Assembly: GCF_000299575.1 (NCBI RefSeq)
Contig: NZ_AMGO01000036.1
Span: 62,001 to 126,000 of the forward strand
Direction: 5' to 3'
Origin: Oceaniovalibus guishaninsula JLT2003
GTDB taxonomy: Bacteria > Pseudomonadota > Alphaproteobacteria > Rhodobacterales > Rhodobacteraceae
DNA length: 64,000 nt
Shown: in pieces, positions 1 through 64,000 of the stretch
Position numbering within the stretch: the stretch's first letter is position 1
How the letters are laid out: the number at the start of each line of letters is the position of its first letter
Notes under the pieces: model-generated
Database searches by the model: none
The model's input: the letters and a program-made list of their open reading frames with translations, nothing else
What the model was told of the DNA's origin: nothing
Translations under genes and position numbers: made by a program

Positions 1-1
1 C

Positions 2-694
2 GAGCACGAGCGCAAGGTCGATATCGACGCGATCCTCGACGCGGTCAGTTTCCGCACCCGGCTGGTCTTCATCGCCAACCCCGCCAACCCCACCGGCACG
101 ATGCTTGGCAGCAACGAGATCGGCCGCCTCGCCGCCGAATTGCCCGAACACGTGCTGCTGGTTCTGGACGGCGCCTATGCCGAATACGTCGAAGGTTACG
201 ACGGCGGCGCCCGACTTGTGGACAAGCGCGAGAATGTCGTGATGACGCGGACCTTCTCGAAGATCTACGGCCTGGGCGGCCTGCGTGTCGGCTGGGCCTA
301 CGGCCCCGCCCCCGTGATCGACGTCCTCAACCGCGTCCGCGGCCCCTTCAACCTCGGCCTCGCCCAACTGGAAGCCGCCGAAGCGGCGGTGCGCGATCAG
401 GATTTCGTCGATCGCTCGCGCCAGGAAAACGCGCGGATGCGGACATGGCTGGCCAAGGCTCTGGCGGAGCTCGGCGTGCCGTCGGACACTTCGACCGCCA
501 ACTTCGTGCTGGCCCGGCTGGACAGCGCCGAGGAAGCGGATGCCTGCGAGGCCCATCTGCGCGCCAACGGCCTGCTGGTGCGCAAGGTGGCGGGCTACAA
601 GCTGCCCAATTGCCTGCGCATCACCGTCGGCGACGAAGCGTCGTGCCGCCGCGTCGTCCATGCCATCGCGGGGTTCAAGGGACAGGACGCATGA
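2..694 (+). CDS. hisC: Histidinol-phosphate aminotransferase, C-terminal part (5' end outside window)
   Basis: PLP-dependent transaminase of histidine biosynthesis (imidazole-acetol phosphate to histidinol phosphate, using glutamate). The frame is open from base 2, so the gene starts upstream of the window; about 230 of roughly 360 residues are present. Visible family marks are NPANPTGT near the window start, the Asp/Tyr segment LDGAYAEY, the PLP-lysine motif [12 protein letters not shown] and a C-terminal RITVG. In alphaproteobacteria HisC-like enzymes next to tyrC may also work on aromatic amino acids. The stop overlaps the tyrC start as ATGA (691-694), which suggests translational coupling. 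Confidence 0.93.
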
Positions 695-1605
695 ACGCCC
701 CCTATGACCGCGTCGCGCTGATCGGGCTGGGCCTGATCGCGGGGTCGATGGCGCTGGCCATGCGCCGCGCCGGGATGACCGCCGAGATCGTGGGCACCGC
801 CCGGTCCGCCGAGACCCGCGCGGCCGCCGAACGCCGCAGCTTCTGCGACCGCGTCGTCGTGACCGCGGCCGAGGCTGTGGCGAACGCCGATCTGGTCGTT
901 CTGGCGGTCCCGGTGGGCGCTATGGCCGCCGTCGCCGCCGAAATCGGCCCGCATCTGATGCCCGGCGCAACCGTCACCGATGTCGGGTCGGTCAAGCGCG
1001 CGGTGATTGACGACGTGGCCCCGCACATCCCCCCTGGGGTGCATTTCATCCCCGGCCACCCGCTGGCGGGCACCGAACGGTCCGGACCCGATTCGGGCTT
1101 TGCCGAACTCTTCGACAACCGGTTCTGCCTGCTGATCGACGAGGGCGCCGATCCGCAGGCCCTGACCCGGCTGGCGGATTTCTGGAAGGCGCTCGGCGCG
1201 CAGGTCGAAACGATGGATGCCGATCATCACGACCGCGTGCTGGCCGTCACCAGCCACACGCCGCACCTCATCGCCTATACGATGGTCGGGGTGGCGGACG
1301 ATCTGCGCCGCGTGACCGACAGCGAAGTCATCCGCTATTCCGCCGCGGGCTTTCGGGACTTTACCCGCATCGCCGCCAGCGATCCGACGATGTGGCGCGA
1401 CGTGTTCCTGAACAACCGCGAGGCGACGCTGGAAATCCTCGGCCGCTTCACCGAAGAACTGTTCGCCCTCCAACGCGCGATCCGCAAGGGCGACGGCGAC
1501 CATCTGCATGCCTATTTCACCCGCACCCGCGCCATCCGGCGCGGCATCGTCGAGGCGGGACAGGATACCGACGCACCCGATTTCGGCCGCGGCGGCCGAA
1601 GCTGA
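691..1605 (+). CDS. tyrC: Prephenate/cyclohexadienyl dehydrogenase (TyrA/TyrC family)
   Basis: NAD(P)-dependent dehydrogenase of tyrosine synthesis that oxidatively decarboxylates prephenate or arogenate. The 304-residue protein starts with a Rossmann fold; the motif GLGLIAGS (residues 12-19) binds the dinucleotide. [11 protein letters not shown] and SHTPHLIAY are the usual substrate-site segments. The ATG at 691 is chosen because the upstream in-frame codons lie within hisC and the ATGA overlap is a typical coupled start. Together with hisC it forms the end of an aromatic/histidine amino acid operon that ends convergently against prpE. Confidence 0.93.
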
Positions 1606-1633
1606 CCCTGCCGCCGCTCAAGGGCGGCGGGGC
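1606..1633. terminator. Hairpin between convergent tyrC and prpE
   Basis: A nine-base-pair GC-rich stem (CCTGCCGCC against GGCGGCGGG, one G-T pair) lies in the 42-base gap between two converging genes. There is no clear T run, so it may be a bidirectional terminator or only a stable hairpin. Confidence 0.4.
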
Positions 1634-1647
1634 CGGCATTTCCGCGG

Positions 1648-3552
1648 TTAATCCGCCGCGCCTTGCCGCGGATAGCCCAGGGGGCGCATCGCGTCGCGGA
1701 TTTCGTCCAGGATCCTCGGATCGTCGATGGTCGCGGGGGCGGTGAACGTGTCGCCGTCCGCCACCCGCGCCATCGTCGCGCGCAGCGTCTTGCCCGACCG
1801 CGTCTTGGGCAGCCGTTCGACCACAACGGCCAGCTTGAACGCCGCCACAGGCCCGATCTGATCGCGGACAAGCTGCACGCATTCGCGCGCAATCTCGTCG
1901 TGGTCGCGGTTCCGGCCCCGAACCAGCGTCAGGAACCCCATCGGCAACTGGCCCTTCAGGTCGTCCCGCACCCCGATCACGGCACATTCCGCCACGTCGG
2001 GATGGGTGGCGATGACCTCCTCCATCAGGCCGGTCGAGAGGCGGTGCCCGGCGACGTTGATGACATCGTCGGTGCGCGCCATGATCCACAGATAGCCGTC
2101 ATCGTCCTTCATCCCGGCATCGCCCGTCTCGTAATAGCCGGGAAACGTGGACAGATAGCTTTTGCGGAAACGCTCGTCGGCGTTCCACAGCGTCGGCAGC
2201 GTGCCGGGCGGCAGCGGCAGCTTGATGGCGATGGCGCCCAGCTCGCCCGGCTGTTTCTCGGTCCCGTCCTCGGCCAGGATGCGCACGTCATAGCCCGGCA
2301 TGGCGACGGTGGGCGATCCGATCTTGACGGGCAGCGGTTCGATCCCCGTGGGGTTGGCGGCGATGGCGAATCCCGTCTCGGTCTGCCACCAGTGGTCATA
2401 GACCGGCACCCCCATCACCCGGCCTGCCCATTCGATCGTGTCGGGATCGGCGCGTTCGCCCGCCAGATACAGCGCACGCAGGCAGGATATGTCGTAATCC
2501 TTCAGCGCCTCGGCATCCAGGTCTTCGCGGCGGATGGCGCGCATGGCGGTGGGCGCGGTGAAAAAGCTGCGCACGTTATGTTCCGAGATCACCCGCCAGT
2601 AGGTGCCGGCATCGGGCGTGCCCACCGGCTTGCCCTCGAACACCACCGTCGTGTTGCCGTGGATCAGCGGGGCATAGCAGATATAGCTGTGGCCGACGAC
2701 CCAGCCCACATCGGACGCGGCCCAGAACACCTCGCCCGGATCGACATTGTAGACGGCCTTCATCGTCCAGTTCAGCGCCACCAGATGCCCGCCCGTCGCG
2801 CGCACCACGCCCTTGGGCTGCCCCGTCGTGCCGGAGGTATAAAGGATATAGGCCGGATGATTCGCCTCGACCGGAACGCAGCCGGCGGGGGTCGCGGCGG
2901 CGACGGCCTCGGCCCAGTCGTGATCGCGCCCCTCGATCAGATCGGCGCGGCAGGCATCGCGTTGCAGCACGATACAAAAGTCGGGCTTGTGCGTGGCTTC
3001 CTCGATGGCGCGGTCCAGCAGCGGCTTGTAGGGCACGGTGCGTCCCGGCTCGATCCCGCAACTGCCGGCCAGCACCGCCTTGGGCCTGCAATCGTCGATG
3101 CGCGTGGCCAGTTCGTGCGCCGCGAAGCCGCCGAAGACGACGGAATGGATTGCGCCGATGCGGGTGCAGGCCAGCATCCCGATCAACGCCTCGGGCACCA
3201 TCGGCATGTAGATGACCACCCGGTCGCCCTTGGTCACGCCCCGTTCGGCCAGGGCGCCCGCCAGCGCCGCGCAGCGCGTTTGCAGCTCGGCATAGCTGAT
3301 GCGGGCCTTGTTGCCGGTGACGGGGCTGTCCCAGATGATCGCGGTACGGTCGCCGTGACCGTTGGCGACATGGCGGTCCACCGCGTTGTGGCAGGTATTG
3401 ACCATCCCGTCGGGGAACCATTCGTAGAAAGGTGCGCGGCTGTCGTCCAGGGCGCGGGTCGGGAACCGGTCCCAGTCGATGGCGCGCGCGCGCTCCATCC
3501 ACCAGCCTTCGGGATCGGCCTGCCAGGCCGCATAGGTTTCTGCGAACGTCAT
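1648..3552 (-). CDS. prpE: Propionyl-CoA synthetase (propionate--CoA ligase)
   Basis: Acyl-CoA synthetase of the ANL superfamily that activates propionate (possibly acetate) through an acyl-adenylate. The 634-residue length fits PrpE. Motifs: YTSGTTGQPKG phosphate loop, DVGWVVGHSY and the stretch around FEGKPVGTPDAG that is typical of PrpE rather than Acs, YDHWWQTE, and C-terminal PKTRSGK with the catalytic, potentially acetylated lysine near residue 588. The ATG at 3552 is preferred over the in-frame GTG 12 bases upstream because GGAGG sits six bases before it. The gene stands alone here, without prpBCD, so a role in general propionate salvage is an inference. Confidence 0.92.
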   Translation of the reverse strand: MTFAETYAAWQADPEGWWMERARAIDWDRFPTRALDDSRAPFYEWFPDGMVNTCHNAVDRHVANGHGDRTAIIWDSPVTGNKARISYAELQTRCAALAGALAERGVTKGDRVVIYMPMVPEALIGMLACTRIGAIHSVVFGGFAAHELATRIDDCRPKAVLAGSCGIEPGRTVPYKPLLDRAIEEATHKPDFCIVLQRDACRADLIEGRDHDWAEAVAAATPAGCVPVEANHPAYILYTSGTTGQPKGVVRATGGHLVALNWTMKAVYNVDPGEVFWAASDVGWVVGHSYICYAPLIHGNTTVVFEGKPVGTPDAGTYWRVISEHNVRSFFTAPTAMRAIRREDLDAEALKDYDISCLRALYLAGERADPDTIEWAGRVMGVPVYDHWWQTETGFAIAANPTGIEPLPVKIGSPTVAMPGYDVRILAEDGTEKQPGELGAIAIKLPLPPGTLPTLWNADERFRKSYLSTFPGYYETGDAGMKDDDGYLWIMARTDDVINVAGHRLSTGLMEEVIATHPDVAECAVIGVRDDLKGQLPMGFLTLVRGRNRDHDEIARECVQLVRDQIGPVAAFKLAVVVERLPKTRSGKTLRATMARVADGDTFTAPATIDDPRILDEIRDAMRPLGYPRQGAAD

Positions 3553-3728
3553 CGGATCCTCCACCCGGTCTTTCGCCAGTGTTACGCCGCGCCGCCGACA
3601 GGCCGCAAGATCGCATGCCGAATGTCGGAATCGGACATTTGCGTCGCGAACCGGCTAGCGCGGCGGCGACGGGGCTGGAAAGCTGCGGGCGCGGACCTGG
3701 AAGGGGTGCCGCGACAAGGAAACCGGAC

Positions 3729-3845
3729 ATGCCGAAACGTAACAAACCGACCGCCAATGCCGCCAAGTCCAGCTGGACCGACAGCGGAACCCCCACCAAG
3801 GCCGCCGCGCAGGGTGCCCGCAGACCGCCACGGCGGGGCAAGTGA
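3729..3845 (+). CDS. Small basic protein, 38 aa, unknown function
   Basis: A 38-codon frame begins MPKRNKPTANAAK and ends RRPPRRGK. It is rich in Lys, Arg, Ala and Pro with no hydrophobic core, so it is probably disordered and nucleic-acid or polyanion binding if made. An AAGGAAA sequence lies shortly before the ATG. It precedes a second basic ORF of identical length at 3979. No family was recognised; it could be chance coding in a GC-rich spacer. Confidence 0.45.
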   Translation: MPKRNKPTANAAKSSWTDSGTPTKAAAQGARRPPRRGK

Positions 3846-3978
3846 CGGGCGGACCGGCAGGCAGTCGGTTTGCGACATCCCTGCCGGTTTCGGGCGCGAC
3901 GGCTTGCGTCGCCTTGCCCATCCTCCATCGTGCGGGGCCGTCATGCCGCGATCCCCGCTTCAACAAGGTCATCACGCC

Positions 3979-4095
3979 ATGGGCGACAAGAATCCCAAGA
4001 AAAAGATGAAGGCCGCGAAGCCCGCAGCCAAACCCGCTGCGGCCGCCCCCGCGGCGGACAAGGCCAAGACCGCGCCGAAGAAGGGCGCGAAATAA
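3979..4095 (+). CDS. Small Lys/Ala-rich protein, 38 aa, unknown function
   Basis: The frame starts MGDKNPKKKMKAAKPA and consists almost wholly of Lys, Ala and Pro, resembling short histone-H1-like tails. Very similar short proteins beginning M(G/S)DKNPKKK are common as hypothetical proteins across bacteria, which supports a real gene, but their function is not known to me. An AAGG lies about 12 bases before the ATG. It ends 34 bases before the convergent dinB stop, with a hairpin between. Confidence 0.6.
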   Translation: MGDKNPKKKMKAAKPAAKPAAAAPAADKAKTAPKKGAK

Positions 4096-4100
4096 CCCGG

Positions 4101-4128
4101 CGGTCCTGTCCCGCAACGGGCGGGACCG
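4101..4128. terminator. Hairpin between convergent small ORF and dinB
   Basis: CGGTCC...GGACCG forms the outer stem, with an inner CCCG/CGGG stem and a short loop. It fits the gap between two converging genes. No strong T run is visible. Confidence 0.4.
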
Positions 4129-5394
4129 TCAGCGCAGCGCGCGGCCCTTGACGATGGCCGCGTTCCCCCAGCGTGCGCGGATCGCATCCGCCGCGCGTTC
4201 GGCACGGGCACGCGCGGCCGCGTGCGGATCCAGCAGATCGCCGGACGCAACTGCCGAATCGGCGGGCTTGAGGTCGGACAGCCCCACCCCCAGCAGCCGG
4301 AACGGCCCGCGCGCCGCCACCGGGTCGAACAGCCCGCGCGCGGTGCGATAGATCGTGTCGGCGATCTGCGTGGGCGCGCGCAGCGTCAGGCGGCGCGACA
4401 GCAGGCTGTGATCGGCGCGCTTGAGCTTCAGCAGCACGACGCCGCCGACCAGCCCCTTGGCCTTGGCGCGGCCCGAAACCTTTTCCGACAGCCGCCAGAT
4501 ATGACCGTCCAGCACATCGGGATCGCCGGTATTCTCGTTGAACGTCGTCTCGTTGCTGATGCCCTTGACGGGGGTGTGCGCCGACACGCGGCGACGATCC
4601 TCGCCGCGCGCCAGATGCCACAGGCGGTCGCCGGTGCCGCCGAACCGCTGGATCAGGTCGCGGCGGTCCCAGCGCAGCAGGTCGGCGAAGGTGCGGATGC
4701 CGGCGGCGTCCAGCGACCGCTGCGTGACCTGCCCCACCCCCCAGATCAGGCGCACGGGCTTGTCGCGCAGGAACGCCGCCGTCTCGGCCCGGCCGATGAC
4801 GGCAAAGCCGCGCGGCTTGTCCAGATCGGACGCGATCTTGGCCAGAAACTTGTTGTGCGACAGCCCGATTGACCCGGTGATGCCGATTTCGGCCTGCATC
4901 CGCCGCACCAGCCGCGCCAGCATGATTGCGGGCGGCGCGCCGTGCAGCCGGGCGGTGCCGGTCAGGTCCATGAACGCTTCGTCCAGACTCAGCGGCTCGA
5001 CCGACGGCGTCAGTTCGTCCATCAGGGCGCGGACGGCGCGACTGGCCTCGGCATAGGCGTCGAAGCGCGGCCGGACGATCACCGCTTCGGGGCACAGCTT
5101 CAGCGCCTGGAACATCGGCATGGCGCTGCGCACGCCCTTGATGCGTGCGATATAGCAGGCCGTCGTCACCACGCCGCGCCGCCCGCCGCCCACGATCACC
5201 GGCTTGTCGCGCAGGGACGGATCGTCGCGCTTTTCCACGCTGGCATAGAACGCGTCGCAATCCATGTGCGCGATGCCCAGATCGAACAGTTCGGGATGGC
5301 GCAGCAGCCGCCTGCCGCCGCAGGCCGGGCAGCGGCGCGCGGCCTCGGGCAGGTCGTCGAACGGCGTCAGGCAATCGCGGCAAAGGCTCGGCAT
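4129..5394 (-). CDS. dinB: DNA polymerase IV with N-terminal zinc-ribbon-like extension
   Basis: Y-family translesion polymerase (421 aa). The palm motifs are AHMDCDAFYASVE (first metal-binding Asp) and SLDEAFMDLTG (catalytic Asp-Glu). TGSIGLSHNKFLAKIASD is the fingers/palm helix, followed by the thumb (WGVGQVTQRSL) and the little-finger domain. About 40 extra residues precede the polymerase core and hold C5-x2-C8 and C22-x2-C25, a likely zinc ribbon seen in other alphaproteobacterial DinB proteins as far as I recall. The ATG at 5394 is chosen because it starts this Cys-containing extension; the SD is weak. No LexA-type site was identified upstream. Confidence 0.93.
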   Translation of the reverse strand: MPSLCRDCLTPFDDLPEAARRCPACGGRRLLRHPELFDLGIAHMDCDAFYASVEKRDDPSLRDKPVIVGGGRRGVVTTACYIARIKGVRSAMPMFQALKLCPEAVIVRPRFDAYAEASRAVRALMDELTPSVEPLSLDEAFMDLTGTARLHGAPPAIMLARLVRRMQAEIGITGSIGLSHNKFLAKIASDLDKPRGFAVIGRAETAAFLRDKPVRLIWGVGQVTQRSLDAAGIRTFADLLRWDRRDLIQRFGGTGDRLWHLARGEDRRRVSAHTPVKGISNETTFNENTGDPDVLDGHIWRLSEKVSGRAKAKGLVGGVVLLKLKRADHSLLSRRLTLRAPTQIADTIYRTARGLFDPVAARGPFRLLGVGLSDLKPADSAVASGDLLDPHAAARARAERAADAIRARWGNAAIVKGRALR

Positions 5395-5496
5395 GTCCCA
5401 TTCTAGCGTGCCGCGCGCCCGGCGCCATCCCGCGATCGGCCTTTGCCCGCGCCGCGATCCGTGGCAAAGCAGCCCGGTTGCCCGAAGGAACCTGCC

Positions 5497-6369
5497 ATGA
5501 CCCAGATCATCCATCACCTGTCCGAAATCGCGTCGTCCTACGACGCGTTGTTCTGCGATCTGTGGGGATGCTTGCATAACGGCGTCACCGCCTTTCCCGA
5601 GGCGGTGGCCGCCTTGCGCGACTTCCGGCAATCCGGCGGCGTCGTCGTGCTGCTGACCAACGCGCCACGGCCCCGCGCCTCGGTGGCCGAACAGATCGCC
5701 GGCATGGGCGTGCCCGAGGATTGCTGGGACACCATCGCCACATCGGGCGACAGCGCGCGCGCGGCGATGTTCATGGGGGCCGTCGGCAGCGACATCTTCT
5801 TCATCGGCGAGGATCGCGATACCGGCTTTTTCGAACCGATGGCGATCGTTCCCGATCCCGTCCCCATCCGCCGCGTGCCGCTGGAACAGGCCGAGGGGAT
5901 CGTCTGCACCGGCCCCTTCGACGCGCTGGCCGACCCCGAGGTGCTGCGCCCGCAGCTTCTGTATGCCAAGACCAAGGGGCTGACGATGCTCAACGCCAAT
6001 CCCGACATCGTGGTGGACAGGGGCGACGTGCGCGAATGGTGCGGCGGGGCCGTCGCCGCGCTTTACGAAAGGATGGGCGGCAAGACGATGTCCTTCGGCA
6101 AGCCGCATCCGCCCGTCTATGACCTGGCGCGCCGGCGGCTGGCGGAATTGGGCCGCGACGTGTCCGACGACCGCATCCTGGCCGTGGGCGACGGCATCGC
6201 CACCGACATCCAGGGCGCGCAGGGCGAGGGACTCGATTCGCTGTTCGTGACGGGCGGTCTGGCGGCGCTGGAAACCGCGACCGACGTTCATCCCGGCGAG
6301 GAAGACCTGCGCCGCTTTTTGTCCGCCAACCCCGTTTCGCCCACCTTCGCCATCGGCAAGCTGCGCTGA
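5497..6369 (+). CDS. HAD-superfamily class IIA phosphatase (TIGR01459-like)
   Basis: A 290-residue hydrolase of the NagD/class IIA HAD type. Motif I is present as CDLWGCLHNG (nucleophile Asp, then the usual DxxG context), motif II as LTNAPR, and motif IV as VGDGIATDIQGA. The C2-type cap lies between motifs II and III. The substrate cannot be told from sequence; sugar or nucleotide phosphates are usual. GAAGGAA lies six bases before the ATG. It is divergent from dinB and reads toward ribF, 70 bases downstream. Confidence 0.85.
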   Translation: MTQIIHHLSEIASSYDALFCDLWGCLHNGVTAFPEAVAALRDFRQSGGVVVLLTNAPRPRASVAEQIAGMGVPEDCWDTIATSGDSARAAMFMGAVGSDIFFIGEDRDTGFFEPMAIVPDPVPIRRVPLEQAEGIVCTGPFDALADPEVLRPQLLYAKTKGLTMLNANPDIVVDRGDVREWCGGAVAALYERMGGKTMSFGKPHPPVYDLARRRLAELGRDVSDDRILAVGDGIATDIQGAQGEGLDSLFVTGGLAALETATDVHPGEEDLRRFLSANPVSPTFAIGKLR

Positions 6370-6439
6370 CGCCATTGCAGGCGGGAACGCGGCGGCCTCA
6401 CGGCTTGCGCGCCTCCGCCGCGGCGTCTATCGCCCGATC

Positions 6440-7378
6440 ATGCGGATCTTGCGCGACTATACCGGACTGGACGGCGACGACCGGGGCGCCAGCGTCGCCA
6501 TCGGCAATTTCGACGGTGTGCATACCGGCCACCGGACCGTCATCGCGCTGGCCACCGACAAGGCGGCGCGCCTCGGCGTGCCTTCGGGCGTTCTGACGTT
6601 CGAGCCGCATCCGCGCCAGTATTTCGCCCCCGACACGCCGCCTTTCCGGCTGATGAACGCCGAAGCGCGCGCGAACCGGCTGGCCCGCCTGGGGGTGCAG
6701 CGACTTTACGAGTTGCCCTTCGACGATGCGCTGGCGGGCCTATCGGCCGAAGCGTTCGCGCATGACGTGCTGCATCGCGGGATCGGGGCGCGACACGTCG
6801 TCATCGGCGCCGATTTCCGCTTCGGCAAGGGTCGCGCGGGCGACGCCGCCGCCATGCAGCGCTTCGGCGACGACATGGGCTTCGCCGTCACCATCGCCCG
6901 AATGGTCGAAACGAACGGCACGGACGTCTCCTCGACCCGCATCCGCGAGGCGCTGAGCGACGGGCGCCCCGCCGATGCCGCCGCCATGCTGGGCCATCTG
7001 CACCGGATCGAGGGGCCGGTCCTGCACGGGGCCAAGCGCGGCCGCGAATTGGGCTATCCGACCGCCAACATGTCCATTGCCGGGCTGCATCCGCCGGCGC
7101 ACGGCGTCTATGCCGTCACGGTGGAAATCCTCGACGGACCGCAGGCGGGGCATTACGGCGGCGTGGCGTCGCTGGGCGTGCGGCCGATGTTCGGCGTCAA
7201 CGAAGCCAACATCGAAACCCACATCTTCGACTTCATCGGCGATCTTTACGGCCGCCACCTGTCGGTCGGGCTGGTCGCCTGGCTGCGCGGCGAGGAAAAG
7301 TTCGGCTCGCTCGACGCGCTGATCGCGCAGATGCACGACGACAGCGCCCGCGCCCGCCGCATCCTGGCCGCCGCATGA
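6440..7378 (+). CDS. ribF: Bifunctional riboflavin kinase / FAD synthetase
   Basis: Makes FMN and FAD from riboflavin and ATP. The N-terminal adenylyltransferase half carries GNFDGVHTGH, and SSTRIREAL near residue 170. The C-terminal flavokinase half starts around residue 185 with GRELGYPTANM and ends in a region typical of RibF (WLRGEEKF). The length of 312 aa is standard. The stop overlaps the start of the following UPF0260 gene by four bases. Confidence 0.95.
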   Translation: MRILRDYTGLDGDDRGASVAIGNFDGVHTGHRTVIALATDKAARLGVPSGVLTFEPHPRQYFAPDTPPFRLMNAEARANRLARLGVQRLYELPFDDALAGLSAEAFAHDVLHRGIGARHVVIGADFRFGKGRAGDAAAMQRFGDDMGFAVTIARMVETNGTDVSSTRIREALSDGRPADAAAMLGHLHRIEGPVLHGAKRGRELGYPTANMSIAGLHPPAHGVYAVTVEILDGPQAGHYGGVASLGVRPMFGVNEANIETHIFDFIGDLYGRHLSVGLVAWLRGEEKFGSLDALIAQMHDDSARARRILAAA

Positions 7379-7854
7379 AACCGAAGGCGGACCCGATACG
7401 CCGCGACGTGGGCCGTCCCCGTTTCTGGGAAACCGTGCCGCTGGACCGCATGACCCCCGCGGAATGGGAGGCACTTTGCGACGGTTGCGGCAAATGCTGC
7501 CTCAACAAGCTGGAGGACGAGGAGACGGGAGAGGTCGCGCTGACCCGCATCGCCTGCCGCCTGCTGGACGATTCCACCTGCCGTTGCGCGCACTACCCGA
7601 TCCGCAAGCAATTCGTCCCCGAATGCGTCGTGCTGACCCCCAGGACGCTGCCGAGATCGGCCTACTGGATGCCGCGAACCTGCGCCTACCGGCTGCTGCA
7701 CGAAGGCAAGCCGCTGTTCGACTGGCATCCGCTGCTGACCGGCGATCCCGAGAGCGTGCATCGCGCCGGCATCTCGCTGCGCGACCGCACCATCCCCGAA
7801 TTCGAAATCCCCGAAGAGGACTGGGAAGATCATATCATAGACGAGCCGACCTGA
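7375..7854 (+). CDS. UPF0260 / YcgN family cysteine-cluster protein
   Basis: A 159-residue protein of the YcgN family (putative metal-binding, related to the YkgJ-type Fe-S/zinc cluster domain). Conserved features are FWE near residue 16, CDGCGKCC near residue 40, and CRCAHYPIRKQFVPEC. Function is unknown in the family; the Cys spacing suggests binding of iron or zinc. It is coupled at both ends: ATGA with ribF and TGATG with the threonine aldolase. Confidence 0.85.
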   Translation: MKPKADPIRRDVGRPRFWETVPLDRMTPAEWEALCDGCGKCCLNKLEDEETGEVALTRIACRLLDDSTCRCAHYPIRKQFVPECVVLTPRTLPRSAYWMPRTCAYRLLHEGKPLFDWHPLLTGDPESVHRAGISLRDRTIPEFEIPEEDWEDHIIDEPT

Positions 7855-8897
7855 TGCACTTCGCGTCCGACAATTCCGGCCCCGTCCACCCCGCCATCGT
7901 CGAGGCGCTGGTCCGCGTCAACGAAGGCCACGCCATGCCCTATGGCGCCGACGCCGCAACGGCCGATGCCGTCGCCCGCATCCGCGACCTGTTCGAGGCG
8001 CCCGAGGCGGCCGTTCATCTGGTCGCCACGGGCACGGCCGCGAACGCGCTGCTGCTGGCCACGATGTGCGCGCCGTGGCAGACGATCTTCTGCGCCGACA
8101 TCGCGCATGTGGCGATGGACGAATGCGGCGCGCCCGAATTCTTCACCGGCGGCGCCAAGCTGTCGCTGGTCCCGACCGAGCATGGCCTGATGACCCCCGA
8201 TGCGCTGGAAACGCGCATCGCCGCCGCGGCGCAAGGCGTCGTGCACAGCGTGCAGCGCGGCCCGGTCACGATCACCAGCGTCACCGAATGCGGCACGGTC
8301 TATTCGCCGGATGCCCTGCGCGACCTGACCGGCGTGGCGCAGGCGCATGGTTGCGCGGTGCATCTGGACGGCGCGCGCCTTGCCAACGCAGCCGCCGCGC
8401 TGGGATGCAGCCCGGCCGACATGACGTGGAAGGCGGGCGTCGATGCCGTCAGCTTCGGCGGCACCAAGAACGGGCTGATGGGGGCCGAGGCCGCGATTAT
8501 CTTCGACCCCGCCCTTGCCTGGCAGTTCGAGCTGCGGCGCAAGCGGGGCGGGCATCTTTTTTCCAAGCACCGCTATCTCGGCGCGCAGATGGCGGCCTAT
8601 CTGACCGACGATCTGTGGCTGACGATGGCAGGCAGCGCGAACCGCGCGGCGGCGCGTCTGGCGCAAGCCATCGCCGATCTGCCGGATGCGCGGCTGCTGC
8701 ATCCCTGTCAGGCGAACATGGTCTTCGCCGAATGGCCCCGCGCCGCGCATCGCCGCGCACTGGCGGCGGGTGCCGCCTATTACCCTGCGGGGTCGCTGGA
8801 TGGCCCCGACGACGAACCCGTGGCGGCAAGGATGGTCTGCGACTGGTCGGCCAGCGACGCGGATACCGACCGCTTTGTGGCCCTTCTCAGGGGCTGA
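7854..8897 (+). CDS. Low-specificity L-threonine aldolase-like PLP enzyme
   Basis: Fold-type I PLP enzyme (347 aa) of the beta-eliminating lyase/threonine aldolase family, expected to split L-threonine or related beta-hydroxy amino acids to glycine and an aldehyde. The N-terminus FASDNSGPVHP is typical. HLDGARLANA holds the cofactor Asp, and SFGGTKNG holds the Schiff-base lysine at residue 205. The ATG at 7854 overlaps the upstream stop by one base; longer in-frame starts would lie wholly inside the upstream gene. It converges on a hydrolase gene with an 11-base overlap. Confidence 0.88.
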   Translation: MHFASDNSGPVHPAIVEALVRVNEGHAMPYGADAATADAVARIRDLFEAPEAAVHLVATGTAANALLLATMCAPWQTIFCADIAHVAMDECGAPEFFTGGAKLSLVPTEHGLMTPDALETRIAAAAQGVVHSVQRGPVTITSVTECGTVYSPDALRDLTGVAQAHGCAVHLDGARLANAAAALGCSPADMTWKAGVDAVSFGGTKNGLMGAEAAIIFDPALAWQFELRRKRGGHLFSKHRYLGAQMAAYLTDDLWLTMAGSANRAAARLAQAIADLPDARLLHPCQANMVFAEWPRAAHRRALAAGAAYYPAGSLDGPDDEPVAARMVCDWSASDADTDRFVALLRG

Positions 8898-9675
8898 GGA
8901 ACGCCCGGATCGCCCCCGCGACCGCGTCGGGGTGGGAAATCGGCACCATATGCCCCGCCCCGTCGACCACGACCTCGCGCGTGTCGGGCAGGCGGTGGGC
9001 CAGCCGGGCATGGATCGCCGCCATCACCGGCTGCGTCCGCGATCCGCGGATCAGCAAGACGGGCGCGCCGACCGCCTCCAGCCGGCCGGGCGTCAGAACG
9101 CCGCCGCTGTCCTCCTCGATGCCGGGGCGCTGCGCCGCGACCATGCCGATGCGCGCGGTCATGTCGTCCCGCTGCGCGTCCGACATCGCGTCCCACGGCG
9201 CCCCGCCCCAGACGCCGATGAAGGCGCGCGCCGCCGCCCTGTCGCAGCCTTGAGCCAAGGCCGCCGCGAACGGGGCCATCCGCGCCTCGTGCGCCGCATG
9301 TTCGGGCGTGCCGCGGGCCGCGGCGAAGAAGACCGGCTCGATCAAAGTCAGGCTGCGCACGGTCTCGGGCCGCTCGACCGCCAGCCGCAGCGCGACCGTC
9401 GCGCCGAAGGAATGGCCGATCAGGTCGGCGGGGCCGTCGCAGAACGTCGCCGCGACTTCGGTTGCGCGGCGCTGGAAATCGGCGCCGTCCCAGTCGCTGC
9501 CGCCATGCCCCGGCAGATCGGGCATGGTCATCTGCAACAGATCGTCCAGCCGTGCTGCGACCGGCGCCCAGGCCCGTCCGCGCGCCAGCGAACAATGCAG
9601 CAGCAGAGCCGCGCGCGGCCCCTGCCCCGCTACGTCCCAATGCGTGCGCAGCCCGGCGCGCCGCCCCTCGGGCAT
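8887..9675 (-). CDS. Alpha/beta-fold hydrolase
   Basis: A 262-residue alpha/beta hydrolase. The nucleophile elbow is GHSFGAT (Ser89), the oxyanion region is LLHCSLARG and the catalytic His is in DGAGHMVPI (His242). The acid is probably the Asp in the C-terminal third. The substrate is unknown; esters or ring-cleavage products are common for such enzymes. The start at 9675 overlaps the stop of the upstream isomerase gene by one base (TGATG), so the pair is probably co-translated. The final codons overlap the convergent aldolase gene. Confidence 0.82.
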   Translation of the reverse strand: MPEGRRAGLRTHWDVAGQGPRAALLLHCSLARGRAWAPVAARLDDLLQMTMPDLPGHGGSDWDGADFQRRATEVAATFCDGPADLIGHSFGATVALRLAVERPETVRSLTLIEPVFFAAARGTPEHAAHEARMAPFAAALAQGCDRAAARAFIGVWGGAPWDAMSDAQRDDMTARIGMVAAQRPGIEEDSGGVLTPGRLEAVGAPVLLIRGSRTQPVMAAIHARLAHRLPDTREVVVDGAGHMVPISHPDAVAGAIRAFLSP

Positions 9676-10274
9676 CAGGCGGCGTCGGACAGGTGCCGGT
9701 CCAGCGCGTCCAGCCTGTCCTGCCCCCAGAAACGCTGGCCGTCGCCGGTGATGTAGAAGGGCGCGCCGAAAACGCCCGCGCGCACCGCCTCGTCCAGATT
9801 GCGGGCATAGATGTCGGCTCCCGTCATCAGCCCGCGATCCGCAAGGGCCGGATCGAACCCCGCTTCGGCCAGGCAATCGCGGATCACCGCGTCGTCGGCG
9901 ATGTCGCGGTCGTCCGCCCAGACCGACCGGGTGAACGCCTGCACCAGCGCGCCCAGATCGCCGCCGCCCGCCTGCTGCGCCGCGATCAGCGCATAGGCCG
10001 ACGGCGCGGCGTTGGTCGGCCAGTGACGCGGTCGCAGGTTCAGCGGCTTGTCCAGCGCGCGGGCGGTCCGTTCCAGATCCTGCAATCGGTATTCCTGCCG
10101 CGACGGATGCCGGTCCTTGGGCGGCAGCCCGCCCGTCAGCGCGAAAAGCTGCATGATGTCCAGCGGCTTGTAGGTGACGGTCGCGCCGTGCCGCGCCGCG
10201 ATTTCCTCGAACCGGGTGCCGGCCAGATAGGTGAAGGGCGACAGCGTCGAAAAGTAGTAGTCGATATGTGTCAT
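9675..10274 (-). CDS. 2-hydroxychromene-2-carboxylate isomerase family protein (DsbA-like fold)
   Basis: A 199-residue thioredoxin-fold protein of the kappa-GST/HCCA isomerase family. The N-terminus IDYYFSTLSPFTYLAG carries the Ser-Pro-Phe active-site loop that replaces the CxxC of DsbA. The C-terminus GVFGAPFYITGDGQRFWGQDRL is diagnostic. In naphthalene degradation the enzyme isomerises a chromene with glutathione; no degradation genes are nearby, so the actual substrate is unknown. It heads a two-gene unit with the hydrolase. Confidence 0.85.
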   Translation of the reverse strand: MTHIDYYFSTLSPFTYLAGTRFEEIAARHGATVTYKPLDIMQLFALTGGLPPKDRHPSRQEYRLQDLERTARALDKPLNLRPRHWPTNAAPSAYALIAAQQAGGGDLGALVQAFTRSVWADDRDIADDAVIRDCLAEAGFDPALADRGLMTGADIYARNLDEAVRAGVFGAPFYITGDGQRFWGQDRLDALDRHLSDAA

Positions 10275-10377
10275 CGTCGCCCTCTCGCGGTTTGCCAGAG
10301 CCTAGTCGCGTGCTAGGCGGTGTCAACGCGGCGAATCCGGGATGCGGAGGCCGCCATCGCAGCCGCCCGAGGATCCC

Positions 10378-11397
10378 ATGCCCACCAGTTCCGAGCCGAA
10401 GCTGATTGCCGGCAACGCCAACCCGACGCTGGCCCGCGCCATCGCCAGGCGGATGTCGATGCACCGGGGCGTCAGCGTCGGGCTGGTCGATGCGCGGGTG
10501 GAACGGTTCAACGACCAGGAAATCTTCGTCGAGGTCTACGAGAACGTGCGCGGCGAGGACATGTTCGTCATCCAGCCGACCAGCAATCCGGCCAACGACA
10601 ACCTGATGGAACTGCTGATCATGGCCGACGCGCTGCGCCGGTCCTCGGCCGCGCGGATCACCGCCGTCATCCCCTATTTCGGCTATGCCCGGCAGGACAG
10701 GCGCACCAAGGCCCGCACGCCGATCACCGCCAAGCTGATCGCCAACATGATCGTCGAATCGGGGATCGAAAGGGTGCTGACGATGGATCTGCATGCCGCG
10801 CAGATTCAGGGGTTCTTCGACATTCCGGTGGACAACCTCTATGCCTCGCCCGTCTTCGCGCTGGATATTCGCAACGCCTTTCGCGGGCGGATGGACGACC
10901 TGATGGTGGTGTCGCCCGATGTCGGCGGCGTGGGGCGCGCGCGCGAACTGGCCCAGCGGATCGGCGTGCCGCTGTCCATCGTGGACAAGCGCCGCGAAAA
11001 GGCCGGCGAGGTGGCCGAGATGACCGTCATCGGCGAAGTGGCCGGCAAGACCTGCCTGATCGTGGACGACATCTGCGACACCGCCGGAACGCTGTGCAAG
11101 GCGGCCGACACGCTGATGCAGGCCGGCGCGACCGAGGTTCACGCCTATATCACCCACGGCGTGCTCAGCGGGCCCGCCGTCGAACGGATCGGCAATTCGT
11201 CGATGAAAAGCCTGGTCGTCACCGACAGCATCGAACCCGCGGGTCCGGTGCGCGCCTGCCCCAACATCCGCATCGTTCCGACCGCGCCGATGTTCGCGCA
11301 GGCGATCCTGAACATCTGGAACGGCACCAGCGTCAGCTCGCTGTTCGACCCCAAGGCGCTGGGGCCGATCTACGAAGGGCTCTACGAAGACGCCTGA
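10378..11397 (+). CDS. prs: Ribose-phosphate pyrophosphokinase (PRPP synthetase)
   Basis: Makes PRPP from ribose 5-phosphate and ATP for purine, pyrimidine, histidine and NAD synthesis. Motifs: [27 protein letters not shown] (ATP/ribose-phosphate site), [13 protein letters not shown], and the PRPP-binding loop [11 protein letters not shown]. Length 339 aa, slightly longer than the usual 315 because of an extended N-terminus. The ATG at 10378 has GAGGA immediately upstream. It converges on opgH with a gap of three bases. Confidence 0.95.
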
Positions 11398-11400
11398 GCG

Positions 11401-13284
11401 TCAGGCCGCGATCCGGTCGGGATCGGCGGCGGCGTCGCGCATCCGAGCCCGCCAATGCGTCGCCATCGTCACGATCCGCGGCTCGTGCGTCATCTCGGGC
11501 GTGCACAGCAGCCGCGCCGTGCGCGACGACGCCGCGACGTCCCGCCCGCCCAGCCACGACAGCGGCACGGCCAGCAGCAGCGACGCCGCGATGGGCAACA
11601 GCCAGACCGAGATCAGACCGGCCCCCAGCCCCGCGACCAGCAGCGCGCCCAGCAGCGTCTCCAGCGCGTGAAAGCGCACAAGCTGCAACCAGCCGATCGG
11701 CCCCTGCCCGCGCAGCGGCGTCCAGTCGCCGCCCAGCCCGGTGACGGACCGCAGCACGGCGACAAGCTGCTGGATCATCAGCACCGGCGCGATGGCGACG
11801 GCCATCGCGATCTCCAGCGCGAAGGATTGCCAGAACCGCCCGGCCCCGCCCCAGGCGTCGTAACCCGAAGGCTGGCGCGCCAGCGCGAAGGCCGCCATCA
11901 GCTTGGGGCTGAGCAGCGCCAGATACATGAAGACCAGCATCCCCAGCCCCTGCTGCCCCGAAATCTCGGGCCAGACGGGCATCGTCGGGTTGGCCGGCGT
12001 GAAATAGGCGATGACGTTGGCGTCCTCGCCGTTGCCCAGGATCGCCCAGATCACCAGCAGGGCGAACCATGCAGGCGCCATCAGATAGGCCATCGCCCCC
12101 GCGAACAGATGGAACCGCGAAACCGGATGGAAGCCCCGCGCGCATAGCAGCCGCAGATGCTGCAGGTTGCCGTGGCACCAGCGCCGATCCCGCAGCGCGT
12201 ATTCGACCAGGTTCGCCGGGCTTTCCTCATAGCTGCCGGCGATGCGCGGCAGGAACCTGACCGCCCAGCCGGCGCGGCGCAGCAGACCCGCCTCGACGAA
12301 ATCGTGGCTGAGGATCAGCTTGCCCTCGCCGCGCAGCGCGCGCAGACGCGGCAGACCCGCGCATTGCGCGAAGGCGCGGGTGCGGATGATGGCGTTGTGG
12401 CCCCAGTAATTGCCTTCCTGCCCGGCCCAGCTCGACAATCCCTCGGCCAGAAGCCAGCCATAGGCGCCGCTGGAAAACTGTTGCAGCCGCGCGAAAAGCG
12501 TCCGCGCCCGGATCAGGCGCGGCAGCGACTGGATCAGCCCGGCAGACGGATCGGCGGCCATCTCAGCGGCCAGCGTCTCCAGCGCCTCGGCGCTCATCAG
12601 GCTGTCGGCGTCCAGAACGATCAACGCGTCGTAACGCCCGCCCCAGCGGCCGATCCAGTCGGCCAGATTGCCGATCTTGCGGTCGGTGTTCAACGTCCGG
12701 CGGCGATACCACACCGGCAGCGGCGCATCGCGGCGCAGGCGGGCGAAGGCGCGTTCCTCCTCGGCGATGACGTCGGGGTCGCGGCTGTCGCTCAGCACGA
12801 AGAACTCGAAGGCGTGATCGCCCTTCAGACCGGCGATATCCTCCAGCATGGCCGCGGCGTTGCCCATGACGGCCTCGGGCCGCTCGTTATGAACGGGCAT
12901 CAGCAGCGCGACGCGCAGGGGTTGCGCCAATGGGGGGGCCGCCGCCGGGGCGGATGCCAGGGCGCGCGTCGCCAGCCCCAGCGCTGCCGTGGCCACCCCG
13001 AAGCTGATCCAGAAGAAGGTGAAGCCGACCAGGCCGATCAGCGCCCGTTCGATCCAGCCCAGCCCGCCCGCGTCCAGCCAGACGACCAGCGCCGCGACCA
13101 TGCCCGCCGTCAGTGCCGCCGCCACCGTCAGCACCGTCGCGCGCGGCGCCCAGACCTGCCGCCCCGCTTCCCAGGCCGGCGCGTTCTCGTCGCGGTAGCG
13201 GCGGCCGAAATCCTGCCCCCGATGCGCCAGCGGTGCCTCGGGGGGCATGACGCAAAGCGGGGGGATCGCTGTCAGATGGTCCAT
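11401..13284 (-). CDS. mdoH: Glucans biosynthesis glucosyltransferase H
   Basis: Inner-membrane GT2-family enzyme that polymerises the backbone of osmoregulated periplasmic glucans from UDP-glucose. About 627 aa, shorter than E. coli OpgH (about 850), as in other Rhodobacterales. Two membrane segments near residues 50-110 precede the cytosolic GT domain with LDADSLM (DxD) and DRRWCHGNLQ (Q/RxxRW type); several further membrane helices follow. The start at 13284 lies inside the 3' end of opgG (13-base overlap). An in-frame ATG at 13296 is possible, but the GAGGT would touch it. Last gene of opgC-opgG-opgH. Confidence 0.92.
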   Translation of the reverse strand: MDHLTAIPPLCVMPPEAPLAHRGQDFGRRYRDENAPAWEAGRQVWAPRATVLTVAAALTAGMVAALVVWLDAGGLGWIERALIGLVGFTFFWISFGVATAALGLATRALASAPAAAPPLAQPLRVALLMPVHNERPEAVMGNAAAMLEDIAGLKGDHAFEFFVLSDSRDPDVIAEEERAFARLRRDAPLPVWYRRRTLNTDRKIGNLADWIGRWGGRYDALIVLDADSLMSAEALETLAAEMAADPSAGLIQSLPRLIRARTLFARLQQFSSGAYGWLLAEGLSSWAGQEGNYWGHNAIIRTRAFAQCAGLPRLRALRGEGKLILSHDFVEAGLLRRAGWAVRFLPRIAGSYEESPANLVEYALRDRRWCHGNLQHLRLLCARGFHPVSRFHLFAGAMAYLMAPAWFALLVIWAILGNGEDANVIAYFTPANPTMPVWPEISGQQGLGMLVFMYLALLSPKLMAAFALARQPSGYDAWGGAGRFWQSFALEIAMAVAIAPVLMIQQLVAVLRSVTGLGGDWTPLRGQGPIGWLQLVRFHALETLLGALLVAGLGAGLISVWLLPIAASLLLAVPLSWLGGRDVAASSRTARLLCTPEMTHEPRIVTMATHWRARMRDAAADPDRIAA

Positions 13285-14804
13285 CGGTAAAGCCATACCT
13301 CGGAAATGCGCCGCGATTCCCTGTCGATCTCGGCCCGCATCTCGATCGACTTCAGGTCGGCAGCGTCGAACGTGAATGCAAGACGCGGACCGCCTGTTTC
13401 GGGGTTGCGCTGCAACTTCGTCGCCAGCAGCGTCCCGCCGCTCAACGTGACGCGGGTGACGAGGCCCGCCATGTCGGCATCGCTCAGGTCGTCCCCCTGA
13501 AAATCGACGGTGACGACATGGCCGCCATTGGGCGACGCACCGATCCGCGTCTGCGTGACGATCAGTTCCGGCCGGTCGCCCTGCGGCGCGGGGTCCGCCC
13601 CCCAGTCCAGCCGATAGGCATGGCGATGGGGCACGCCCGGCTCCAGCGGATCCGCAGGCTGCCAGAAGGCGACGATATTATCATACCATTCGCGGTCGGC
13701 CGGAATCTCGACCAGCTTGACCGCGCCCTTGCCCCAATCCCCCTCGGGCGTGACCCAAAGGCCCGGACGATCCTGATAATGCGCTTCCAGATCGGCGTAA
13801 TCGCCGAACCGCCGCGGCCGCTGCATCAGCCCGAAACCGCCCACCCCCCTGTCCAGGAACGCGCTGATCTGCAATTCGCGCGGATTGGCCAGGGGCCGCC
13901 ACAAAGGTTCGCCGTTGCCGTTCAGGATGGCCAGGCCGTCGCTGTCATGCACGGCGGGGCGGTAATCGTCGAACCGGTTGCGGTTCGTCTCGTCGAACAG
14001 GAACATGCTAGTCAACGGCGCCAGCCCGACAGTTTTCAGCGTCTTGCGGGGGAACAGGGTGGCGCGCACGTTCATGCCGGTGACATCGCCCGGCGAAATC
14101 TCGAACCGGTAGGCCCCCGCGACGGACGGCGAATCGAGCAGCGCATGCACGACCAGAACCGTCGCGCCCGGCTGCGGCCTTTCCAGCACGAAGCGGGTGA
14201 AATCGGGAAATTCCTCGCCCTCGGGCGTGCCGGTGCCGATGGCAAGACCGCGCGCTGACAGGCCATAGGTCAGCCCCCGCGCGATGGCCCGGAAATAGCT
14301 GGCCCCCTGAAAGACGGCGAATTCGGTATAGATCCCCGGCCGGTCCAGTTCCGACCGCAACCGGAAGCCCGAGAACCCCACCGTGTCGTCCACCGGCAGC
14401 GACGGCGCCTTGTCGGTGCGGTCGTATAGGTCGAGGTCGAACAGGATCTCGCGCGCCTCATTGCCCTCGGCCACGTCGATGCGGACGGCGCGGCGGAAAT
14501 ACAGCCCCGGATGCAGCAGATCGACGCGCACCGGCAGATCGGTGCCGTTCCACAGCGCGTCCTTTTCCCGGAACCAGTAAAGGCGGTGCTGGTCATAGGT
14601 CAGGTCGGTCCATTCGCGCGGCAATTCGGGCCGCGCCTTCCAGGGACGGCTGGCCAGATCGGCGGCGACGGGTTCCAGCCCGTCCGGCCCGAAGGGCTGC
14701 GGCGGCCCGAAGCGGATCGGCACGCCGGGCCGTTCCTTCGCCCCCGCGGGCCGCGCGGCCATGCAGGCCGCCGCAAGCGCAAGAAAGGAACGTCGGTCGA
14801 TCAT
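13272..14804 (-). CDS. mdoG: Glucan biosynthesis protein G/D
   Basis: Periplasmic protein (510 aa) of the OpgG/OpgD family needed for backbone structure and branching of osmoregulated periplasmic glucans. The N-terminus MIDRRSFLALAAACMAA looks like a twin-arginine signal, which is a feature of OpgD more than Sec-exported OpgG, so the paralogue assignment is open. The body has FGPPQPFGPDGLEPVAADLA and QRPRRFGDYADLEAHY typical of the family. The start overlaps the opgC stop as ATGA (14801-14804); the stop overlaps opgH. Confidence 0.93.
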   Translation of the reverse strand: MIDRRSFLALAAACMAARPAGAKERPGVPIRFGPPQPFGPDGLEPVAADLASRPWKARPELPREWTDLTYDQHRLYWFREKDALWNGTDLPVRVDLLHPGLYFRRAVRIDVAEGNEAREILFDLDLYDRTDKAPSLPVDDTVGFSGFRLRSELDRPGIYTEFAVFQGASYFRAIARGLTYGLSARGLAIGTGTPEGEEFPDFTRFVLERPQPGATVLVVHALLDSPSVAGAYRFEISPGDVTGMNVRATLFPRKTLKTVGLAPLTSMFLFDETNRNRFDDYRPAVHDSDGLAILNGNGEPLWRPLANPRELQISAFLDRGVGGFGLMQRPRRFGDYADLEAHYQDRPGLWVTPEGDWGKGAVKLVEIPADREWYDNIVAFWQPADPLEPGVPHRHAYRLDWGADPAPQGDRPELIVTQTRIGASPNGGHVVTVDFQGDDLSDADMAGLVTRVTLSGGTLLATKLQRNPETGGPRLAFTFDAADLKSIEMRAEIDRESRRISEVWLYRWTI

Positions 14805-16012
14805 GGCGTCCGTCTCCAGGGTTGTGACTTGAACCAGCCGACCGCATAGGCCACCCCGACCAGCGCCGCCAATCCCAGGGCGTTCAGGACCAGCGGAATG
14901 GCGCCTGCGGTGCCCGCCACGTCCAGCGCCACGCCGATCAACTGCGCCAGCACCATCGAGAAGACGAAGACCGCCAGCGATTGCTGTCCCACCTTGATCG
15001 TCGCCGCCAGCAGCCCCGACCACACCGTCGCCGCCCATCCGCCGCCGCGCGCGCGCAAGCGGGCGCCGTCCGGCCCGGCGGCCGCCCAGGCCAGATAGGC
15101 CAGCGCCAGGAAATGCGCATAGCGCAGCAACCCGAAATCGGTCTTGTCGATGGCCGCGCCCAGCGCCACGCGCAGATCGCGCAGCGGCTCGAACGCGCGC
15201 AGGAACTGCCAATGCGCCAGCGGCAGGCTGGCCAGCACGACCGCAAGGCAAACGGCGATCAGCCATCCCCTGACGGGCGGCGCCGGAATCCAGCCGCGCA
15301 TCAGCGCAAAGCCGGTGAAGAACACCAGTTGCCAGGCGAAGGGGTTAAAGAACCAGCGCCGTTCCGACCACGGCTCGGCCGGCAGGCCCATCAGGTCGAA
15401 TTGCGCCAGCCCCTAGATCCCGCAGACCAGCGCAACGGGCGCCCAGACGCCCAGTCCGCGCGCCGCCACCACCAGCGGCATCAGCGCCAACAGCCCCAGA
15501 TACATCGGCAGGATGTCGAAATAGTTGGGCACATAGCGCAGCGTCATCAGCGCCGGAAGCTGCGTCGCCGGATCCTTGAAGAACGGCACCAGGTTCAGGT
15601 TGCCGATATAGGACCGTCCGAACGCCCCCGTCGCGTCCAGCATCGCCATCAGCGCGGCGGTGGCGACGAACAGCCCGATATGCGCCCAGTAGATCTGCCA
15701 GATCCGCTGGATCGTCCGCGCCGTCCCCATTACCCAGCCGCGTCTGGCAAAGATGCCGCCGAAGGCGATGGCCGACGCCATGCCCGAACAGAAGACGAAT
15801 ATCTCGGTCGAATCGGAAAACCCGAACCGCCCCGGCATCCACTTGGCCAGCGGATTGCGCGGAACATGCGCCACAAGGATGACGAACATCGCCACGCCGC
15901 GGAAGAAGTCCAGCCGGATGTCGCGGCCCTTCGCGGCCGCGCCTTCGATCGACGCAGTCGGCACCGGCCAGCGGCCGCCGGAAATGTCGGGCGAATCGGC
16001 AATAACGGTCAT
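14801..16012 (-). pseudogene. opgC: OpgC-type membrane acyltransferase interrupted by an in-frame TAG
   Basis: Polytopic inner-membrane protein of the OpgC family that adds succinyl groups to periplasmic glucans in Rhodobacter. The frame is 404 codons from ATG 16012 to TGA 14801 and translates as a continuous OpgC: RLDFFRGVAMFVI and VAHVPRNPL, then many membrane helices, with FNPFAWQLVFFTGFA in the middle. A TAG at 15413-15415 breaks it after LVCGI; the next codons read GLAQFDLMGLPAEPW in the same frame with no indel. A Trp codon (TGG) is likely at this site in an intact gene, so one G-to-A change would explain it. Alternatives are a sequencing error or amber readthrough. The first part (200 aa) and the last part (from Met 15391) remain open. 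Confidence 0.85.
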
Positions 16013-16129
16013 GGCGATCCAGAAGGCCTCCGGCGTCCCGGCCACCCAAGCCGCGCCGTCGGCGCGCCATTACCACGCCGCCGCGAATGCGCAAGCGGTT
16101 ACGCAGCGCCCCTGGTTCGCGGACCGATC

Positions 16130-17323
16130 CTAGCCGGCCTTGGCGCCCTCGCGGCCCAGCACGGTCTGCAATATCTCGTCGGTATCGGCCCCGAAGGCAC
16201 GCGGCGCCAGGCGATAGCTGACAGGCGTCGCCGACAGCTTCAGCGGGTTACCCAGCATCGTCACATAGCCGCGCGCCGCGCCGGGCACGTCCATCCGCAC
16301 GGTCATTTCGCGGGCGCGGGCCTGATCGCTGCCAAGCGCCTGACCGATATCGTTGACCGGCCCCACGGGCACCTTGCGCCTTTCCAGCCCGGCGATGACC
16401 TCGCCCGTCGTGCGGTCGCGGATCGCCGGAACGATGCGGTCGTAAAGGTCGGCGCGGTTCTGCGCCCGCGCGGGGTTGGTCGCGAACCGCGCGTCGCCGG
16501 GCAGGTCCGGCAGTCCCAGAAAGTCGCTGAACCGCGCGAATTGCAGATCGTTGCCGACCGCGACGATGACATGGCCGTCCGATGTCGCGAACACGTCGTA
16601 GGGCACGATGTTGGGATGCCCGTTGCCGCGCCTGACGGGCAGCTCGCCGCTTTCCAGATAATTCGTCGCCTCGTTCACCAGCCACGCCATCTGCGTATCG
16701 ACCAGCCCCACATCGACATGCTGCCCCTCGCCGGTGCGGTCGCGGTGGCGCAAGGCGGCCAGGATGCCGGTGCAGGCATACATGCCGCAGACGATGTCGG
16801 CGACGCCGACGCCCACCTTCATCGGCGCGCCGTCGGGTTCGCCCGTCAGCGACATGATCCCGCCATAGCCCTGCGCCATCAGGTCATAGCCCGGCTTTTC
16901 GCGGTTGGGGCCGGTCTGTCCATAGCCCGAGATCGAACAGTAGATCAGGCCGGGATGCCGCCGCAGCATCGTTTCGGCGTCCAGCCCGTATTTCGCCAGC
17001 CCGCCGGGCTTGAAATTCTCGATCACCACATCGGCCTTGGCGGCAAGCGCGCGGATCGTCTCCTGCCCCTCTGCGCTGGCCAGATCGACGGCGACGGAAT
17101 ACTTGTTGCGGTTGGCGGCCACGAAATAGGCCGACATGTCCAGCGGCCCGTCGCGGCCCGCGATCATCGGCGGGCCCCATGTGCGCGTGTCGTCGCCGTT
17201 CGTCGCCGGATTCTCGATCTTCCAGACATCCGCGCCCAGATCGCCCAGCAACTGCGTACAGGTCGGCCCCGCAAGGATCCGCGTCAGATCGAGAACCCTG
17301 ATTCCGTCCAGCGCGCCCGCCAT
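16130..17323 (-). CDS. CaiB/BaiF family CoA-transferase (formyl-CoA transferase-like)
   Basis: Class III CoA-transferase (397 aa), moving CoA between carboxylic acids. Typical motifs: GIRVLDLTRILAGP, CTQLLGDLGADVWKIE, AANRNKYSVAVDL, VVIENFKPGG, GYGQTGP and YDLMAQGYGGIMSLTGEPD; the catalytic Asp of the family lies in the last segment. The substrate cannot be read from sequence. The ATG at 17323 has a near-perfect AAGGAGG eight bases upstream. It is divergent from the wecE-like operon and appears to be a single gene. Confidence 0.88.
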   Translation of the reverse strand: MAGALDGIRVLDLTRILAGPTCTQLLGDLGADVWKIENPATNGDDTRTWGPPMIAGRDGPLDMSAYFVAANRNKYSVAVDLASAEGQETIRALAAKADVVIENFKPGGLAKYGLDAETMLRRHPGLIYCSISGYGQTGPNREKPGYDLMAQGYGGIMSLTGEPDGAPMKVGVGVADIVCGMYACTGILAALRHRDRTGEGQHVDVGLVDTQMAWLVNEATNYLESGELPVRRGNGHPNIVPYDVFATSDGHVIVAVGNDLQFARFSDFLGLPDLPGDARFATNPARAQNRADLYDRIVPAIRDRTTGEVIAGLERRKVPVGPVNDIGQALGSDQARAREMTVRMDVPGAARGYVTMLGNPLKLSATPVSYRLAPRAFGADTDEILQTVLGREGAKAG

Positions 17324-17519
17324 TCCTGCCTCCTTCTTTCGCAGCACCCTTGCAATGGCAGGCGGGGCCGGATGCGTCAACTCGGGCGGGGTTGCGGCCT
17401 GCACAACCTTGGCGGTATTGCAGCGCCACCCGAACTTGCCGAAAAACAGGAACGCGCCCTGTTACCTTGTCGGACTTTCCTGCTAGGGACGGCGGGCGGC
17501 GTCAGCAGAAAGCTCATGG

Positions 17520-18659
17520 ATGGTCACGGTTCCGTTCAACACTCCGACCCTCATCGGGAACGAGATCGCCTATATCCGCGAGGCGATCCGCCGGGGTCAG
17601 CTTTCGGGCGATGGCCATTTCACCGCGCGGTGCCAGAAGCTGATCGAGGATCTGACCGGCGCGCGCAAGGCGCTGCTGACCCATTCGTGCACCGCCGCGC
17701 TCGAGATGGCCGCCATCCTCTGCGATCTGGGTCCGGGGGACGAGGTGGTGATGCCGTCCTTCACCTTCGTCTCGACTGCCAATGCCGTGGTGCTGCGCGG
17801 CGCCACGCCGGTCTTCGTCGATATCGACCCGGCGACCCTCAACATCGACCCCGCCCGCGTCGCCGATGCGATGACGCCGCGGACCAGGGCCGTCTTCGCT
17901 GTGCATTACGCGGGCTTTCCCGCCGATATGGACGCGCTGCGCGACGCCGCCGCGCCGCATAACGCCCTGCTGGTCGAGGATGCGGCCCAGGCGCTGGGGT
18001 CGTTCTACAAGGGCCGGCCGGCCGGATCGCTGGGCGACATGGCGGCGTTCAGCTTTCACGAAACCAAGAACATCATCAGCGGCGAGGGTGGCGCGCTGAC
18101 CCTCATGCGCCCCGACCTGATCGAGCGGGCCGAGATCATCCGCGAAAAGGGCACCGACCGATCCAAATTCTTTCGCGGACAGGTGGACAAGTATTCCTGG
18201 GTCGATCTCGGCTCGTCCTTCCTGCCGGGCGAGCTGATCTCGTCCTATATGTGCGCGCAGCTCGAATCGGCGGAAGTCATCAATACCCGCCGCCGCGCCG
18301 TCTATGGGCATTACATGGACGCCTTCGCCGATCTGGCGCAGACCGGACGCATCGCGTTGCCGCGCCAGTCCAACGCGGTGACGGGCAACGGCCACATGTT
18401 CTATCTGCTGATGCGCGATCTGGCCGACCGCACCGCCTTCATCGACCATATGCGCGCGGCCGAGATCATCACCCCGTTCCATTACGTGCCCCTGCACAGC
18501 GCGCCGGCCGGGCGGCGCTTCGGGCGCACGCATGGCGGCATGGACGTGACCGACCGCATTTCCGACACGCTGGTGCGGCTGCCGGTGTTCTTCGATCTGG
18601 GCGCCGGCATCGAACGGGTGATCGACGCGGCGCAGGGCTATTTCCGGGCCAACCCGTGA
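17520..18659 (+). CDS. wecE: dTDP-4-amino-4,6-dideoxygalactose transaminase (WecE/RffA family)
   Basis: PLP-dependent sugar aminotransferase (379 aa) that converts dTDP-4-keto-6-deoxyglucose to dTDP-4-amino-4,6-dideoxygalactose (Fuc4N). It matches E. coli WecE along its length: SFHETKNIISGEGGA with the PLP lysine, then REKGTDRSKFFRGQVDKYSW, an unusually specific WecE segment, and FHYVPLHSAPAG near the end. It is the first of five overlapping genes; the stop overlaps the next GTG start as GTGA. The rmlA/rmlB genes that supply its substrate are not in the window. Confidence 0.9.
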   Translation: MVTVPFNTPTLIGNEIAYIREAIRRGQLSGDGHFTARCQKLIEDLTGARKALLTHSCTAALEMAAILCDLGPGDEVVMPSFTFVSTANAVVLRGATPVFVDIDPATLNIDPARVADAMTPRTRAVFAVHYAGFPADMDALRDAAAPHNALLVEDAAQALGSFYKGRPAGSLGDMAAFSFHETKNIISGEGGALTLMRPDLIERAEIIREKGTDRSKFFRGQVDKYSWVDLGSSFLPGELISSYMCAQLESAEVINTRRRAVYGHYMDAFADLAQTGRIALPRQSNAVTGNGHMFYLLMRDLADRTAFIDHMRAAEIITPFHYVPLHSAPAGRRFGRTHGGMDVTDRISDTLVRLPVFFDLGAGIERVIDAAQGYFRANP

Positions 18660-19612
18660 CAGACGCACCCCTGATCAGCGTGGTCAGCCCGGTCTATGGC
18701 TGCACCGATTGCCTCGAATCGCTGGTGGACGCCATCCGCGCCGCCTTCGATGGCACCGGCATCACATGGGAGGCCGTTCTCGTGGACGATCGCGGGCCGG
18801 ACGCGCCCTGGCCGCTGATCTGCGAACTGGCCCGCCTCGACGACCGCGTGCGGGGCATCCGGCTGGCGCGCAACCACGGACAGCATCTGGCGATCTGGGC
18901 GGGGCTGGGGGCGGCGCGCGGCCAATGGGTCGCCGTCATCGACTGCGACCTTCAGGACGATCCCGCGACCATTCCCGTCCTGCTGGACCGCGCCCGTGCC
19001 GAACCCGACACGCAGGCCGTCGTCGTCGATCGCGGCACCTGGCGCGACAGCCGCTTCCGCCGCCTGGCCTCGCGCGGGTTCTATCGCCTGATCGACCTGC
19101 TGGGCGGCGTGAACCTGAACAACAATATCGGGAATTTCGGCCTTTATTCCCGCCGCATGGTCGATGTGCTGCTGCAATACCGCGAACAAGAGGTGTTCCT
19201 GCCGGTCATGGTCGCGCAGACCGGGCTGAAGCGGACGTTCCACAGCGTCGACAGGTCTGGTCGCGCGGCGGGCGAAAGTTCCTACAACCTGCTGCGGCTG
19301 CTGCGGCTCGCGGTGGCCATCGTCGTGCGGTTCTCGGACCGTCCGCTCAAGCTCAGCGTGATCGCGGGGCTGCTGTTCAGCACGTTTTCGGCGCTGATGT
19401 CGCTGGTGATCCTCGTCGCCTGGGCCATCGGGGCCTTCACCGTGCCGGGCTGGACCAGCATCGTGCTGTCGGTCTGGTTTCTCAGCGGCCTGATCCTGGC
19501 GGTGCTGGGCGTGCACGGCTTCTATCTGGGCCGCGTCTTCGCCGAGGTGCAGCGCCGCCCGCGCATCCTGGTCGATTGCGAAACCGGCGATGCCGAAGGA
19601 CAGCGGCCGTGA
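18656..19612 (+). CDS. Family 2 glycosyltransferase, polyprenyl-phosphate type (GtrB/ArnC/DPM1-like)
   Basis: A 318-residue GT2 enzyme expected to load a sugar onto undecaprenyl phosphate on the inner face of the membrane. N-terminal GT-A fold: ISVVSPVYG, VDDRGPD, RNHGQHLAIWAG and the DxD-like DCDLQDDP. Near the end FSDRPLKLSVIAG is followed by two membrane helices (roughly residues 232-260 and 268-295), the hallmark of GtrB/ArnC/Dpm1 proteins. The GTG start at 18656 overlaps the wecE stop (GTGA); no better ATG exists. From context the sugar is probably Fuc4NAc; that is inference. Confidence 0.88.
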   Translation: MTDAPLISVVSPVYGCTDCLESLVDAIRAAFDGTGITWEAVLVDDRGPDAPWPLICELARLDDRVRGIRLARNHGQHLAIWAGLGAARGQWVAVIDCDLQDDPATIPVLLDRARAEPDTQAVVVDRGTWRDSRFRRLASRGFYRLIDLLGGVNLNNNIGNFGLYSRRMVDVLLQYREQEVFLPVMVAQTGLKRTFHSVDRSGRAAGESSYNLLRLLRLAVAIVVRFSDRPLKLSVIAGLLFSTFSALMSLVILVAWAIGAFTVPGWTSIVLSVWFLSGLILAVLGVHGFYLGRVFAEVQRRPRILVDCETGDAEGQRP

Positions 19613-19998
19613 CGGGCGGGCTGGGGCGCATCGGACGATACGGGATCGTCGGCATCGGCAGCAACCTCTTTTGCTACGCCGTGTTTTTGGGCCTCATCGC
19701 GGCATCGGTCCCGGCCGTGCCCGCATCGGGCGGCGTCTATATCCTCGGCCTCACGATCAGCTATCTGCTCAACCGAAGCTGGAGCTTCCGGTCGCGCGGC
19801 AGCCATGCCAGCGACCTGCCCCGCTTCCTGCTGGCCTACGGGATCGGGCTGGTCTTCTCGCTGGTCAGCATGTGGGTGCTGATCCGCTGGATGCACCCGG
19901 CCTTCGCGCAGATCGTCACCACGCTGGCCGCCGCGCTGGTCATCTATACCAGCCTTACAATCCTGAAGTTCGGAGGATCGCCGCATCATGCCGATTGA
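19609..19998 (+). CDS. GtrA-family membrane protein (predicted polyprenyl-sugar flippase)
   Basis: A 129-residue protein with four predicted membrane helices. RYGIVGIGSNLFCYAVFLGL and YLLNRSWSFRS are the classical GtrA signature (RF-x-VG...N and the NFxxxRxWxF-type motif). GtrA proteins are thought to flip polyprenyl-phosphate sugars to the periplasmic face. The GTG start at 19609 overlaps the preceding stop as GTGA; its own end overlaps the next gene by 11 bases. Confidence 0.88.
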   Translation: MTGGLGRIGRYGIVGIGSNLFCYAVFLGLIAASVPAVPASGGVYILGLTISYLLNRSWSFRSRGSHASDLPRFLLAYGIGLVFSLVSMWVLIRWMHPAFAQIVTTLAAALVIYTSLTILKFGGSPHHAD

Positions 19999-20710
19999 GA
20001 TGAACGCCCTCGAAACCGACCGCTTCGGCGTGCCCTGCGCGCGCATCGCCGATCCGGCCGCCCCGCTAGACGCGATCGACGCCGCCGCCCGCGCCCAGGG
20101 CGTGCGGATGCTCAGCACCCGGATCGACGTGTCGAACCTGCCGCGCGTCCACGCGCTCGAATCGGATGGATTCCGGCTGATGGATACGCTGGTCTATTAC
20201 GGCCGGTCGCTGACCGACTGGACCGAACCCGCGCCGCGCCGGCCCTTCGACATCCGCCGCGCCCGCCCGCAGGACGCCGACGCGGTCGAGGCTGTCGCGC
20301 GGTCGTCCTTCAAGGGCTATTACGGCCATTACCACGCCGATCCGCGGCTGGATAACGACAAGGCCGACGCGGCCTATGTGGAATGGTCTGGCAACAGCAT
20401 CCGTGCACTGACGGATCGCCTTACAGCCGCCATCGTTACGGTCGAAGATGAAATCGTCGCCTATGCCACGCTGCGTTTCAATACCGACATCCAGGCCGAG
20501 ATGGTGGTCGGCGGCGTTGCCCCGCATCACCAGGGGGGTGGTTTATATGCCGCGATGGTCGCCCGCTCGTTGAGCTTCATGCGCGATGACGGAGCAACCG
20601 AGTTCATCCTCTCGACTCAGATCAACAACTATGCCGTTCAGAAGGTCTGGGCGCGGTTCGGCCTGGCGCACCGCTACAGCTATTACACGTTCCACAAATG
20701 GTTCGACTGA
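19988..20710 (+). CDS. wecD: GNAT acetyltransferase, WecD/RffC-like
   Basis: Probable acetyl-CoA:dTDP-4-amino-4,6-dideoxygalactose N-acetyltransferase (240 aa). The C-terminal GNAT domain has VGGVAPHHQGGGLYAAMVARS as the acetyl-CoA binding segment. SFKGYYGHYHADPRLD resembles the WecD substrate region, and NNYAVQKVWARFGL the C-terminal motif. The N-terminal 90 residues form the second, degenerate domain seen in WecD. Adjacent to a WecE-like gene, it completes dTDP-Fuc4NAc synthesis. The stop overlaps the next start by one base (TGATG). Confidence 0.82.
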   Translation: MPIEMNALETDRFGVPCARIADPAAPLDAIDAAARAQGVRMLSTRIDVSNLPRVHALESDGFRLMDTLVYYGRSLTDWTEPAPRRPFDIRRARPQDADAVEAVARSSFKGYYGHYHADPRLDNDKADAAYVEWSGNSIRALTDRLTAAIVTVEDEIVAYATLRFNTDIQAEMVVGGVAPHHQGGGLYAAMVARSLSFMRDDGATEFILSTQINNYAVQKVWARFGLAHRYSYYTFHKWFD

Positions 20711-22266
20711 TGCGGCCCGCCATCGGCTGGACGAATGCCGCGCTGCGCGCCGTGCTGGCGCTGGGCATCGCCGCGTTCGTCCTGTTGACGCTGATCGGTC
20801 TGACCGGCATCGTCTATGACAACCAGCATTTCGGCGACACGTCCTTCATCTTCGGCGCGGCCTGGCGGGTCTATACCGGCATGCAGCCCGGCATCGACTT
20901 CGGCCATTTCTACGGCGGCTTCACCTCGGGCGCGATTGCGCTGGCCATGCACCTGTTCGGGCCGACGATGCATGCCTGGGCGCAGGCCGCGCTGATGCTG
21001 TTCGCCGCCGCCTGGGGCATCGCCATCGCGATCTGCTGGCGCCACGTCTCGGCGACGATCTGGCTTTCCGCCGGTCTGCTGCTGGCGGCGCTGCTGTTCA
21101 CGCTGCATCCTCTGGAAGTATCGCAATCCGTCACGCGGATCTGGTCGGCGCATTCGTTCCTCTACAACCGCATCGGGCTGGCGCAGGCCATCCTCTGCGC
21201 GCTGTTCGTGGCCTTCCGCTCCGAAACCCGCCGGCGCGAGGCCGCGACCGGCCTGTTGCTGGGCATCGTCTGCGTCGCGGCGGCCTATACCAAGCCCACC
21301 TTCGTCATCCTCGCCCTCGCCCTGCCGCTGGCGCTGATCGTGCAGCGCCGCTGGTCCGCGATCCTCGGCGTCGGCCTCGGCATGGTCGGCACGCTCGCCC
21401 TCTTCGACCCCGACCTGCGGCAATACCGCGCCTCGTGGAATTACGTGCAGGCCAGCGTCGGCACGCGCGAGGACAGCGAGATCGTCAGCCTGATCCGCAA
21501 GTCCGTGCAGATCCTGCTGGCGCAGCCGGTCGCCGTGACGCTGCTGGCCGCCGCGCTGATGGCCGCATGGCGGATCCTGCGCTTCGGCCCCGCGACGGTG
21601 GCCGGGCTGGCCATCGTCTTCGCGGCGGCCACCGGCATGGCGGCGACGATGGGCGGCGGCGGGTCGCTTGGACAGATGGCACTGCCCCTGATCTGCGCCG
21701 CGGCGATCTGCCTTGCGGGCATCGCCGCCGACGGCCTGTCGCTGCGGTCCTTTCCGATGGCCACGTCGCTGGTGCTGCTGGCCGCGTTCGGCGGGCCGCA
21801 TCTGCTGAACCTCGCCGGCGCCACGGCCGAGGCGCGCCAGTTCCGCGATGCCCCCCTTATCGCCACCGGCCCCTATGCCGCCTATCACGTCACCACCGAC
21901 AACGAAGACGCCAACAGCGCGCGCCAGTATGCGATGCTGGCCGACGGTCTGGAGGCGCTGGCGGCAATGGGTGCCGGCGCGGATACGGGCATCGTCGCCG
22001 ACAACGGCGTTTCGTTCGAATTCGCCATGCTGGCCCGGCCGGTAGGCGGCTTCCCGCTCTGGCCCCGGCCGAATTCGCCGGAATTCGCCGGCGATCCAGT
22101 GCTGGACCCGGCCATCGACGTGGTCCTTCTGGCCCATGCCCCTACGGAGATTCGCGCGGTTCTGCGCGATGCCTTGCCGGGCGCGTTTGATCTCTGCCGG
22201 CGGACCGTTTATTGGAACGTCTACACCAGACGGGGTGCGCGCTGGGCGACCTGCACGGCAAGCTGA
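20710..22266 (+). CDS. Polytopic membrane protein, candidate periplasmic sugar transferase
   Basis: A 518-residue protein with about ten hydrophobic segments in the first 370 residues and a soluble C-terminal part. The layout, with a short acidic loop between the first two helices (YDNQHFGDTSF...), recalls GT-C glycosyltransferases such as GtrX/PMT/ArnT-like proteins, but no conserved family motif was recognised with certainty. Its place as last gene of the wecE-GT2-gtrA-wecD unit suggests that it moves the lipid-linked sugar onto a surface glycan or protein. The ATG at 20710 is taken because of the TGATG overlap; a GTG 12 bases upstream lies within wecD. Confidence 0.7.
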   Translation: MRPAIGWTNAALRAVLALGIAAFVLLTLIGLTGIVYDNQHFGDTSFIFGAAWRVYTGMQPGIDFGHFYGGFTSGAIALAMHLFGPTMHAWAQAALMLFAAAWGIAIAICWRHVSATIWLSAGLLLAALLFTLHPLEVSQSVTRIWSAHSFLYNRIGLAQAILCALFVAFRSETRRREAATGLLLGIVCVAAAYTKPTFVILALALPLALIVQRRWSAILGVGLGMVGTLALFDPDLRQYRASWNYVQASVGTREDSEIVSLIRKSVQILLAQPVAVTLLAAALMAAWRILRFGPATVAGLAIVFAAATGMAATMGGGGSLGQMALPLICAAAICLAGIAADGLSLRSFPMATSLVLLAAFGGPHLLNLAGATAEARQFRDAPLIATGPYAAYHVTTDNEDANSARQYAMLADGLEALAAMGAGADTGIVADNGVSFEFAMLARPVGGFPLWPRPNSPEFAGDPVLDPAIDVVLLAHAPTEIRAVLRDALPGAFDLCRRTVYWNVYTRRGARWATCTAS

Positions 22267-22673
22267 CACGCCATGTCGGTTGCCGCACCTGCGGCAAATA
22301 TGCCCCGTGACTTCGGGTATTGTTTGCGCTGACATGACAATGGCCGTCTAACACGGGAATTGGCAACGAACATCGTCATTCCCATCAAGCAAGAATAAGG
22401 CTAGACCTTTCCGATATTGCGGAAATCCGATCTAAACCCGAGGTTGACATATTGCCATCTGATAACACCCACGCGCGAAATATCCGCTTTGGCCGAAGGC
22501 TTCCCTGCCTTCGTTCCAAGAACCTCTGTACGGAAATACGCGCGCCGGATGAATGAGATTCCGAAAATCCTAGCCGGTTATAGAATTACCACACAAATGC
22601 CATAGGCCATCCGCACCGTGGGCCGATCGAACTCAGGTCGTTCATGTCGAACGCGGGCCGAAGGAAGCTGAAC
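22267..22673 (+). other. Intergenic region before the RTX gene, AT-richer than surroundings
   Basis: About 400 bases without a convincing gene. It holds the palindrome at 22280, a TTGACA hexamer at 22444-22449 that could be a -35 element (no good -10 at 17 bases), and clearly lower GC than the flanks. It is the likely long 5' regulatory region of the RTX gene. A 62-codon open frame at 22417-22605 shows no recognisable features. Confidence 0.5.
22280..22297. promoter_or_regulatory. Perfect 18-bp palindrome downstream of the glycan operon
   Basis: TTGCCGCA-CC-TGCGGCAA has eight-base arms and a two-base centre, 13 bases after the last stop of the operon. The loop is too short for a good RNA terminator without fraying, so a dimeric protein-binding site for the downstream RTX gene is equally possible. 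Confidence 0.4.
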
Positions 22674-25613
22674 ATGTCAGACACGAATGTTGCGAATGCT
22701 GCTCAGGGCAATTCCAACCCGACACTCTCGATGAATATCCACAGTCCGGTCGATTACGCGCCGGGCCAGCATTTCATCGACATGATGAAGAACATGCGCG
22801 CGTGGCAGGCGCACAAGCCCGGCGTGTGGGACGGACTGGACCAGAAAGAGTTGCAGAAGCAGGGCTATCTGGACGCCGACGGCTGGGTGAAGGAAATCCC
22901 GCCCGGCATGGAAAGCGTCGGCACCATCTTCTCGTGGCAATACATCCCCGAAGAAAACTATCGCCTGGCCGGTCGGTATGTGCTGGAATACGAAGGCGAA
23001 GGCACCATTACGATCGGCGCCACCAGCGACCGCATCAAGATCGTCTCGCGCGAACCGGGCAAGATCGTGTTCGAGGCGAATGCCACCGGCAAGATCTTCC
23101 TGCGGATCACCGAAACCGACCCCGAAAAGACCGGCGACTATATCCGTAACATGACGATGGTTCACGAAGACAAGCTCGACCTGTTCGAAGCGGGCGCCGT
23201 CTTTGATCCGGTCTATCTGGAAACGCTCAAGGATCTGCGCGAGATCCGGTTTATGGGCGTGATGGGCGCCAACAATTCGAAGGAAGAAACCTGGGACGAA
23301 CGCGCCACGCCCGACGGTCCCAACATGGGCCGCATGTCGGTCGAGGATATGGTGCGGCTTGCAAACGAGGTCGGCGCCGATCCGTGGTTCACCATCCCCC
23401 ACCGGGTTGACGAGACGTGGATCCGCAACTTCGCCGAATACGTCCGCGACAATCTGGATGACGGCCTGGTCGCCAAGTTCGAATATTCCAACGAGATCTG
23501 GAACTGGGGATTCTGGCAGACCCAGGAACTTCTGTGGGATGCCCGCGTGGAATGGGCGGGCTACGAAGGCCAGGGCGGCTTCTTCCCCGGCTATGTCGCC
23601 AAAAGGGCCACCGAAGTCGCCGCGCTGATAAAAGAGGTGTTCGGCGAGGAAAACGCCGACCGCGTGCATGCGGTGCTTGGAACGCAGACGGCCAATATCG
23701 GCTTCACCCAGCAGATGCTGGAATCCAAGCTGTGGAAGCAGATCGACCCCGAGGGATTCATCGATCCGGCCTCGGTCTTCGATTCCATCGGCGTGACGAC
23801 CTATTTCGGAAACTCCACCGTCGGCAAGGCCGCCTATCGTGACGAGCTTCTGAAGGCGATCGCCGATCCGAACGTGGACGCTTTCCAGTATCTCGCCGAC
23901 AAGCTGATGGATCCGAATTACGAAAGCTCGATCCCCTTTTATGACAAGAAACTTGCGATCCAGAAGCAGTTCGCCGACAAATACGGTCTCGACCTGGTGG
24001 CCTATGAAGGCGGTCAGCACGTCCACCACGCTTTCGGCGTCCGCGATCTGACGGCCGAGCAGAAAGTCATCCTGACCGAATTCATGGGTGAATTCATGCG
24101 CAGCCCGCAGATGGCCGACCTGTATCAGGCGTCATGGGACAGCTGGATGAAATACGGCGACGGTCCCTATATGCAATTCCTCGACATCACCATGAATTCG
24201 GTGAACGGAATGTGGGGCCTTTACGAAAGCACCACCGACCATTCGCCGCGGTCCGATCTGCTGGAAAAGCTGAACGCCGAAACCGCGGCCTGGTGGGACG
24301 AGGATGGCGGCCAGCGCTATCAGCACGGCGTCATCGAACGCGGCACCGAAGGCGACGACAGCCTGATCGGCACCGACAAGATCGACTATCTGCTGGGCGG
24401 CGGCGGCGACGATGCGTTCACCCCCGGCAAGGGCGACGACGGCATCAACGGCGGCGACGGCATCGACCGGGTGATCCTGTCCGAAGCCATCGGCCTTTAT
24501 ACCCTGGTGGCCGAGGGCGAGGGCTATCGTCTCACCGGGCCGGACGGCACGAAATATCTTGTCGGGATCGAGCTTTTGCAATTCGCGGGCGGCCCCGCGT
24601 TCGACATCGCCGAATTTGCCGACCGGCGCGCGGCGGCGGGCGAAGGATCGGGCGGCGACACCCAGATGCCGCCCCCGCCCGATCCGAAGCCCGAACCAAA
24701 GCCGGAACCCGAACCCGAACCCGAACCCGAACCGGGCGACGGCAATACGGGCGGCGGCAATAGCGGGGGCGACGGCGACGCGTCCGCGGGTGGCGACGAC
24801 GGCGCGCCGGTCGATCCGGGCGGTCCCGATCTGGGTCTGACGTTGACGATGGGCCTCGGCGACGGCGTCGTCGCCGCCACCCCCGACACGGTCGTGCAGA
24901 TTGAAGGCGCCGCGGGCAGCCAGAAGGGCGTCTTCATCATGGCGCTGCATTCGGGCGGCGGCACGGCGCGCGAGATGGGCCAGTCCCGTGGCGAATGGGC
25001 GCATTCCATCTTCGAGATGGGCGCAACGGCCGAGTTCGACGGCAGGACGGTCGAGGCATCGTATTGGAGCCTCAACGACGACGTGGCCGAGAAGGGCGGC
25101 GATCCGCTGACCGGATCGGCGCTGGACACCGCGCTCAGCTTCGGCGCCATCGTCCAGAACGTGGGCGAGATCACGGCGACCGATCGCGGCGACAGGTTCT
25201 TCGGCCGCGAGGAAGCCAGCATCGTGCACGGCCGCGCCGGCAACGACTGGCTGTTCGGCGGCGCCGGAGAGGACGCGCTGTTCGGCGATGACGGTCGCGA
25301 CAGCGTCATCGGCGGGTCGGGGAACGACACGATCGATGGCGGGGCCGGCAACGACCGCCTGATCGGCCAGGCCGGCAGCGACACCTTCGTCTTCGGCAAG
25401 GGCAGCGGCCGCGACGACATCATCGACTTCGCCGCCGAAGACCGGCTCTATCTGGGCGACCTTCTGCAAGCCGGGCAAACGCTGGCCGATGTCGCGTCGG
25501 AAAAGCGCGGCGGGCTGGTGCTGTCCTTCGGAGACGAGAAGATCACGTTCAAGGATCTCGACGGCGACGATCTGGCCTGGCTGACCGAGACCGTGATCAC
25601 CGACTGGGGCTGA
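22674..25613 (+). CDS. Large RTX-repeat protein with glycoside-hydrolase-like N-terminal domain
   Basis: A 979-residue protein without a Sec signal, expected to be secreted by a type I system through its C-terminus. Residues about 170-540 look like a (beta/alpha)8 clan-A-like glycosidase: EYSNEIWNWG has the Asn-Glu acid/base pair (Glu274) and LVAYEGGQHV could hold the nucleophile (Glu445). An RTX block follows (GTEGDDSLIG, GGGGDDAF, GKGDDGINGGDG), then a Pro-Glu linker at about 675-690, and a second RTX block near 860-905 (GGAGEDALFGDDG, GGSGNDTIDGGAGNDRL) that ends in a typical FxF...DxxDF stretch. The ATG at 22674 has GAAGGAAG eight bases upstream; an ATG ten codons earlier has none. No hlyBD genes are nearby. 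The substrate is unknown; the neighbouring operon suggests a surface glycan. Confidence 0.8.
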   Translation: MSDTNVANAAQGNSNPTLSMNIHSPVDYAPGQHFIDMMKNMRAWQAHKPGVWDGLDQKELQKQGYLDADGWVKEIPPGMESVGTIFSWQYIPEENYRLAGRYVLEYEGEGTITIGATSDRIKIVSREPGKIVFEANATGKIFLRITETDPEKTGDYIRNMTMVHEDKLDLFEAGAVFDPVYLETLKDLREIRFMGVMGANNSKEETWDERATPDGPNMGRMSVEDMVRLANEVGADPWFTIPHRVDETWIRNFAEYVRDNLDDGLVAKFEYSNEIWNWGFWQTQELLWDARVEWAGYEGQGGFFPGYVAKRATEVAALIKEVFGEENADRVHAVLGTQTANIGFTQQMLESKLWKQIDPEGFIDPASVFDSIGVTTYFGNSTVGKAAYRDELLKAIADPNVDAFQYLADKLMDPNYESSIPFYDKKLAIQKQFADKYGLDLVAYEGGQHVHHAFGVRDLTAEQKVILTEFMGEFMRSPQMADLYQASWDSWMKYGDGPYMQFLDITMNSVNGMWGLYESTTDHSPRSDLLEKLNAETAAWWDEDGGQRYQHGVIERGTEGDDSLIGTDKIDYLLGGGGDDAFTPGKGDDGINGGDGIDRVILSEAIGLYTLVAEGEGYRLTGPDGTKYLVGIELLQFAGGPAFDIAEFADRRAAAGEGSGGDTQMPPPPDPKPEPKPEPEPEPEPEPGDGNTGGGNSGGDGDASAGGDDGAPVDPGGPDLGLTLTMGLGDGVVAATPDTVVQIEGAAGSQKGVFIMALHSGGGTAREMGQSRGEWAHSIFEMGATAEFDGRTVEASYWSLNDDVAEKGGDPLTGSALDTALSFGAIVQNVGEITATDRGDRFFGREEASIVHGRAGNDWLFGGAGEDALFGDDGRDSVIGGSGNDTIDGGAGNDRLIGQAGSDTFVFGKGSGRDDIIDFAAEDRLYLGDLLQAGQTLADVASEKRGGLVLSFGDEKITFKDLDGDDLAWLTETVITDWG
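24705..24734 (+). repeat. Tandem hexanucleotide GAACCC repeat encoding a Glu-Pro linker
   Basis: Four exact GAACCC copies and one degenerate copy encode (Glu-Pro) dipeptides in the RTX protein. As the unit is six bases, slippage would alter the linker length without shifting the frame. Confidence 0.85.
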
Positions 25614-25623
25614 TGCCCCGGAC

Positions 25624-25656
25624 GGGCCGGGCATGTTCGCCGGACATGCCCGGTCC
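25624..25656 (+). terminator. Strong hairpin downstream of the RTX gene
   Basis: A 12-bp stem (GGGCCGGGCATG against CATGCCCGGTCC, one G-T pair) with a nine-base loop begins 11 bases after the RTX stop. There is no T run, but in GC-rich alphaproteobacteria such hairpins often mark transcript ends. Confidence 0.5.
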
Positions 25657-25720
25657 GACGGGTCTGGCCCTCGGCGCGCCGCTGACCTAGACCGGGGGCA
25701 GCACGACGCGGGACGCGCCC

Positions 25721-26134
25721 ATGACCGAACCCATCCTCGACCGCTGCGCCGAACGCGGCCTGCGCATGACGGACCAGCGGCGCACCATCGCGCTGGTGCT
25801 TCAGGACAGCCGCGACCACCCCGATGTCGAAACCGTCCATGCCCGCGCCGCCGCGCGCGATCCGCGCATTTCCATCGCCACCGTCTATCGCACCGTCAAG
25901 CTGTTCGAGGAGACGGGGATCCTCGAAAAGCACGAATTCGGCGACGGCCGCGCCCGCTATGAGGATGCGGAGCGCGACCATCACGACCACCTGATCGACA
26001 TGCAGTCTGGCCACGTCATCGAATTCGTCGACCCCGAGATCGAGGCCCTTCAGGACCGCATCGCCGCCCGTCTGGGATACGAGCTGCGCGGTCATCGGCT
26101 GGAACTCTACGGTGTTCCCGCGAAGAAGCGCTAG
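25721..26134 (+). CDS. fur: Fur-family metal-responsive regulator (Fur/Mur type)
   Basis: A 137-residue repressor with the Fur winged helix (LRMTDQRRTIALVL and ISIATVYRTVKLFEE) and the metal-sensing region HHDHLIDMQSGHVIEF. It lacks the C-terminal CxxC pairs that bind structural zinc in E. coli Fur. In many alphaproteobacteria the Fur orthologue acts as the manganese regulator Mur, so either iron or manganese may be the effector. It is followed after three bases by a DMT transporter gene, probably in the same transcript. Confidence 0.9.
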   Translation: MTEPILDRCAERGLRMTDQRRTIALVLQDSRDHPDVETVHARAAARDPRISIATVYRTVKLFEETGILEKHEFGDGRARYEDAERDHHDHLIDMQSGHVIEFVDPEIEALQDRIAARLGYELRGHRLELYGVPAKKR

Positions 26135-26137
26135 GCG

Positions 26138-28345
<2,208 letters not shown>

Positions 28346-28346
<1 letters not shown>

Positions 28347-28933
28347 TGCTGGGCGACGGCCTGCATGACGTGCCGCCGGGCAAGCTGGCGGCCGTCGTCA
28401 CCCATCTGCGCCGCGACGCGCCCCCCGATGCGCCGCCGCCCCCGCCGCCCGAGGGGCTGTCGCTGGCCCGGGCGCACCGCCTGCCCCTTGCCGATTACCG
28501 CGCCGTCTTCCGCACGGTCGGGCGCGACTGGCTCTGGACGTCGCGGCTGGCGATGGACGACGCGACGCTGGCCGCCATCGTCCACGACCCGCGCGTCGCC
28601 GTGCATCCCGTCCTGCACGAAACCCGCCCTGTCGGCCTGGTGGAGCTGGATTTTCGCCGGCCCGGCACCTGCGAGCTTGCCTTTCTCGGCCTCGTCCCGT
28701 CGCAAACCGGGCGCGGCGCCGGCCGCTGGCTGATGGCCGAGGCGCTGCACCGCGCCTTCGCCAGCGCGCCCGAACTGACGGTCCATACCTGCACCCTCGA
28801 CAGCCCCGCCGCGTTGCCCTTCTACATCCGCGCGGGCTTCCGCCCCGTCCGCCGCGCCGTCGAAATCTTCGACGATCCCCGCGCCGCCGGCCTCCTCGAC
28901 CGCCAGGCCGCGCCGCAGATCCCGCTGCTCTAG
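28346..28933 (+). CDS. GNAT-family N-acetyltransferase
   Basis: A 195-residue protein with a C-terminal GNAT fold (about residues 50-180). LGLVPSQTGRGAGRWLMAEAL is the acetyl-CoA binding motif A, and SPAALPFYIRAGF is motif B. The N-terminus carries an unusual run of Pro (residues 31-37). Substrate unknown. Translational coupling with eno (one-base overlap) suggests expression at high level, but a functional link is not evident. Confidence 0.85.
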
Positions 28934-28956
28934 TTGCGAGAAAGTCGCATTCGCAA
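28934..28956. promoter_or_regulatory. Inverted repeat upstream of small lipoprotein gene
   Basis: TTGCGA and TCGCAA form outer arms 11 bases apart, and an inner TGCGA-gaaag-TCGCA repeat overlaps them. The form recalls Fur-family operators (GCGA...TCGC), and a Fur/Mur gene lies 3 kb away, but the assignment is speculative. Confidence 0.3.
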
Positions 28957-29039
28957 CAGGGACCGCCCCTTGCAGAATCCTCTGCGTTTGCGCTGACATG
29001 CCCGCCCCGCGTAATCCAGTCTGGACAGGGAGAAGAACC

Positions 29040-29183
29040 ATGAAAAACAAGACCGCAACATTCGTTCTGCTGGCCGCGGCCGCCCTCGCGCTTGCCGGCT
29101 GCAACACCGCTGTCGGCGTCGCCAAGGATACCTGGGGCGGCACCAAGTTCGTCGGCAACCAGATCATGGGCGACGATTCTTGA
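29040..29183 (+). CDS. Small lipoprotein, entericidin-like
   Basis: A 47-residue lipoprotein precursor. A short positive N-terminus (MKNKT) and a hydrophobic stretch lead to the lipobox LAGC at residues 18-21; the mature part is under 30 residues (GVAKDTWGGTKFVGNQIMG). Size and composition recall entericidin-type membrane peptides, whose role is unclear outside enterics. GGGAGAAG lies shortly before the ATG at 29040. A second small lipoprotein gene follows after 16 bases. Confidence 0.75.
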   Translation: MKNKTATFVLLAAAALALAGCNTAVGVAKDTWGGTKFVGNQIMGDDS

Positions 29184-29199
29184 CAGGGCACCTTCCGGC

Positions 29200-29382
29200 A
29201 TGAAACCGCTTTCCGCCACGGCGGCGCTGTTCGTTATCGGCATCGGCCTTGCCTTGCCGGGCTGCGCCGTCGTCCGCGTTCCGGTCAAGGTCGCCGGCAC
29301 GGTGGTCGGCGGCACCATCCTGGCTGTCACACGCGGCCCGGCCCGGCCGGCCGACCTGAACGGAAGGCCGCGCGGCGGCTGA
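29200..29382 (+). CDS. Small lipoprotein, 60 aa
   Basis: The protein begins MKPLSATAALFVIGIGLALPGC, a lipoprotein signal with lipobox LPGC (residues 19-22), followed by a Val-rich mature part (VVRVPVKVAGTVVGGTILAV). It is probably anchored in the inner or outer membrane. It lies just downstream of the 47-residue lipoprotein gene, so the two are likely co-transcribed. No family with known function was recognised. Confidence 0.65.
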   Translation: MKPLSATAALFVIGIGLALPGCAVVRVPVKVAGTVVGGTILAVTRGPARPADLNGRPRGG

Positions 29383-29450
29383 CGCCCCGGCTGGACGCCA
29401 CGTCACCCCCTCGCTACGCTTCGCGGCATCAGACCGCAGGGGGGTTCACC

Positions 29451-31178
29451 ATGAAACGATCTTTCGCAGCCGTGACCGGCGCCGCATTGGCGCTGGTCCC
29501 CATCGCCGCCACCGCGCAAGAGGCGGCGATCTACAGCGGCATGGACCGCATCCATCCCGCCTGGGCCGAAAACGGCATGGTCGTCGCGCAGGAGGAGGTC
29601 GCCGCCGAAGTCGGGCGCGACATCCTTCAGGCCGGCGGCAACGCCTTCGATGCGGGCGTCGCCGTGGCCTTTGCGCTGGCCGTGACCCTGCCGCGCGCCG
29701 GCAACCTGGGCGGCGGCGGCTTCATGATGGTCCACGACGCCGAAACGGGCGAAACGAAGGCCATCGACTACCGCGAAATGGCCCCGATGAGCGCGGACCG
29801 CGACATGTTCCTCGACGAGGCGGGTGAGGCCGACAGCGAAAAGTCGCGCTATACCGGCCTCGCCACCGGCGTTCCGGGCACGGTCGCGGGGATGCAGATG
29901 GTGCTCGACCAATACGGCACGATGACCATGGCCGAAGTGCTGCAACCCGCCATCGCCCTGGCGCGCGACGGCATCACCGTCACCGCCGACCTGGCCGACA
30001 GCCTGATGGCGCTCGAGGACCGGCTGAAGAAATGGCCCGCCTCGGCCGCGATCTTCTATAAGGAAGACGGATCGTTCTATCAGCCCGGCGATACGCTGGT
30101 GCAATCCGATCTGGCCGACACGCTGCAACGCATTGCCGATCAGGGGCCGGACGGGTTCTATACCGGCGAAACCGCGCAGGCCATCGTGGATGCGGTGCAG
30201 GCCGCGGACGGGCGCATCACCATGGACGACATGGCCGGGTATCGGGCGATCAGCCGCGATCCGGTCAGCGGCACCTATCGCGGTTACGACATCGTCTCGA
30301 TGCCGCCGCCGTCCTCGGGCGGGATCCACATCATCCAGATCCTCAACACGCTTGAAGAATACCCCATCGGCTATCTGGGCCACAATTCGGCCGAGACGAT
30401 TCACCTGATGGCCGAGGCGATGAAGCGCGCCTATGCAGACCGTTCCGAATATCTGGGCGATCCCGACTTCGTGGACGTGCCGCAGGCCGAACTTACCTCC
30501 AAGGACTATGCCGCCGACATCCGCAAGGGCATCTCGACCGGACGCGCCACGCCGTCCGAACAGATCAAGCCGGGCGATCTTGCCCCCTACGAAAGCGACC
30601 AGACCACGCACTATTCGATCGTGGATAGGGACGGCAACGCGGTCGCCAACACCTATACGATCAACTTCTCCTACGGGTCGGGGATGGTCGCGGACGGCAC
30701 CGGCGTCCTGATGAACAACGAGATGGACGATTTCGCCGCCAAGCCGGGCGTGATGAACGCCTATGGCCTGATCGGCGGCGACGCCAACGCCGTCGAGCCG
30801 GGCAAGCGCCCCCTCTCGTCGATGAGCCCCACCATCGTGATGAAGGACGGCGAGGTTTACATGGTCACCGGCAGCCCCGGCGGCAGCCGCATCATCACCA
30901 CGGTGCTGCAACTGATCTTGAACGTCATCGACCACGACATGAACGTGGCCGAGGCGACGGTCGCCCCCCGCATCCATCACCAGTGGCTGCCCGAGGTTCT
31001 GCGGATTGAGGAGGGCCTCAGCCCCGACACCATCGCCATCCTGGAATCCAAGGGCCATGTGGTCGAGGTGATGGAAACCATGGGGTCGGCCCAGTCCATC
31101 GTGGTCGAGGACGAAAGCGGCCTGCGTCTGGGCGGCGCCGATACGCGGCAGACCAGCTCGGCCGCGCGCGGCTACTGA
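29451..31178 (+). CDS. ggt: Gamma-glutamyltranspeptidase precursor
   Basis: Periplasmic Ntn-hydrolase (575 aa) that removes or transfers the gamma-glutamyl group of glutathione. It has a Sec signal (first 22 residues, ending ATAQE) and is cleaved autocatalytically before Thr385 in DQTTHYSIVD. Other marks are AGGNAFDAGVAVAFAL, PRAGNLGGGGFMM, PSSGGIHIIQ, NNEMDDF and SSMSPTIV with GSPGGSRI. GGGG with a short gap precedes the ATG. It converges on nrdJ. Confidence 0.95.
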   Translation: MKRSFAAVTGAALALVPIAATAQEAAIYSGMDRIHPAWAENGMVVAQEEVAAEVGRDILQAGGNAFDAGVAVAFALAVTLPRAGNLGGGGFMMVHDAETGETKAIDYREMAPMSADRDMFLDEAGEADSEKSRYTGLATGVPGTVAGMQMVLDQYGTMTMAEVLQPAIALARDGITVTADLADSLMALEDRLKKWPASAAIFYKEDGSFYQPGDTLVQSDLADTLQRIADQGPDGFYTGETAQAIVDAVQAADGRITMDDMAGYRAISRDPVSGTYRGYDIVSMPPPSSGGIHIIQILNTLEEYPIGYLGHNSAETIHLMAEAMKRAYADRSEYLGDPDFVDVPQAELTSKDYAADIRKGISTGRATPSEQIKPGDLAPYESDQTTHYSIVDRDGNAVANTYTINFSYGSGMVADGTGVLMNNEMDDFAAKPGVMNAYGLIGGDANAVEPGKRPLSSMSPTIVMKDGEVYMVTGSPGGSRIITTVLQLILNVIDHDMNVAEATVAPRIHHQWLPEVLRIEEGLSPDTIAILESKGHVVEVMETMGSAQSIVVEDESGLRLGGADTRQTSSAARGY

Positions 31179-31188
31179 CCCGCCGCGG

Positions 31189-31216
31189 CGCCCCGCCACC
31201 CATCGGCGGCGGGGCG
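31189..31216. terminator. Bidirectional hairpin between ggt and nrdJ
   Basis: CGCCCCGCC and GGCGGGGCG form a perfect nine-base stem with a ten-base loop in the 45-base gap between the two converging genes. No long T run is present. Confidence 0.55.
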
Positions 31217-31223
31217 TGTCGCT

Positions 31224-34200
31224 TCAGCTACAGCCGCTGGTGCCGCCGCAGGTGTTGCACTTCATGCACGTGCCGTTGCGCACCAGCGTATAGTTCCCGC
31301 ATTCGCCGCAAGGATCGCCCTCGTATCCCTGCATCCGCGCCTTGGCCCGCGCATCCAGCCCGGTTTCCGTGACCGTCACCGTGCCCGTCGTGATGCCCGT
31401 CGTGATGGCGGTCTCGGCCACCAGCGTCTGCACCGACCCCTGCACCGACCCCTGCGCGCCCCCTTGCAGCACCATCAGCTCGGGCGGCATCCGGTTGCGG
31501 GTGAAGCCCGCGCTCGCCACCTGCCGCAGCACCTCGATCGCGTCGCTGGTGCGTTCGGGCGCGTCGCGGAAGTTGCGCACGCCCTCTTCCTCGCCCCGGC
31601 CCAGATCGTCGAAGCTGACGCCCGCCGGCTTCACATGCGCCAGATCGCTGCGATCCAGATAGCTGACCGCCAGCTCGCGGAAGATATAGTCCAGGATCGA
31701 GGTGGCGTTCTTGATCGCCTCGTTGCCCTGCACCGTGCCCGCCGGCTCGAACCGGGTGAAGGTGAAGGCGTCCACGAACTCCTCCAGCGGGACGCCGTAT
31801 TGCAGGCCGACGCTGATCGCGATGGCGAAGTTGTTCATCATCGCGCGAAAGCCCGCCCCCTCCTTGTGCATGTCGATGAAGATTTCGCCCAGCTTGCCGT
31901 CGCGGTATTCGCCCGTCCGCAGATAGACCTTGTGCCCCCCGATGATCGCCTTCTGCGTATAGCCGCGCCGCCGCTCGGGCAGCTTTTCGCGGCCGCGCGC
32001 CACTTCGCGCACGATGATCTTCTCGACGATCTTCTCGGCCAGCACGGCGGCCTTCTCGGGGGTCGATCCGGCGGCCAGAACCTCCTCGGCCTCCTCGTCG
32101 CCGTCCACCAGGCTTGCCGCTAGCGGCTGGCTCAGCTTGCTGCCGTCGCGGTAAAGCGCGTTGGCCTTGACGCCCAGCGACCACGACAGCTCATAGGCCG
32201 CCTTGCAATCCTCGATGCTGGCGTCGTTGGGCATGTTGATCGTCTTGCTGATCGCCCCCGAGATGAAGGATTGCGCCGCGGCCATCATGTGGATGTGGCT
32301 GTTGACCGACAGATAGCGCTTGCCGGTCTTGCCGCACGGATTGGCGCAGTCGAACACATGGTAGTGCCTGGGGTCCAGATGCGGCGCGCCCTCCAGCGTC
32401 ATCGTTCCGCAGACATGATCGTTCGCCGCGTCGATGTCCTTTTTCGAGAATCCCAGATGCCGCAGCAGGTCGAAGGCCGGATCGTTCAGCTTCGCCTCGG
32501 GGATGCCCAGCGTCTCGCGGCAGAACTCGGCGCCCAGCGTCCACTGGTTGAAGACGAAGCGGATGTCGAAGGCCGATGGCAGCGCCGCCTCGATCTTCTC
32601 GATCTGCGCCGCGCCGAAGCCATGCCCGATCAGCGCCGTCTGCGTGATGCCGGGCGCGTTGCCCAGCGACGCGTGGCCGACCGCATGGCCGATGATCTCG
32701 GCGATCTGGGCGCTGGAATAACCCAGATTCTCAAGCGCCGCGGGGACCGAGCGGTTGATGATCTTGAAATATCCCCCGCCCGCCAGCTTCTTGAATTTGA
32801 CCAGCGCGAAATCCGGCTCGATCCCGGTCGTGTCGCAATCCATCACCAGCCCGATCGTGCCGGTGGGCGCGATGACGCTGACCTGCGCGTTGCGGAACCC
32901 GTGCGCCTCGCCCAAGGCCAGCGCCTCGTCCCACGCCTCAACCGCCAGCGACAGCAGCGCCTTGTCGGGGCAATGCGCGTGGTCCAGCGGCACCGGCTTC
33001 ACTGCCAGCCCCTCGTACCCTTCGGTCCGTCCATGGGCCGCGTTGCGGTGGTTGCGGATGACGCGCAGCATGTGGCCCGCATTGCGTGCATGGCCCGGAA
33101 ACGCGCCCAGCTCGGCCGCCATCTCGGCGCTGGTGGCATAGCTGACGCCGGTCATCAGCGCGCTCAGCGCCCCGCACAGCGCGCGGCCCTCGGCGCTGTC
33201 GTAACCGTGGCCCATATTCATCAGCAGCCCGCCGATATTGGCGTAACCCAGCCCCAGCGTGCGGAAATCATAGCTGCGCTGCGCGATCTCGCGGCTGGGG
33301 AACTGCGCCATCGTCACGCTGATCTCCAGCGTCAGCGTCCACAGGCGCGTCGCATGCATGTAATCCTCGGCCTGGAACGCGCCGTCCCTGAGGAAGGTCA
33401 GCAGGTTCATCGACGCCAGATTGCAGGCGGTATCGTCCAGGAACATGTATTCGCTGCACGGATTGCTGCCCCGGATCGGCCCGTCCTCGGGGCAGGTATG
33501 CCAGGCATTCACCGTGTCGTGGAACTGGATGCCCGGATCCGCGCAGGCCCAGGCCGCATGGCCCACCTGTTCCCACAGGTCGCGCGCCTTGACGGTCTTG
33601 GCGACCGACCCGTCGGTGCGGTTCAGCAACGCCCAGTCCGCGTCGTCGCGCACCGCTTGCAGGAACGCATCCGTCACCCGGATCGAGTTGTTGGAGTTCT
33701 GCCCCGATACCGACGAATAGGCTTCCGAATCCCAGTCCGTGTCATAGGTCGGGAACATGATGCTGTCATAGCCCTGCCGCGCGTAATCCAGCACCCGCTT
33801 CACATAGGTTTCGGGAATGGCGACCTTCTTGGCGGCCTTCACCGCATCCTTCAGCGCGCCGTTCACCTTGGGGTCATAGGCATCCTCGGCCCGCCCGTCC
33901 CAGGCGCCGATCGCGGCGAAAAGCGCGTTCAGCTTTTCCTCGTGCATCTTGCTGCCCGCGACGATGCTGGCGACCTTCTGCTCCTCGATGACCTTCCAGT
34001 TAATGAACTGCTCGATGTCGGGATGGTCGGCGTCGCAGATCACCATCTTGGCCGCGCGCCGCGTGGTGCCGCCCGACTTGATCGCGCCCGCCGCCCGGTC
34101 GCCGATCTTCAGGAACCCCATCAGCCCGCTGGACTTACCGCCGCCCGACAGCTTCTCGCCCTCGCCGCGCAGGCTGCTGAAATTGGTGCCGGTGCCGCTG

Positions 34201-34859
34201 CCGTATTTGAACAGCCGCGCCTCGCGCACCCACAGATCCATGATGCCGCCATCGTTCACCAGATCGTCGCTGACCGACTGGATGAAGCAGGCATGCGGCT
34301 GCGGATGTTCATAGGACGAGGTCGAGGCCGTCAGCTTGCCGGTCTTGAAGTCCACATAATGATGCCCCTGCGCCGGCCCGTCGATGCCGTAGGCCCAGTG
34401 CAGCCCGGTATTGAACCATTGCGGGCTGTTGGGCGCGGCGCGCTGGGTGGCCAGCATGACGCGCATCTCGTCGAAATAGGCGCGTGCGTCTTCCTCGGCG
34501 GTGAAATATCCGCCCTTCCAGCCCCAATAGGTCCAGGCCCCCGCCATCCGGTCGAAGACCTGCCGCGCCGACGTCTCGCCGCCCAGCGTGGCGCCCTCGT
34601 CCGCGACCGACCGCCACAGGAATTCGGGCACGCCCTTTTCCTTCACCCGGCGCAGCCTGTCGGGCACCCCGGCCTTGCGGAAATATTTCTGCGCGATGAC
34701 GTCGCTGGCCACCTGACTCCACGTCGCAGGAACCTCGACCTCGTCCAGCCGGAAAACGACCGTGCCGTCCGGGTTGCGGATCTCGCTCGCCGTCTTGGTG
34801 AAGGCGATATCGGCATAGGCGTCCTGCCCGGCTTTGGTGAATCTGCGGTCGATCTTCAT
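31224..34859 (-). CDS. nrdJ: Vitamin B12-dependent (class II) ribonucleoside-diphosphate reductase
   Basis: A 1211-residue adenosylcobalamin-dependent ribonucleotide reductase that supplies dNTPs independently of oxygen. [61 protein letters not shown] and [19 protein letters not shown] are characteristic. A C-terminal zinc ribbon ([18 protein letters not shown]...CGG) carries the Cys pair used for re-reduction. No intein is present. The ATG at 34859 is preferred to one four codons upstream, where the AAGG would abut the start. The NrdR box at 34917 indicates NrdR control. Confidence 0.95.
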
Positions 34860-34916
34860 GGCCGTGCCCATCCTTCGCTGTCATGTTCGGGTCAGCCCCC
34901 AAGGAGCCTGCGGGTG

Positions 34917-34932
34917 ACACCATATATAGCGT
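34917..34932 (-). promoter_or_regulatory. NrdR box upstream of nrdJ
   Basis: ACACCATATATAGCGT fits the NrdR box consensus (ACAC-W-ATATAT-W-GTGT) with changes at two positions. It lies 58 bases before the nrdJ start codon. A second box at the usual spacing of about 31 bases is not clear. NrdR is the ATP/dATP-sensing repressor of ribonucleotide reductase genes. Confidence 0.8.
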
Positions 34933-35060
34933 CCGCCCGCTCTACCCCCACAACCTGACGCGTCTTTTACGACTCCGCAACAGCATTGTTCGCTTGACGG
35001 CGGGCCGATCCGGTGGGCCGTCCGGGCCGCGACTCGAAGGTTAACGGCCGCCTGCCCGCG

Positions 35061-35100
35061 AATTGTACGTTTCGGGCCGCGAACTGTACAAATTGTACAT
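35061..35100 (-). repeat. Copy A of a 40-bp element with three GTAC cores
   Basis: Read on the minus strand, this stretch matches 33 of 40 positions of the sequence at 49861-49900. GTAC cores start at 35065, 35086 and 35095, giving spacings of 21 and 9 bases, the same as in the other copy. It lies 21 bases after the 3' end of tRNA-Pro and about 200 bases before nrdJ. Confidence 0.75.
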
Positions 35101-35121
35101 TGGGACGGGGTCGGTCGGCAT

Positions 35122-35198
<77 letters not shown>

Positions 35199-35238
35199 AC
35201 GCGCGATGACTAGCGGCTGCCGCGCCGCATGGAAAGCC

Positions 35239-35697
35239 TTATTCGCAAGGCCAGACGGCCAGATCCTGCGGCAGGCCGGGATGCCGAAGCTGCGATCCTT
35301 CGGAAATGCCCAACTGCCCCGCCAACCCGCCATTGATCTCCAGCACCGCCAGAACACCGTCCCCGCCGGGAATCGGAGTCTCGTCCAGCGGCACCGCGTT
35401 CTCGTGGATCCGCCGCACGATTCCATCCGCACCGACGAAGATCATATCAAGCGGGATCAACGTGTTACGCATCCAGAACGACGCGCGCTGCGGCTGTTCG
35501 TAGATGAAAAGCATCCCCGCGCCGCGCGGCATCGACGGGCGATTCATCAGCCCCTGCGCGCGCTCGGCCGGATCGTCGGCAATCTCGACCGCGAAAGCCG
35601 CCTGCCCCCAGTCGCCCCGCAATTCGACCCGCCCCGGCTGGCACGCCGCTTGCGCGCAACCGGACCACAGCGCCAGAAGAAAAGCCAGCCGGATCAT
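35239..35697 (-). CDS. DUF192 family exported protein
   Basis: A 152-residue protein with a Sec signal ([19 protein letters not shown]) and a DUF192 domain covering most of the rest. Typical segments are [41 protein letters not shown] and [14 protein letters not shown]. The family is uncharacterised, small and beta-rich. The start overlaps the pdxH stop as ATGA, so it is probably co-expressed with pdxH. Confidence 0.88.
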
Positions 35698-36287
35698 GGG
35701 TATAGCCTCTGGCGCGTCCAGCCGGCCCCGTCGCGGGACCACCGTTCGCGGTCATGCAGCCGATATTCGCCGTCCTTCCAGAACTCGATCTGCCGCGGCC
35801 TGATGCGAAAGCCGCCCCAGAAATCCGGCCGCGGCGGATCGTCCCCGAACCGCGCCTTCGCGTCCTCGACCGCGTCGACCAGCGTCTGCCGCCCGTCCAG
35901 CGGCCGCGACTGCCGCGACGCCCAGGCGCCCAGCCTGCTGCCGAGCGGCCGGCTGGCGTAATAGGCATCCGCCTGCGCGTCCGGCACCCGTTCGACATCG
36001 CCCCGCGCCCGGACCTGCCGTCGCAGGGTCTTCCAGTGCAGCACCAGCGCCGCTTGCCCCGTTGCTGCGATCTGCCGGCCCTTGGCACTGTCGAGGTTGG
36101 TGAAGAACACGAAGGCGTCCCGCTCGACCTCTTTCAGCAGGACGATCCGCACGTCGGGCATCCCGTCGGCATCGACGGTCGCCAACGCCATGGCATTGGG
36201 ATCGTTGGGTTCGGACGCCTCCGCCTCGGCCAGCCAGTCCGACGTCAGGGCGAACGGATCGGTCGCGTCGAAAATGCTGTCGGCCAT
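35694..36287 (-). CDS. pdxH: Pyridoxamine 5'-phosphate oxidase
   Basis: FMN-dependent oxidase (197 aa) that makes pyridoxal 5'-phosphate from PNP or PMP. Motifs: [49 protein letters not shown] and the C-terminal [18 protein letters not shown] with the Arg-x-His of the active site. The start has GGAGGAAAG in front. It is divergent from fabI and coupled to the DUF192 gene. Confidence 0.95.
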
Positions 36288-36377
36288 GCTTTCCTCCGGG
36301 TCGGGGCATGACTTGATGCACTGCGCGCAATCGCCTAAAGCCCACGGACAGGCGTGAAAATGGGCGAGGGGCGCGGA

Positions 36378-37199
36378 ATGTCAAACGGTTTGATGGCGGG
36401 CAAGCGCGGCCTGATCATGGGGCTTGCGAACGACAAGTCCATCGCCTGGGGCATCGCCAAGGCCTGCGCCGATGCGGGCGCCGAACTGGCCTTTTCCTAT
36501 CAGGGCGACGCGCTGCTCAAGCGGGTGAAGCCCCTGGCGGAAAGCATCGGGTCGGATTTCGTGCATCCCTGCGATGTCGGCGACGCCGACAGCCTCGATG
36601 CGCTTTTCGCCGCCATCGGCGAACGGTGGGGCCATCTCGACTTCGTGGTCCATGCCATCGGCTTTTCGGACAAGGACGAGTTGCGCGGCCGCTATATCGA
36701 CACCAGCCGGGCCAATTTCGCCATGTCAATGGACATTTCCGTCTATTCCTTCACTGCGATGATGCAGCGCGCCGAAAAGCTGATGACATCGGGCGGATCG
36801 GCGCTGACGCTGACCTATTACGGCGCCGAGAAAGTGATGCCGCATTACAATGTCATGGGGGTCGCCAAAGCCGCGCTGGAAGCATCGGTGCGCTATCTGG
36901 CCGAAGATTTGGGCCGGGACGGCATCCGCGTGAACGCCATCAGCGCCGGCACGATCAAGACGCTGGCCGCGAGCGGCATCGGCGATTTCCGCTATATCCT
37001 GAAATGGAACGAGCTGAACGCGCCCCTGCGCCGCACCGTCACGCAGGACGAGGTGGGCAAATCCGCGCTCTATCTGCTCAGCGATCTGGGCAGCGCCGTG
37101 ACGGGCGAGGTTCTGCATGTCGATAGCGGCTATCACGTCATCGGCATGAAGAACCCCGACGCACCCGATATCACCCGCGCCGTCAAGGACGCCGGATGA
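36378..37199 (+). CDS. fabI: Enoyl-[acyl-carrier-protein] reductase (NADH)
   Basis: Last reductive step of fatty-acid elongation. A 273-residue short-chain dehydrogenase of the FabI type: [19 protein letters not shown] replaces the usual GxxxGx[16 protein letters not shown] follows, and Tyr-x6-Lys is in [24 protein letters not shown] is a typical FabI loop. The ATG at 36378 starts the conserved [12 protein letters not shown]; an in-frame ATG eight codons upstream lacks an SD. The stop overlaps the LysE-type gene as ATGA. Confidence 0.95.
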
Positions 37200-37810
37200 C
37201 GCTTGCCGCCTTCATCGGCGTCGCGCTCGTGCATCTTCTGGCCGCGATCAGCCCCGGCCCGTCCTTCGTGCTGGCCGTCAGGACCGCCGCGACCGAAGGG
37301 TTCCGCCCCGCCGCCGGGCTGGCGCTGGGATTCGGGATCGGCGCGGCGCTGTGGGCCTTCGCGGCCCTGGCGGGGCTGTCGCTGCTGTTTCAGGTCGTGC
37401 CGCCGCTGTTCTTCGTGGTGAAACTGGCGGGCGGACTGTTCCTGATCTGGCTGGCGATCGGGATGTGGCGGCATGCGGCCGACCCGATGCCGGTCGTCGA
37501 TCCGGGCCGCGCACCGCGCCGCCTGTCATCCGCCGTCCGCCTGGGCCTAGCCGCGATGCTGGCCAACCCCAAGCCCGCGATCTTCTTTGGCGCGGTCTTC
37601 GTGGGCCTCGTTCCCGCGGCGGCGGACCTGTCCGACAAAGCCATCGTGCTTTTCAACATCCTTTGGGTGGAAACGCTGTGGTATGTGCTGGTGGCCCGGA
37701 TCTTCGCCCTTCCGCGTGCCCAGGCTGCCTATGGCCGAATGAAGAAATGGGCCGACCGCTCCTTCGGAACGATCCTCGGCGTTCTGGGCGTCGAGGTGGC
37801 ATTGATATAG
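37196..37810 (+). CDS. LysE/RhtB-family amino acid exporter
   Basis: A 204-residue membrane protein with six predicted helices. [19 protein letters not shown] is the family signature near the N-terminus, and [12 protein letters not shown] follows the third helix. Proteins of this family export amino acids such as lysine, threonine or homoserine lactones; the substrate is not predictable. Start coupled to the fabI stop (ATGA). Confidence 0.88.
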
Positions 37811-37821
37811 AAAGGCCGCGC

Positions 37822-38343
37822 ATGACCGACCGCCTGCCCCATGAAAAGGGTTTCCACGTCAGTTGGGACCAGATCCACCGCGACAGCCGTGCGCTGGCAT
37901 GGCGGCTGGACGGGCTGGGGCCGGATGGCGGTGCGGGGGCCAGGGGCGGCGGCTGGCGCGCCGTGGTGGCGATCACGCGCGGCGGCATGGCGCCCGCGAT
38001 GATCGTGGCACGCGAACTGGACATCCGCAGCGTCGATACGATCAGCGTCAAATCCTATGACCACCAGCAACAGGCCGAGGCGACGATGCTGAAATCGCCG
38101 GACGCGCAGTTGATGGGCGACGGCACCGGCATTCTGGTGGTCGACGATCTGGTGGACAGCGGCAAGACGCTGGAACTGGTCCGCAGGCTCTATCCGAAGG
38201 CGCATTTCGCCACGGTCTATGCCAAGCCGCAGGGCCGCGCGCAGGTCGATACCTTCGTGACCGAGGTCAGCCAGGACACCTGGATCTTCTTTCCGTGGGA
38301 CATGGCGCTGCAATACGCGCCGCCCTATCGCGGCAAGGATTGA
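37822..38343 (+). CDS. gpt: Xanthine phosphoribosyltransferase
   Basis: Purine-salvage enzyme (173 aa) of the type I phosphoribosyltransferase fold. [18 protein letters not shown] is the N-terminal phosphate-binding part, [14 protein letters not shown] the PRPP loop, and PWDMALQY the C-terminal base-binding segment with the conserved Trp. It is expected to convert xanthine and guanine to XMP and GMP. It follows the LysE-type gene by 11 bases and converges on aroC. Confidence 0.9.
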
Positions 38344-38358
38344 CCGGCGCCCCCGACT

Positions 38359-39462
38359 TCAGCCGATCCGTCCGCGCGGGCCGTCGCCGATCTGGGCGCG
38401 GTGCATCAGCAGATGGTCCAGCATCACCGCCGCGGCCATCGCCTCGGCCACCGGGACGGCCCTGATGCCGACGCAGGGGTCGTGGCGGCCCTTCGTCACC
38501 ACCTCGGTCGGTTGGCCGGTCCGGGTGATGCTGCGCCGGGGCGTCAGGATGGAACTGGTGGGCTTCACCGCGATCCGCAGCACGATGTCCTGCCCCGTCG
38601 ATATGCCGCCAAGGATGCCGCCCGCATGATTGCTGGCATAGACCGGGCCGTCCGGCCCCATCGTGATCTCGTCCGCATTGGCGCTGCCGGTCAGGCCGGC
38701 GGCGGCCATGCCCTCGCCGATCTCGACGCCCTTGACGGCGTTGATGCTCATCATCGCGGCGGCAAGGTCGGTGTCGAGCTTGGCATAGACCGGCGCGCCG
38801 AGGCCGGGCATCGCGCCCGCAATGCGGATCTCGATCATCGCGCCGACGCTGTCGCCGGATTTCCGCAGCTCGTCCAGGTAGCCCGCCCAGACCTGCGCCG
38901 CCTGCGCGTCGGGCGTCCAGAAGGGATTGCGGGCGATCTCGGCCGGATCGGACCGGGCGCGGTCGATGACATGAGGCCCCATCTGCACCATGCTGGCGGT
39001 CACAGTCATCCCCGGCGCCAGATCGGCCAGAACCGCGCGCGCCACCCCGCCCGCGGCGACCCTCGCGGCGGTTTCGCGCGCGCTGGACCGCCCGCCGCCG
39101 CGCGGATCGCGGATGCCGTATTTCTGCCAATAGGTGATGTCGGCATGGCCCGGACGGAACGTGTCCGCGATGGCGCCGTAATCCTTCGACCGCTGGTCGG
39201 TATTGCGGATCGCCAACTGGATCGGCGTGCCGGTCGTTTGCCCTTCATAGGTGCCCGACAGGATTTCCACGGCATCCGCCTCGCGCCGCTGGGTGGTATA
39301 GCGGTTCTGCCCCGGCTTGCGGCGGTCCAGCCAGACCTGGATCGCCGCCTCGTCCAGCGCGATGCCGGGCGGGCAGCCGTCCACGGTCGCGCCCAGGGCC
39401 GGCCCGTGGCTTTCGCCCCAGGTGGTGACGCGGAACAGGCGGCCATAGGTGTTGTAGCTCAT
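38359..39462 (-). CDS. aroC: Chorismate synthase
   Basis: Last enzyme of the shikimate pathway, making chorismate from EPSP with reduced FMN. The 367-residue protein starts [53 protein letters not shown] and [15 protein letters not shown] are diagnostic, with [17 protein letters not shown] near the end. The ATG at 39462 is chosen because it starts the conserved MSYN; the longer frame upstream would run into the TPP riboswitch. Divergent from thiB. Confidence 0.96.
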
Positions 39463-39545
39463 GCGCGGGTCGTAGCGGCGGCGCGGCGCGGTCTCAAGCC
39501 GAATCGCCTTGCAGCCGTGGGGGCGCGCGGCTAGCGTCGGACTAC

Positions 39546-39622
39546 CTCGGGGTGCCCTTGACGGGCTGAGATGCGATGCGAACCCGTAGAACCTGAACCG
39601 GTTAGGACCGGCGGAGGGAAGG
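39546..39622 (+). promoter_or_regulatory. TPP riboswitch (THI box)
   Basis: Core elements in order: GGGGTGCC, GGGCTGAGATGCG, AACCCGTAGAACCTGAACCGGTTAGGACCGGCGGAGGGAAGG in short segments. The CTGAGA and ACCTGAxCxGGTTA...CCGGCGGAGGGAA blocks are the hallmark pyrimidine- and pyrophosphate-sensor parts. It lies 44 bases before thiB, so it likely represses thiBPQ when thiamine pyrophosphate is plentiful, by sequestering the SD or terminating. Confidence 0.93.
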
Positions 39623-39665
39623 TCAGCCATTCCTCGGCCCCGACCCCGTCCGGCTTGGAGGAACG

Positions 39666-40649
39666 ATGCGTTTGACGATGATCGGGCTGACCCTGTCGGC
39701 GTCCCTGCCCGTCCATGCCCAGGATCGCCCTGTGCTGGATGTCTATACCTATGACAGTTTTGTCGCCGAATGGGGGCCGGGCCCGGCGCTGGAACAGGCG
39801 TTCGAGGCGCAATGCGCCTGCGACCTGCGCTTCACCGCCATAGGCGACGGCGCGGCGATGCTGGCGCGGCTGCGGCTGGAAGGCGCGCGGACGAAGGCGG
39901 ATGTCGTCGTCGGCCTCGATACCGCGCTGATGGCCGAGGCCGGGGCGACCGGCCTATTCGCGCCGTCGGGGATCGGTAATGTGGACTGGGCGCTGCCTGT
40001 CGATTGGACCGACGACACGTTCGTTCCCTACGACTGGGGCTGGTTCGCCTTCGTCCACGACCGCGACTTCGATCCGCCCGCCAGTTTCCGCGATCTGGCG
40101 CAGTCGGATGCGTCGATCCTGATCCAGGATCCGCGTTCCTCGACCCCCGGTCTGGGGCTGCTGCTGTGGGTCAAGGCGGCCTATGGCGACGAGGCGCCCG
40201 ACATCTGGGAGGGGCTGGCGGACAACATCGTCACCGTGACCAAGGGCTGGTCCGAAGCCTATGGCCTGTTTCTGGAGGGCGAGGCCGACATGGTTCTGTC
40301 CTATTCCACATCTCCCGCCTACCACCTGATCGCCGAGGGCGACGACAGCCGCGCCGCGGCGGCGTTCGACGAAGGGCACTATCTGCAAGTGGAGATCGCG
40401 GCGGCGCTTGCCGGGTCCGACCGGCCCGACCTCGCGCGCGACTTTCTTCGTTTCCTGACGACCGACGCGGCGCAAGGCGTTCTGCCGACGACGAACTGGA
40501 TGTATCCCGCCGTCATGCCCGAACAGGGGCTGCCGGACGGGTTCGCCAGCCTGCCCAAGCCTGACCGAACGCTGGAGATCCCCGCCGAAGACGTTCCCGC
40601 GATCCGCGATCAGGCCTTGCAGGAATGGCTGTCCGCCCTCGCCCGCTGA
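39666..40649 (+). CDS. thiB: Thiamine ABC transporter, substrate-binding protein
   Basis: Periplasmic binding protein (327 aa) for thiamine or its phosphates. A signal peptide (cleaved near VHAQ) is followed by [17 protein letters not shown], a TbpA-type start, [12 protein letters not shown] and SYSTSPAYH near residue 220. GGAGGAAC lies just before the ATG. It is controlled by the TPP riboswitch upstream and overlaps thiP by 25 bases. Confidence 0.93.
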
Positions 40650-42172
40650 CCGTCGCAGGAGTCGCCGTCGCCGGCATCGTTTTCCTGCTGGTGGCGGGCA
40701 CCATCGCGGCAGTTGCCGTGCGGGCCGATGGCGGTGCCGGGCTGAGGCCGTCCGACCTGGCCGCCATCCGGTTCACATTGTGGCAGGCGGTCCTTTCCGC
40801 GATCCTCAGCGTCGGGCTGGCCGTTCCGGTCGCACGGGCGCTGGCGCGCCGCCGGTTTGCCGGGCGCAGGCTGCTGGTGACGCTGCTGGGCGCGCCCTTC
40901 ATCCTGCCGGTGATCGTCGCGGTGCTGGGTCTGCTGATGGTCTTCGGCCGCGGCGGCTGGATCAACGCGGCGGGCACGGGGATGGGCCTTCCGCCCGTCA
41001 GCATCTATGGCCCCTGGGGTGTGGTGCTGGCGCATGTGTTCTTCAACCTGCCGCTGGCGGTGCGGCTGATCCTGCAAGGCTGGCTGGCCGTCCCGTCCGA
41101 GCGGTTCCGCCTGGCCGCGTCGCTGGGACTGGGCCCTTGGGCGACGTTCCGGCTGATCGAGTTGCCGATCCTGCGCGGTATCGTTCCGGGTGCGGCGCTG
41201 ATCGTGTTCCTTGTCTGCACGACAAGCTTTGCCGTGGCGCTGGCGCTTGGGGGCGGGCCGCGCGCGACGACGATCGAACTGGCCATCTATCAGGCGTTCC
41301 GCTTCGATTTCGACCTTGGACGCGCGGCGCTGCTGGCCCTGGTGCAACTGGCCGTGACGGTCGCCGCCGCCACGCTGGCGCTGACGGTGGCCCTTCCCGA
41401 CACGCTGGGCGGCGGGCTGGACCGGCATGTGGCGCGCTGGGATCTGGCCCGGCGGTGGCCGGACGGCATCCGCATCGGGCTGGCCGCGCTGTTCCTGCTG
41501 CTGCCGCTTGCCGCGCTGATCCTGCGGGGGGTGCCCAATCTGGCCGGGCTGGACACCAGCGCCTGGCTGGCTGCGATGCGATCCGTAGTGACGGCGATGG
41601 GGGCCACGGTGCTGACGCTTTGCGCCGCGCTGCCCGTCGCGGTGGCGATGCAGCGGTTGCGATGGGGCCGCGTCGTCGAAGGGCTGGCCAGCCTCGCCAT
41701 CGCCGCGTCGCCGCTGGTGGTGGGGACGGGGTTGTTCATCCTGATCTTCCCGCTGGTCGATCCGGCGCTGATGGCCCTGCCCGTGACCGCGCTGGTCAAC
41801 GCGGCGATGGCGCTGCCCTTCGCGATCCGCGCAATCGGGCCGCAGGTCGCGCAGACTGAAGCCCGCTATGGCCCTCTGGCGGATTCGCTGGGATTGACCG
41901 GCGCCGCGCGTCTGCGTCTGCTGATCCTGCCCCGGCTGTGCCGTCCGCTGGGTTTTGCCGCGGGGCTGACGGCCGCACTGTCGATGGGCGATCTGGGCGT
42001 CGTGGCGCTGTTCGCGGATGGCCGCAGCGAAACCCTGCCGCTGCACCTTTACCGGCTGATGGGTGCCTACCGGATGGACGACGCGGCGGGCGCAGCGGTG
42101 CTGTTGCTGGCGCTCAGCCTCGGGGCGTTCTGGGCCTTAGACCGTGGGGGGCGCGTCGATGCTGGCGCTTGA
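40625..42172 (+). CDS. thiP: Thiamine ABC transporter, permease (two fused halves)
   Basis: A 515-residue inner-membrane permease with about twelve helices, made of two homologous halves, as in other Fbp-type permeases. Each half holds an EAA loop (about RFRLAASLGLGPWATFRLIELP in the first and YGPLADSLGLTGAARLRLLILP in the second). The start lies inside thiB (25-base overlap) and the end overlaps thiQ by 14 bases. Confidence 0.92.
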   Translation: MAVRPRPLTVAGVAVAGIVFLLVAGTIAAVAVRADGGAGLRPSDLAAIRFTLWQAVLSAILSVGLAVPVARALARRRFAGRRLLVTLLGAPFILPVIVAVLGLLMVFGRGGWINAAGTGMGLPPVSIYGPWGVVLAHVFFNLPLAVRLILQGWLAVPSERFRLAASLGLGPWATFRLIELPILRGIVPGAALIVFLVCTTSFAVALALGGGPRATTIELAIYQAFRFDFDLGRAALLALVQLAVTVAAATLALTVALPDTLGGGLDRHVARWDLARRWPDGIRIGLAALFLLLPLAALILRGVPNLAGLDTSAWLAAMRSVVTAMGATVLTLCAALPVAVAMQRLRWGRVVEGLASLAIAASPLVVGTGLFILIFPLVDPALMALPVTALVNAAMALPFAIRAIGPQVAQTEARYGPLADSLGLTGAARLRLLILPRLCRPLGFAAGLTAALSMGDLGVVALFADGRSETLPLHLYRLMGAYRMDDAAGAAVLLLALSLGAFWALDRGGRVDAGA

Positions 42173-42851
42173 GAATGTCGTGATCCGATTGGACGATTTC
42201 GGCCTGCGGGCTGACCTTGCCGTTCCCCCGCAGGCCCGCGTCGCCGTGATGGGGCCGTCCGGCGCGGGCAAGTCCACGCTGCTGGGGGCGATCGGGGGGT
42301 TCGTGCTCCTCTCGGGCGGTCGGATCGCCTTCGACGGGCAGGACATCACCACGCTTCACCCGGCGGCGCGGCCGGTCGCCACGATCTTTCAGGACAACAA
42401 CCTGTTCCCGCATCTGACCGTCGCGCGCAACGTGGCGCTTGGCATCACCCATCGCCGCCCCGATACCGCGACGCGCGCGCGGGTGGCAGACGCGCTGATG
42501 CAGGTCGGACTCGACGGTTTCGGCGACCGGCTGCCGGGATCGCTGTCGGGCGGACAGCAGGGGCGGGCGGCGTTGGCGCGGGCGCTGGTGCGGGACAAGC
42601 CGCTCTGGCTGCTGGACGAACCGTTCGCCGCCCTCGGGCCGGGCCTGCGCGCCCGGATGATCGCGCTGGTCGATGCAGTGGCCGCGCGGGCCGGGGCGAC
42701 GGTGCTGATGGTCACGCACGATCCGACCGATGCGGCGGCATTGGGGGGCGAGATCGTTGTAGTCGCGAATGGCATGGCCGCCGCACCCAGGCCGGCGGCG
42801 CGTCTGCTGGCCGATCCGCCACCGGCACTGGCGGCCTATCTGCGCCGATAG
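42159..42851 (+). CDS. thiQ: Thiamine ABC transporter, ATP-binding protein
   Basis: A 230-residue ATPase: Walker A GPSGAGKST, Q-loop IFQDNNLFPHLTV, signature LSGGQQGRAALARAL, Walker B LWLLDEPFAALGP and H-loop MVTHDP. It powers ThiBP uptake. The ATG at 42159 is chosen over a GTG 15 bases upstream because MLALENV is the usual start and G-rich sequence lies before it. Confidence 0.92.
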   Translation: MLALENVVIRLDDFGLRADLAVPPQARVAVMGPSGAGKSTLLGAIGGFVLLSGGRIAFDGQDITTLHPAARPVATIFQDNNLFPHLTVARNVALGITHRRPDTATRARVADALMQVGLDGFGDRLPGSLSGGQQGRAALARALVRDKPLWLLDEPFAALGPGLRARMIALVDAVAARAGATVLMVTHDPTDAAALGGEIVVVANGMAAAPRPAARLLADPPPALAAYLRR

Positions 42852-42852
42852 A

Positions 42853-42884
42853 AAAAGGCGCGCCCCGCCGGGGGACGCGCCTTG
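42853..42884. terminator. Bidirectional terminator between thiQ and petC
   Basis: AAGGCGCG-CCCC and GGGG-(GA)-CGCGCCTT form a long GC-rich stem with A residues before and T residues inside the arms, in the 54-base gap between converging operons. Confidence 0.75.
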
Positions 42885-42905
42885 GATCGTGATGGACCCG
42901 CCGGA

Positions 42906-43712
42906 TCAGACGCTTCGGTCGTGCTCCAGCTTGCGCTTGTAGGGCGCCCAGATCCGCTTGTTGGTCAGGTAGAGGAGCGCCGACAGGATCACCAGCATGA
43001 TGACGCCGACGAACCCCGCTTCCTTGCGCGCGTTCAGCTTGGGTTCCGCCGTCCACATCATGAAGGCCGACACGTCCGCCGAAATCGCGCTGATGTCGTT
43101 CGGGCTGCCATCCGCGAATTCCAGGTCCTCGCCATAAAGCGGCGGGGCCATCGCGATCCAGCCGCCGGGGAAGATGTGGTTCTCGTAAAGGATGGCGCCG
43201 GCTTCTTCTTTCGTCTCGCCGGTATAGCCCATCAGCAGGGCATGGATGTATTCCGGCCCGCCCATGCCCTTGACAAGTTGATTGAGACCCAGACCGTAAG
43301 GCCCGTGAAAACCGGCCCGCGCCTTGGCCATCAGCGACAAATCGGGGGCGTTGGCCAGCGCCGACCGGGGAAAGTGATCGGTCGGGATGGCGGTGCGGAA
43401 GTCCCCCTGCCCGTCGTTCAGTTCGGGGTCGAACACCTCGTAGAAGGCGGCATAGGCGCGAACCTGATCCTCAGGCAGTTCGGGACCGCCTTCTTCGCCC
43501 AGCGATCGGAACGAAACGAATTTCATTCCGTGGCAGGCCGAACAGATCTCGGTATAGACCTGCAACCCGCGCTGAAGCTGCATCCGGTCATAGCTGCCGA
43601 ACGGCCCTTCGAACGGAAAGGCGTAATCCTCGACATGAGCGGTTTCGGCAGCGGCACCGGCCTGGACGATGCCGAGTGTCAGCAGGGCCGAGAGAGCGAG
43701 CGTCTTGAACAT
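42906..43712 (-). CDS. petC: Cytochrome c1 of the bc1 complex
   Basis: Haem-c subunit (268 aa) of ubiquinol-cytochrome c reductase. A Sec signal (cleaved near GAAAE) leads to CSACH (Cys57, Cys60, His61), then [22 protein letters not shown]. The C-terminal helix [21 protein letters not shown] anchors it in the membrane with the haem domain in the periplasm. AAGGAAG is eight bases before the ATG. Last gene of petABC (fbcFBC). Confidence 0.95.
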
Positions 43713-43723
43713 CTGTTTCTTCC

Positions 43724-45067
43724 TTACTCGGCCGGGTTCACGACGGTCGTGGTGCCGCCCGTATTCGGGGCATAGTGCGCGGCGTAATCCTCCTCGATCG
43801 TCGCGGGCTGTTGCAGCGGCTTCTCGAACACGCCCAGCAACGGCAGGATGACCAGGAAATACGCAAACCAGTAGGCCGACGCTATCAGCGAGATCGTGGC
43901 ATAAGGTTCGTCGGTCGGCATCGCCCCCACCCACATCAGCACGAAAAAATCGACCAGCAGCAGCGCGAACCACCACTTGAATTGCGGACGATACCGGCCC
44001 GACCGGACCGACGACGTGTCGAGCCAGGGCGCCAGCGCCATCACCAGGATCGCGCCGAACATCGCCAGCACGCCGAAGAACTTGGCGTCGATGATGCCGC
44101 CGGTGATCCAGTTGGCCGCAATGACAACCCAGACGTCGCCGGTGAAGGCCCGCAGGATCGCGTAGAACGGCAGGAAATACCATTCGGGCACGATATGCGC
44201 GGGCGTCGAGAGGGGGTTCGCCTCGATATAGTTGTCGGGGTGGCCCAGATAGTTGGGCATGAACCCGACAATGGCGAAGAACACCACCAGGATCACGGCC
44301 AGCGCGAACAGGTCCTTCATGACGAAATAGGGCCAGAACGGCAGGGTATCGCGCTGGGCCGCTTCCTTGCTGGTGCGGCGCACCTCGACCCCGGTGGGGT
44401 TGTTGTTGCCCGTGGTATGAAAGGCCCAGATATGCACCGCCGTCAGACCCGCCAAGATCATCGGGAACAGATAGTGCAGCGAGAAGAAGCGCGTCAGCGT
44501 GTAGTTGTCCACCGCCGGTCCGCCCAGGAGCCAGGTCTGCAACCCTTCGCCGATGAACGGGATCGCGCCGAACAGGCCGGTGATGACGGTGGCGCCCCAG
44601 AACGACATCTGCCCCCAGGGCAGGACATAACCCATGAAGGCCGTCCCCATCATCAGCAGATACATCAGGATGCCGATGATCCAGGTGACTTCGCGCGGTT
44701 CCTTGTAGGAACCGTAATAGAGGTTGCGGAAGATATGCGCATAGACCGCGACGAAGAACAGCGACGCGCCGTTGGCGTGCATGTAGCGCAGCATGTGGCC
44801 GCCGTTGACGTTGCGCATGATGTGTTCGACCGACGCGAAGGCGAGGCTGGTGTCGGGCGTGTAGTGCATGACCAGCACGATGCCGGTGACGATCTGAAGC
44901 ACCAGCGTGAAGGTCAGCACGATCCCCCAGATCCACATCCAGTTCAGGTTGCGGGGGGTCGGGATCATCAGGGTGTCGTAAAGCAGCCCGACGATCGGCA
45001 GGCGCTTGTGCAGCCAACGCTCTCCGCTGGAGTTCGGCTGGTAATGGTCGTGCGGTATTCCGGCCAT
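43724..45067 (-). CDS. petB: Cytochrome b of the bc1 complex
   Basis: A 447-residue membrane subunit with eight helices holding two b haems and both quinone sites. Characteristic segments: [32 protein letters not shown] (haem His), [18 protein letters not shown] (Qo site), [13 protein letters not shown] and the PEWYF motif in [12 protein letters not shown]. The length exceeds mitochondrial forms by a C-terminal extension usual in Rhodobacterales. Middle gene of petABC. Confidence 0.96.
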
Positions 45068-45078
45068 GTCGTGTTTCC

Positions 45079-45639
45079 TTACCCCAGAACGATGGTGGTT
45101 TCGTCGACGAATTCAGCCACCGGAACCGGCAGGTTCTTCGGCGCGGGCCCCCGGCGGATCCGCCCGGCGGTGTCATAATGCGATCCGTGGCACGGGCAGA
45201 ACCAGCCGCCGAAATCGCCCGCGTCGCCCAGCGGCACGCAGCCCAGATGCGTGCAGACGCCCATCATCACCAGCCAGTCCTCGCGCCCGTCCAGCGTGCG
45301 GTTCTCGTCCGTGGCGGGGGCGGTTCCGTCGATGTTGGCGTTCTCGGCAAAAGGATCGGGCAGGCTGCTGACATCCACCGCGCGGGCCTCGAGGATCTCC
45401 TCCTCGGTGCGGCGGCGGATGAAGACGGGTTTGCCCAGCCACTTGACGGTCAGCTGCGTGCCCGGTTCCACCCCGCCGACATCGACGCGGATGGAGCTGA
45501 GCGCCTGAACGTCCGACGACGGGTTCATCTGATCGACCAGCGGCCATACGGCGGCACCGGCGACGACGACACCGGCCCCGGCCGTCGCGTAATAGAGGAA
45601 ATCGCGGCGCGTGCCGTGCGGATCGTCTGTATGCGACAT
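45079..45639 (-). CDS. petA: Rieske iron-sulfur subunit of the bc1 complex
   Basis: A 186-residue 2Fe-2S protein. The N-terminus [16 protein letters not shown] is a non-cleaved twin-arginine signal anchor. The cluster ligands are in CTHLGC and CPCHGSHYD, the disulfide-braced Rieske motifs. [12 protein letters not shown] closes the fold. It is first in petABC and separated from petB by 11 bases. Confidence 0.96.
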
Positions 45640-45812
45640 CTATGCATCTCCATCCTGATGCGCGCTGCGGCGGCGCCGGCCCGCGCATGTCCAATTCGGC
45701 CGCCCCCGCAGGGTCCGGTCATCTTCCCCGGCTGTCTAGCGGGCAAGTCGGGCACGGTCCAGCGGACAAACCGGCGCATAGTGCCGTTTCGCCACAGGAC
45801 ACCGGCAAAAAA

Positions 45813-46418
45813 TCAGGCGTCGGGGCGCGTCGCCGCCATGGCGGGCCGGGCGGCGAACCGTGCGTCCCATGCGGCCAGACCGGGGCGTTCCTGCCGCCAG
45901 TCGCGGTCCGCATGGCGGAAATCGAGGTATCCCAGCGCGCAGCCCAGCGCCACCTGCCCCATATCCAGCGGCCCGCCCAGATGGCTGAGCCAGCGCGCCT
46001 CGACCGCGTCCAGCGCGCGCGCGATCTTCGACCACTGGGCTTCGACCCAGTCCCCGAATTGCTTTTCGGCGGGGCGCACGCGACCCTCGTAGACCATCAG
46101 CACCGCCGCTTCCATGATGCCGTCCGCCGTCGCCTCCAGCGTCAAGACATCGTAAAGCCGCGACGGCGGATAGAGCGTCTTCGCCGCCCGGTCGTCGAGA
46201 TAGCGGCAGATCACCCGACTGTCATAGAGCGCCGGACCCTCCGGCCTGACCAGTACCGGGATCTTGCCCAGCGGATTGACCGCCGAGGCGGAACTGCCCG
46301 CGACGGGGTTCGCGGTGATCGTCACGACACGTACCGCGTCCTGCTGGCCGGTCTCGTGCAGCAACACCCGGACCTTACGCGCGAAGGGCGAAGCGGGGTT
46401 CTGAAACAGTTCCATCAT
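45813..46418 (-). CDS. Glutathione S-transferase family protein
   Basis: A 201-residue protein with an N-terminal thioredoxin-like domain (MMELFQNPASPFARKVRVLLHE; Ser in the active-site position), the cis-Pro segment NPLGKIPVLV and the DSRVICRYLDD glutathione-binding part, then an all-helical C-terminal domain. It may detoxify electrophiles; substrate unknown. The ATG at 46418 has AAGG about 12 bases upstream; longer frames add residues with no GST homology. Confidence 0.85.
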   Translation of the reverse strand: MMELFQNPASPFARKVRVLLHETGQQDAVRVVTITANPVAGSSASAVNPLGKIPVLVRPEGPALYDSRVICRYLDDRAAKTLYPPSRLYDVLTLEATADGIMEAAVLMVYEGRVRPAEKQFGDWVEAQWSKIARALDAVEARWLSHLGGPLDMGQVALGCALGYLDFRHADRDWRQERPGLAAWDARFAARPAMAATRPDA

Positions 46419-46712
46419 GTCGTGCCATACCTTTTCGCCGATACCCTGTCCGGTCTGCGCCATCCGCCGCCCCGTGACAAGGGAACCGGCAACCGCAGCC
46501 GCCGTTCGGTTGCGCCGCAATGTCGGCGCGGGACTGGGCGTTGACCGTCATCCGCGTCCATATCGGGGATCGGCATGGGGCTGATGACGCGACGGACCGG
46601 CCTCGGCACCGCGCTGTGTTTCCCGATCCGCGGGCATTTCACAATCGGCCGGTTTTCGCTGCCCCTGCCGTGCAGCGCCGTCCTCCCCGGCCGCGAGGCG
46701 GGTGACTGACCG

Positions 46713-47975
46713 TCAGACGAGCCGCGCCGTCAGCCTTGCGCCGTCCCGACCCGCGATCCGGGCCTTGACGATCCGTCCGACCGGCTGCGGCACCTGAAAC
46801 GCGACTTCGGCAAAATGCTCGGTCCGTCCCATCGTCGGGCTTTCCATCAATACCGAATGGACGCGGCCTGTCTGCGCCTCAAGATGCCGGGACGCGGCCG
46901 CCTCTCCGGCAGCGCGCAAACGGGCGGCGCGGTCGCGGATCCTCGCACCGTCGATGGCGGGCATCTTCGCCGCCGGGGTGCCCTGCCTGGCCGAATAGGG
47001 GAAGACATGCAGCCATGTCAGCCCGCAGGCGTCGATCAGCGACAGGCTTTCGTCGAAATGGGCGTCCGTCTCGGTCGGGAAACCGGCGATGATGTCGGCG
47101 CCGAAGGTGATGTCGGGGCGCAGGCGCCGGGCCTCGTCGCAGAACGCGACGGCGTCGGCGCGCAGGTGCCGGCGCTTCATCCGCTTCAGGATCAGATCCG
47201 ATCCGTGTTGCAGCGACAGGTGCAGATGCGGCATCAGCCGCTCCTGCTCGGCGATCGCGCGCATCAGCGCCGCGTCGGCCTCGATGCTGTCGATCGAGCT
47301 GATCCGCAGGCGCGGCAGGTCGGGCACCAGCCGCAGGATGCGCGTCACCAGATCGCCCAGCCGCGGCGTGCCGGGCAGATCGGCACCCCAGCTTGTCAGA
47401 TCCACCCCGGTCAGCACGACCTCGGCATAGCCGGCGGCGGACAGGCGGCGGATCTGCTCGACCACGACCCCTGCGGGAACCGAGCGCGAATTGCCGCGGC
47501 CATAGGGAATGATGCAGAACGTGCAGCGGTGATCGCAGCCGTTCTGCACCTGCACATAGGCGCGGCTGCGCGTGCCGAACCCGTCGATCAGATGGCCGGC
47601 CGTTTCGCGCACCGACATGATGTCGTCGACCCGCACCCGTTCGGTCGGCCCGGTGAAATCGGGCGCCAACGACGCCCAGACCGCCGGCGACATCTTTTCC
47701 GCGTTGCCCAGCACATGCGCGACCTCGGGCATGGCGGCGAACGTCTCGGGTTGGGTCTGGGCGGCGCATCCCGTCACCACGATCCGCGCGCCGGGGTTGG
47801 CGCGGTGCAGACGGCGGATGTCCTGGCGGGCCTTGCGCACCGCCTCGGCCGTCACGGCGCAGGTGTTGACGATGACCGCGTCGGTCAGCCCCGCATCGGC
47901 CGCCAGCGCCTTCATCGCCTCGGCTTCATAGGCGTTCAGGCGGCAGCCATGGTTGGAAAAGACCGGCGCGTTCAT
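46713..47975 (-). CDS. mtaB: tRNA threonylcarbamoyladenosine methylthiotransferase
   Basis: Radical-SAM enzyme (420 aa) that adds the 2-methylthio group to t6A37 in tRNAs reading ANN codons. The N-terminal MTTase domain has three cluster Cys (NHGCRLN, NTCAV, TGCAAQ). The radical SAM domain has CDHRCTFC around residue 140, and a TRAM domain ends the protein. It is coupled to dapF by an ATGA overlap. Confidence 0.93.
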   Translation of the reverse strand: MNAPVFSNHGCRLNAYEAEAMKALAADAGLTDAVIVNTCAVTAEAVRKARQDIRRLHRANPGARIVVTGCAAQTQPETFAAMPEVAHVLGNAEKMSPAVWASLAPDFTGPTERVRVDDIMSVRETAGHLIDGFGTRSRAYVQVQNGCDHRCTFCIIPYGRGNSRSVPAGVVVEQIRRLSAAGYAEVVLTGVDLTSWGADLPGTPRLGDLVTRILRLVPDLPRLRISSIDSIEADAALMRAIAEQERLMPHLHLSLQHGSDLILKRMKRRHLRADAVAFCDEARRLRPDITFGADIIAGFPTETDAHFDESLSLIDACGLTWLHVFPYSARQGTPAAKMPAIDGARIRDRAARLRAAGEAAASRHLEAQTGRVHSVLMESPTMGRTEHFAEVAFQVPQPVGRIVKARIAGRDGARLTARLV

Positions 47976-48787
47976 CGGATGCCCGCCAGCCACGCACCCG
48001 TCAGCGTGGCGGTGAAGACATGCGCCGTCGGCCCGGTCATCCACACGCCGTCGTCGCGCCAATCGACCGCAAGCGTCCCCCCGTCGAGTTCGACCGTCAC
48101 GGCCCGTCCGGTCAACCCGCGCCGGACCGCCGCGACGGCCACGGCGCAGGACGAGCTGCCCGAAGCCAGCGTAACGCCCGCGCCGCGTTCCCAGACCCGG
48201 ACGCGCAGGGTATCGGGGCCGATGACCTGTACGATCTGCACGTTGGTGCGTTGCGGGAAAAGCGCGTGCGTCTCGTGCGCGGCGCCGAACCGGGCCAGAT
48301 CGACCTGCGCGACATCGGCGACGAAGAAGGTGCAGTGCGGGTTGCCCATGCCGGTGGCGACCGGATCGCCGGCAATCGGCAGGCAACCGGTGGGCACATC
48401 GCGGGCCAGCGGGATGTCCCGCCATCCCAGTTGCGGCCGGCCCATATTCACCGATGTCAGCCCGGCACCCGCGTTGACGGCCTGTAACAACCCGCGCGAC
48501 GTTCGCAGCGTCAGCCGGTCGCGGCCGTTCATCAGGTGCCGCGCAATGCAGCGCGTGGCGTTCCCGCAGGCATCCGACATCGACCCGTCGGCGTTCCAGA
48601 ATGTCAGCCGGGCGTCGGCATCCTCGTCCGCATCTATGGCGGCGATCTGGTCGCAGCCCACGCCGAAATGCCGGTTGGCCAAGGCACGGGCGATGGCCGG
48701 CGTGACCTCGACAGGCCGCTCGCGCCGGTCGATGACGACGAAATCGTTCCCCAGCCCGTGCATCTTCATGATCGTCAGCGCATCCAT
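47972..48787 (-). CDS. dapF: Diaminopimelate epimerase
   Basis: Converts LL- to meso-diaminopimelate for lysine and peptidoglycan synthesis. The 271-residue protein begins with KMHGLGNDFVVID; the two catalytic Cys lie in DACGNATRC and GSSSCAVAV. MGNPHCTFF is a further conserved site. The ATG at 48787 starts MDALTIMKMHGLG. dapF and mtaB form a short operon; tRNA-Lys begins divergently 93 bases upstream. Confidence 0.93.
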   Translation of the reverse strand: MDALTIMKMHGLGNDFVVIDRRERPVEVTPAIARALANRHFGVGCDQIAAIDADEDADARLTFWNADGSMSDACGNATRCIARHLMNGRDRLTLRTSRGLLQAVNAGAGLTSVNMGRPQLGWRDIPLARDVPTGCLPIAGDPVATGMGNPHCTFFVADVAQVDLARFGAAHETHALFPQRTNVQIVQVIGPDTLRVRVWERGAGVTLASGSSSCAVAVAAVRRGLTGRAVTVELDGGTLAVDWRDDGVWMTGPTAHVFTATLTGAWLAGIR

Positions 48788-48880
48788 CGCCGCCCTATAG
48801 ACCTGACGGAATTGCGGCGAAAGAGGGCGGGGCATTTCCGCTTGACCGCTTGCGCCGCCGAAGCTAGTCACCGCGCCTGT

Positions 48881-48956
48881 GAGCCGGTAGCTCAGTTGGT
48901 AGAGCAACTGACTTTTAATCAGTAGGTCCAGGGTTCGAGCCCCTGCCGGCTCACCA
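48881..48956 (+). tRNA. tRNA-Lys (anticodon UUU)
   Basis: A complete 76-base cloverleaf: acceptor GAGCCGG/CCGGCTC, D-arm TAGCTCAGTTGGTAGAGCA, anticodon stem ACTGA/TCAGT with loop CTTTTAA (anticodon TTT), T-arm with GGTTCGAGCCC, and encoded CCA. Confidence 0.97.
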
Positions 48957-49023
48957 CTTCGCCGCCTGTCCCGCGACCGGGACACAAGTTTCCGAACACC
49001 TTGTCAAAACGGATCATATCGCA

Positions 49024-49638
49024 ATGAAATTGCTTCCCGCCGTCGCGGCGATGGCGCTGATCGTGGTCGCGTCGAATGTTCTGGTGCAGTTCCTTTACGG
49101 TCAATGGCTGACCTGGGGGGCGTTCACCTATCCGCTGGCATTCCTCGTCACCGACCTGACCAACCGCCTGCACGGGCCGGCCGCCGCTCGCCGGGTGGTG
49201 ATGGCCGGGTTCGGCGCCGGACTGGTCTGTTCGGTGATCGGGACGCAGATCATCGGGCCCGAGGGCCCGCTGGTGACGGGGCGGATCGCGCTGGCCTCGG
49301 CCACGGCGTTTCTGGGCGCGCAGATGCTGGATGTGACACTATTCGACCGGCTGCGCGGCGGGCGCTGGTGGCGGGCGCCGCTGGTGTCGTCGCTGGTCGG
49401 ATCGGCGCTGGACACGGCGCTGTTTTTCAGCATTGCGTTCAGTGCCTTGCTGCCTTTCGGCGATGTCGCCTGGGCGAACGGGACGGTGCCGCTGCTGGGC
49501 CGGGGGCCGGACGCGCCGCTTTGGGTCAGCCTGGCGGTGGCGGATTGGGGGGTCAAACTGGCGCTGGCGGTGATCGCGCTGGTGCCTTTCCGCATGACGG
49601 TGGGGCGGCTGTCGGGCAGGCCGGTCGAAAGGCTTTGA
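49024..49638 (+). CDS. Queuosine precursor transporter (YhhQ/VUT family)
   Basis: A 204-residue inner-membrane protein with five to six helices. FLYGQWLTWGAFTYPLAFLVTDLTNR and the LASATAFLGAQMLDVTLFDRLR segment are typical of YhhQ, which imports preQ0/preQ1 or queuine for tRNA modification. SLVGSALDTALFF is the conserved central helix. The SD is weak. It is 67 bases downstream of tRNA-Lys. Confidence 0.88.
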   Translation: MKLLPAVAAMALIVVASNVLVQFLYGQWLTWGAFTYPLAFLVTDLTNRLHGPAAARRVVMAGFGAGLVCSVIGTQIIGPEGPLVTGRIALASATAFLGAQMLDVTLFDRLRGGRWWRAPLVSSLVGSALDTALFFSIAFSALLPFGDVAWANGTVPLLGRGPDAPLWVSLAVADWGVKLALAVIALVPFRMTVGRLSGRPVERL

Positions 49639-49697
49639 CTTATGCCGAATCTGTGGCAGGTTCGCGCTATCGGAAACAAGCGAAAGGAGGTGGTCCA

Positions 49698-49760
49698 GTG
49701 TCTAGTTTGATGTTGGAGATCGGTGTCGGAACAGTCGCGGGGAACCGTAAGCGGGGGTAA
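49698..49760 (+). CDS. Leader peptide, 20 aa
   Basis: GTG start directly after a near-full-length SD; the product reads (M)SSLMLEIGVGTVAGNRKRG. A GTG start behind so strong an SD is odd for such a short ORF and suggests a regulatory uORF or a real small protein. There is no run of one amino acid as in classical attenuators. It lies in the same direction as arfB, 140 bases ahead, with a terminator in between. Confidence 0.6.
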   Translation: MSSLMLEIGVGTVAGNRKRG

Positions 49761-49823
49761 CGCCCCGAAGTCGCTTTCGCGATTGGACCCATGTCCTAAC
49801 CGGGTCCATCTCCTGATCAATCG

Positions 49824-49850
49824 GGGGCCATCCTTCGGGGTGGCCCCTTT
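49824..49850 (+). terminator. Intrinsic terminator after the leader ORF
   Basis: GGGGCCATCC-TTCG-GGGTGGCCCC-TTT: a ten-base stem with one G-T pair, a stable TTCG loop and three T. It sits 63 bases after the leader stop and 53 bases before arfB. Confidence 0.85.
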
Positions 49851-49860
49851 CACGTCGAAA

Positions 49861-49900
49861 CGTACAAATTGTACAGTTCACGCCCCGAAATGTACGGTTC
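49861..49900 (+). repeat. Copy B of the 40-bp element with three GTAC cores
   Basis: GTAC cores start at 49862, 49871 and 49892 (spacings 9 and 21). The sequence matches the minus strand of 35061-35100 at 33 of 40 positions, including GTACAGTTC and CCCGAAA. It ends two bases before the arfB start codon, so it covers the region where its SD and perhaps its promoter would lie. Confidence 0.75.
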
Positions 49901-49902
49901 AC

Positions 49903-50322
49903 ATGCTGCGCGTCACCGACACCATCGCGATCGAGGATTGGGAGCTGACCGAGCAGTTCGTCCATGCCGGCGGACCCGGCGGGCAGAACGTGAACAAGGT
50001 CGCCACCGCCGTCGAATTGCGGTTCGAGGCCGAGCGGTCGCCCAACCTGCCCGGCTTCGTGAAGGCGCGTCTGCGCAAGCTGGCTGGGCGGCGCTGGACC
50101 AAGGACGGGGCGCTGGTGATCCGCGTGACCGAGACGCGCCACCAGCAGCGCAACCGCGAGATCGCGCGCGAACGGCTGGCCGAGCTGGTGCGCGCGGCGA
50201 CTGTGCGTCCCAAGCGGCGGATTCCGACACGGCCCAGCGCGGGCGCCAGACGCCGCCGGCTGGACGAGAAGAAGGCGCGGGGGCAAGTCAAGGCGCTGCG
50301 CGGCGACGTGACGCCCGACTGA
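49903..50322 (+). CDS. arfB: Alternative ribosome-rescue factor ArfB (YaeJ), peptidyl-tRNA hydrolase
   Basis: A 139-residue codon-independent rescue factor that frees ribosomes stalled without a stop codon. The RF1-like domain has AGGPGGQNVNKVATAVEL with the GGQ. RVTETRHQQRNREIARERL and the basic C-terminal tail (RRLDEKKARG...) that enters the mRNA channel are present. The ATG at 49903 starts MLRVTDTIAIEDWEL. There is almost no SD, because the 40-bp element abuts the start; low or conditional translation is likely. Confidence 0.9.
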   Translation: MLRVTDTIAIEDWELTEQFVHAGGPGGQNVNKVATAVELRFEAERSPNLPGFVKARLRKLAGRRWTKDGALVIRVTETRHQQRNREIARERLAELVRAATVRPKRRIPTRPSAGARRRRLDEKKARGQVKALRGDVTPD

Positions 50323-51930
50323 TCACGCGGCCTGGGCCACGGTGCCTTCGGGCGCCGCGACGGCAAGGCCGGGCAGGCGCAGGGTGAAGGTCGATCCCTG
50401 CCCCAGATTGCTTTGCACGGAAATGTCGCCGCCCAGGGATTGCACGAGCGTGCGGGTGATCGACAGGCCCAACCCCGTTCCGCCGAAGGACCGCCCCGCG
50501 CCGTGATCGGCCTGCGCGAACCGTTCGAAGATGCGCGACAGATCGGCCGGCGAGATGCCGATGCCCGTGTCGCGGACCACGATCGTCAGATCGCCCTGCG
50601 CGGGACCGCAGGGCGTCCAGACGACGTTGACGGAAACGCGCCCGTCGGTGGTGAATTTCAGCGCGTTGCCGACCAGGTTGTTCATCGCCTGCCGCAGGAT
50701 GCGCGGATCGGTGACGACGGGCGGCATCGCCGGGTCGATGCGCAGATCGAACGTCAGCCCCTTGCGCAGGGCAGTCAGCCGCAGCGCGCCCAGGGTGGGG
50801 GCCAGAAGCGCCGCGACATCGACGGGTTCGGGCCGGGCCACCTCTTCGCCCGCATCCAGCCGGGCGGTCTGAAGCAGCTGTTCGATAAGCTGCAACTGAT
50901 CCCCGGCCGAGCTTTCGATGATGGCGACCAGTTCGCGGTCGGATGCGTCGAGATTGCTTTCCGCCAGCAACTGCACGGCACCGACGATGCCGTTCATAGG
51001 GGTGCGCAATTCGTGGCTGACATTGGCCAGCAGCACCGATTTGGCCCGGTCCGCGGCCCAGGCGCGGTCGGTGGCATCGGTCAGGCACGCCGCCATGCCG
51101 ACGATGAAGCGCCCGATCATGGCCGTGACCGTCAGCACCGCGACGACAAGAACCAGCGCGGGCAACCACCAGCGTTGAAGGATCGCGGTGCCCGGCGCGG
51201 GCGGGGTCCAGCCGATGGCGGCGACCGGATCGCCGTCCGGTCCGCGCAGCAGGATCGAGGATGCGGGGTCGATCCCGGCGGAATCGGGCAGCACCCTGGC
51301 GCCGTCGATCTGGAAATCGGAAGCGATGCGTTGCAGGCGGCGGTCGTCGAACCGCATCCCGAAGGTCATGATCGGCGCATCGGGATCCACGGCGTCCCTT
51401 GTGGCGGATGCGGAAGACGGGGCGGCCTGAACCGGCAGCGACGCAAGAAGCCACAGATCCCCGTCGACCCTGAAGAAGGCCGATGACGGCGCGGTGCCGT
51501 CGGTCCGCGCGATCTGGGCGCGGATCGCGTCGCTTGTGGCGTCGGGCAGCAGGCCGAAGACGAATTCCCGTTCCTGCGCGCCGTTCAACCAACCGAAGGA
51601 TTCGCCGCTGGCATAGTTGGCGGCGAACAGATCGAACGAATCCGGCGACACGCCGCTGGCGACGTTGTCGTAGATCCAGCCGATATCCTGAAATTCCAGC
51701 CGGTCCTGCGCCGCGGTCCAGAAGGCGTCGTGGCTGGCCAGCAGCGTCATGCGGTCGCGCGCCATGCGGATGCCGGCCTGCATCATCCCGAACGCGCCCT
51801 GCCGCGCCACGACGTTCTGCCGGTGCGTCAGCAGCAGCGCACTGGAAATCCAGACGGCGCAGAACAGCACCGCCAGAAGGCCCACGGCCCCGACGAACCG
51901 CGTCGTGCGCCTGTTTATTGTGGCCCGCAT
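50323..51930 (-). CDS. Sensor histidine kinase with periplasmic CHASE4-like domain
   Basis: A 535-residue membrane kinase. First helix near residues 11-33, periplasmic sensor about 40-245 ([24 protein letters not shown] recalls CHASE4), second helix about 255-280. The HisKA domain has [14 protein letters not shown] with the phospho-His. The ATPase domain has [10 protein letters not shown] (N box), VRDTGIGIS (G1), FERFAQ (F box) and GGTGLGLSI (G2). No receiver domain and no response-regulator gene are adjacent, so it is an orphan kinase of the BarA/Tor hybrid lineage. Ligand unknown. Confidence 0.88.
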
Positions 51931-52105
51931 CCCGTCCCTCCGATCCGCGTCGTGGGGGCAGGATCGCGCAAAGCCGTCAACAAAGCGTCAATGCCGGCCC
52001 TTTTCCGGCACGGTCGGGTTTTTGTTGACGCTAGGGGAAGTTGTCGCGTTACTGAAAGCCGGCGGTGCCGCGATCGTTCCGCGCAACAATCTGACGGGGT
52101 ATTCC

Positions 52106-52543
52106 ATGCTGTCGAGACTGGTCGTCGGACTGGACGGAGGCGACACGGGAAGCCGTGCCGTCGATTTCGCCCGCAAGCTGGCCGCGCGGATGGAGGATTG
52201 CGAGCTGATCCTCGTCTATGTGATCGAATGGTCGCCCTTCAGTTTTCAGACCGCCGAGGAGAACGCCCAGCGCCACAGGCGCCGCGAGGAGGAGATCGAC
52301 GCCGCGCGGTCGCGGATCGTGACGCCGGCGGTCGAGGCGCTGCAATCGCAGGGCGTCAAGGTGCGCGGGCTGGTGCGGCACGGCAACGTGTCGGACGCGC
52401 TGGACCGGATCGCGCGCGACGAGGGCGCCGACCTGATCGTCGTGGCCCGCACATCCGATACCGGGGTGGCGTCGCGGATCTTCGGGTCGTCCACCGCCAA
52501 CCTGGTGATGCACGCCACCGTGCCCGTAACGGTCGTGGGATGA
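52106..52543 (+). CDS. Universal stress protein family
   Basis: A 145-residue UspA-like protein. [18 protein letters not shown] begins the alpha/beta fold, and the ATP-binding pattern G-x2-G-x9-G-(S/T) appears in the C-terminal region ([16 protein letters not shown]), slightly shortened. A GGGGT lies shortly before the ATG at 52106. It is followed within 11 bases by a sodium:amino acid symporter gene. Confidence 0.82.
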
Positions 52544-52554
52544 GGGACAAGCCG

Positions 52555-54123
52555 ATGAACAGCATTCTCAAGACGATCGCGGGCAGCCTGCCGGTCATGC
52601 TTGCGACGGGCGCGGCGCGGGCGCAGGCGACGGTCCCGTCCGAGGCGCTGAGCCTGGACGAGCGCGTCAACAGCGCCTTCGCGCAGGCGACGGGGCCGTT
52701 CGTGAACCTGATCTTCGCGCCCCTGCCCGGCACGGCGTTTCCGTGGATCGTGCTGTGGCTGGTCGTGGCCGCTAGCATCTTCACCGTCTATTTCGGGCTG
52801 ATCCAGTTCAAGGGCTTCGGCCATTCCATCGCGCTGGTGAAGGGCGATTATTCCGATCCCGACGACGCGGGCGAGGTCAGCCATTTCCAGGCGCTCGCCA
52901 CGGCGCTGTCGGGCACGGTGGGGCTGGGCAACATCGCCGGCGTCGCCGTCGCCGTGGGCATCGGCGGGCCGGGGGCGACATTCTGGATGATCCTGGCGGG
53001 GCTGCTGGGAATGGCGTCGAAATTCACCGAATGCACGCTGGGGGTGAAATACCGCAACGAATACCCGGACGGCACCGTGTCGGGCGGGCCGATGTATTAC
53101 ATGAAGAAAGGGTTCGCGGAACGCGGCCTGCCGGGCGGCGGCATTCTGGCGATCCTGTTCTGCATCTTCACGATCCTCGGCTCGCTGGGCGGGGGCAACA
53201 TGTTTCAGGCCAACCAGGCGCATGCACAGATCGTCGGCATCACCGGCGACTATCCGGGCTGGATAACCGGTATCGTCTTCGCGGGCGTCGTCTTTGCGGT
53301 CATCGTGGGCGGGATCAAGTCCATCGCCAAGGTGACGGAAAAGGTCGTGCCGTTCATGGGCATTCTTTATGTCGGTGCGGCCCTGATCATCCTGATCGTG
53401 GAGTTCGACCAGATCGGCACTGCGTTCGGCCAGATCTTCGCGGGCGCGTTCACCGGGCTGGGCGTCGCGGGCGGGTTCGTCGGCGCGCTGATCCAGGGGT
53501 TCAAGCGCGCCGCCTTCAGCAACGAGGCGGGCGTGGGATCGGCGGCCATCGCCCATTCGGCCGTGCGCACCAAGGAACCCGTGACCGAAGGCTATGTGTC
53601 GCTGCTGGAGCCGTTCATCGACACGGTGGTCATCTGCACGATGACGGCGCTGGTCATCACCATTTCGGGGCAGCTGATCACGGACCCCGCAACGGGGCGC
53701 TTCGTGCTGGACGAGGCGGGGACAGCCATCGCCACCATCGACGGCGCGTCGGGCGTGGCGCTGACATCGGCCGCGTTCGCCACGGCGTTCTGGTGGTTTC
53801 CCTATGTGCTGGCCATCGCGGTGATCCTGTTCGCCTTCTCGACCATGATTTCGTGGTCCTATTACGGGCTGAAGGCGTGGACCTACATGTTCGGCGAGGG
53901 GCGCAAGACCGAAATCACGTTCAAGGTGATCTTCTGCATCTTCATCGTCATCGGGGCCGCGGCCAGCCTGGGGCCGGTGATCGACTTTTCGGATGCGGCG
54001 ATCTTCTCGATGGCGGTGGTGAACATCACGGCGCTGTATTTCCTGATGCCGATCGTCAAGCGCGAGCTGCGTTCCTACAACGCGCGGCGCAAGTCGGGCG
54101 AGATCCGCAAGTTCGCACATTAG
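52555..54123 (+). CDS. AGCS-family sodium:alanine/glycine symporter
   Basis: A 522-residue membrane transporter with about eleven helices. Family marks are [45 protein letters not shown] near residue 165 and [19 protein letters not shown]. It imports alanine or glycine with sodium. The N-terminus looks like a signal peptide (cleaved near ARAQ), as in related proteins with a periplasmic start. The ATG at 52555 has GAGGG nine bases upstream; an earlier ATG overlapping the usp stop is possible. Confidence 0.92.
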
Positions 54124-54189
54124 GATCGCGCCACTTGCCCTGCGGCCCGGCCCCATGCACAACGGGGACCGGGCCGCACGGGGGGAACC

Positions 54190-55482
54190 ATGGTCGATAT
54201 TGCCGCGCGGGTCTGGAACCACCGCTGGAAGATCGACCCGATCGTCCGGTCGCTGATCGACACGGATTTCTACAAGCTGCTGATGTGCCAGTCGGTGTTT
54301 CGCAACCGGCCCGACACGCGGGTGACGTTCAGCCTGATCAACCGCACCGACCGCGTGCCGCTGGCCCGCCTGATCGACGAGGGCGAGTTGCGCGAGCAAC
54401 TCGACCACATCCGGTCGCTGTCGCTGACACGCGGGGAATCGACGTGGATGCGCGGCAACACGTTCTATGGCAAGCGGCAGATGTTCACGCCGCGTTTCAT
54501 GGACTGGTTCGAGGGGCTGCGCCTGCCGCCCTATCATCTGGAGCGGCACGGCGACCAATACGAACTGACCTTCGAGGGCGCCTGGCCCGAGGTCATGCTG
54601 TGGGAGATTCCGGCGCTGGCGGTGCTGATGGAGTTGCGCGGGCGCGCGGTTCTGGACGGGCTGGAGCGGTTCGAGTTGCAGGTACTTTACGCCCGCGCGA
54701 TGACCAAGCTGTGGGAGAAGGTCGAACGGTTGCAGAAGCTGACCGACCTGCGGATCGCGGATTTCGGCACCCGGCGGCGGCATTCGTTCCTGTGGCAGGA
54801 CTGGTGCGTACGCGCCATGCACGAAGGGTTGGGCGAAGCGTTCACCGGCACGTCGAACTGCCTGATCGCCAAGGAGCGCGATCTGGAAGCCATCGGCACC
54901 AACGCGCACGAATTGCCGATGGTCTATGCCGCCCTGGCCGACAGCGAGGACGCCCTGGCGCGTGCGCCATACGACGTGCTGGCCGACTGGCACGAGGAAC
55001 ACGACGGCAACCTGCGCGTGATCCTGCCCGATACCTATGGCACGAAGGGGTTTCTGGACCGCGCGCCGGACTGGTTGGCGGGCTGGACCGGCATCCGCAT
55101 CGACAGCGGCGATCCGGCGGCGGGGGCCGAAACGGCGATCCGCTGGTGGCAGGCGCGCGGCGAGGATCCGCGCGGCAAGCTGGTGATCTTCTCGGACGGG
55201 CTGGACGTGGACCGGATCGAGGCGCTGCATGCGCAATTCGCGGGGCGGGTGCGGGTCAGCTTCGGCTGGGGCACGCTGCTGACCAACGATTTTCGCGGAC
55301 TGGTCGCGGACGACGCGCTGGCGCCGTTCAGCCTGGTCTGCAAGGCGGTCGCGGCGAACGGACGGCCCACGGTCAAGCTGTCGGACAACCCCGAAAAGGC
55401 GATGGGCCCCAAGGAGGAGGTGGCGCGCTACAAGCGGGTGTTCGGCGTCGGCGCGCAGGAGCGGATCGCCGTGGAGGTCTGA
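54190..55482 (+). CDS. pncB: Nicotinate phosphoribosyltransferase
   Basis: NAD-salvage enzyme (430 aa) that joins nicotinate and PRPP. Characteristic regions: SLIDTDFYKLLMCQSVF at the N-terminus, the histidine region in DFGTRRRHSFLWQ, GTSNCLIAKERDL, and IRIDSGDP; LKLSDNPEKAMGPKEEV is close to the end. GGGGGAACC precedes the ATG at 54190. It is a single gene between agcS and a PRC-barrel gene. Confidence 0.95.
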   Translation: MVDIAARVWNHRWKIDPIVRSLIDTDFYKLLMCQSVFRNRPDTRVTFSLINRTDRVPLARLIDEGELREQLDHIRSLSLTRGESTWMRGNTFYGKRQMFTPRFMDWFEGLRLPPYHLERHGDQYELTFEGAWPEVMLWEIPALAVLMELRGRAVLDGLERFELQVLYARAMTKLWEKVERLQKLTDLRIADFGTRRRHSFLWQDWCVRAMHEGLGEAFTGTSNCLIAKERDLEAIGTNAHELPMVYAALADSEDALARAPYDVLADWHEEHDGNLRVILPDTYGTKGFLDRAPDWLAGWTGIRIDSGDPAAGAETAIRWWQARGEDPRGKLVIFSDGLDVDRIEALHAQFAGRVRVSFGWGTLLTNDFRGLVADDALAPFSLVCKAVAANGRPTVKLSDNPEKAMGPKEEVARYKRVFGVGAQERIAVEV

Positions 55483-55548
55483 ACGAAACGGGGGGAACCC
55501 TCTGTCCGGTCCCGTGTTGACGGGGCGAACGACCGAAAGGACAAGACG

Positions 55549-55872
55549 ATGAAAAAGCTTATGATTGCCGCGATGTTCGCCCCCTTGGCCGGAATGGCCT
55601 TTGCCCAGACGGCGGATATCTCCAGCTATACCGAACTCGACGATGTGCGCGTCATCGGGTCGGACGGCCAGCGGATCGGCGAGATCGAGGAAGTGCTGAT
55701 CGACAGCACCGGCATGCCGGCCGCCCTGGTGGTCGAGGTCGAGGACGGGTTCCTGGATCTGGGCGACAAGGAAGTGGTCATCACCATGGACGCCCTGACA
55801 TGGGAGAACGGCCACTATACGACCACGATGACGCCGGACGAAATGAACGCGCTGCCGGTCTGGGACGATTGA
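55549..55872 (+). CDS. Exported PRC-barrel domain protein
   Basis: A 107-residue protein with a Sec signal (MKKLMIAAMFAPLAGMAFAQ) and one PRC-barrel domain: DDVRVIGSDGQRIGEIEEVLIDSTG, then VEVEDGFLDLGDKEVVI. PRC barrels bind protein or RNA partners; periplasmic single-domain forms are frequent in alphaproteobacteria and their role is unknown. GAAAGGAC lies seven bases before the start, and a good terminator follows. Confidence 0.85.
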   Translation: MKKLMIAAMFAPLAGMAFAQTADISSYTELDDVRVIGSDGQRIGEIEEVLIDSTGMPAALVVEVEDGFLDLGDKEVVITMDALTWENGHYTTTMTPDEMNALPVWDD

Positions 55873-55897
55873 GGACCGGTTACATTACGGCAATATG

Positions 55898-55926
55898 AAG
55901 GGGGCGCATTTGCGTCCCCTTTTTTC
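55898..55926 (+). terminator. Intrinsic terminator after the PRC-barrel gene
   Basis: AAGGGG-GCGCA-TT-TGCGT-CCCCTT followed by TTTTT: a long GC-rich stem and a clear T run, about 25 bases after the stop. With its leading A residues it can also serve the convergent MFS gene. Confidence 0.9.
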
Positions 55927-55935
55927 GGCTTCGAT

Positions 55936-57105
55936 CTATCCCGGCCTGCGGGCCAGCGCGCGGCGCAGGGCCAGCGAAGCCTCCACCACCGCCATGACGG
56001 CGATGAGGGTCAGCAGGGGGCGGGTGCCTAACTCGACGATCATCCAGCCGGCCACGAGCGGGAAGCCGAAGATGCCGATGAAGTAGGTCAGCGCGAAGAT
56101 CTGGAGCGTCTGCGCGCCCAGATCCTCGGGCGCGTCTGCGGCGGCCATGGCGACGAGGATTGGGTACGAAACACCGTAACCCACCCCGAACAGGATCGCG
56201 ACCGCCAGATAAAGCGGCAGGTTTCCGCCGCTGAAGATGAAGACGACGATACTGAGACACATGGCCGACTGAAGCATGGCGATGGTGAGATAGGGGTTCC
56301 TTCCGCCCCTGAAGCGCGCCAGCACCAGACGGCACCCGACCACGGTGATCGTGTAGGTCAGAAAGAACGTGGCATAGTCGAGACCGCGCGCATCGGCGAA
56401 CACCGTCTGGAAGTTGTTCAGCCCGGCAAAGACGCTGGCCCCCAGAAACACCATGAAAACCGGCAGCAGCGCGGGCGATGTCAGCACCCCCCGCAGCGCG
56501 GCCAGGGTGATGCGCGACGGAAGCTCGGGGCGGGGGTTGATCGCGTTGGCGCGGACGGGCGTATGCAGCATGAAGAACAAGGCGCTGCCGATCAGGCACA
56601 GCACCGCCGTGGCGTAAAACGCAGCGCGCACGCCATAACCCATGCCTTCGAGCGTGGATGCCAGAACGGGCGACAGACCGAAGCCCGCCATCACGAAGAC
56701 CGTCAGCAGCGTGAAGAACCGCACCCGTTCATCGGCGCGGACAAGCCGCGTCAGCACGATCGGCCCCAGGGAATAGGTCAGGCCCCAGCCGAGACCCAGC
56801 AGCAGGCTGGCAAGAACCAGACCGGCCCCGACCGTATCGACGGTGGCATAGAGAAAGAGCGACGCGGAAATGGCGATGCAGGCCGCCCCGAGCGTGCGAA
56901 GACGACCCACGAGATCGGACAGATGGCCCGAGAAATAGACCGCCAAGAGGGTCGCCACAGTGGTGACGGCAAGCATCGCGCCCACCACCTTTTCATTGGC
57001 GCCGAAGCTGTCGAAAAGACGGGGCAGCATGAAGGTCAGGCCATAGGCGCCTGCCTGAAGGAAGATGGCGATGAAATAGACGGCAAAGACGACGCCCCGG
57101 CTCAT
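55936..57105 (-). CDS. MFS transporter
   Basis: A 389-residue permease with twelve hydrophobic helices. The motif-A-like loop LSDLVGRLRTL lies between helices 2 and 3, and YSLGPIVLTRLVR is in the fourth. It belongs to the MFS_1 sugar/drug type; the substrate is unknown. The codons show the usual GC-rich use, and the gene is free-standing with GGGGAAG before its start. Confidence 0.85.
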   Translation of the reverse strand: MSRGVVFAVYFIAIFLQAGAYGLTFMLPRLFDSFGANEKVVGAMLAVTTVATLLAVYFSGHLSDLVGRLRTLGAACIAISASLFLYATVDTVGAGLVLASLLLGLGWGLTYSLGPIVLTRLVRADERVRFFTLLTVFVMAGFGLSPVLASTLEGMGYGVRAAFYATAVLCLIGSALFFMLHTPVRANAINPRPELPSRITLAALRGVLTSPALLPVFMVFLGASVFAGLNNFQTVFADARGLDYATFFLTYTITVVGCRLVLARFRGGRNPYLTIAMLQSAMCLSIVVFIFSGGNLPLYLAVAILFGVGYGVSYPILVAMAAADAPEDLGAQTLQIFALTYFIGIFGFPLVAGWMIVELGTRPLLTLIAVMAVVEASLALRRALARRPG

Positions 57106-57197
57106 GTCTTCCCCTGAAAAGAGTGTCCGGCGTCGGATATTCGGCGGACCGGGGCAGCCAGGGGCCGGGCGAAAACCCCCGGCCGATCGTCAGCAGA

Positions 57198-57222
57198 AGG
57201 GCCGCCCCATCGGCGCGGCCCT
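57198..57222 (-). terminator. Terminator candidate downstream of the HU gene
   Basis: AGGGCCGC and GCGGCCCT form an eight-base stem with a nine-base loop, 21 bases after the HU stop on the minus strand. The T tract is weak. Confidence 0.5.
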
Positions 57223-57242
57223 GTGCCCTTTGCGGGGGGGGG

Positions 57243-57533
57243 TCAGCCGTTGACGCTGTCCTTCAGGGCCTTGGCGATGGTCATCTTGACGACCTTGTCG
57301 GCGTCCTTCTTGATCTGTTCGCCGGTGGCGGGGTTGCGGACCATGCGTTCGGGGCGTTCGCGGCAATAGATCTTGCCGACTCCCGGAAGTGTCACGGCGC
57401 CGCCCTTGGACACTTCTTCGGTGATGATGTCGGTCACGGCGTCCAGCGCCTCGCCGGCGGTCTTCTTATCGCTGTCCAGCTTCTCGGCCAGCGCGGCCAC
57501 GAGCTGGGTCTTGGTCATCGGTTTGGTCGCCAT
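57243..57533 (-). CDS. HU-family DNA-binding protein
   Basis: A 96-residue histone-like protein. The N-terminal helices start with MTKTQLVAALAEKL; the beta-arm region is GAVTLPGVGKIYCRERPERMVRNPATGEQI, with the Pro-intercalating NPATGE. It binds and bends DNA and shapes the nucleoid. The start at 57533 has GAGGAGAGAG about ten bases upstream. Nearby genes give no further hint. Confidence 0.92.
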   Translation of the reverse strand: MATKPMTKTQLVAALAEKLDSDKKTAGEALDAVTDIITEEVSKGGAVTLPGVGKIYCRERPERMVRNPATGEQIKKDADKVVKMTIAKALKDSVNG

Positions 57534-57682
57534 GGTCTTCTCTCTCCTCAGGCCGCTGGTGCGGGCACGGACGGTCATTCGCCCCGTTTACCCGGCCAGA
57601 CACAACGAACGGTCGGGCGCCGTCAAGGCCCTTGCGTTGTTTCAAAGGCTTTTCGGCGCTTTCGGGTCCATCGGGGCGCGGA

Positions 57683-59162
57683 TCAGAGGAAGGCCGTCTC
57701 CTCGAAGCTGCGCAGCTTGCGGCTGTGGATGCGTTCGAGTGGCATCTCGCGGATCGCCTCCATCGCGCGGACGCCGATCAGCAGGTGCCGCGCAACCTGC
57801 GTGCGATAGAAGTCGGACGCCATGCCGGGCAGTTTCAGCTCGCCGTGCAGCGGCTTGTCGGAAACGCAGAGCAACGTGCCGTAGGGCACGCGGAAGCGGA
57901 AGCCGTTGGCGGCGATGGTGGCGCTTTCCATATCCAGCGCGATGGCGCGGGATTGCGACAGGCGCTGCACCGGGCCGGACTGGTCGCGCAGTTCCCAGTT
58001 GCGGTTGTCGATGGTGGCGACGGTGCCGGTGCGCATGATGCGCTTGAGCTCGTATCCCTCAAGCTGGGTCACATGCTCGACCGCCTCCTCCAGCGCGACC
58101 TGCACCTCGGCCAAGGGCGGGATGGGCACCCAGACGGGCAGGTCGTCGTCCAGGACGTGATCCTCGCGCAGATAGGCATGGGCCAGCACGAAATCGCCCA
58201 GACGCTGCGAATTGCGCAGGCCCGCGCAATGGCCGACCATCAGCCAGGCATGGGGCCGCAGTACGGCGATGTGGTCGGTGGCGGTCTTGGCGTTGGACGG
58301 GCCGACGCCGATGTTGACCAGGCTGATCCCCTGCCCGCCCACGCGGGTCAGGTGATAGCTGGGCATCTGCGGCATCTTCGCCAGAACCGGCAGGTCGCCG
58401 TCGCCCGTTGTGATCGTGCCGCCGCCGGGCACCACGAAGGCGGTATAGCCGCTGGCGGGATCGGACAGCATGGCGCGCGCGAAAAGCTCGAACTCCTCGA
58501 CGTAGAACTGGTAGTTGGTGAACAGGACGTGGTTCTGAAAATGCTCGGGCGCGGTGGCGGTGTAATGCGCCAGGCGCGCCAGGCTGTAGTCGATGCGCTG
58601 TGCGGTGAAGGGCGCCAGCGGATGCGATCCGTCGGCGAAGACGAAACCCTGACCGTTGACGATGTCGTCATGCGTGGTGGACAGATCGGGCACGTCGAAG
58701 ATGTCGCGCAGGGTGAAATTCATCGCGCCGTCCTGCGGCACGGTCATGCCCGGATCGCTGGCGACGGCAAAATGCACCGGGATCGGCGTGGTCGAGGGGC
58801 CGATGGACACCGGCACGCCCTGGGTCCGCGTCAGCAGGCCGATCTGCTGGGTCAAATAGTTGGCGAAAAGGTCAGGCCGGGTAATGGTGGTGGAATAGGT
58901 GCCCGGTTCGGCGACATGGCCGAAGCTGAGGCGGCTGTCGGCGCTGGCATAGCTGGTCGTGGTCAGCCGGATTTCGGGATAGAAGGCGCGAAAGCGCGAG
59001 GCGGGCCGTTCGCCGGACAGCGCCCGCGAAAAGCGGTCGGTCAGGAACTGGACGGACTCGCGGTAAAGCTCGGCCAGCCGTTCGACGGCGGCGGCGGGGT
59101 CGGTGAAACTTTGATGCGCGCGCGGCTGGGGGGGTTTCGACCGGCAGGCTGTGGGCAGTCAT
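57683..59162 (-). pseudogene. amn: AMP nucleosidase with an apparent frameshift near its 5' end
   Basis: Splits AMP to adenine and ribose 5-phosphate. From the ATG at 59162 the frame reads MTAHSLPVETP and then leaves the coding frame. From about codon 12 the true frame (SFTDPAAAVERLAELYRESV, RFRAFYPEIRLTTTSYA, SFGHVAEPGTYSTT) runs unbroken to the stop, ending with the catalytic domain (VGGQGISLVNIGVGPSNAKT, ALDMESATIAANG). The break is at a run of seven G (plus strand 59128-59134): with six, one 492-residue enzyme results, the normal length. The correct frame has no ATG or GTG of its own before the catalytic part. It may be a homopolymer error, slippage or a true mutation. Confidence 0.85.
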
Positions 59163-59253
59163 GGGGCATCCTTTTGCCCATGTGCCTAGCGCCGCCCCGC
59201 AGGGCAGGCAAGCGCGACGGAACTCGGGGCGCGGTGCCACGTTCCGGCAGATC

Positions 59254-60234
59254 ATGGCAGGCCCCCCGGATCTGATCCACTATCCCGACACGCGGCCCGG
59301 CATCACCCGCAGGCGGGCCGGGCGCGGCTTCAGCTATATCGCGCCCGACGGCACGCGGATCGACGATGCGGGCGAACGTGCGCGCCTGGCCGCGCTGGCC
59401 GTGCCGCCCGCCTATGAGGATGTGTGGATGTGCCCGCTGCCGCGCGGGCATCTTCAGGCGACGGGGCGCGATGCGCGGGCGCGCAAGCAATACCGGTATC
59501 ACGAGGACTGGACGGCGTTCCGGGCGCGCAGGAAATACGACGATCTGGCGCGGTTCGGCACCGCCCTGCCCGCGATCCGCCGCCGCATCGCCCGCGACCT
59601 GAACGGCGCGGCGGGCGAGCGCGACACCGCCATCGCCGCGATCCTGGCGATGATCGACCGGCTGTCGCTCCGCATCGGCAACCGCGACTATACCGAGGAG
59701 AACGGATCCTATGGCGCGACCACGCTGCGCCACCGGCATCTGAAGCTGACGGATCAGGGGATGAAGCTGGATTACAAGGCCAAGGGCGGCAAGCGCGTGC
59801 GCCGCGACCTGCGCGACAAGCGGCTGGCGCGGGTGCTGCACGAACTGGACGATCTGGGCGGCGCGACGCTTGTATCGTGGGTGGATGCGGACGGCGCGGT
59901 GCACGAGGTGACATCGAGCGCGGTGAACGAGAGGCTGGCCGAGATGGCGGGGCAGGACGGGTTCACCGCCAAGACCTTCCGCACCTGGAACGGCACGGCC
60001 GCGGCGATGGAGGTGGCGTTGCGCGAGGAGGCCCCCACCATCGCCGCCATGGCCGAGGCCGCCGCCGAACGCCTCGGCAACACCCCCGCCATCGCCCGCA
60101 CCAGCTATATCCACCCCGACGTGATCGCCCTGACCGAGCGGGATCTGGCGGAACGGCAGAAGCTGGCCGAGCGGGGCGGCGACATGCGGGGATTAAGGGT
60201 GGCGGAGCGGGGGGTGCTGGGGGTGTTGGGGTAG
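59254..60234 (+). CDS. Type IB DNA topoisomerase (poxvirus-like)
   Basis: A 326-residue monomeric topoisomerase that relaxes supercoils by a 3'-phosphotyrosine nick. The N-terminal domain begins with GITRRRAGRGFSYI and WMCPLPRGHLQATG. The catalytic domain holds KQYRYH, LRIGNRDY (Arg), HRHLKL (Lys/His) and TSYIHP with nucleophile Tyr285. The ATG at 59254 begins MAGPPDLIHYPDTRPG. The gene is divergent from amn. The last ten codons (GLRVAERGVLGVLG) are G-rich and unlike the rest. Confidence 0.93.
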   Translation: MAGPPDLIHYPDTRPGITRRRAGRGFSYIAPDGTRIDDAGERARLAALAVPPAYEDVWMCPLPRGHLQATGRDARARKQYRYHEDWTAFRARRKYDDLARFGTALPAIRRRIARDLNGAAGERDTAIAAILAMIDRLSLRIGNRDYTEENGSYGATTLRHRHLKLTDQGMKLDYKAKGGKRVRRDLRDKRLARVLHELDDLGGATLVSWVDADGAVHEVTSSAVNERLAEMAGQDGFTAKTFRTWNGTAAAMEVALREEAPTIAAMAEAAAERLGNTPAIARTSYIHPDVIALTERDLAERQKLAERGGDMRGLRVAERGVLGVLG

Positions 60235-60242
60235 AAAAGCGC

Positions 60243-60455
60243 GTGCCGCGGATCAAATATCCTTATTATAGGTTGCTCGAAGTCATAGAAGACTGTCACC
60301 GACCAGACTATAGAAATCCACTACTTCATAGAAGATGTATCCAGAAACAACAAGCGAACATATCGCAATTACTATTGGAATTAATCCCGACCATCTCCGA
60401 CCGTCAACAGGCTGACGAAGCAGTACAAAATGCATTAACGTTAAATATTATATAA
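60243..60455 (+). CDS. Hypothetical protein, 70 aa, in AT-rich island
   Basis: A GTG-start frame nine bases after the topoisomerase stop reads VPRIKYPYYRLLEVIEDCH and ends DEAVQNALTLNII. It looks helical and mixed-charge, with Arg/Gln-rich centre (HRRCIQKQQANISQLLLEL). No family was recognised. The codons are AT-rich, unlike all neighbours. Part of the reading could be chance, as no SD is visible. Confidence 0.35.
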   Translation: MPRIKYPYYRLLEVIEDCHRPDYRNPLLHRRCIQKQQANISQLLLELIPTISDRQQADEAVQNALTLNII

Positions 60456-60690
60456 TTACCGCAAGCAATGGCACAAAATCAAATGCAAGAATTTCCGCAA
60501 GGAAGCTTCGCAAGGCAGGCTGATTGATTGCGTTCGGCAAGACATTTATGCAGAACCCTGCTACAAGTCCAAGACTCGTGAGCAGCCCAAAGAAATTTCT
60601 CCATAGCGAAGCAAAAAGTCTGCTTTCGGCATGGTTCGTAGTGCTTGGCGTTTGAGTTGTCGTGAAATTCCTGTGTTCGGCAACGTGACA
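60448..60690 (-). pseudogene. Remnant of a membrane protein, start lost
   Basis: An 80-codon frame without a usable start codon contains two strongly hydrophobic stretches: NFFGLLTSLGLVAGFCINVL and FLAEILAFDFVPLLAVII, parted by PNAINQPALRS. Such a pattern is hard to get by chance and suggests the C-terminal end of a small polytopic membrane protein. The family is unknown. It ends convergently with the plus-strand frame, overlapping eight bases. Confidence 0.35.
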
Positions 60691-60719
60691 TTACGGTTAC
60701 TTGCTTTTAGACGCCAACC

Positions 60720-61595
60720 CTACCCGATCACCCCCGCCCCGATCATCGCGTCCTTCACCGCCAACTTCGTGCCGTCGGTCAGGGGGACCAGCGGCAGGCG
60801 GACGTCCTCGCGGCAGCGGCCGAGGAGGGAGAGGGCGTATTTGGCGGCGACGAGGCCGGGTTCGAGGAAGATCGCGGTGTGCAGGGGCATCAGGATGTCC
60901 TGCAATTCCAGCGCGCGGGCATAGTCGCCCGAAAGCGTGGCCGTCTGGAACTCGGCGCAGAGGCGCGGGGCGACGTTGGCGGTGACGCTGATGCAGCCCA
61001 CCCCACCATGCGCGTTGAAGCCCAGCGCGCTGGCATCCTCGCCTGACAACTGCACGAAATCGGGCCCGCAGGTCCGGCGCTGCTGTGAGACGCGGGTCAC
61101 GTCGCCGGTCGCGTCCTTGACGCCGACGATGCGGGGCAGTCGCGCTAGCTGGCCCATCGTGGCGGGATTCATGTCCACTACCGACCGGCCGGGAATGTTG
61201 TAGATGACGATGGGCAGATCCACCGCGTCGTGCAGGGCGGTGAAATGCGCGATCAGCCCGGCCTGCGTCGGCTTGTTGTAATAGGGCGTCACGACCAGCG
61301 CGGCATCGGCCCCCACCTCGGCCGCGTGGCGCAACAGGCGGATGCCCTCGGCGGTATTGTTGGATCCGGCCCCGGCGATCACCTTGACGCGGCCGGCGGC
61401 GGCCTCGACCACTTCGCCCACAACCTCCTCGTGTTCGGCATGGGACAGCGTCGGCGTCTCGCCCGTCGTGCCGACGGGCACGATGCCGTGGGTGCCTTCG
61501 GCGACGTGCCATTCGACCAGATCGCGCAGCGCCGGAATGTCCAGTTTTCCGTCCGCGAAGGGCGTGACGAGGGCGACGTAAGAACCTGTGAACAT
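60720..61595 (-). CDS. dapA: 4-hydroxy-tetrahydrodipicolinate synthase
   Basis: First committed step of lysine and diaminopimelate synthesis (pyruvate plus aspartate semialdehyde). The 291-residue protein has [39 protein letters not shown] with the Tyr relay, and the Schiff-base Lys in [10 protein letters not shown]. The start lies 24 bases after a GGAAAGC. Divergent from slt. Confidence 0.96.
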
Positions 61596-61733
61596 GGCGG
61601 GCTTTCCTTGGGAACGGGCCCCGGCCTGGGGCGGGCGCGATGCGGCCGGACCCTATCCGCGACACCGGAACTTGCCAAGATCGTGTTGGCCGGGGGGATT
61701 GCGCGCGCGGCCTGCCCGTTCGATGGATGGGAC

Positions 61734-63722
61734 ATGCGCCTGCTGATCGTTCTTCTGCTGTCCTTCGCCCCGCTGCCCCTGCCCGCCCAGGGGGAACCGC
61801 CGCCAGGAATGCTGCGGCCTGCCGTCCGCGCGTTGCCGCAGGGATTGGCGGACGCGCTGCCGCTGGCGCGGCGGGGCTATTGGCTGAACGCGCTGGCGGC
61901 GGCCGAACGCGCGGGGCCGGTCGCGCGCGACGTGATCGAATGGCAGCGCCTGCGCGCCGGCGCGGGCGATCTGGACGCGGCGCTGGCATTCCTGCGGCGC
62001 AACCCGGACTGGCCCGGCCTCGACTATCTGCGGGAACGGACCGAGGCGTCGCTGCCGGCGGCGCCGCGGGATGCCGCGCAGGCGGCGGATGTGGTGGCGC
62101 TGTTCGACGGGGCGATCCCGAAAAGCGGCAAGGGGATGCTGGCGCTGATCGCGGCGTTCCGAGCGCTGGACCGCGACGGGGACGCGCAGGCGCTGGCGGC
62201 GCTGGCCTGGCTGGACAACCCGCTGGACACCGAGACCGAGGGCGCGCTGCGGGCCATCTATCCCGACCTGTTGGCGGGGCTGGACGGGCGGCGGCTGGAC
62301 GGGATGCTGTGGCAGGGCGCATCGCTGGCCGCCGGACGCGCGGCGCGGCGGGTGCCGCAGGCGGCCGCGCGTCTGGCCGAGGCGCGGCTGGCTTTGCGCG
62401 CGCAGGCCCCGTCGGCCAGCGCCGCCGTCGAGGCCGTGCCGCCCGCGCTGGCGGACGATCCGGGGCTGGCCTATGAGCGGTTCCGCTGGCGGCTGGCCAA
62501 GGGCCGGCGCGACGAGGCCATCGCCCTGCTGCGCGAACGCAGCGTTTCGGCCGAAAGCCTGGGGCGGCCCGAACGGTGGGCCGACCATCGCGGCGATCTG
62601 GCGCGGCGGCTGATGCGCGAGGGGCGGGCCGAGGACGCGTATCTCGTGGCCTCGACGCACTGGCTGACCGGGGGCGGCACCTTCGCCGATCTGGAATGGC
62701 TGTCGGGCTATCTGGCGCTGACCTATCTCGATCAGCCCGAACGCGCCGAGGATCATTTCGCGCGGATGGGCGCGGCGGTGGCCACGCCGATCTCGCTGGG
62801 GCGGGCAGGCTATTGGCTGGGCCGGGCGCGCGATGCCAAGGGCGACGCCGCGGGCGCGGCCGAGGCCTGGCGGCTGGGCGCGCGGTATCAATCCAGCTTC
62901 TACGGCTTGCTGGCGGCCGAGGCGGCGGGCCTGCCGCTGGATCCGGCGCTGGCCGGGCGCGAGGAATGGCCGCCCGTTTCCGAACTTCCCTTCCGCGACA
63001 GCAGCGTGCTGGCGGCGGGTCTGGCGCTGCAACGCGCGGGCGATCGCGACCTGGCCGAGCGGTTCCTGACGCATCTGGCCGAAAGCCTGACCGAAGCGGA
63101 GGCGGGAAGCCTGGCCGACCTGGCCCTGTCGCTGGACGAGCCGCATATCGCGCTGATGATCGCCAAGCGCGTGGCCGATCGCGGCATCACCCTGCCGCGC
63201 GCCTATTATCCCGTCATTGACTTGGGCGTGGCTGAATTGCCCGTCGATCGGGCGCTGGCCCTGTCCATCGCCCGCCGCGAAAGCGAGTTCGACCCGACGG
63301 TGCGCAGCCCGGTGGGCGCGGCGGGGCTGATGCAGGTGATGCCCGCCACCGCCGCCGAAACGGCGCGCAAGCTGGGCCTGCCCTATTCCGAACCGCGCCT
63401 GTTCGCCGATCCCGTCTATAACGCGACGCTGGGCAGCGCCTACCTGCGAGGGTTGATCGCGCGGTTCGGGCCAAGCCCGGTGCTGGTCGCGGCGGGCTAT
63501 AATGCCGGGCCGTCGCGCCCCGCCGCCTGGATCGAGGCGCGCGGCGATCCGCGCACGGCCCGCATCGACGTGGTGGACTGGATCGAGCATGTACCCTTCG
63601 ACGAGACGCGAAACTATATCATGCGGGTGGCGGAATCGCTGCCGGTCTATCGCGCGCGGTTGACAGGACAGACCGGCGCGCTGGAGTTCACCGCCGAACT
63701 GAAGGGCGCGGTCAGTCGGTGA
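61734..63722 (+). CDS. slt: Soluble lytic murein transglycosylase
   Basis: A 662-residue periplasmic enzyme that cleaves peptidoglycan with formation of 1,6-anhydro ends. A Sec signal (MRLLIVLLLSFAPLPLPAQ) is followed by a long helical superhelix of TPR-like repeats (about residues 30-490). The C-terminal SLT domain has ARRESEFDP (catalytic Glu516), GAAGLMQVMPATA and AAGYNAGPSR. The ATG at 61734 begins the signal peptide; upstream codons in frame overlap the dapA promoter. Confidence 0.93.
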   Translation: MRLLIVLLLSFAPLPLPAQGEPPPGMLRPAVRALPQGLADALPLARRGYWLNALAAAERAGPVARDVIEWQRLRAGAGDLDAALAFLRRNPDWPGLDYLRERTEASLPAAPRDAAQAADVVALFDGAIPKSGKGMLALIAAFRALDRDGDAQALAALAWLDNPLDTETEGALRAIYPDLLAGLDGRRLDGMLWQGASLAAGRAARRVPQAAARLAEARLALRAQAPSASAAVEAVPPALADDPGLAYERFRWRLAKGRRDEAIALLRERSVSAESLGRPERWADHRGDLARRLMREGRAEDAYLVASTHWLTGGGTFADLEWLSGYLALTYLDQPERAEDHFARMGAAVATPISLGRAGYWLGRARDAKGDAAGAAEAWRLGARYQSSFYGLLAAEAAGLPLDPALAGREEWPPVSELPFRDSSVLAAGLALQRAGDRDLAERFLTHLAESLTEAEAGSLADLALSLDEPHIALMIAKRVADRGITLPRAYYPVIDLGVAELPVDRALALSIARRESEFDPTVRSPVGAAGLMQVMPATAAETARKLGLPYSEPRLFADPVYNATLGSAYLRGLIARFGPSPVLVAAGYNAGPSRPAAWIEARGDPRTARIDVVDWIEHVPFDETRNYIMRVAESLPVYRARLTGQTGALEFTAELKGAVSR

Positions 63723-64000
63723 TGCCGATGTCGTCGGCCGTGGTGACGATGCCCGCCGCCGTGTCTGCGCAGGACGTGTATTTGAACGCCAGGCCGTCCC
63801 AGACCAGGATCAGCCCGCCATCGTCGGCGGTGGCGAAAAAGGCGCGTCCGGTGCCGCCGCCGCCTTCGCAGATCATGTCGTAAAGGACGGCTTCCATCCC
63901 GCGCACATCGACGGGCGCCGTCATCCGGCAGGTCGTGCCGGCGCCCGACAATTTGTCCCCCTCGATCCGTATCGCGCCGCCGGGCTGGCCCACCGCGCCG
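63712..64000 (-). CDS. Hypothetical protein, C-terminal part (5' end outside window)
   Basis: The frame is open to the window edge. The visible 96 residues contain IRIEGDKLSGAGTTCRMTAP, YDMICEGGGGTGRAFFAT and GLILVWDGLAFKYTSC. The three Cys and a mostly beta pattern suggest a small periplasmic domain, like the uncharacterised exported proteins frequent in Rhodobacterales. A GTG at 63993 is an unlikely true start. It overlaps the slt end by 11 bases. Confidence 0.6.
   Translation of the reverse strand, partial: GAVGQPGGAIRIEGDKLSGAGTTCRMTAPVDVRGMEAVLYDMICEGGGGTGRAFFATADDGGLILVWDGLAFKYTSCADTAAGIVTTADDIGITD

What the first reader, a model, noticed from the sequence alone, without database searches (positions are those of the whole stretch)
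49635..49850. Leader RNA whose extreme SD can pair with an anti-SD in the same transcript
The SD at 49685-49696 (AGGAGGTGGTCC) can pair with 49803-49814 (GGTCCATCTCCT) over 12 positions: ten Watson-Crick pairs, one G-T pair and one mismatch. The 3' partner resembles the 16S rRNA tail itself. Part of it (49802-49808) can instead form a perfect hairpin with 49784-49790. The two structures exclude each other. A 20-codon ORF sits between and a TTCG terminator follows. Together this looks like a translational or transcriptional switch, or an RNA that titrates ribosomes. I do not know a described family with this layout. A link to arfB, the ribosome-rescue gene just after it, is attractive but only inferred.
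Basis: partly seen in the sequence, partly recalled or inferred. Interest (0 to 1): 0.75.

Follow-up and report, generated by a model that had tools for sequence, protein, structure and literature searches.

The report
Micro-ORF RNA that hides its start
This is a short bacterial RNA, apparently with its own promoter and found in many Alphaproteobacteria, that carries a tiny gene behind an unusually strong ribosome-binding site and a 3' segment able to fold back over it; it looks like a self-controlled small gene rather than a switch for the neighbouring ribosome-rescue gene.

Summary
In detail: the SD (49685-49696) pairs with 49803-49814, and the micro-ORF and TTCG terminator are there. The RNA is conserved: a covariance model built here hits 182 of 198 family genomes. 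In 148 family-type loci SD positions 1-7 can pair with the pre-terminator segment in 138-145, and 142 of 147 predicted folds contain the helix. Both exclusive pairings of the anti-SD, with the SD and with a local hairpin, beat partner permutation. The ORF is open in 148 of 148, with 18 codons in 135. It is a sub-threshold relative of Rfam RF01867, Caulobacter sRNA CC2171 (43 bits, cut-off 75). In other Alphaproteobacteria the pre-terminator element pairs with codons 2-5 instead of the SD. The arfB link is local synteny: 108 of 140 family loci with room, 0 of 113 others. Most likely this is a small mRNA or dual-function RNA whose start site is masked by its own 3' end. Function, translation and masking in cells are untested; ribosome sensing is the boldest reading left open.

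The parts
49635..49662 (+). Candidate promoter: TTGACT at 49635-49640 and, by inference, CAGGTT at 49657-49662 (16-nt spacer); it overlaps the 3' end of the yhhQ-like gene
   Evidence: Sequence. TTGA lies 46-51 nt before GAAAGG in 118 of 146 family-type loci but only 25 of 125 other-alpha loci. The sigma-70 consensus scan lists no promoter here.
49682..49698 (+). Extreme SD GAAAGGAGGTGGTCCAG, complementary to the 16S tail with one G-U (last base recalled, the rest)
   Evidence: Sequence; 16S tail in same-genus 16S genes; AAAGGAGGTGRNNC once in the assembly.
49698..49760 (+). Micro-ORF, GTG start, 20 codons plus TAA (family norm 18 codons, VSRVILERGVGTV...)
49732..49739 (+). P1 5' arm CAGTCGCG, overlapping the ORF
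   Evidence: Complement of 49778-49785; P1 has both-side changes in 7 of 10 pairs of A1.
49778..49785 (+). P1 3' arm CGCGATTG
49784..49790 (+). P3 5' arm TGGACCC, competitor of the SD for the anti-SD
   Evidence: Perfect complement of 49802-49808; cis pairing above permutation in relatives; weak column-wise support.
49795..49800 (+). CCTAAC before the anti-SD, conserved and outside the helices I modelled
   Evidence: A1 columns 156-160: C 44, T 44, A 39, A 44, C 44 of 46; column 155 C 35.
49803..49814 (+). In-cis anti-SD GGTCCATCTCCT
49823..49848 (+). Intrinsic terminator hairpin with TTCG loop, followed by TTC
   Evidence: Fold; not listed by the consensus scan, which asks for five T in eight.
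49024..49638 (+). Upstream neighbour: Vut_1 / yhhQ-like queuosine precursor transporter
   Evidence: TIGR00697 85.5 bits, cut-off 50.95; upstream in 131 of 141 family-type loci with room.
49903..50322 (+). Downstream neighbour: arfB
   Evidence: NCBIfam ArfB 176.6 bits, cut-off 100; adjacency counts.

Best explanation
A free-standing small RNA gene (about 180 nt, own promoter, own terminator) that is also a tiny mRNA. Its micro-ORF starts behind an SD complementary to most of the 16S tail. Once the 3' part is made, the segment just before the terminator folds back and masks the initiation site: the SD itself in Rhodobacteraceae, the first codons in other Alphaproteobacteria. In the Rhodobacteraceae version the same anti-SD can instead be held in a local hairpin, which leaves the SD open. 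So translation of the micro-ORF is probably self-limited, and ribosome binding and the closed fold exclude each other. Shown by comparison: a conserved RNA, a conserved ORF, conserved masking pairings. Inferred: the promoter, that masking lowers translation in the cell, that ribosomes open the fold, and that the open form or the peptide has a function.
For: ORF (148 loci): no stop in the first 17 codons of frame 0 in 148, against stops in 83 and 84 in the other frames; stop at codon 19 in 135, TGA, TAG and TAA all used; synonymous fraction of single-base codon differences 0.406 against 0.264 expected, other frames 0.277/0.221 and 0.260/0.211. Masking: SD positions 1-7 pairable in 138-145 of 148, position 8 as G-C 63, A-U 17, C-G 6; RNAalifold finds the SD helix unaided on A1; at least five SD bases paired to the 45 nt before the terminator in 142 of 147 MFEs; cis pairing above permutation for the SD (18.07 vs 17.57, 0 of 2000) and the hairpin (13.59 vs 12.11, 0 of 2000), not for the rival ORF partner (1444 of 2000 reach it). 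Other alphas: codons 2-5 with the pre-terminator segment 13.79 vs 10.60, 0 of 5000 over 92 distinct segments, and 12.04 vs 9.84, 0 of 5000, for the 60 without the CATTG type. Free-standing: TTGA at fixed distance in 118 of 146 family loci; downstream gene not constant. Spread: 182 of 198 family genomes at E<=0.01; 14 of 120 phylum genomes at E<=1e-4, all 14 in the window's class.
Against: The 148 loci were gathered by likeness to a 55-nt consensus without indels, which itself favours an open frame and an intact SD; three loci (L097, L102, L177) fell out. The partner was chosen as the best-scoring 11-mer before the terminator. Much of the SD pairing varies on one side only because the SD hardly varies; positions 8 to 11 pair in only 86, 33, 104 and 130 of 148. 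The permutation tests ignore kinship. On a YhhQ tree of 130 loci the paired changes at position 8 go the expected way, but too few lie on supported branches (median p 0.5). The SD duplex beats every ORF window in only 61 of 148 and the best of 20 shuffles in only 77 of 148. The window's open state does not form the proposed hairpin. Of 31 listed class genomes in the phylum draw, 17 had no R1 match at E<=1e-4. TTGA at promoter distance is seen in only 25 of 125 other-alpha loci. No expression, profiling or probing data for this genome. Passages of PMC4117421 say that intergenic ncRNAs of C. crescentus are not translated; whether that covers CC2171 was not visible.
Confidence: 0.6

Rival explanations
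1. Small protein-coding mRNA in which the 5'-3' helix only stabilises the RNA; the peptide is the product and masking is incidental.
For: Clade-specific conserved peptides (VSRVILERGVGTV..., VSHCHxPR...W.xAS, VSxxKRCHLAGIAR); synonymous excess.
Against: Peptide sequence and length differ between orders (14 to 35 codons among the loci kept, filter 10 to 40) while the SD block stays. The 3' element pairs with the initiation region by two different routes. Some codons are fixed at nucleotide level: AGA in 129 of 129 Arg at codon 3, ACA in 143 of 143 Thr at codon 12.
Confidence: 0.2
2. Structured non-coding sRNA, as Rfam files CC2171; the SD-like block is a 16S-tail-binding element and the ORF a by-product.
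For: Rfam type 'Gene; sRNA'; nucleotide-level conservation of codons 3 and 12.
Against: GTG in 147 and ATG in 1 at one place, 135 of 148 with the stop at codon 19 in three spellings, stops common in the other frames.
Confidence: 0.12
3. Leader that controls arfB by attenuation or translational coupling.
For: arfB lies downstream on the same strand within 700 nt in 113 of 148 family-type loci, 108 of the 140 with room.
Against: 27 of those 140 show no arfB in the stretch held and 5 have it 736 to 2860 nt off. Outside the family 0 of 113 loci with room have it downstream; one (L217) has it 179 nt upstream on the other strand. The terminator stands in both modelled states of the window RNA, so no antiterminator is seen.
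Confidence: 0.05
4. Type I toxin mRNA of the hok/aapA kind.
For: Same fold-back plan: SD masked by an anti-SD at the 3' end, with competing local hairpins (aapA3 and hok, passages of PMC6733600).
Against: Peptide not hydrophobic: mean GRAVY 0.2, longest nonpolar run at most 6 in 148 peptides. Present in 182 of 198 family genomes, with a single match in 156 and 2 to 4 matches in 26 (the scores of most extra matches were not shown). No antisense RNA was looked for.
Confidence: 0.03

Closest known systems
Rfam RF01867, CC2171 (Caulobacter sRNA)
   Same: Matches 49674-49847 end to end, E 5.3e-8; same block CAACAA..GAAAGGAGGTGRTCCAGTGTCT and a terminator at the end. R1 in turn matches all 40 other-alpha loci given to it at E<=1, 38 at E<=0.01; these 40 were picked from loci that already bear the SD block.
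   Different: 43 bits, under the 75-bit gathering score. Rfam files it as sRNA without an ORF. Its long-range pair is CAUUGUC/GACAAUG with the first codons, whereas in Rhodobacteraceae the SD is masked.
aapA/IsoA and hok mRNAs (type I toxin-antitoxin)
   Same: 5'-3' long-distance interaction in which an anti-SD masks the SD, with local hairpins competing (passages of PMC6733600).
   Different: No hydrophobic toxin peptide; near-universal in the family; no antitoxin RNA known; extreme SD.
rnTrpL/peTrpL of Sinorhizobium meliloti
   Same: A very short translated ORF in an alphaproteobacterial small RNA (passages of PMC10117765).
   Different: rnTrpL is the trp attenuator, tied to trpE, and leaderless; this RNA has an extended SD and no constant downstream gene.
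UdsC of Rhodobacter sphaeroides
   Same: A 67-nt sRNA ending in a terminator, cut by RNase E and RNase III from the 3' UTR of a hypothetical-protein mRNA (RSP_7527) and binding rpoHII mRNA (passages of PMC9779115 and PMC8625941). The terminator-proximal part of this RNA would be of like size.
   Different: Neither sequence nor neighbours of UdsC could be compared here, and its promoter is called RpoHII-dependent. Identity is neither shown nor excluded.
alphaR8 family (MmgR, SisA-D)
   Same: Alphaproteobacteria-wide RNA with an anti-SD signature (passages of PMC12559287).
   Different: Pairs with mRNAs in trans; no Rfam family other than RF01867 came near at this locus.

Membership tests
RF01867 CC2171 | Covariance-model score at or above the gathering cut-off (75 bits) | tested here: not met
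   43.0 bits, E 5.3e-8. In 385 class genomes 85 match at E<=0.001, 13 over the cut-off.
RF01867 CC2171 | Full-length match of the model, SD block to terminator | tested here: met
   Model positions 1-159 of 159, not cut off.
RF01867 CC2171 | Long-range helix CAUUGUC/GACAAUG between early ORF and pre-terminator | tested here: not met
   The window lacks both arms; SD:anti-SD takes the place.
hok/aapA type I toxin mRNA | SD masked by a 3'-terminal anti-SD in the full-length RNA | tested here: met
   In silico only.
hok/aapA type I toxin mRNA | Hydrophobic, membrane-acting peptide | tested here: not met
   GRAVY mean 0.2, longest nonpolar run at most 6 in 148 peptides; membrane action itself not testable.
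hok/aapA type I toxin mRNA | Antisense antitoxin RNA; activation by 3' processing | not testable with these tools
   Needs RNA-seq and processing assays.
Leader-peptide attenuator | Constant regulated gene downstream | tested here: not met
   arfB within 700 nt in 108 of 140 family-type loci with room, 0 of 113 others.
Leader-peptide attenuator | Terminator competes with an antiterminator | tested here: not met
   Terminator stays in the free and SD-open folds of the window RNA; one sequence modelled in this way.
UdsC (R. sphaeroides) | Same locus or sequence | not testable with these tools
   No UdsC sequence or neighbour gene in the passages seen.

The most novel reading that the evidence does not exclude
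The RNA is a built-in gauge of free 30S subunits. Its SD block, found once in the assembly and complementary to most of the 16S tail, competes with its own anti-SD for ribosomes. When 30S subunits are plentiful they hold the RNA open and free the CCUAAC-anti-SD arm to act on other mRNAs or to be cut off as a separate sRNA; when they are scarce the RNA closes and is silent. Two alphaproteobacterial lineages mask the start in different ways, which points to selection for the competition itself rather than for either sequence.
Probability: 0.15. Interest if true: 0.85.

Novelty: new variant of a known kind. Interest (0 to 1): 0.6.

Why it matters
A near-universal RNA of Rhodobacteraceae, related to an Rfam sRNA for which I found no described role, appears by comparison to carry a micro-ORF behind an extreme SD and to mask that SD with its own 3' end. 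If confirmed, a family filed as sRNA becomes a translated, self-masked RNA, and it offers a natural system in which ribosome binding and RNA folding compete directly, testable with a few point mutations.

Tried and rejected
ORF GGAGAT as the true partner of ATCTCC: attractive in the window (6 pairs) and in L016, but over A1 it shows no covariation (173 of 500 shuffles reach its score) and no cis excess (1444 of 2000); the SD duplex is stronger in 140 of 148. Rejected as the main pairing, though the window's SD-open MFE uses it.

arfB control: rejected on synteny. Type I toxin: rejected on peptide make-up and distribution. R. sphaeroides sRNAs: StsR (72 nt; passages) and Pos19 (219 nt, RpoE regulon; start of abstract in the listing) do not look alike; UdsC left open. 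P. denitrificans sRNA lists could not be mapped without the genome (passages). Peptide strings in the held literature: no biological hit in the four papers listed. Plasmid collection: no match. Micro-peptide in NCBIfam: none.

Tree test of position-8 co-change: underpowered. Rows dropped before counts: 154 family-type loci were found by a 55-nt likeness rule without indels and 6 duplicates removed, leaving 148 with the window included (by origin 108 family search, 3 class, 37 named). L097, L102 and L177 fell out under that rule; read by eye, L097 (2-nt shorter spacer) and L177 (TTG start) keep an 18-codon ORF; L102 is a contig end. 8 of 148 lacked a clean anchor; 141 entered (117 distinct 3' segments); 147 entered; 130 entered. 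The other-alpha set (125, 123 after de-duplication) excludes ORFs under 10 or over 40 codons, weak terminators and stretches under 220 nt, and held one misfiled family locus, L185, taken out. A1: 48 diverse sequences were selected from 146 and I left out L079 and L141. The output was cut, so not all named loci were read by eye.

Full report
1. What is there. Between a yhhQ-like transporter gene (49024-49638) and arfB (49903-50322) lies a compact unit: TTGACT at 49635-49640, a 5' end near 49670 (inferred), the SD GAAAGGAGGTGGTCCAG, a GTG-started 20-codon ORF (49698-49760), two helices, the anti-SD at 49803-49814 and a TTCG terminator at 49823-49848. The SD:anti-SD helix is in MFE and centroid of the free RNA.

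2. Chance. In isolation the 12-position match is reached by 13 of 5000 dinucleotide shuffles of 49701-49822 and by nine 12-mers of the window, itself included. That alone would not be enough; the case rests on relatives.

3. Relatives. Blastn of 49660-49856 hits 152 of 198 family genomes at E<=0.001; the model R1, built from 46 relatives, hits 182 of 198 at E<=0.01, 160 of 174 good ones, with a single match in 156 and 2 to 4 in 26. Rfam RF01867 matches the window at 43 bits, E 5.3e-8, under its cut-off of 75, and 85 of 385 class genomes at E<=0.001; of 14 named control genomes it rings only in Caulobacter vibrioides. In a draw of 120 phylum genomes R1 gives 14 matches at E<=1e-4, all in the window's class; 17 more class genomes listed there had none.

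4. The ORF. Over 148 family-type loci the start is GTG in 147 and ATG in 1; the frame is open for 17 codons in all 148, while the other frames have stops in 83 and 84; 135 stop at codon 19, with TGA, TAG and TAA all in use; single-base codon differences are synonymous in 0.406 (0.264 expected), against 0.277 (0.221) and 0.260 (0.211). The loci were gathered by likeness over a stretch that includes the first 13 codons, so openness there is partly built in; the common stop at codon 19 and the synonymous excess are less so. AGA at codon 3 and ACA at codon 12 are fixed beyond the amino acid, so the RNA or the codon is constrained too. In other orders an ORF stands at the same place behind the same SD, 14 to 35 codons among the loci kept, but the peptides are clade-specific.

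5. The masking helix. In the 148 loci positions 1-7 of GGAGGTG can pair with the best pre-terminator partner in 138 to 145; the partner varies almost only by changes that keep pairing (U 88 / C 56 opposite G5, A 118 / G 22 opposite U6); position 8 occurs as G-C 63, A-U 17 and C-G 6 and is unpaired in 62; position 9 is unpaired in 115. Loci first missed by the SD regex include variants in which the SD reads GGAGGTGC and the partner GCACCTCC. On A1 the SD helix has 83.4% of cells paired and P1 both-side changes in 7 of 10 pairs; sliding the partner drops the whole structure from 81.2% to 39-57%. RNAalifold finds the SD helix, P1 and the terminator unaided. The MFE holds the SD helix in 142 of 147.

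6. The switch. With 3' segments permuted among 117 distinct sequences, cis pairing is better than permuted for the SD (18.07 vs 17.57) and for the local hairpin (13.59 vs 12.11), each 0 of 2000; the ORF partner is not (1444 of 2000). The test ignores kinship. Column-wise support for the hairpin is weak (38 of 500 shuffles reach its covariation score). In the window RNA, opening SD and start costs about 10 kcal/mol (-80.1 to -69.9) and the predicted open form is not the proposed hairpin; with SD and start forced open in 147 loci, 123 pair at least four of the 38 pre-terminator bases within 60 nt upstream. A tree-aware test of position 8 points the right way without significance.

7. Outside the family. 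In 92 distinct other-alpha sequences the pre-terminator segment pairs with start +3 to +16 better than permuted (13.79 vs 10.60; 0 of 5000), also in the 60 without the commonest CATTG type (12.04 vs 9.84; 0 of 5000), in many spellings (CAUUGUC/GACAAUG, AUGAGAUU/AAUCUCAU, CAUGGUU/GACCAUG, GUGAGU/ACUCAC). The SD window shows no excess there (3845 of 5000 reach it); a later ORF window does (0 of 5000). So the constant is a 3' element that closes on the micro-ORF, mostly on its start; which part it covers differs by lineage.

8. Context. arfB lies within 700 nt downstream in 108 of 140 family-type loci with room, is absent from the stretch held in 27 and further off in 5; outside the family 0 of 113 have it downstream, and one has it upstream on the other strand. 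The yhhQ-like gene lies upstream in 131 of 141 and 0 of 118. In some other clades a DUF188-like or dnaX-like gene follows (my reading of the proteins, no family search). The RNA looks like a gene of its own.

9. What is known. Two held papers were seen to name CC2171 and two hold RF01867, the same two: the Rfam 15 paper lists it among families with one added covarying pair (passage), and a Mesorhizobium table predicts one copy (passage). Landt et al. 2008, its source, is recalled and was not seen. Listings showed no paper on a function or micro-ORF of this family; most were judged by title and start of abstract. The closest mechanism is the fold-back of aapA and hok mRNAs (passages). UdsC of R. 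sphaeroides, a processed 67-nt 3'-UTR sRNA, could be the same locus or not (passages).

10. Verdict. A real, conserved, probably self-masked micro-ORF RNA; a divergent relative of a known Rfam family; the cellular role is open.

Noticed in passing
L152, L213, L254, L256, L278, L299, L300 and similar: In Bradyrhizobium-like loci the micro-ORF is a nearly invariant VSxxKRCHLAGIAR of 14 codons, and in several its CTCGCTGG complements CCAGCGAG downstream; no literature hit for the peptide.
   Followed up: partly
L144, L271, L286: The same extreme SD precedes a 55-59 codon ORF with a secretion-signal-like start (e.g. MSHGAKPVAVLFGLAALLTAGVASADC...), as if the SD block served another small gene.
   Followed up: no
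L202: A contig titled Gemmatimonadota MAG carries the SD block, a 21-codon ORF and a possible terminator; misbinned, or a relative outside Alphaproteobacteria.
   Followed up: no
window 49795-49800; columns 155-160 of A1: CCUAAC before the anti-SD is almost invariant in the family yet outside the modelled helices; a candidate protein or RNA contact.
   Followed up: no
L060, L145, L173, L225 and family-type loci: A GCAGCC motif recurs: after the stop codon in Rhodobacteraceae (GGGCAGCCC), inside the ORF (coding EQP) in some other orders.
   Followed up: no
L340 (G201): A search for the 16S tail GGATCACCTCCTTTCT hits the complement of this RNA's SD, 16 of 16 bases.
   Followed up: partly
L185 of genome G185 family data: G185:C19 and G185:C41: Genome G185 has two strong copies of the RNA on different contigs (E 9.0e-39 and 1.6e-30); the second ends at a contig end.
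   Followed up: no
window 39538-39636: TPP riboswitch, 66 bits; tRNA genes at 48881-48953 (+) and 35125-35198 (-).
   Followed up: no
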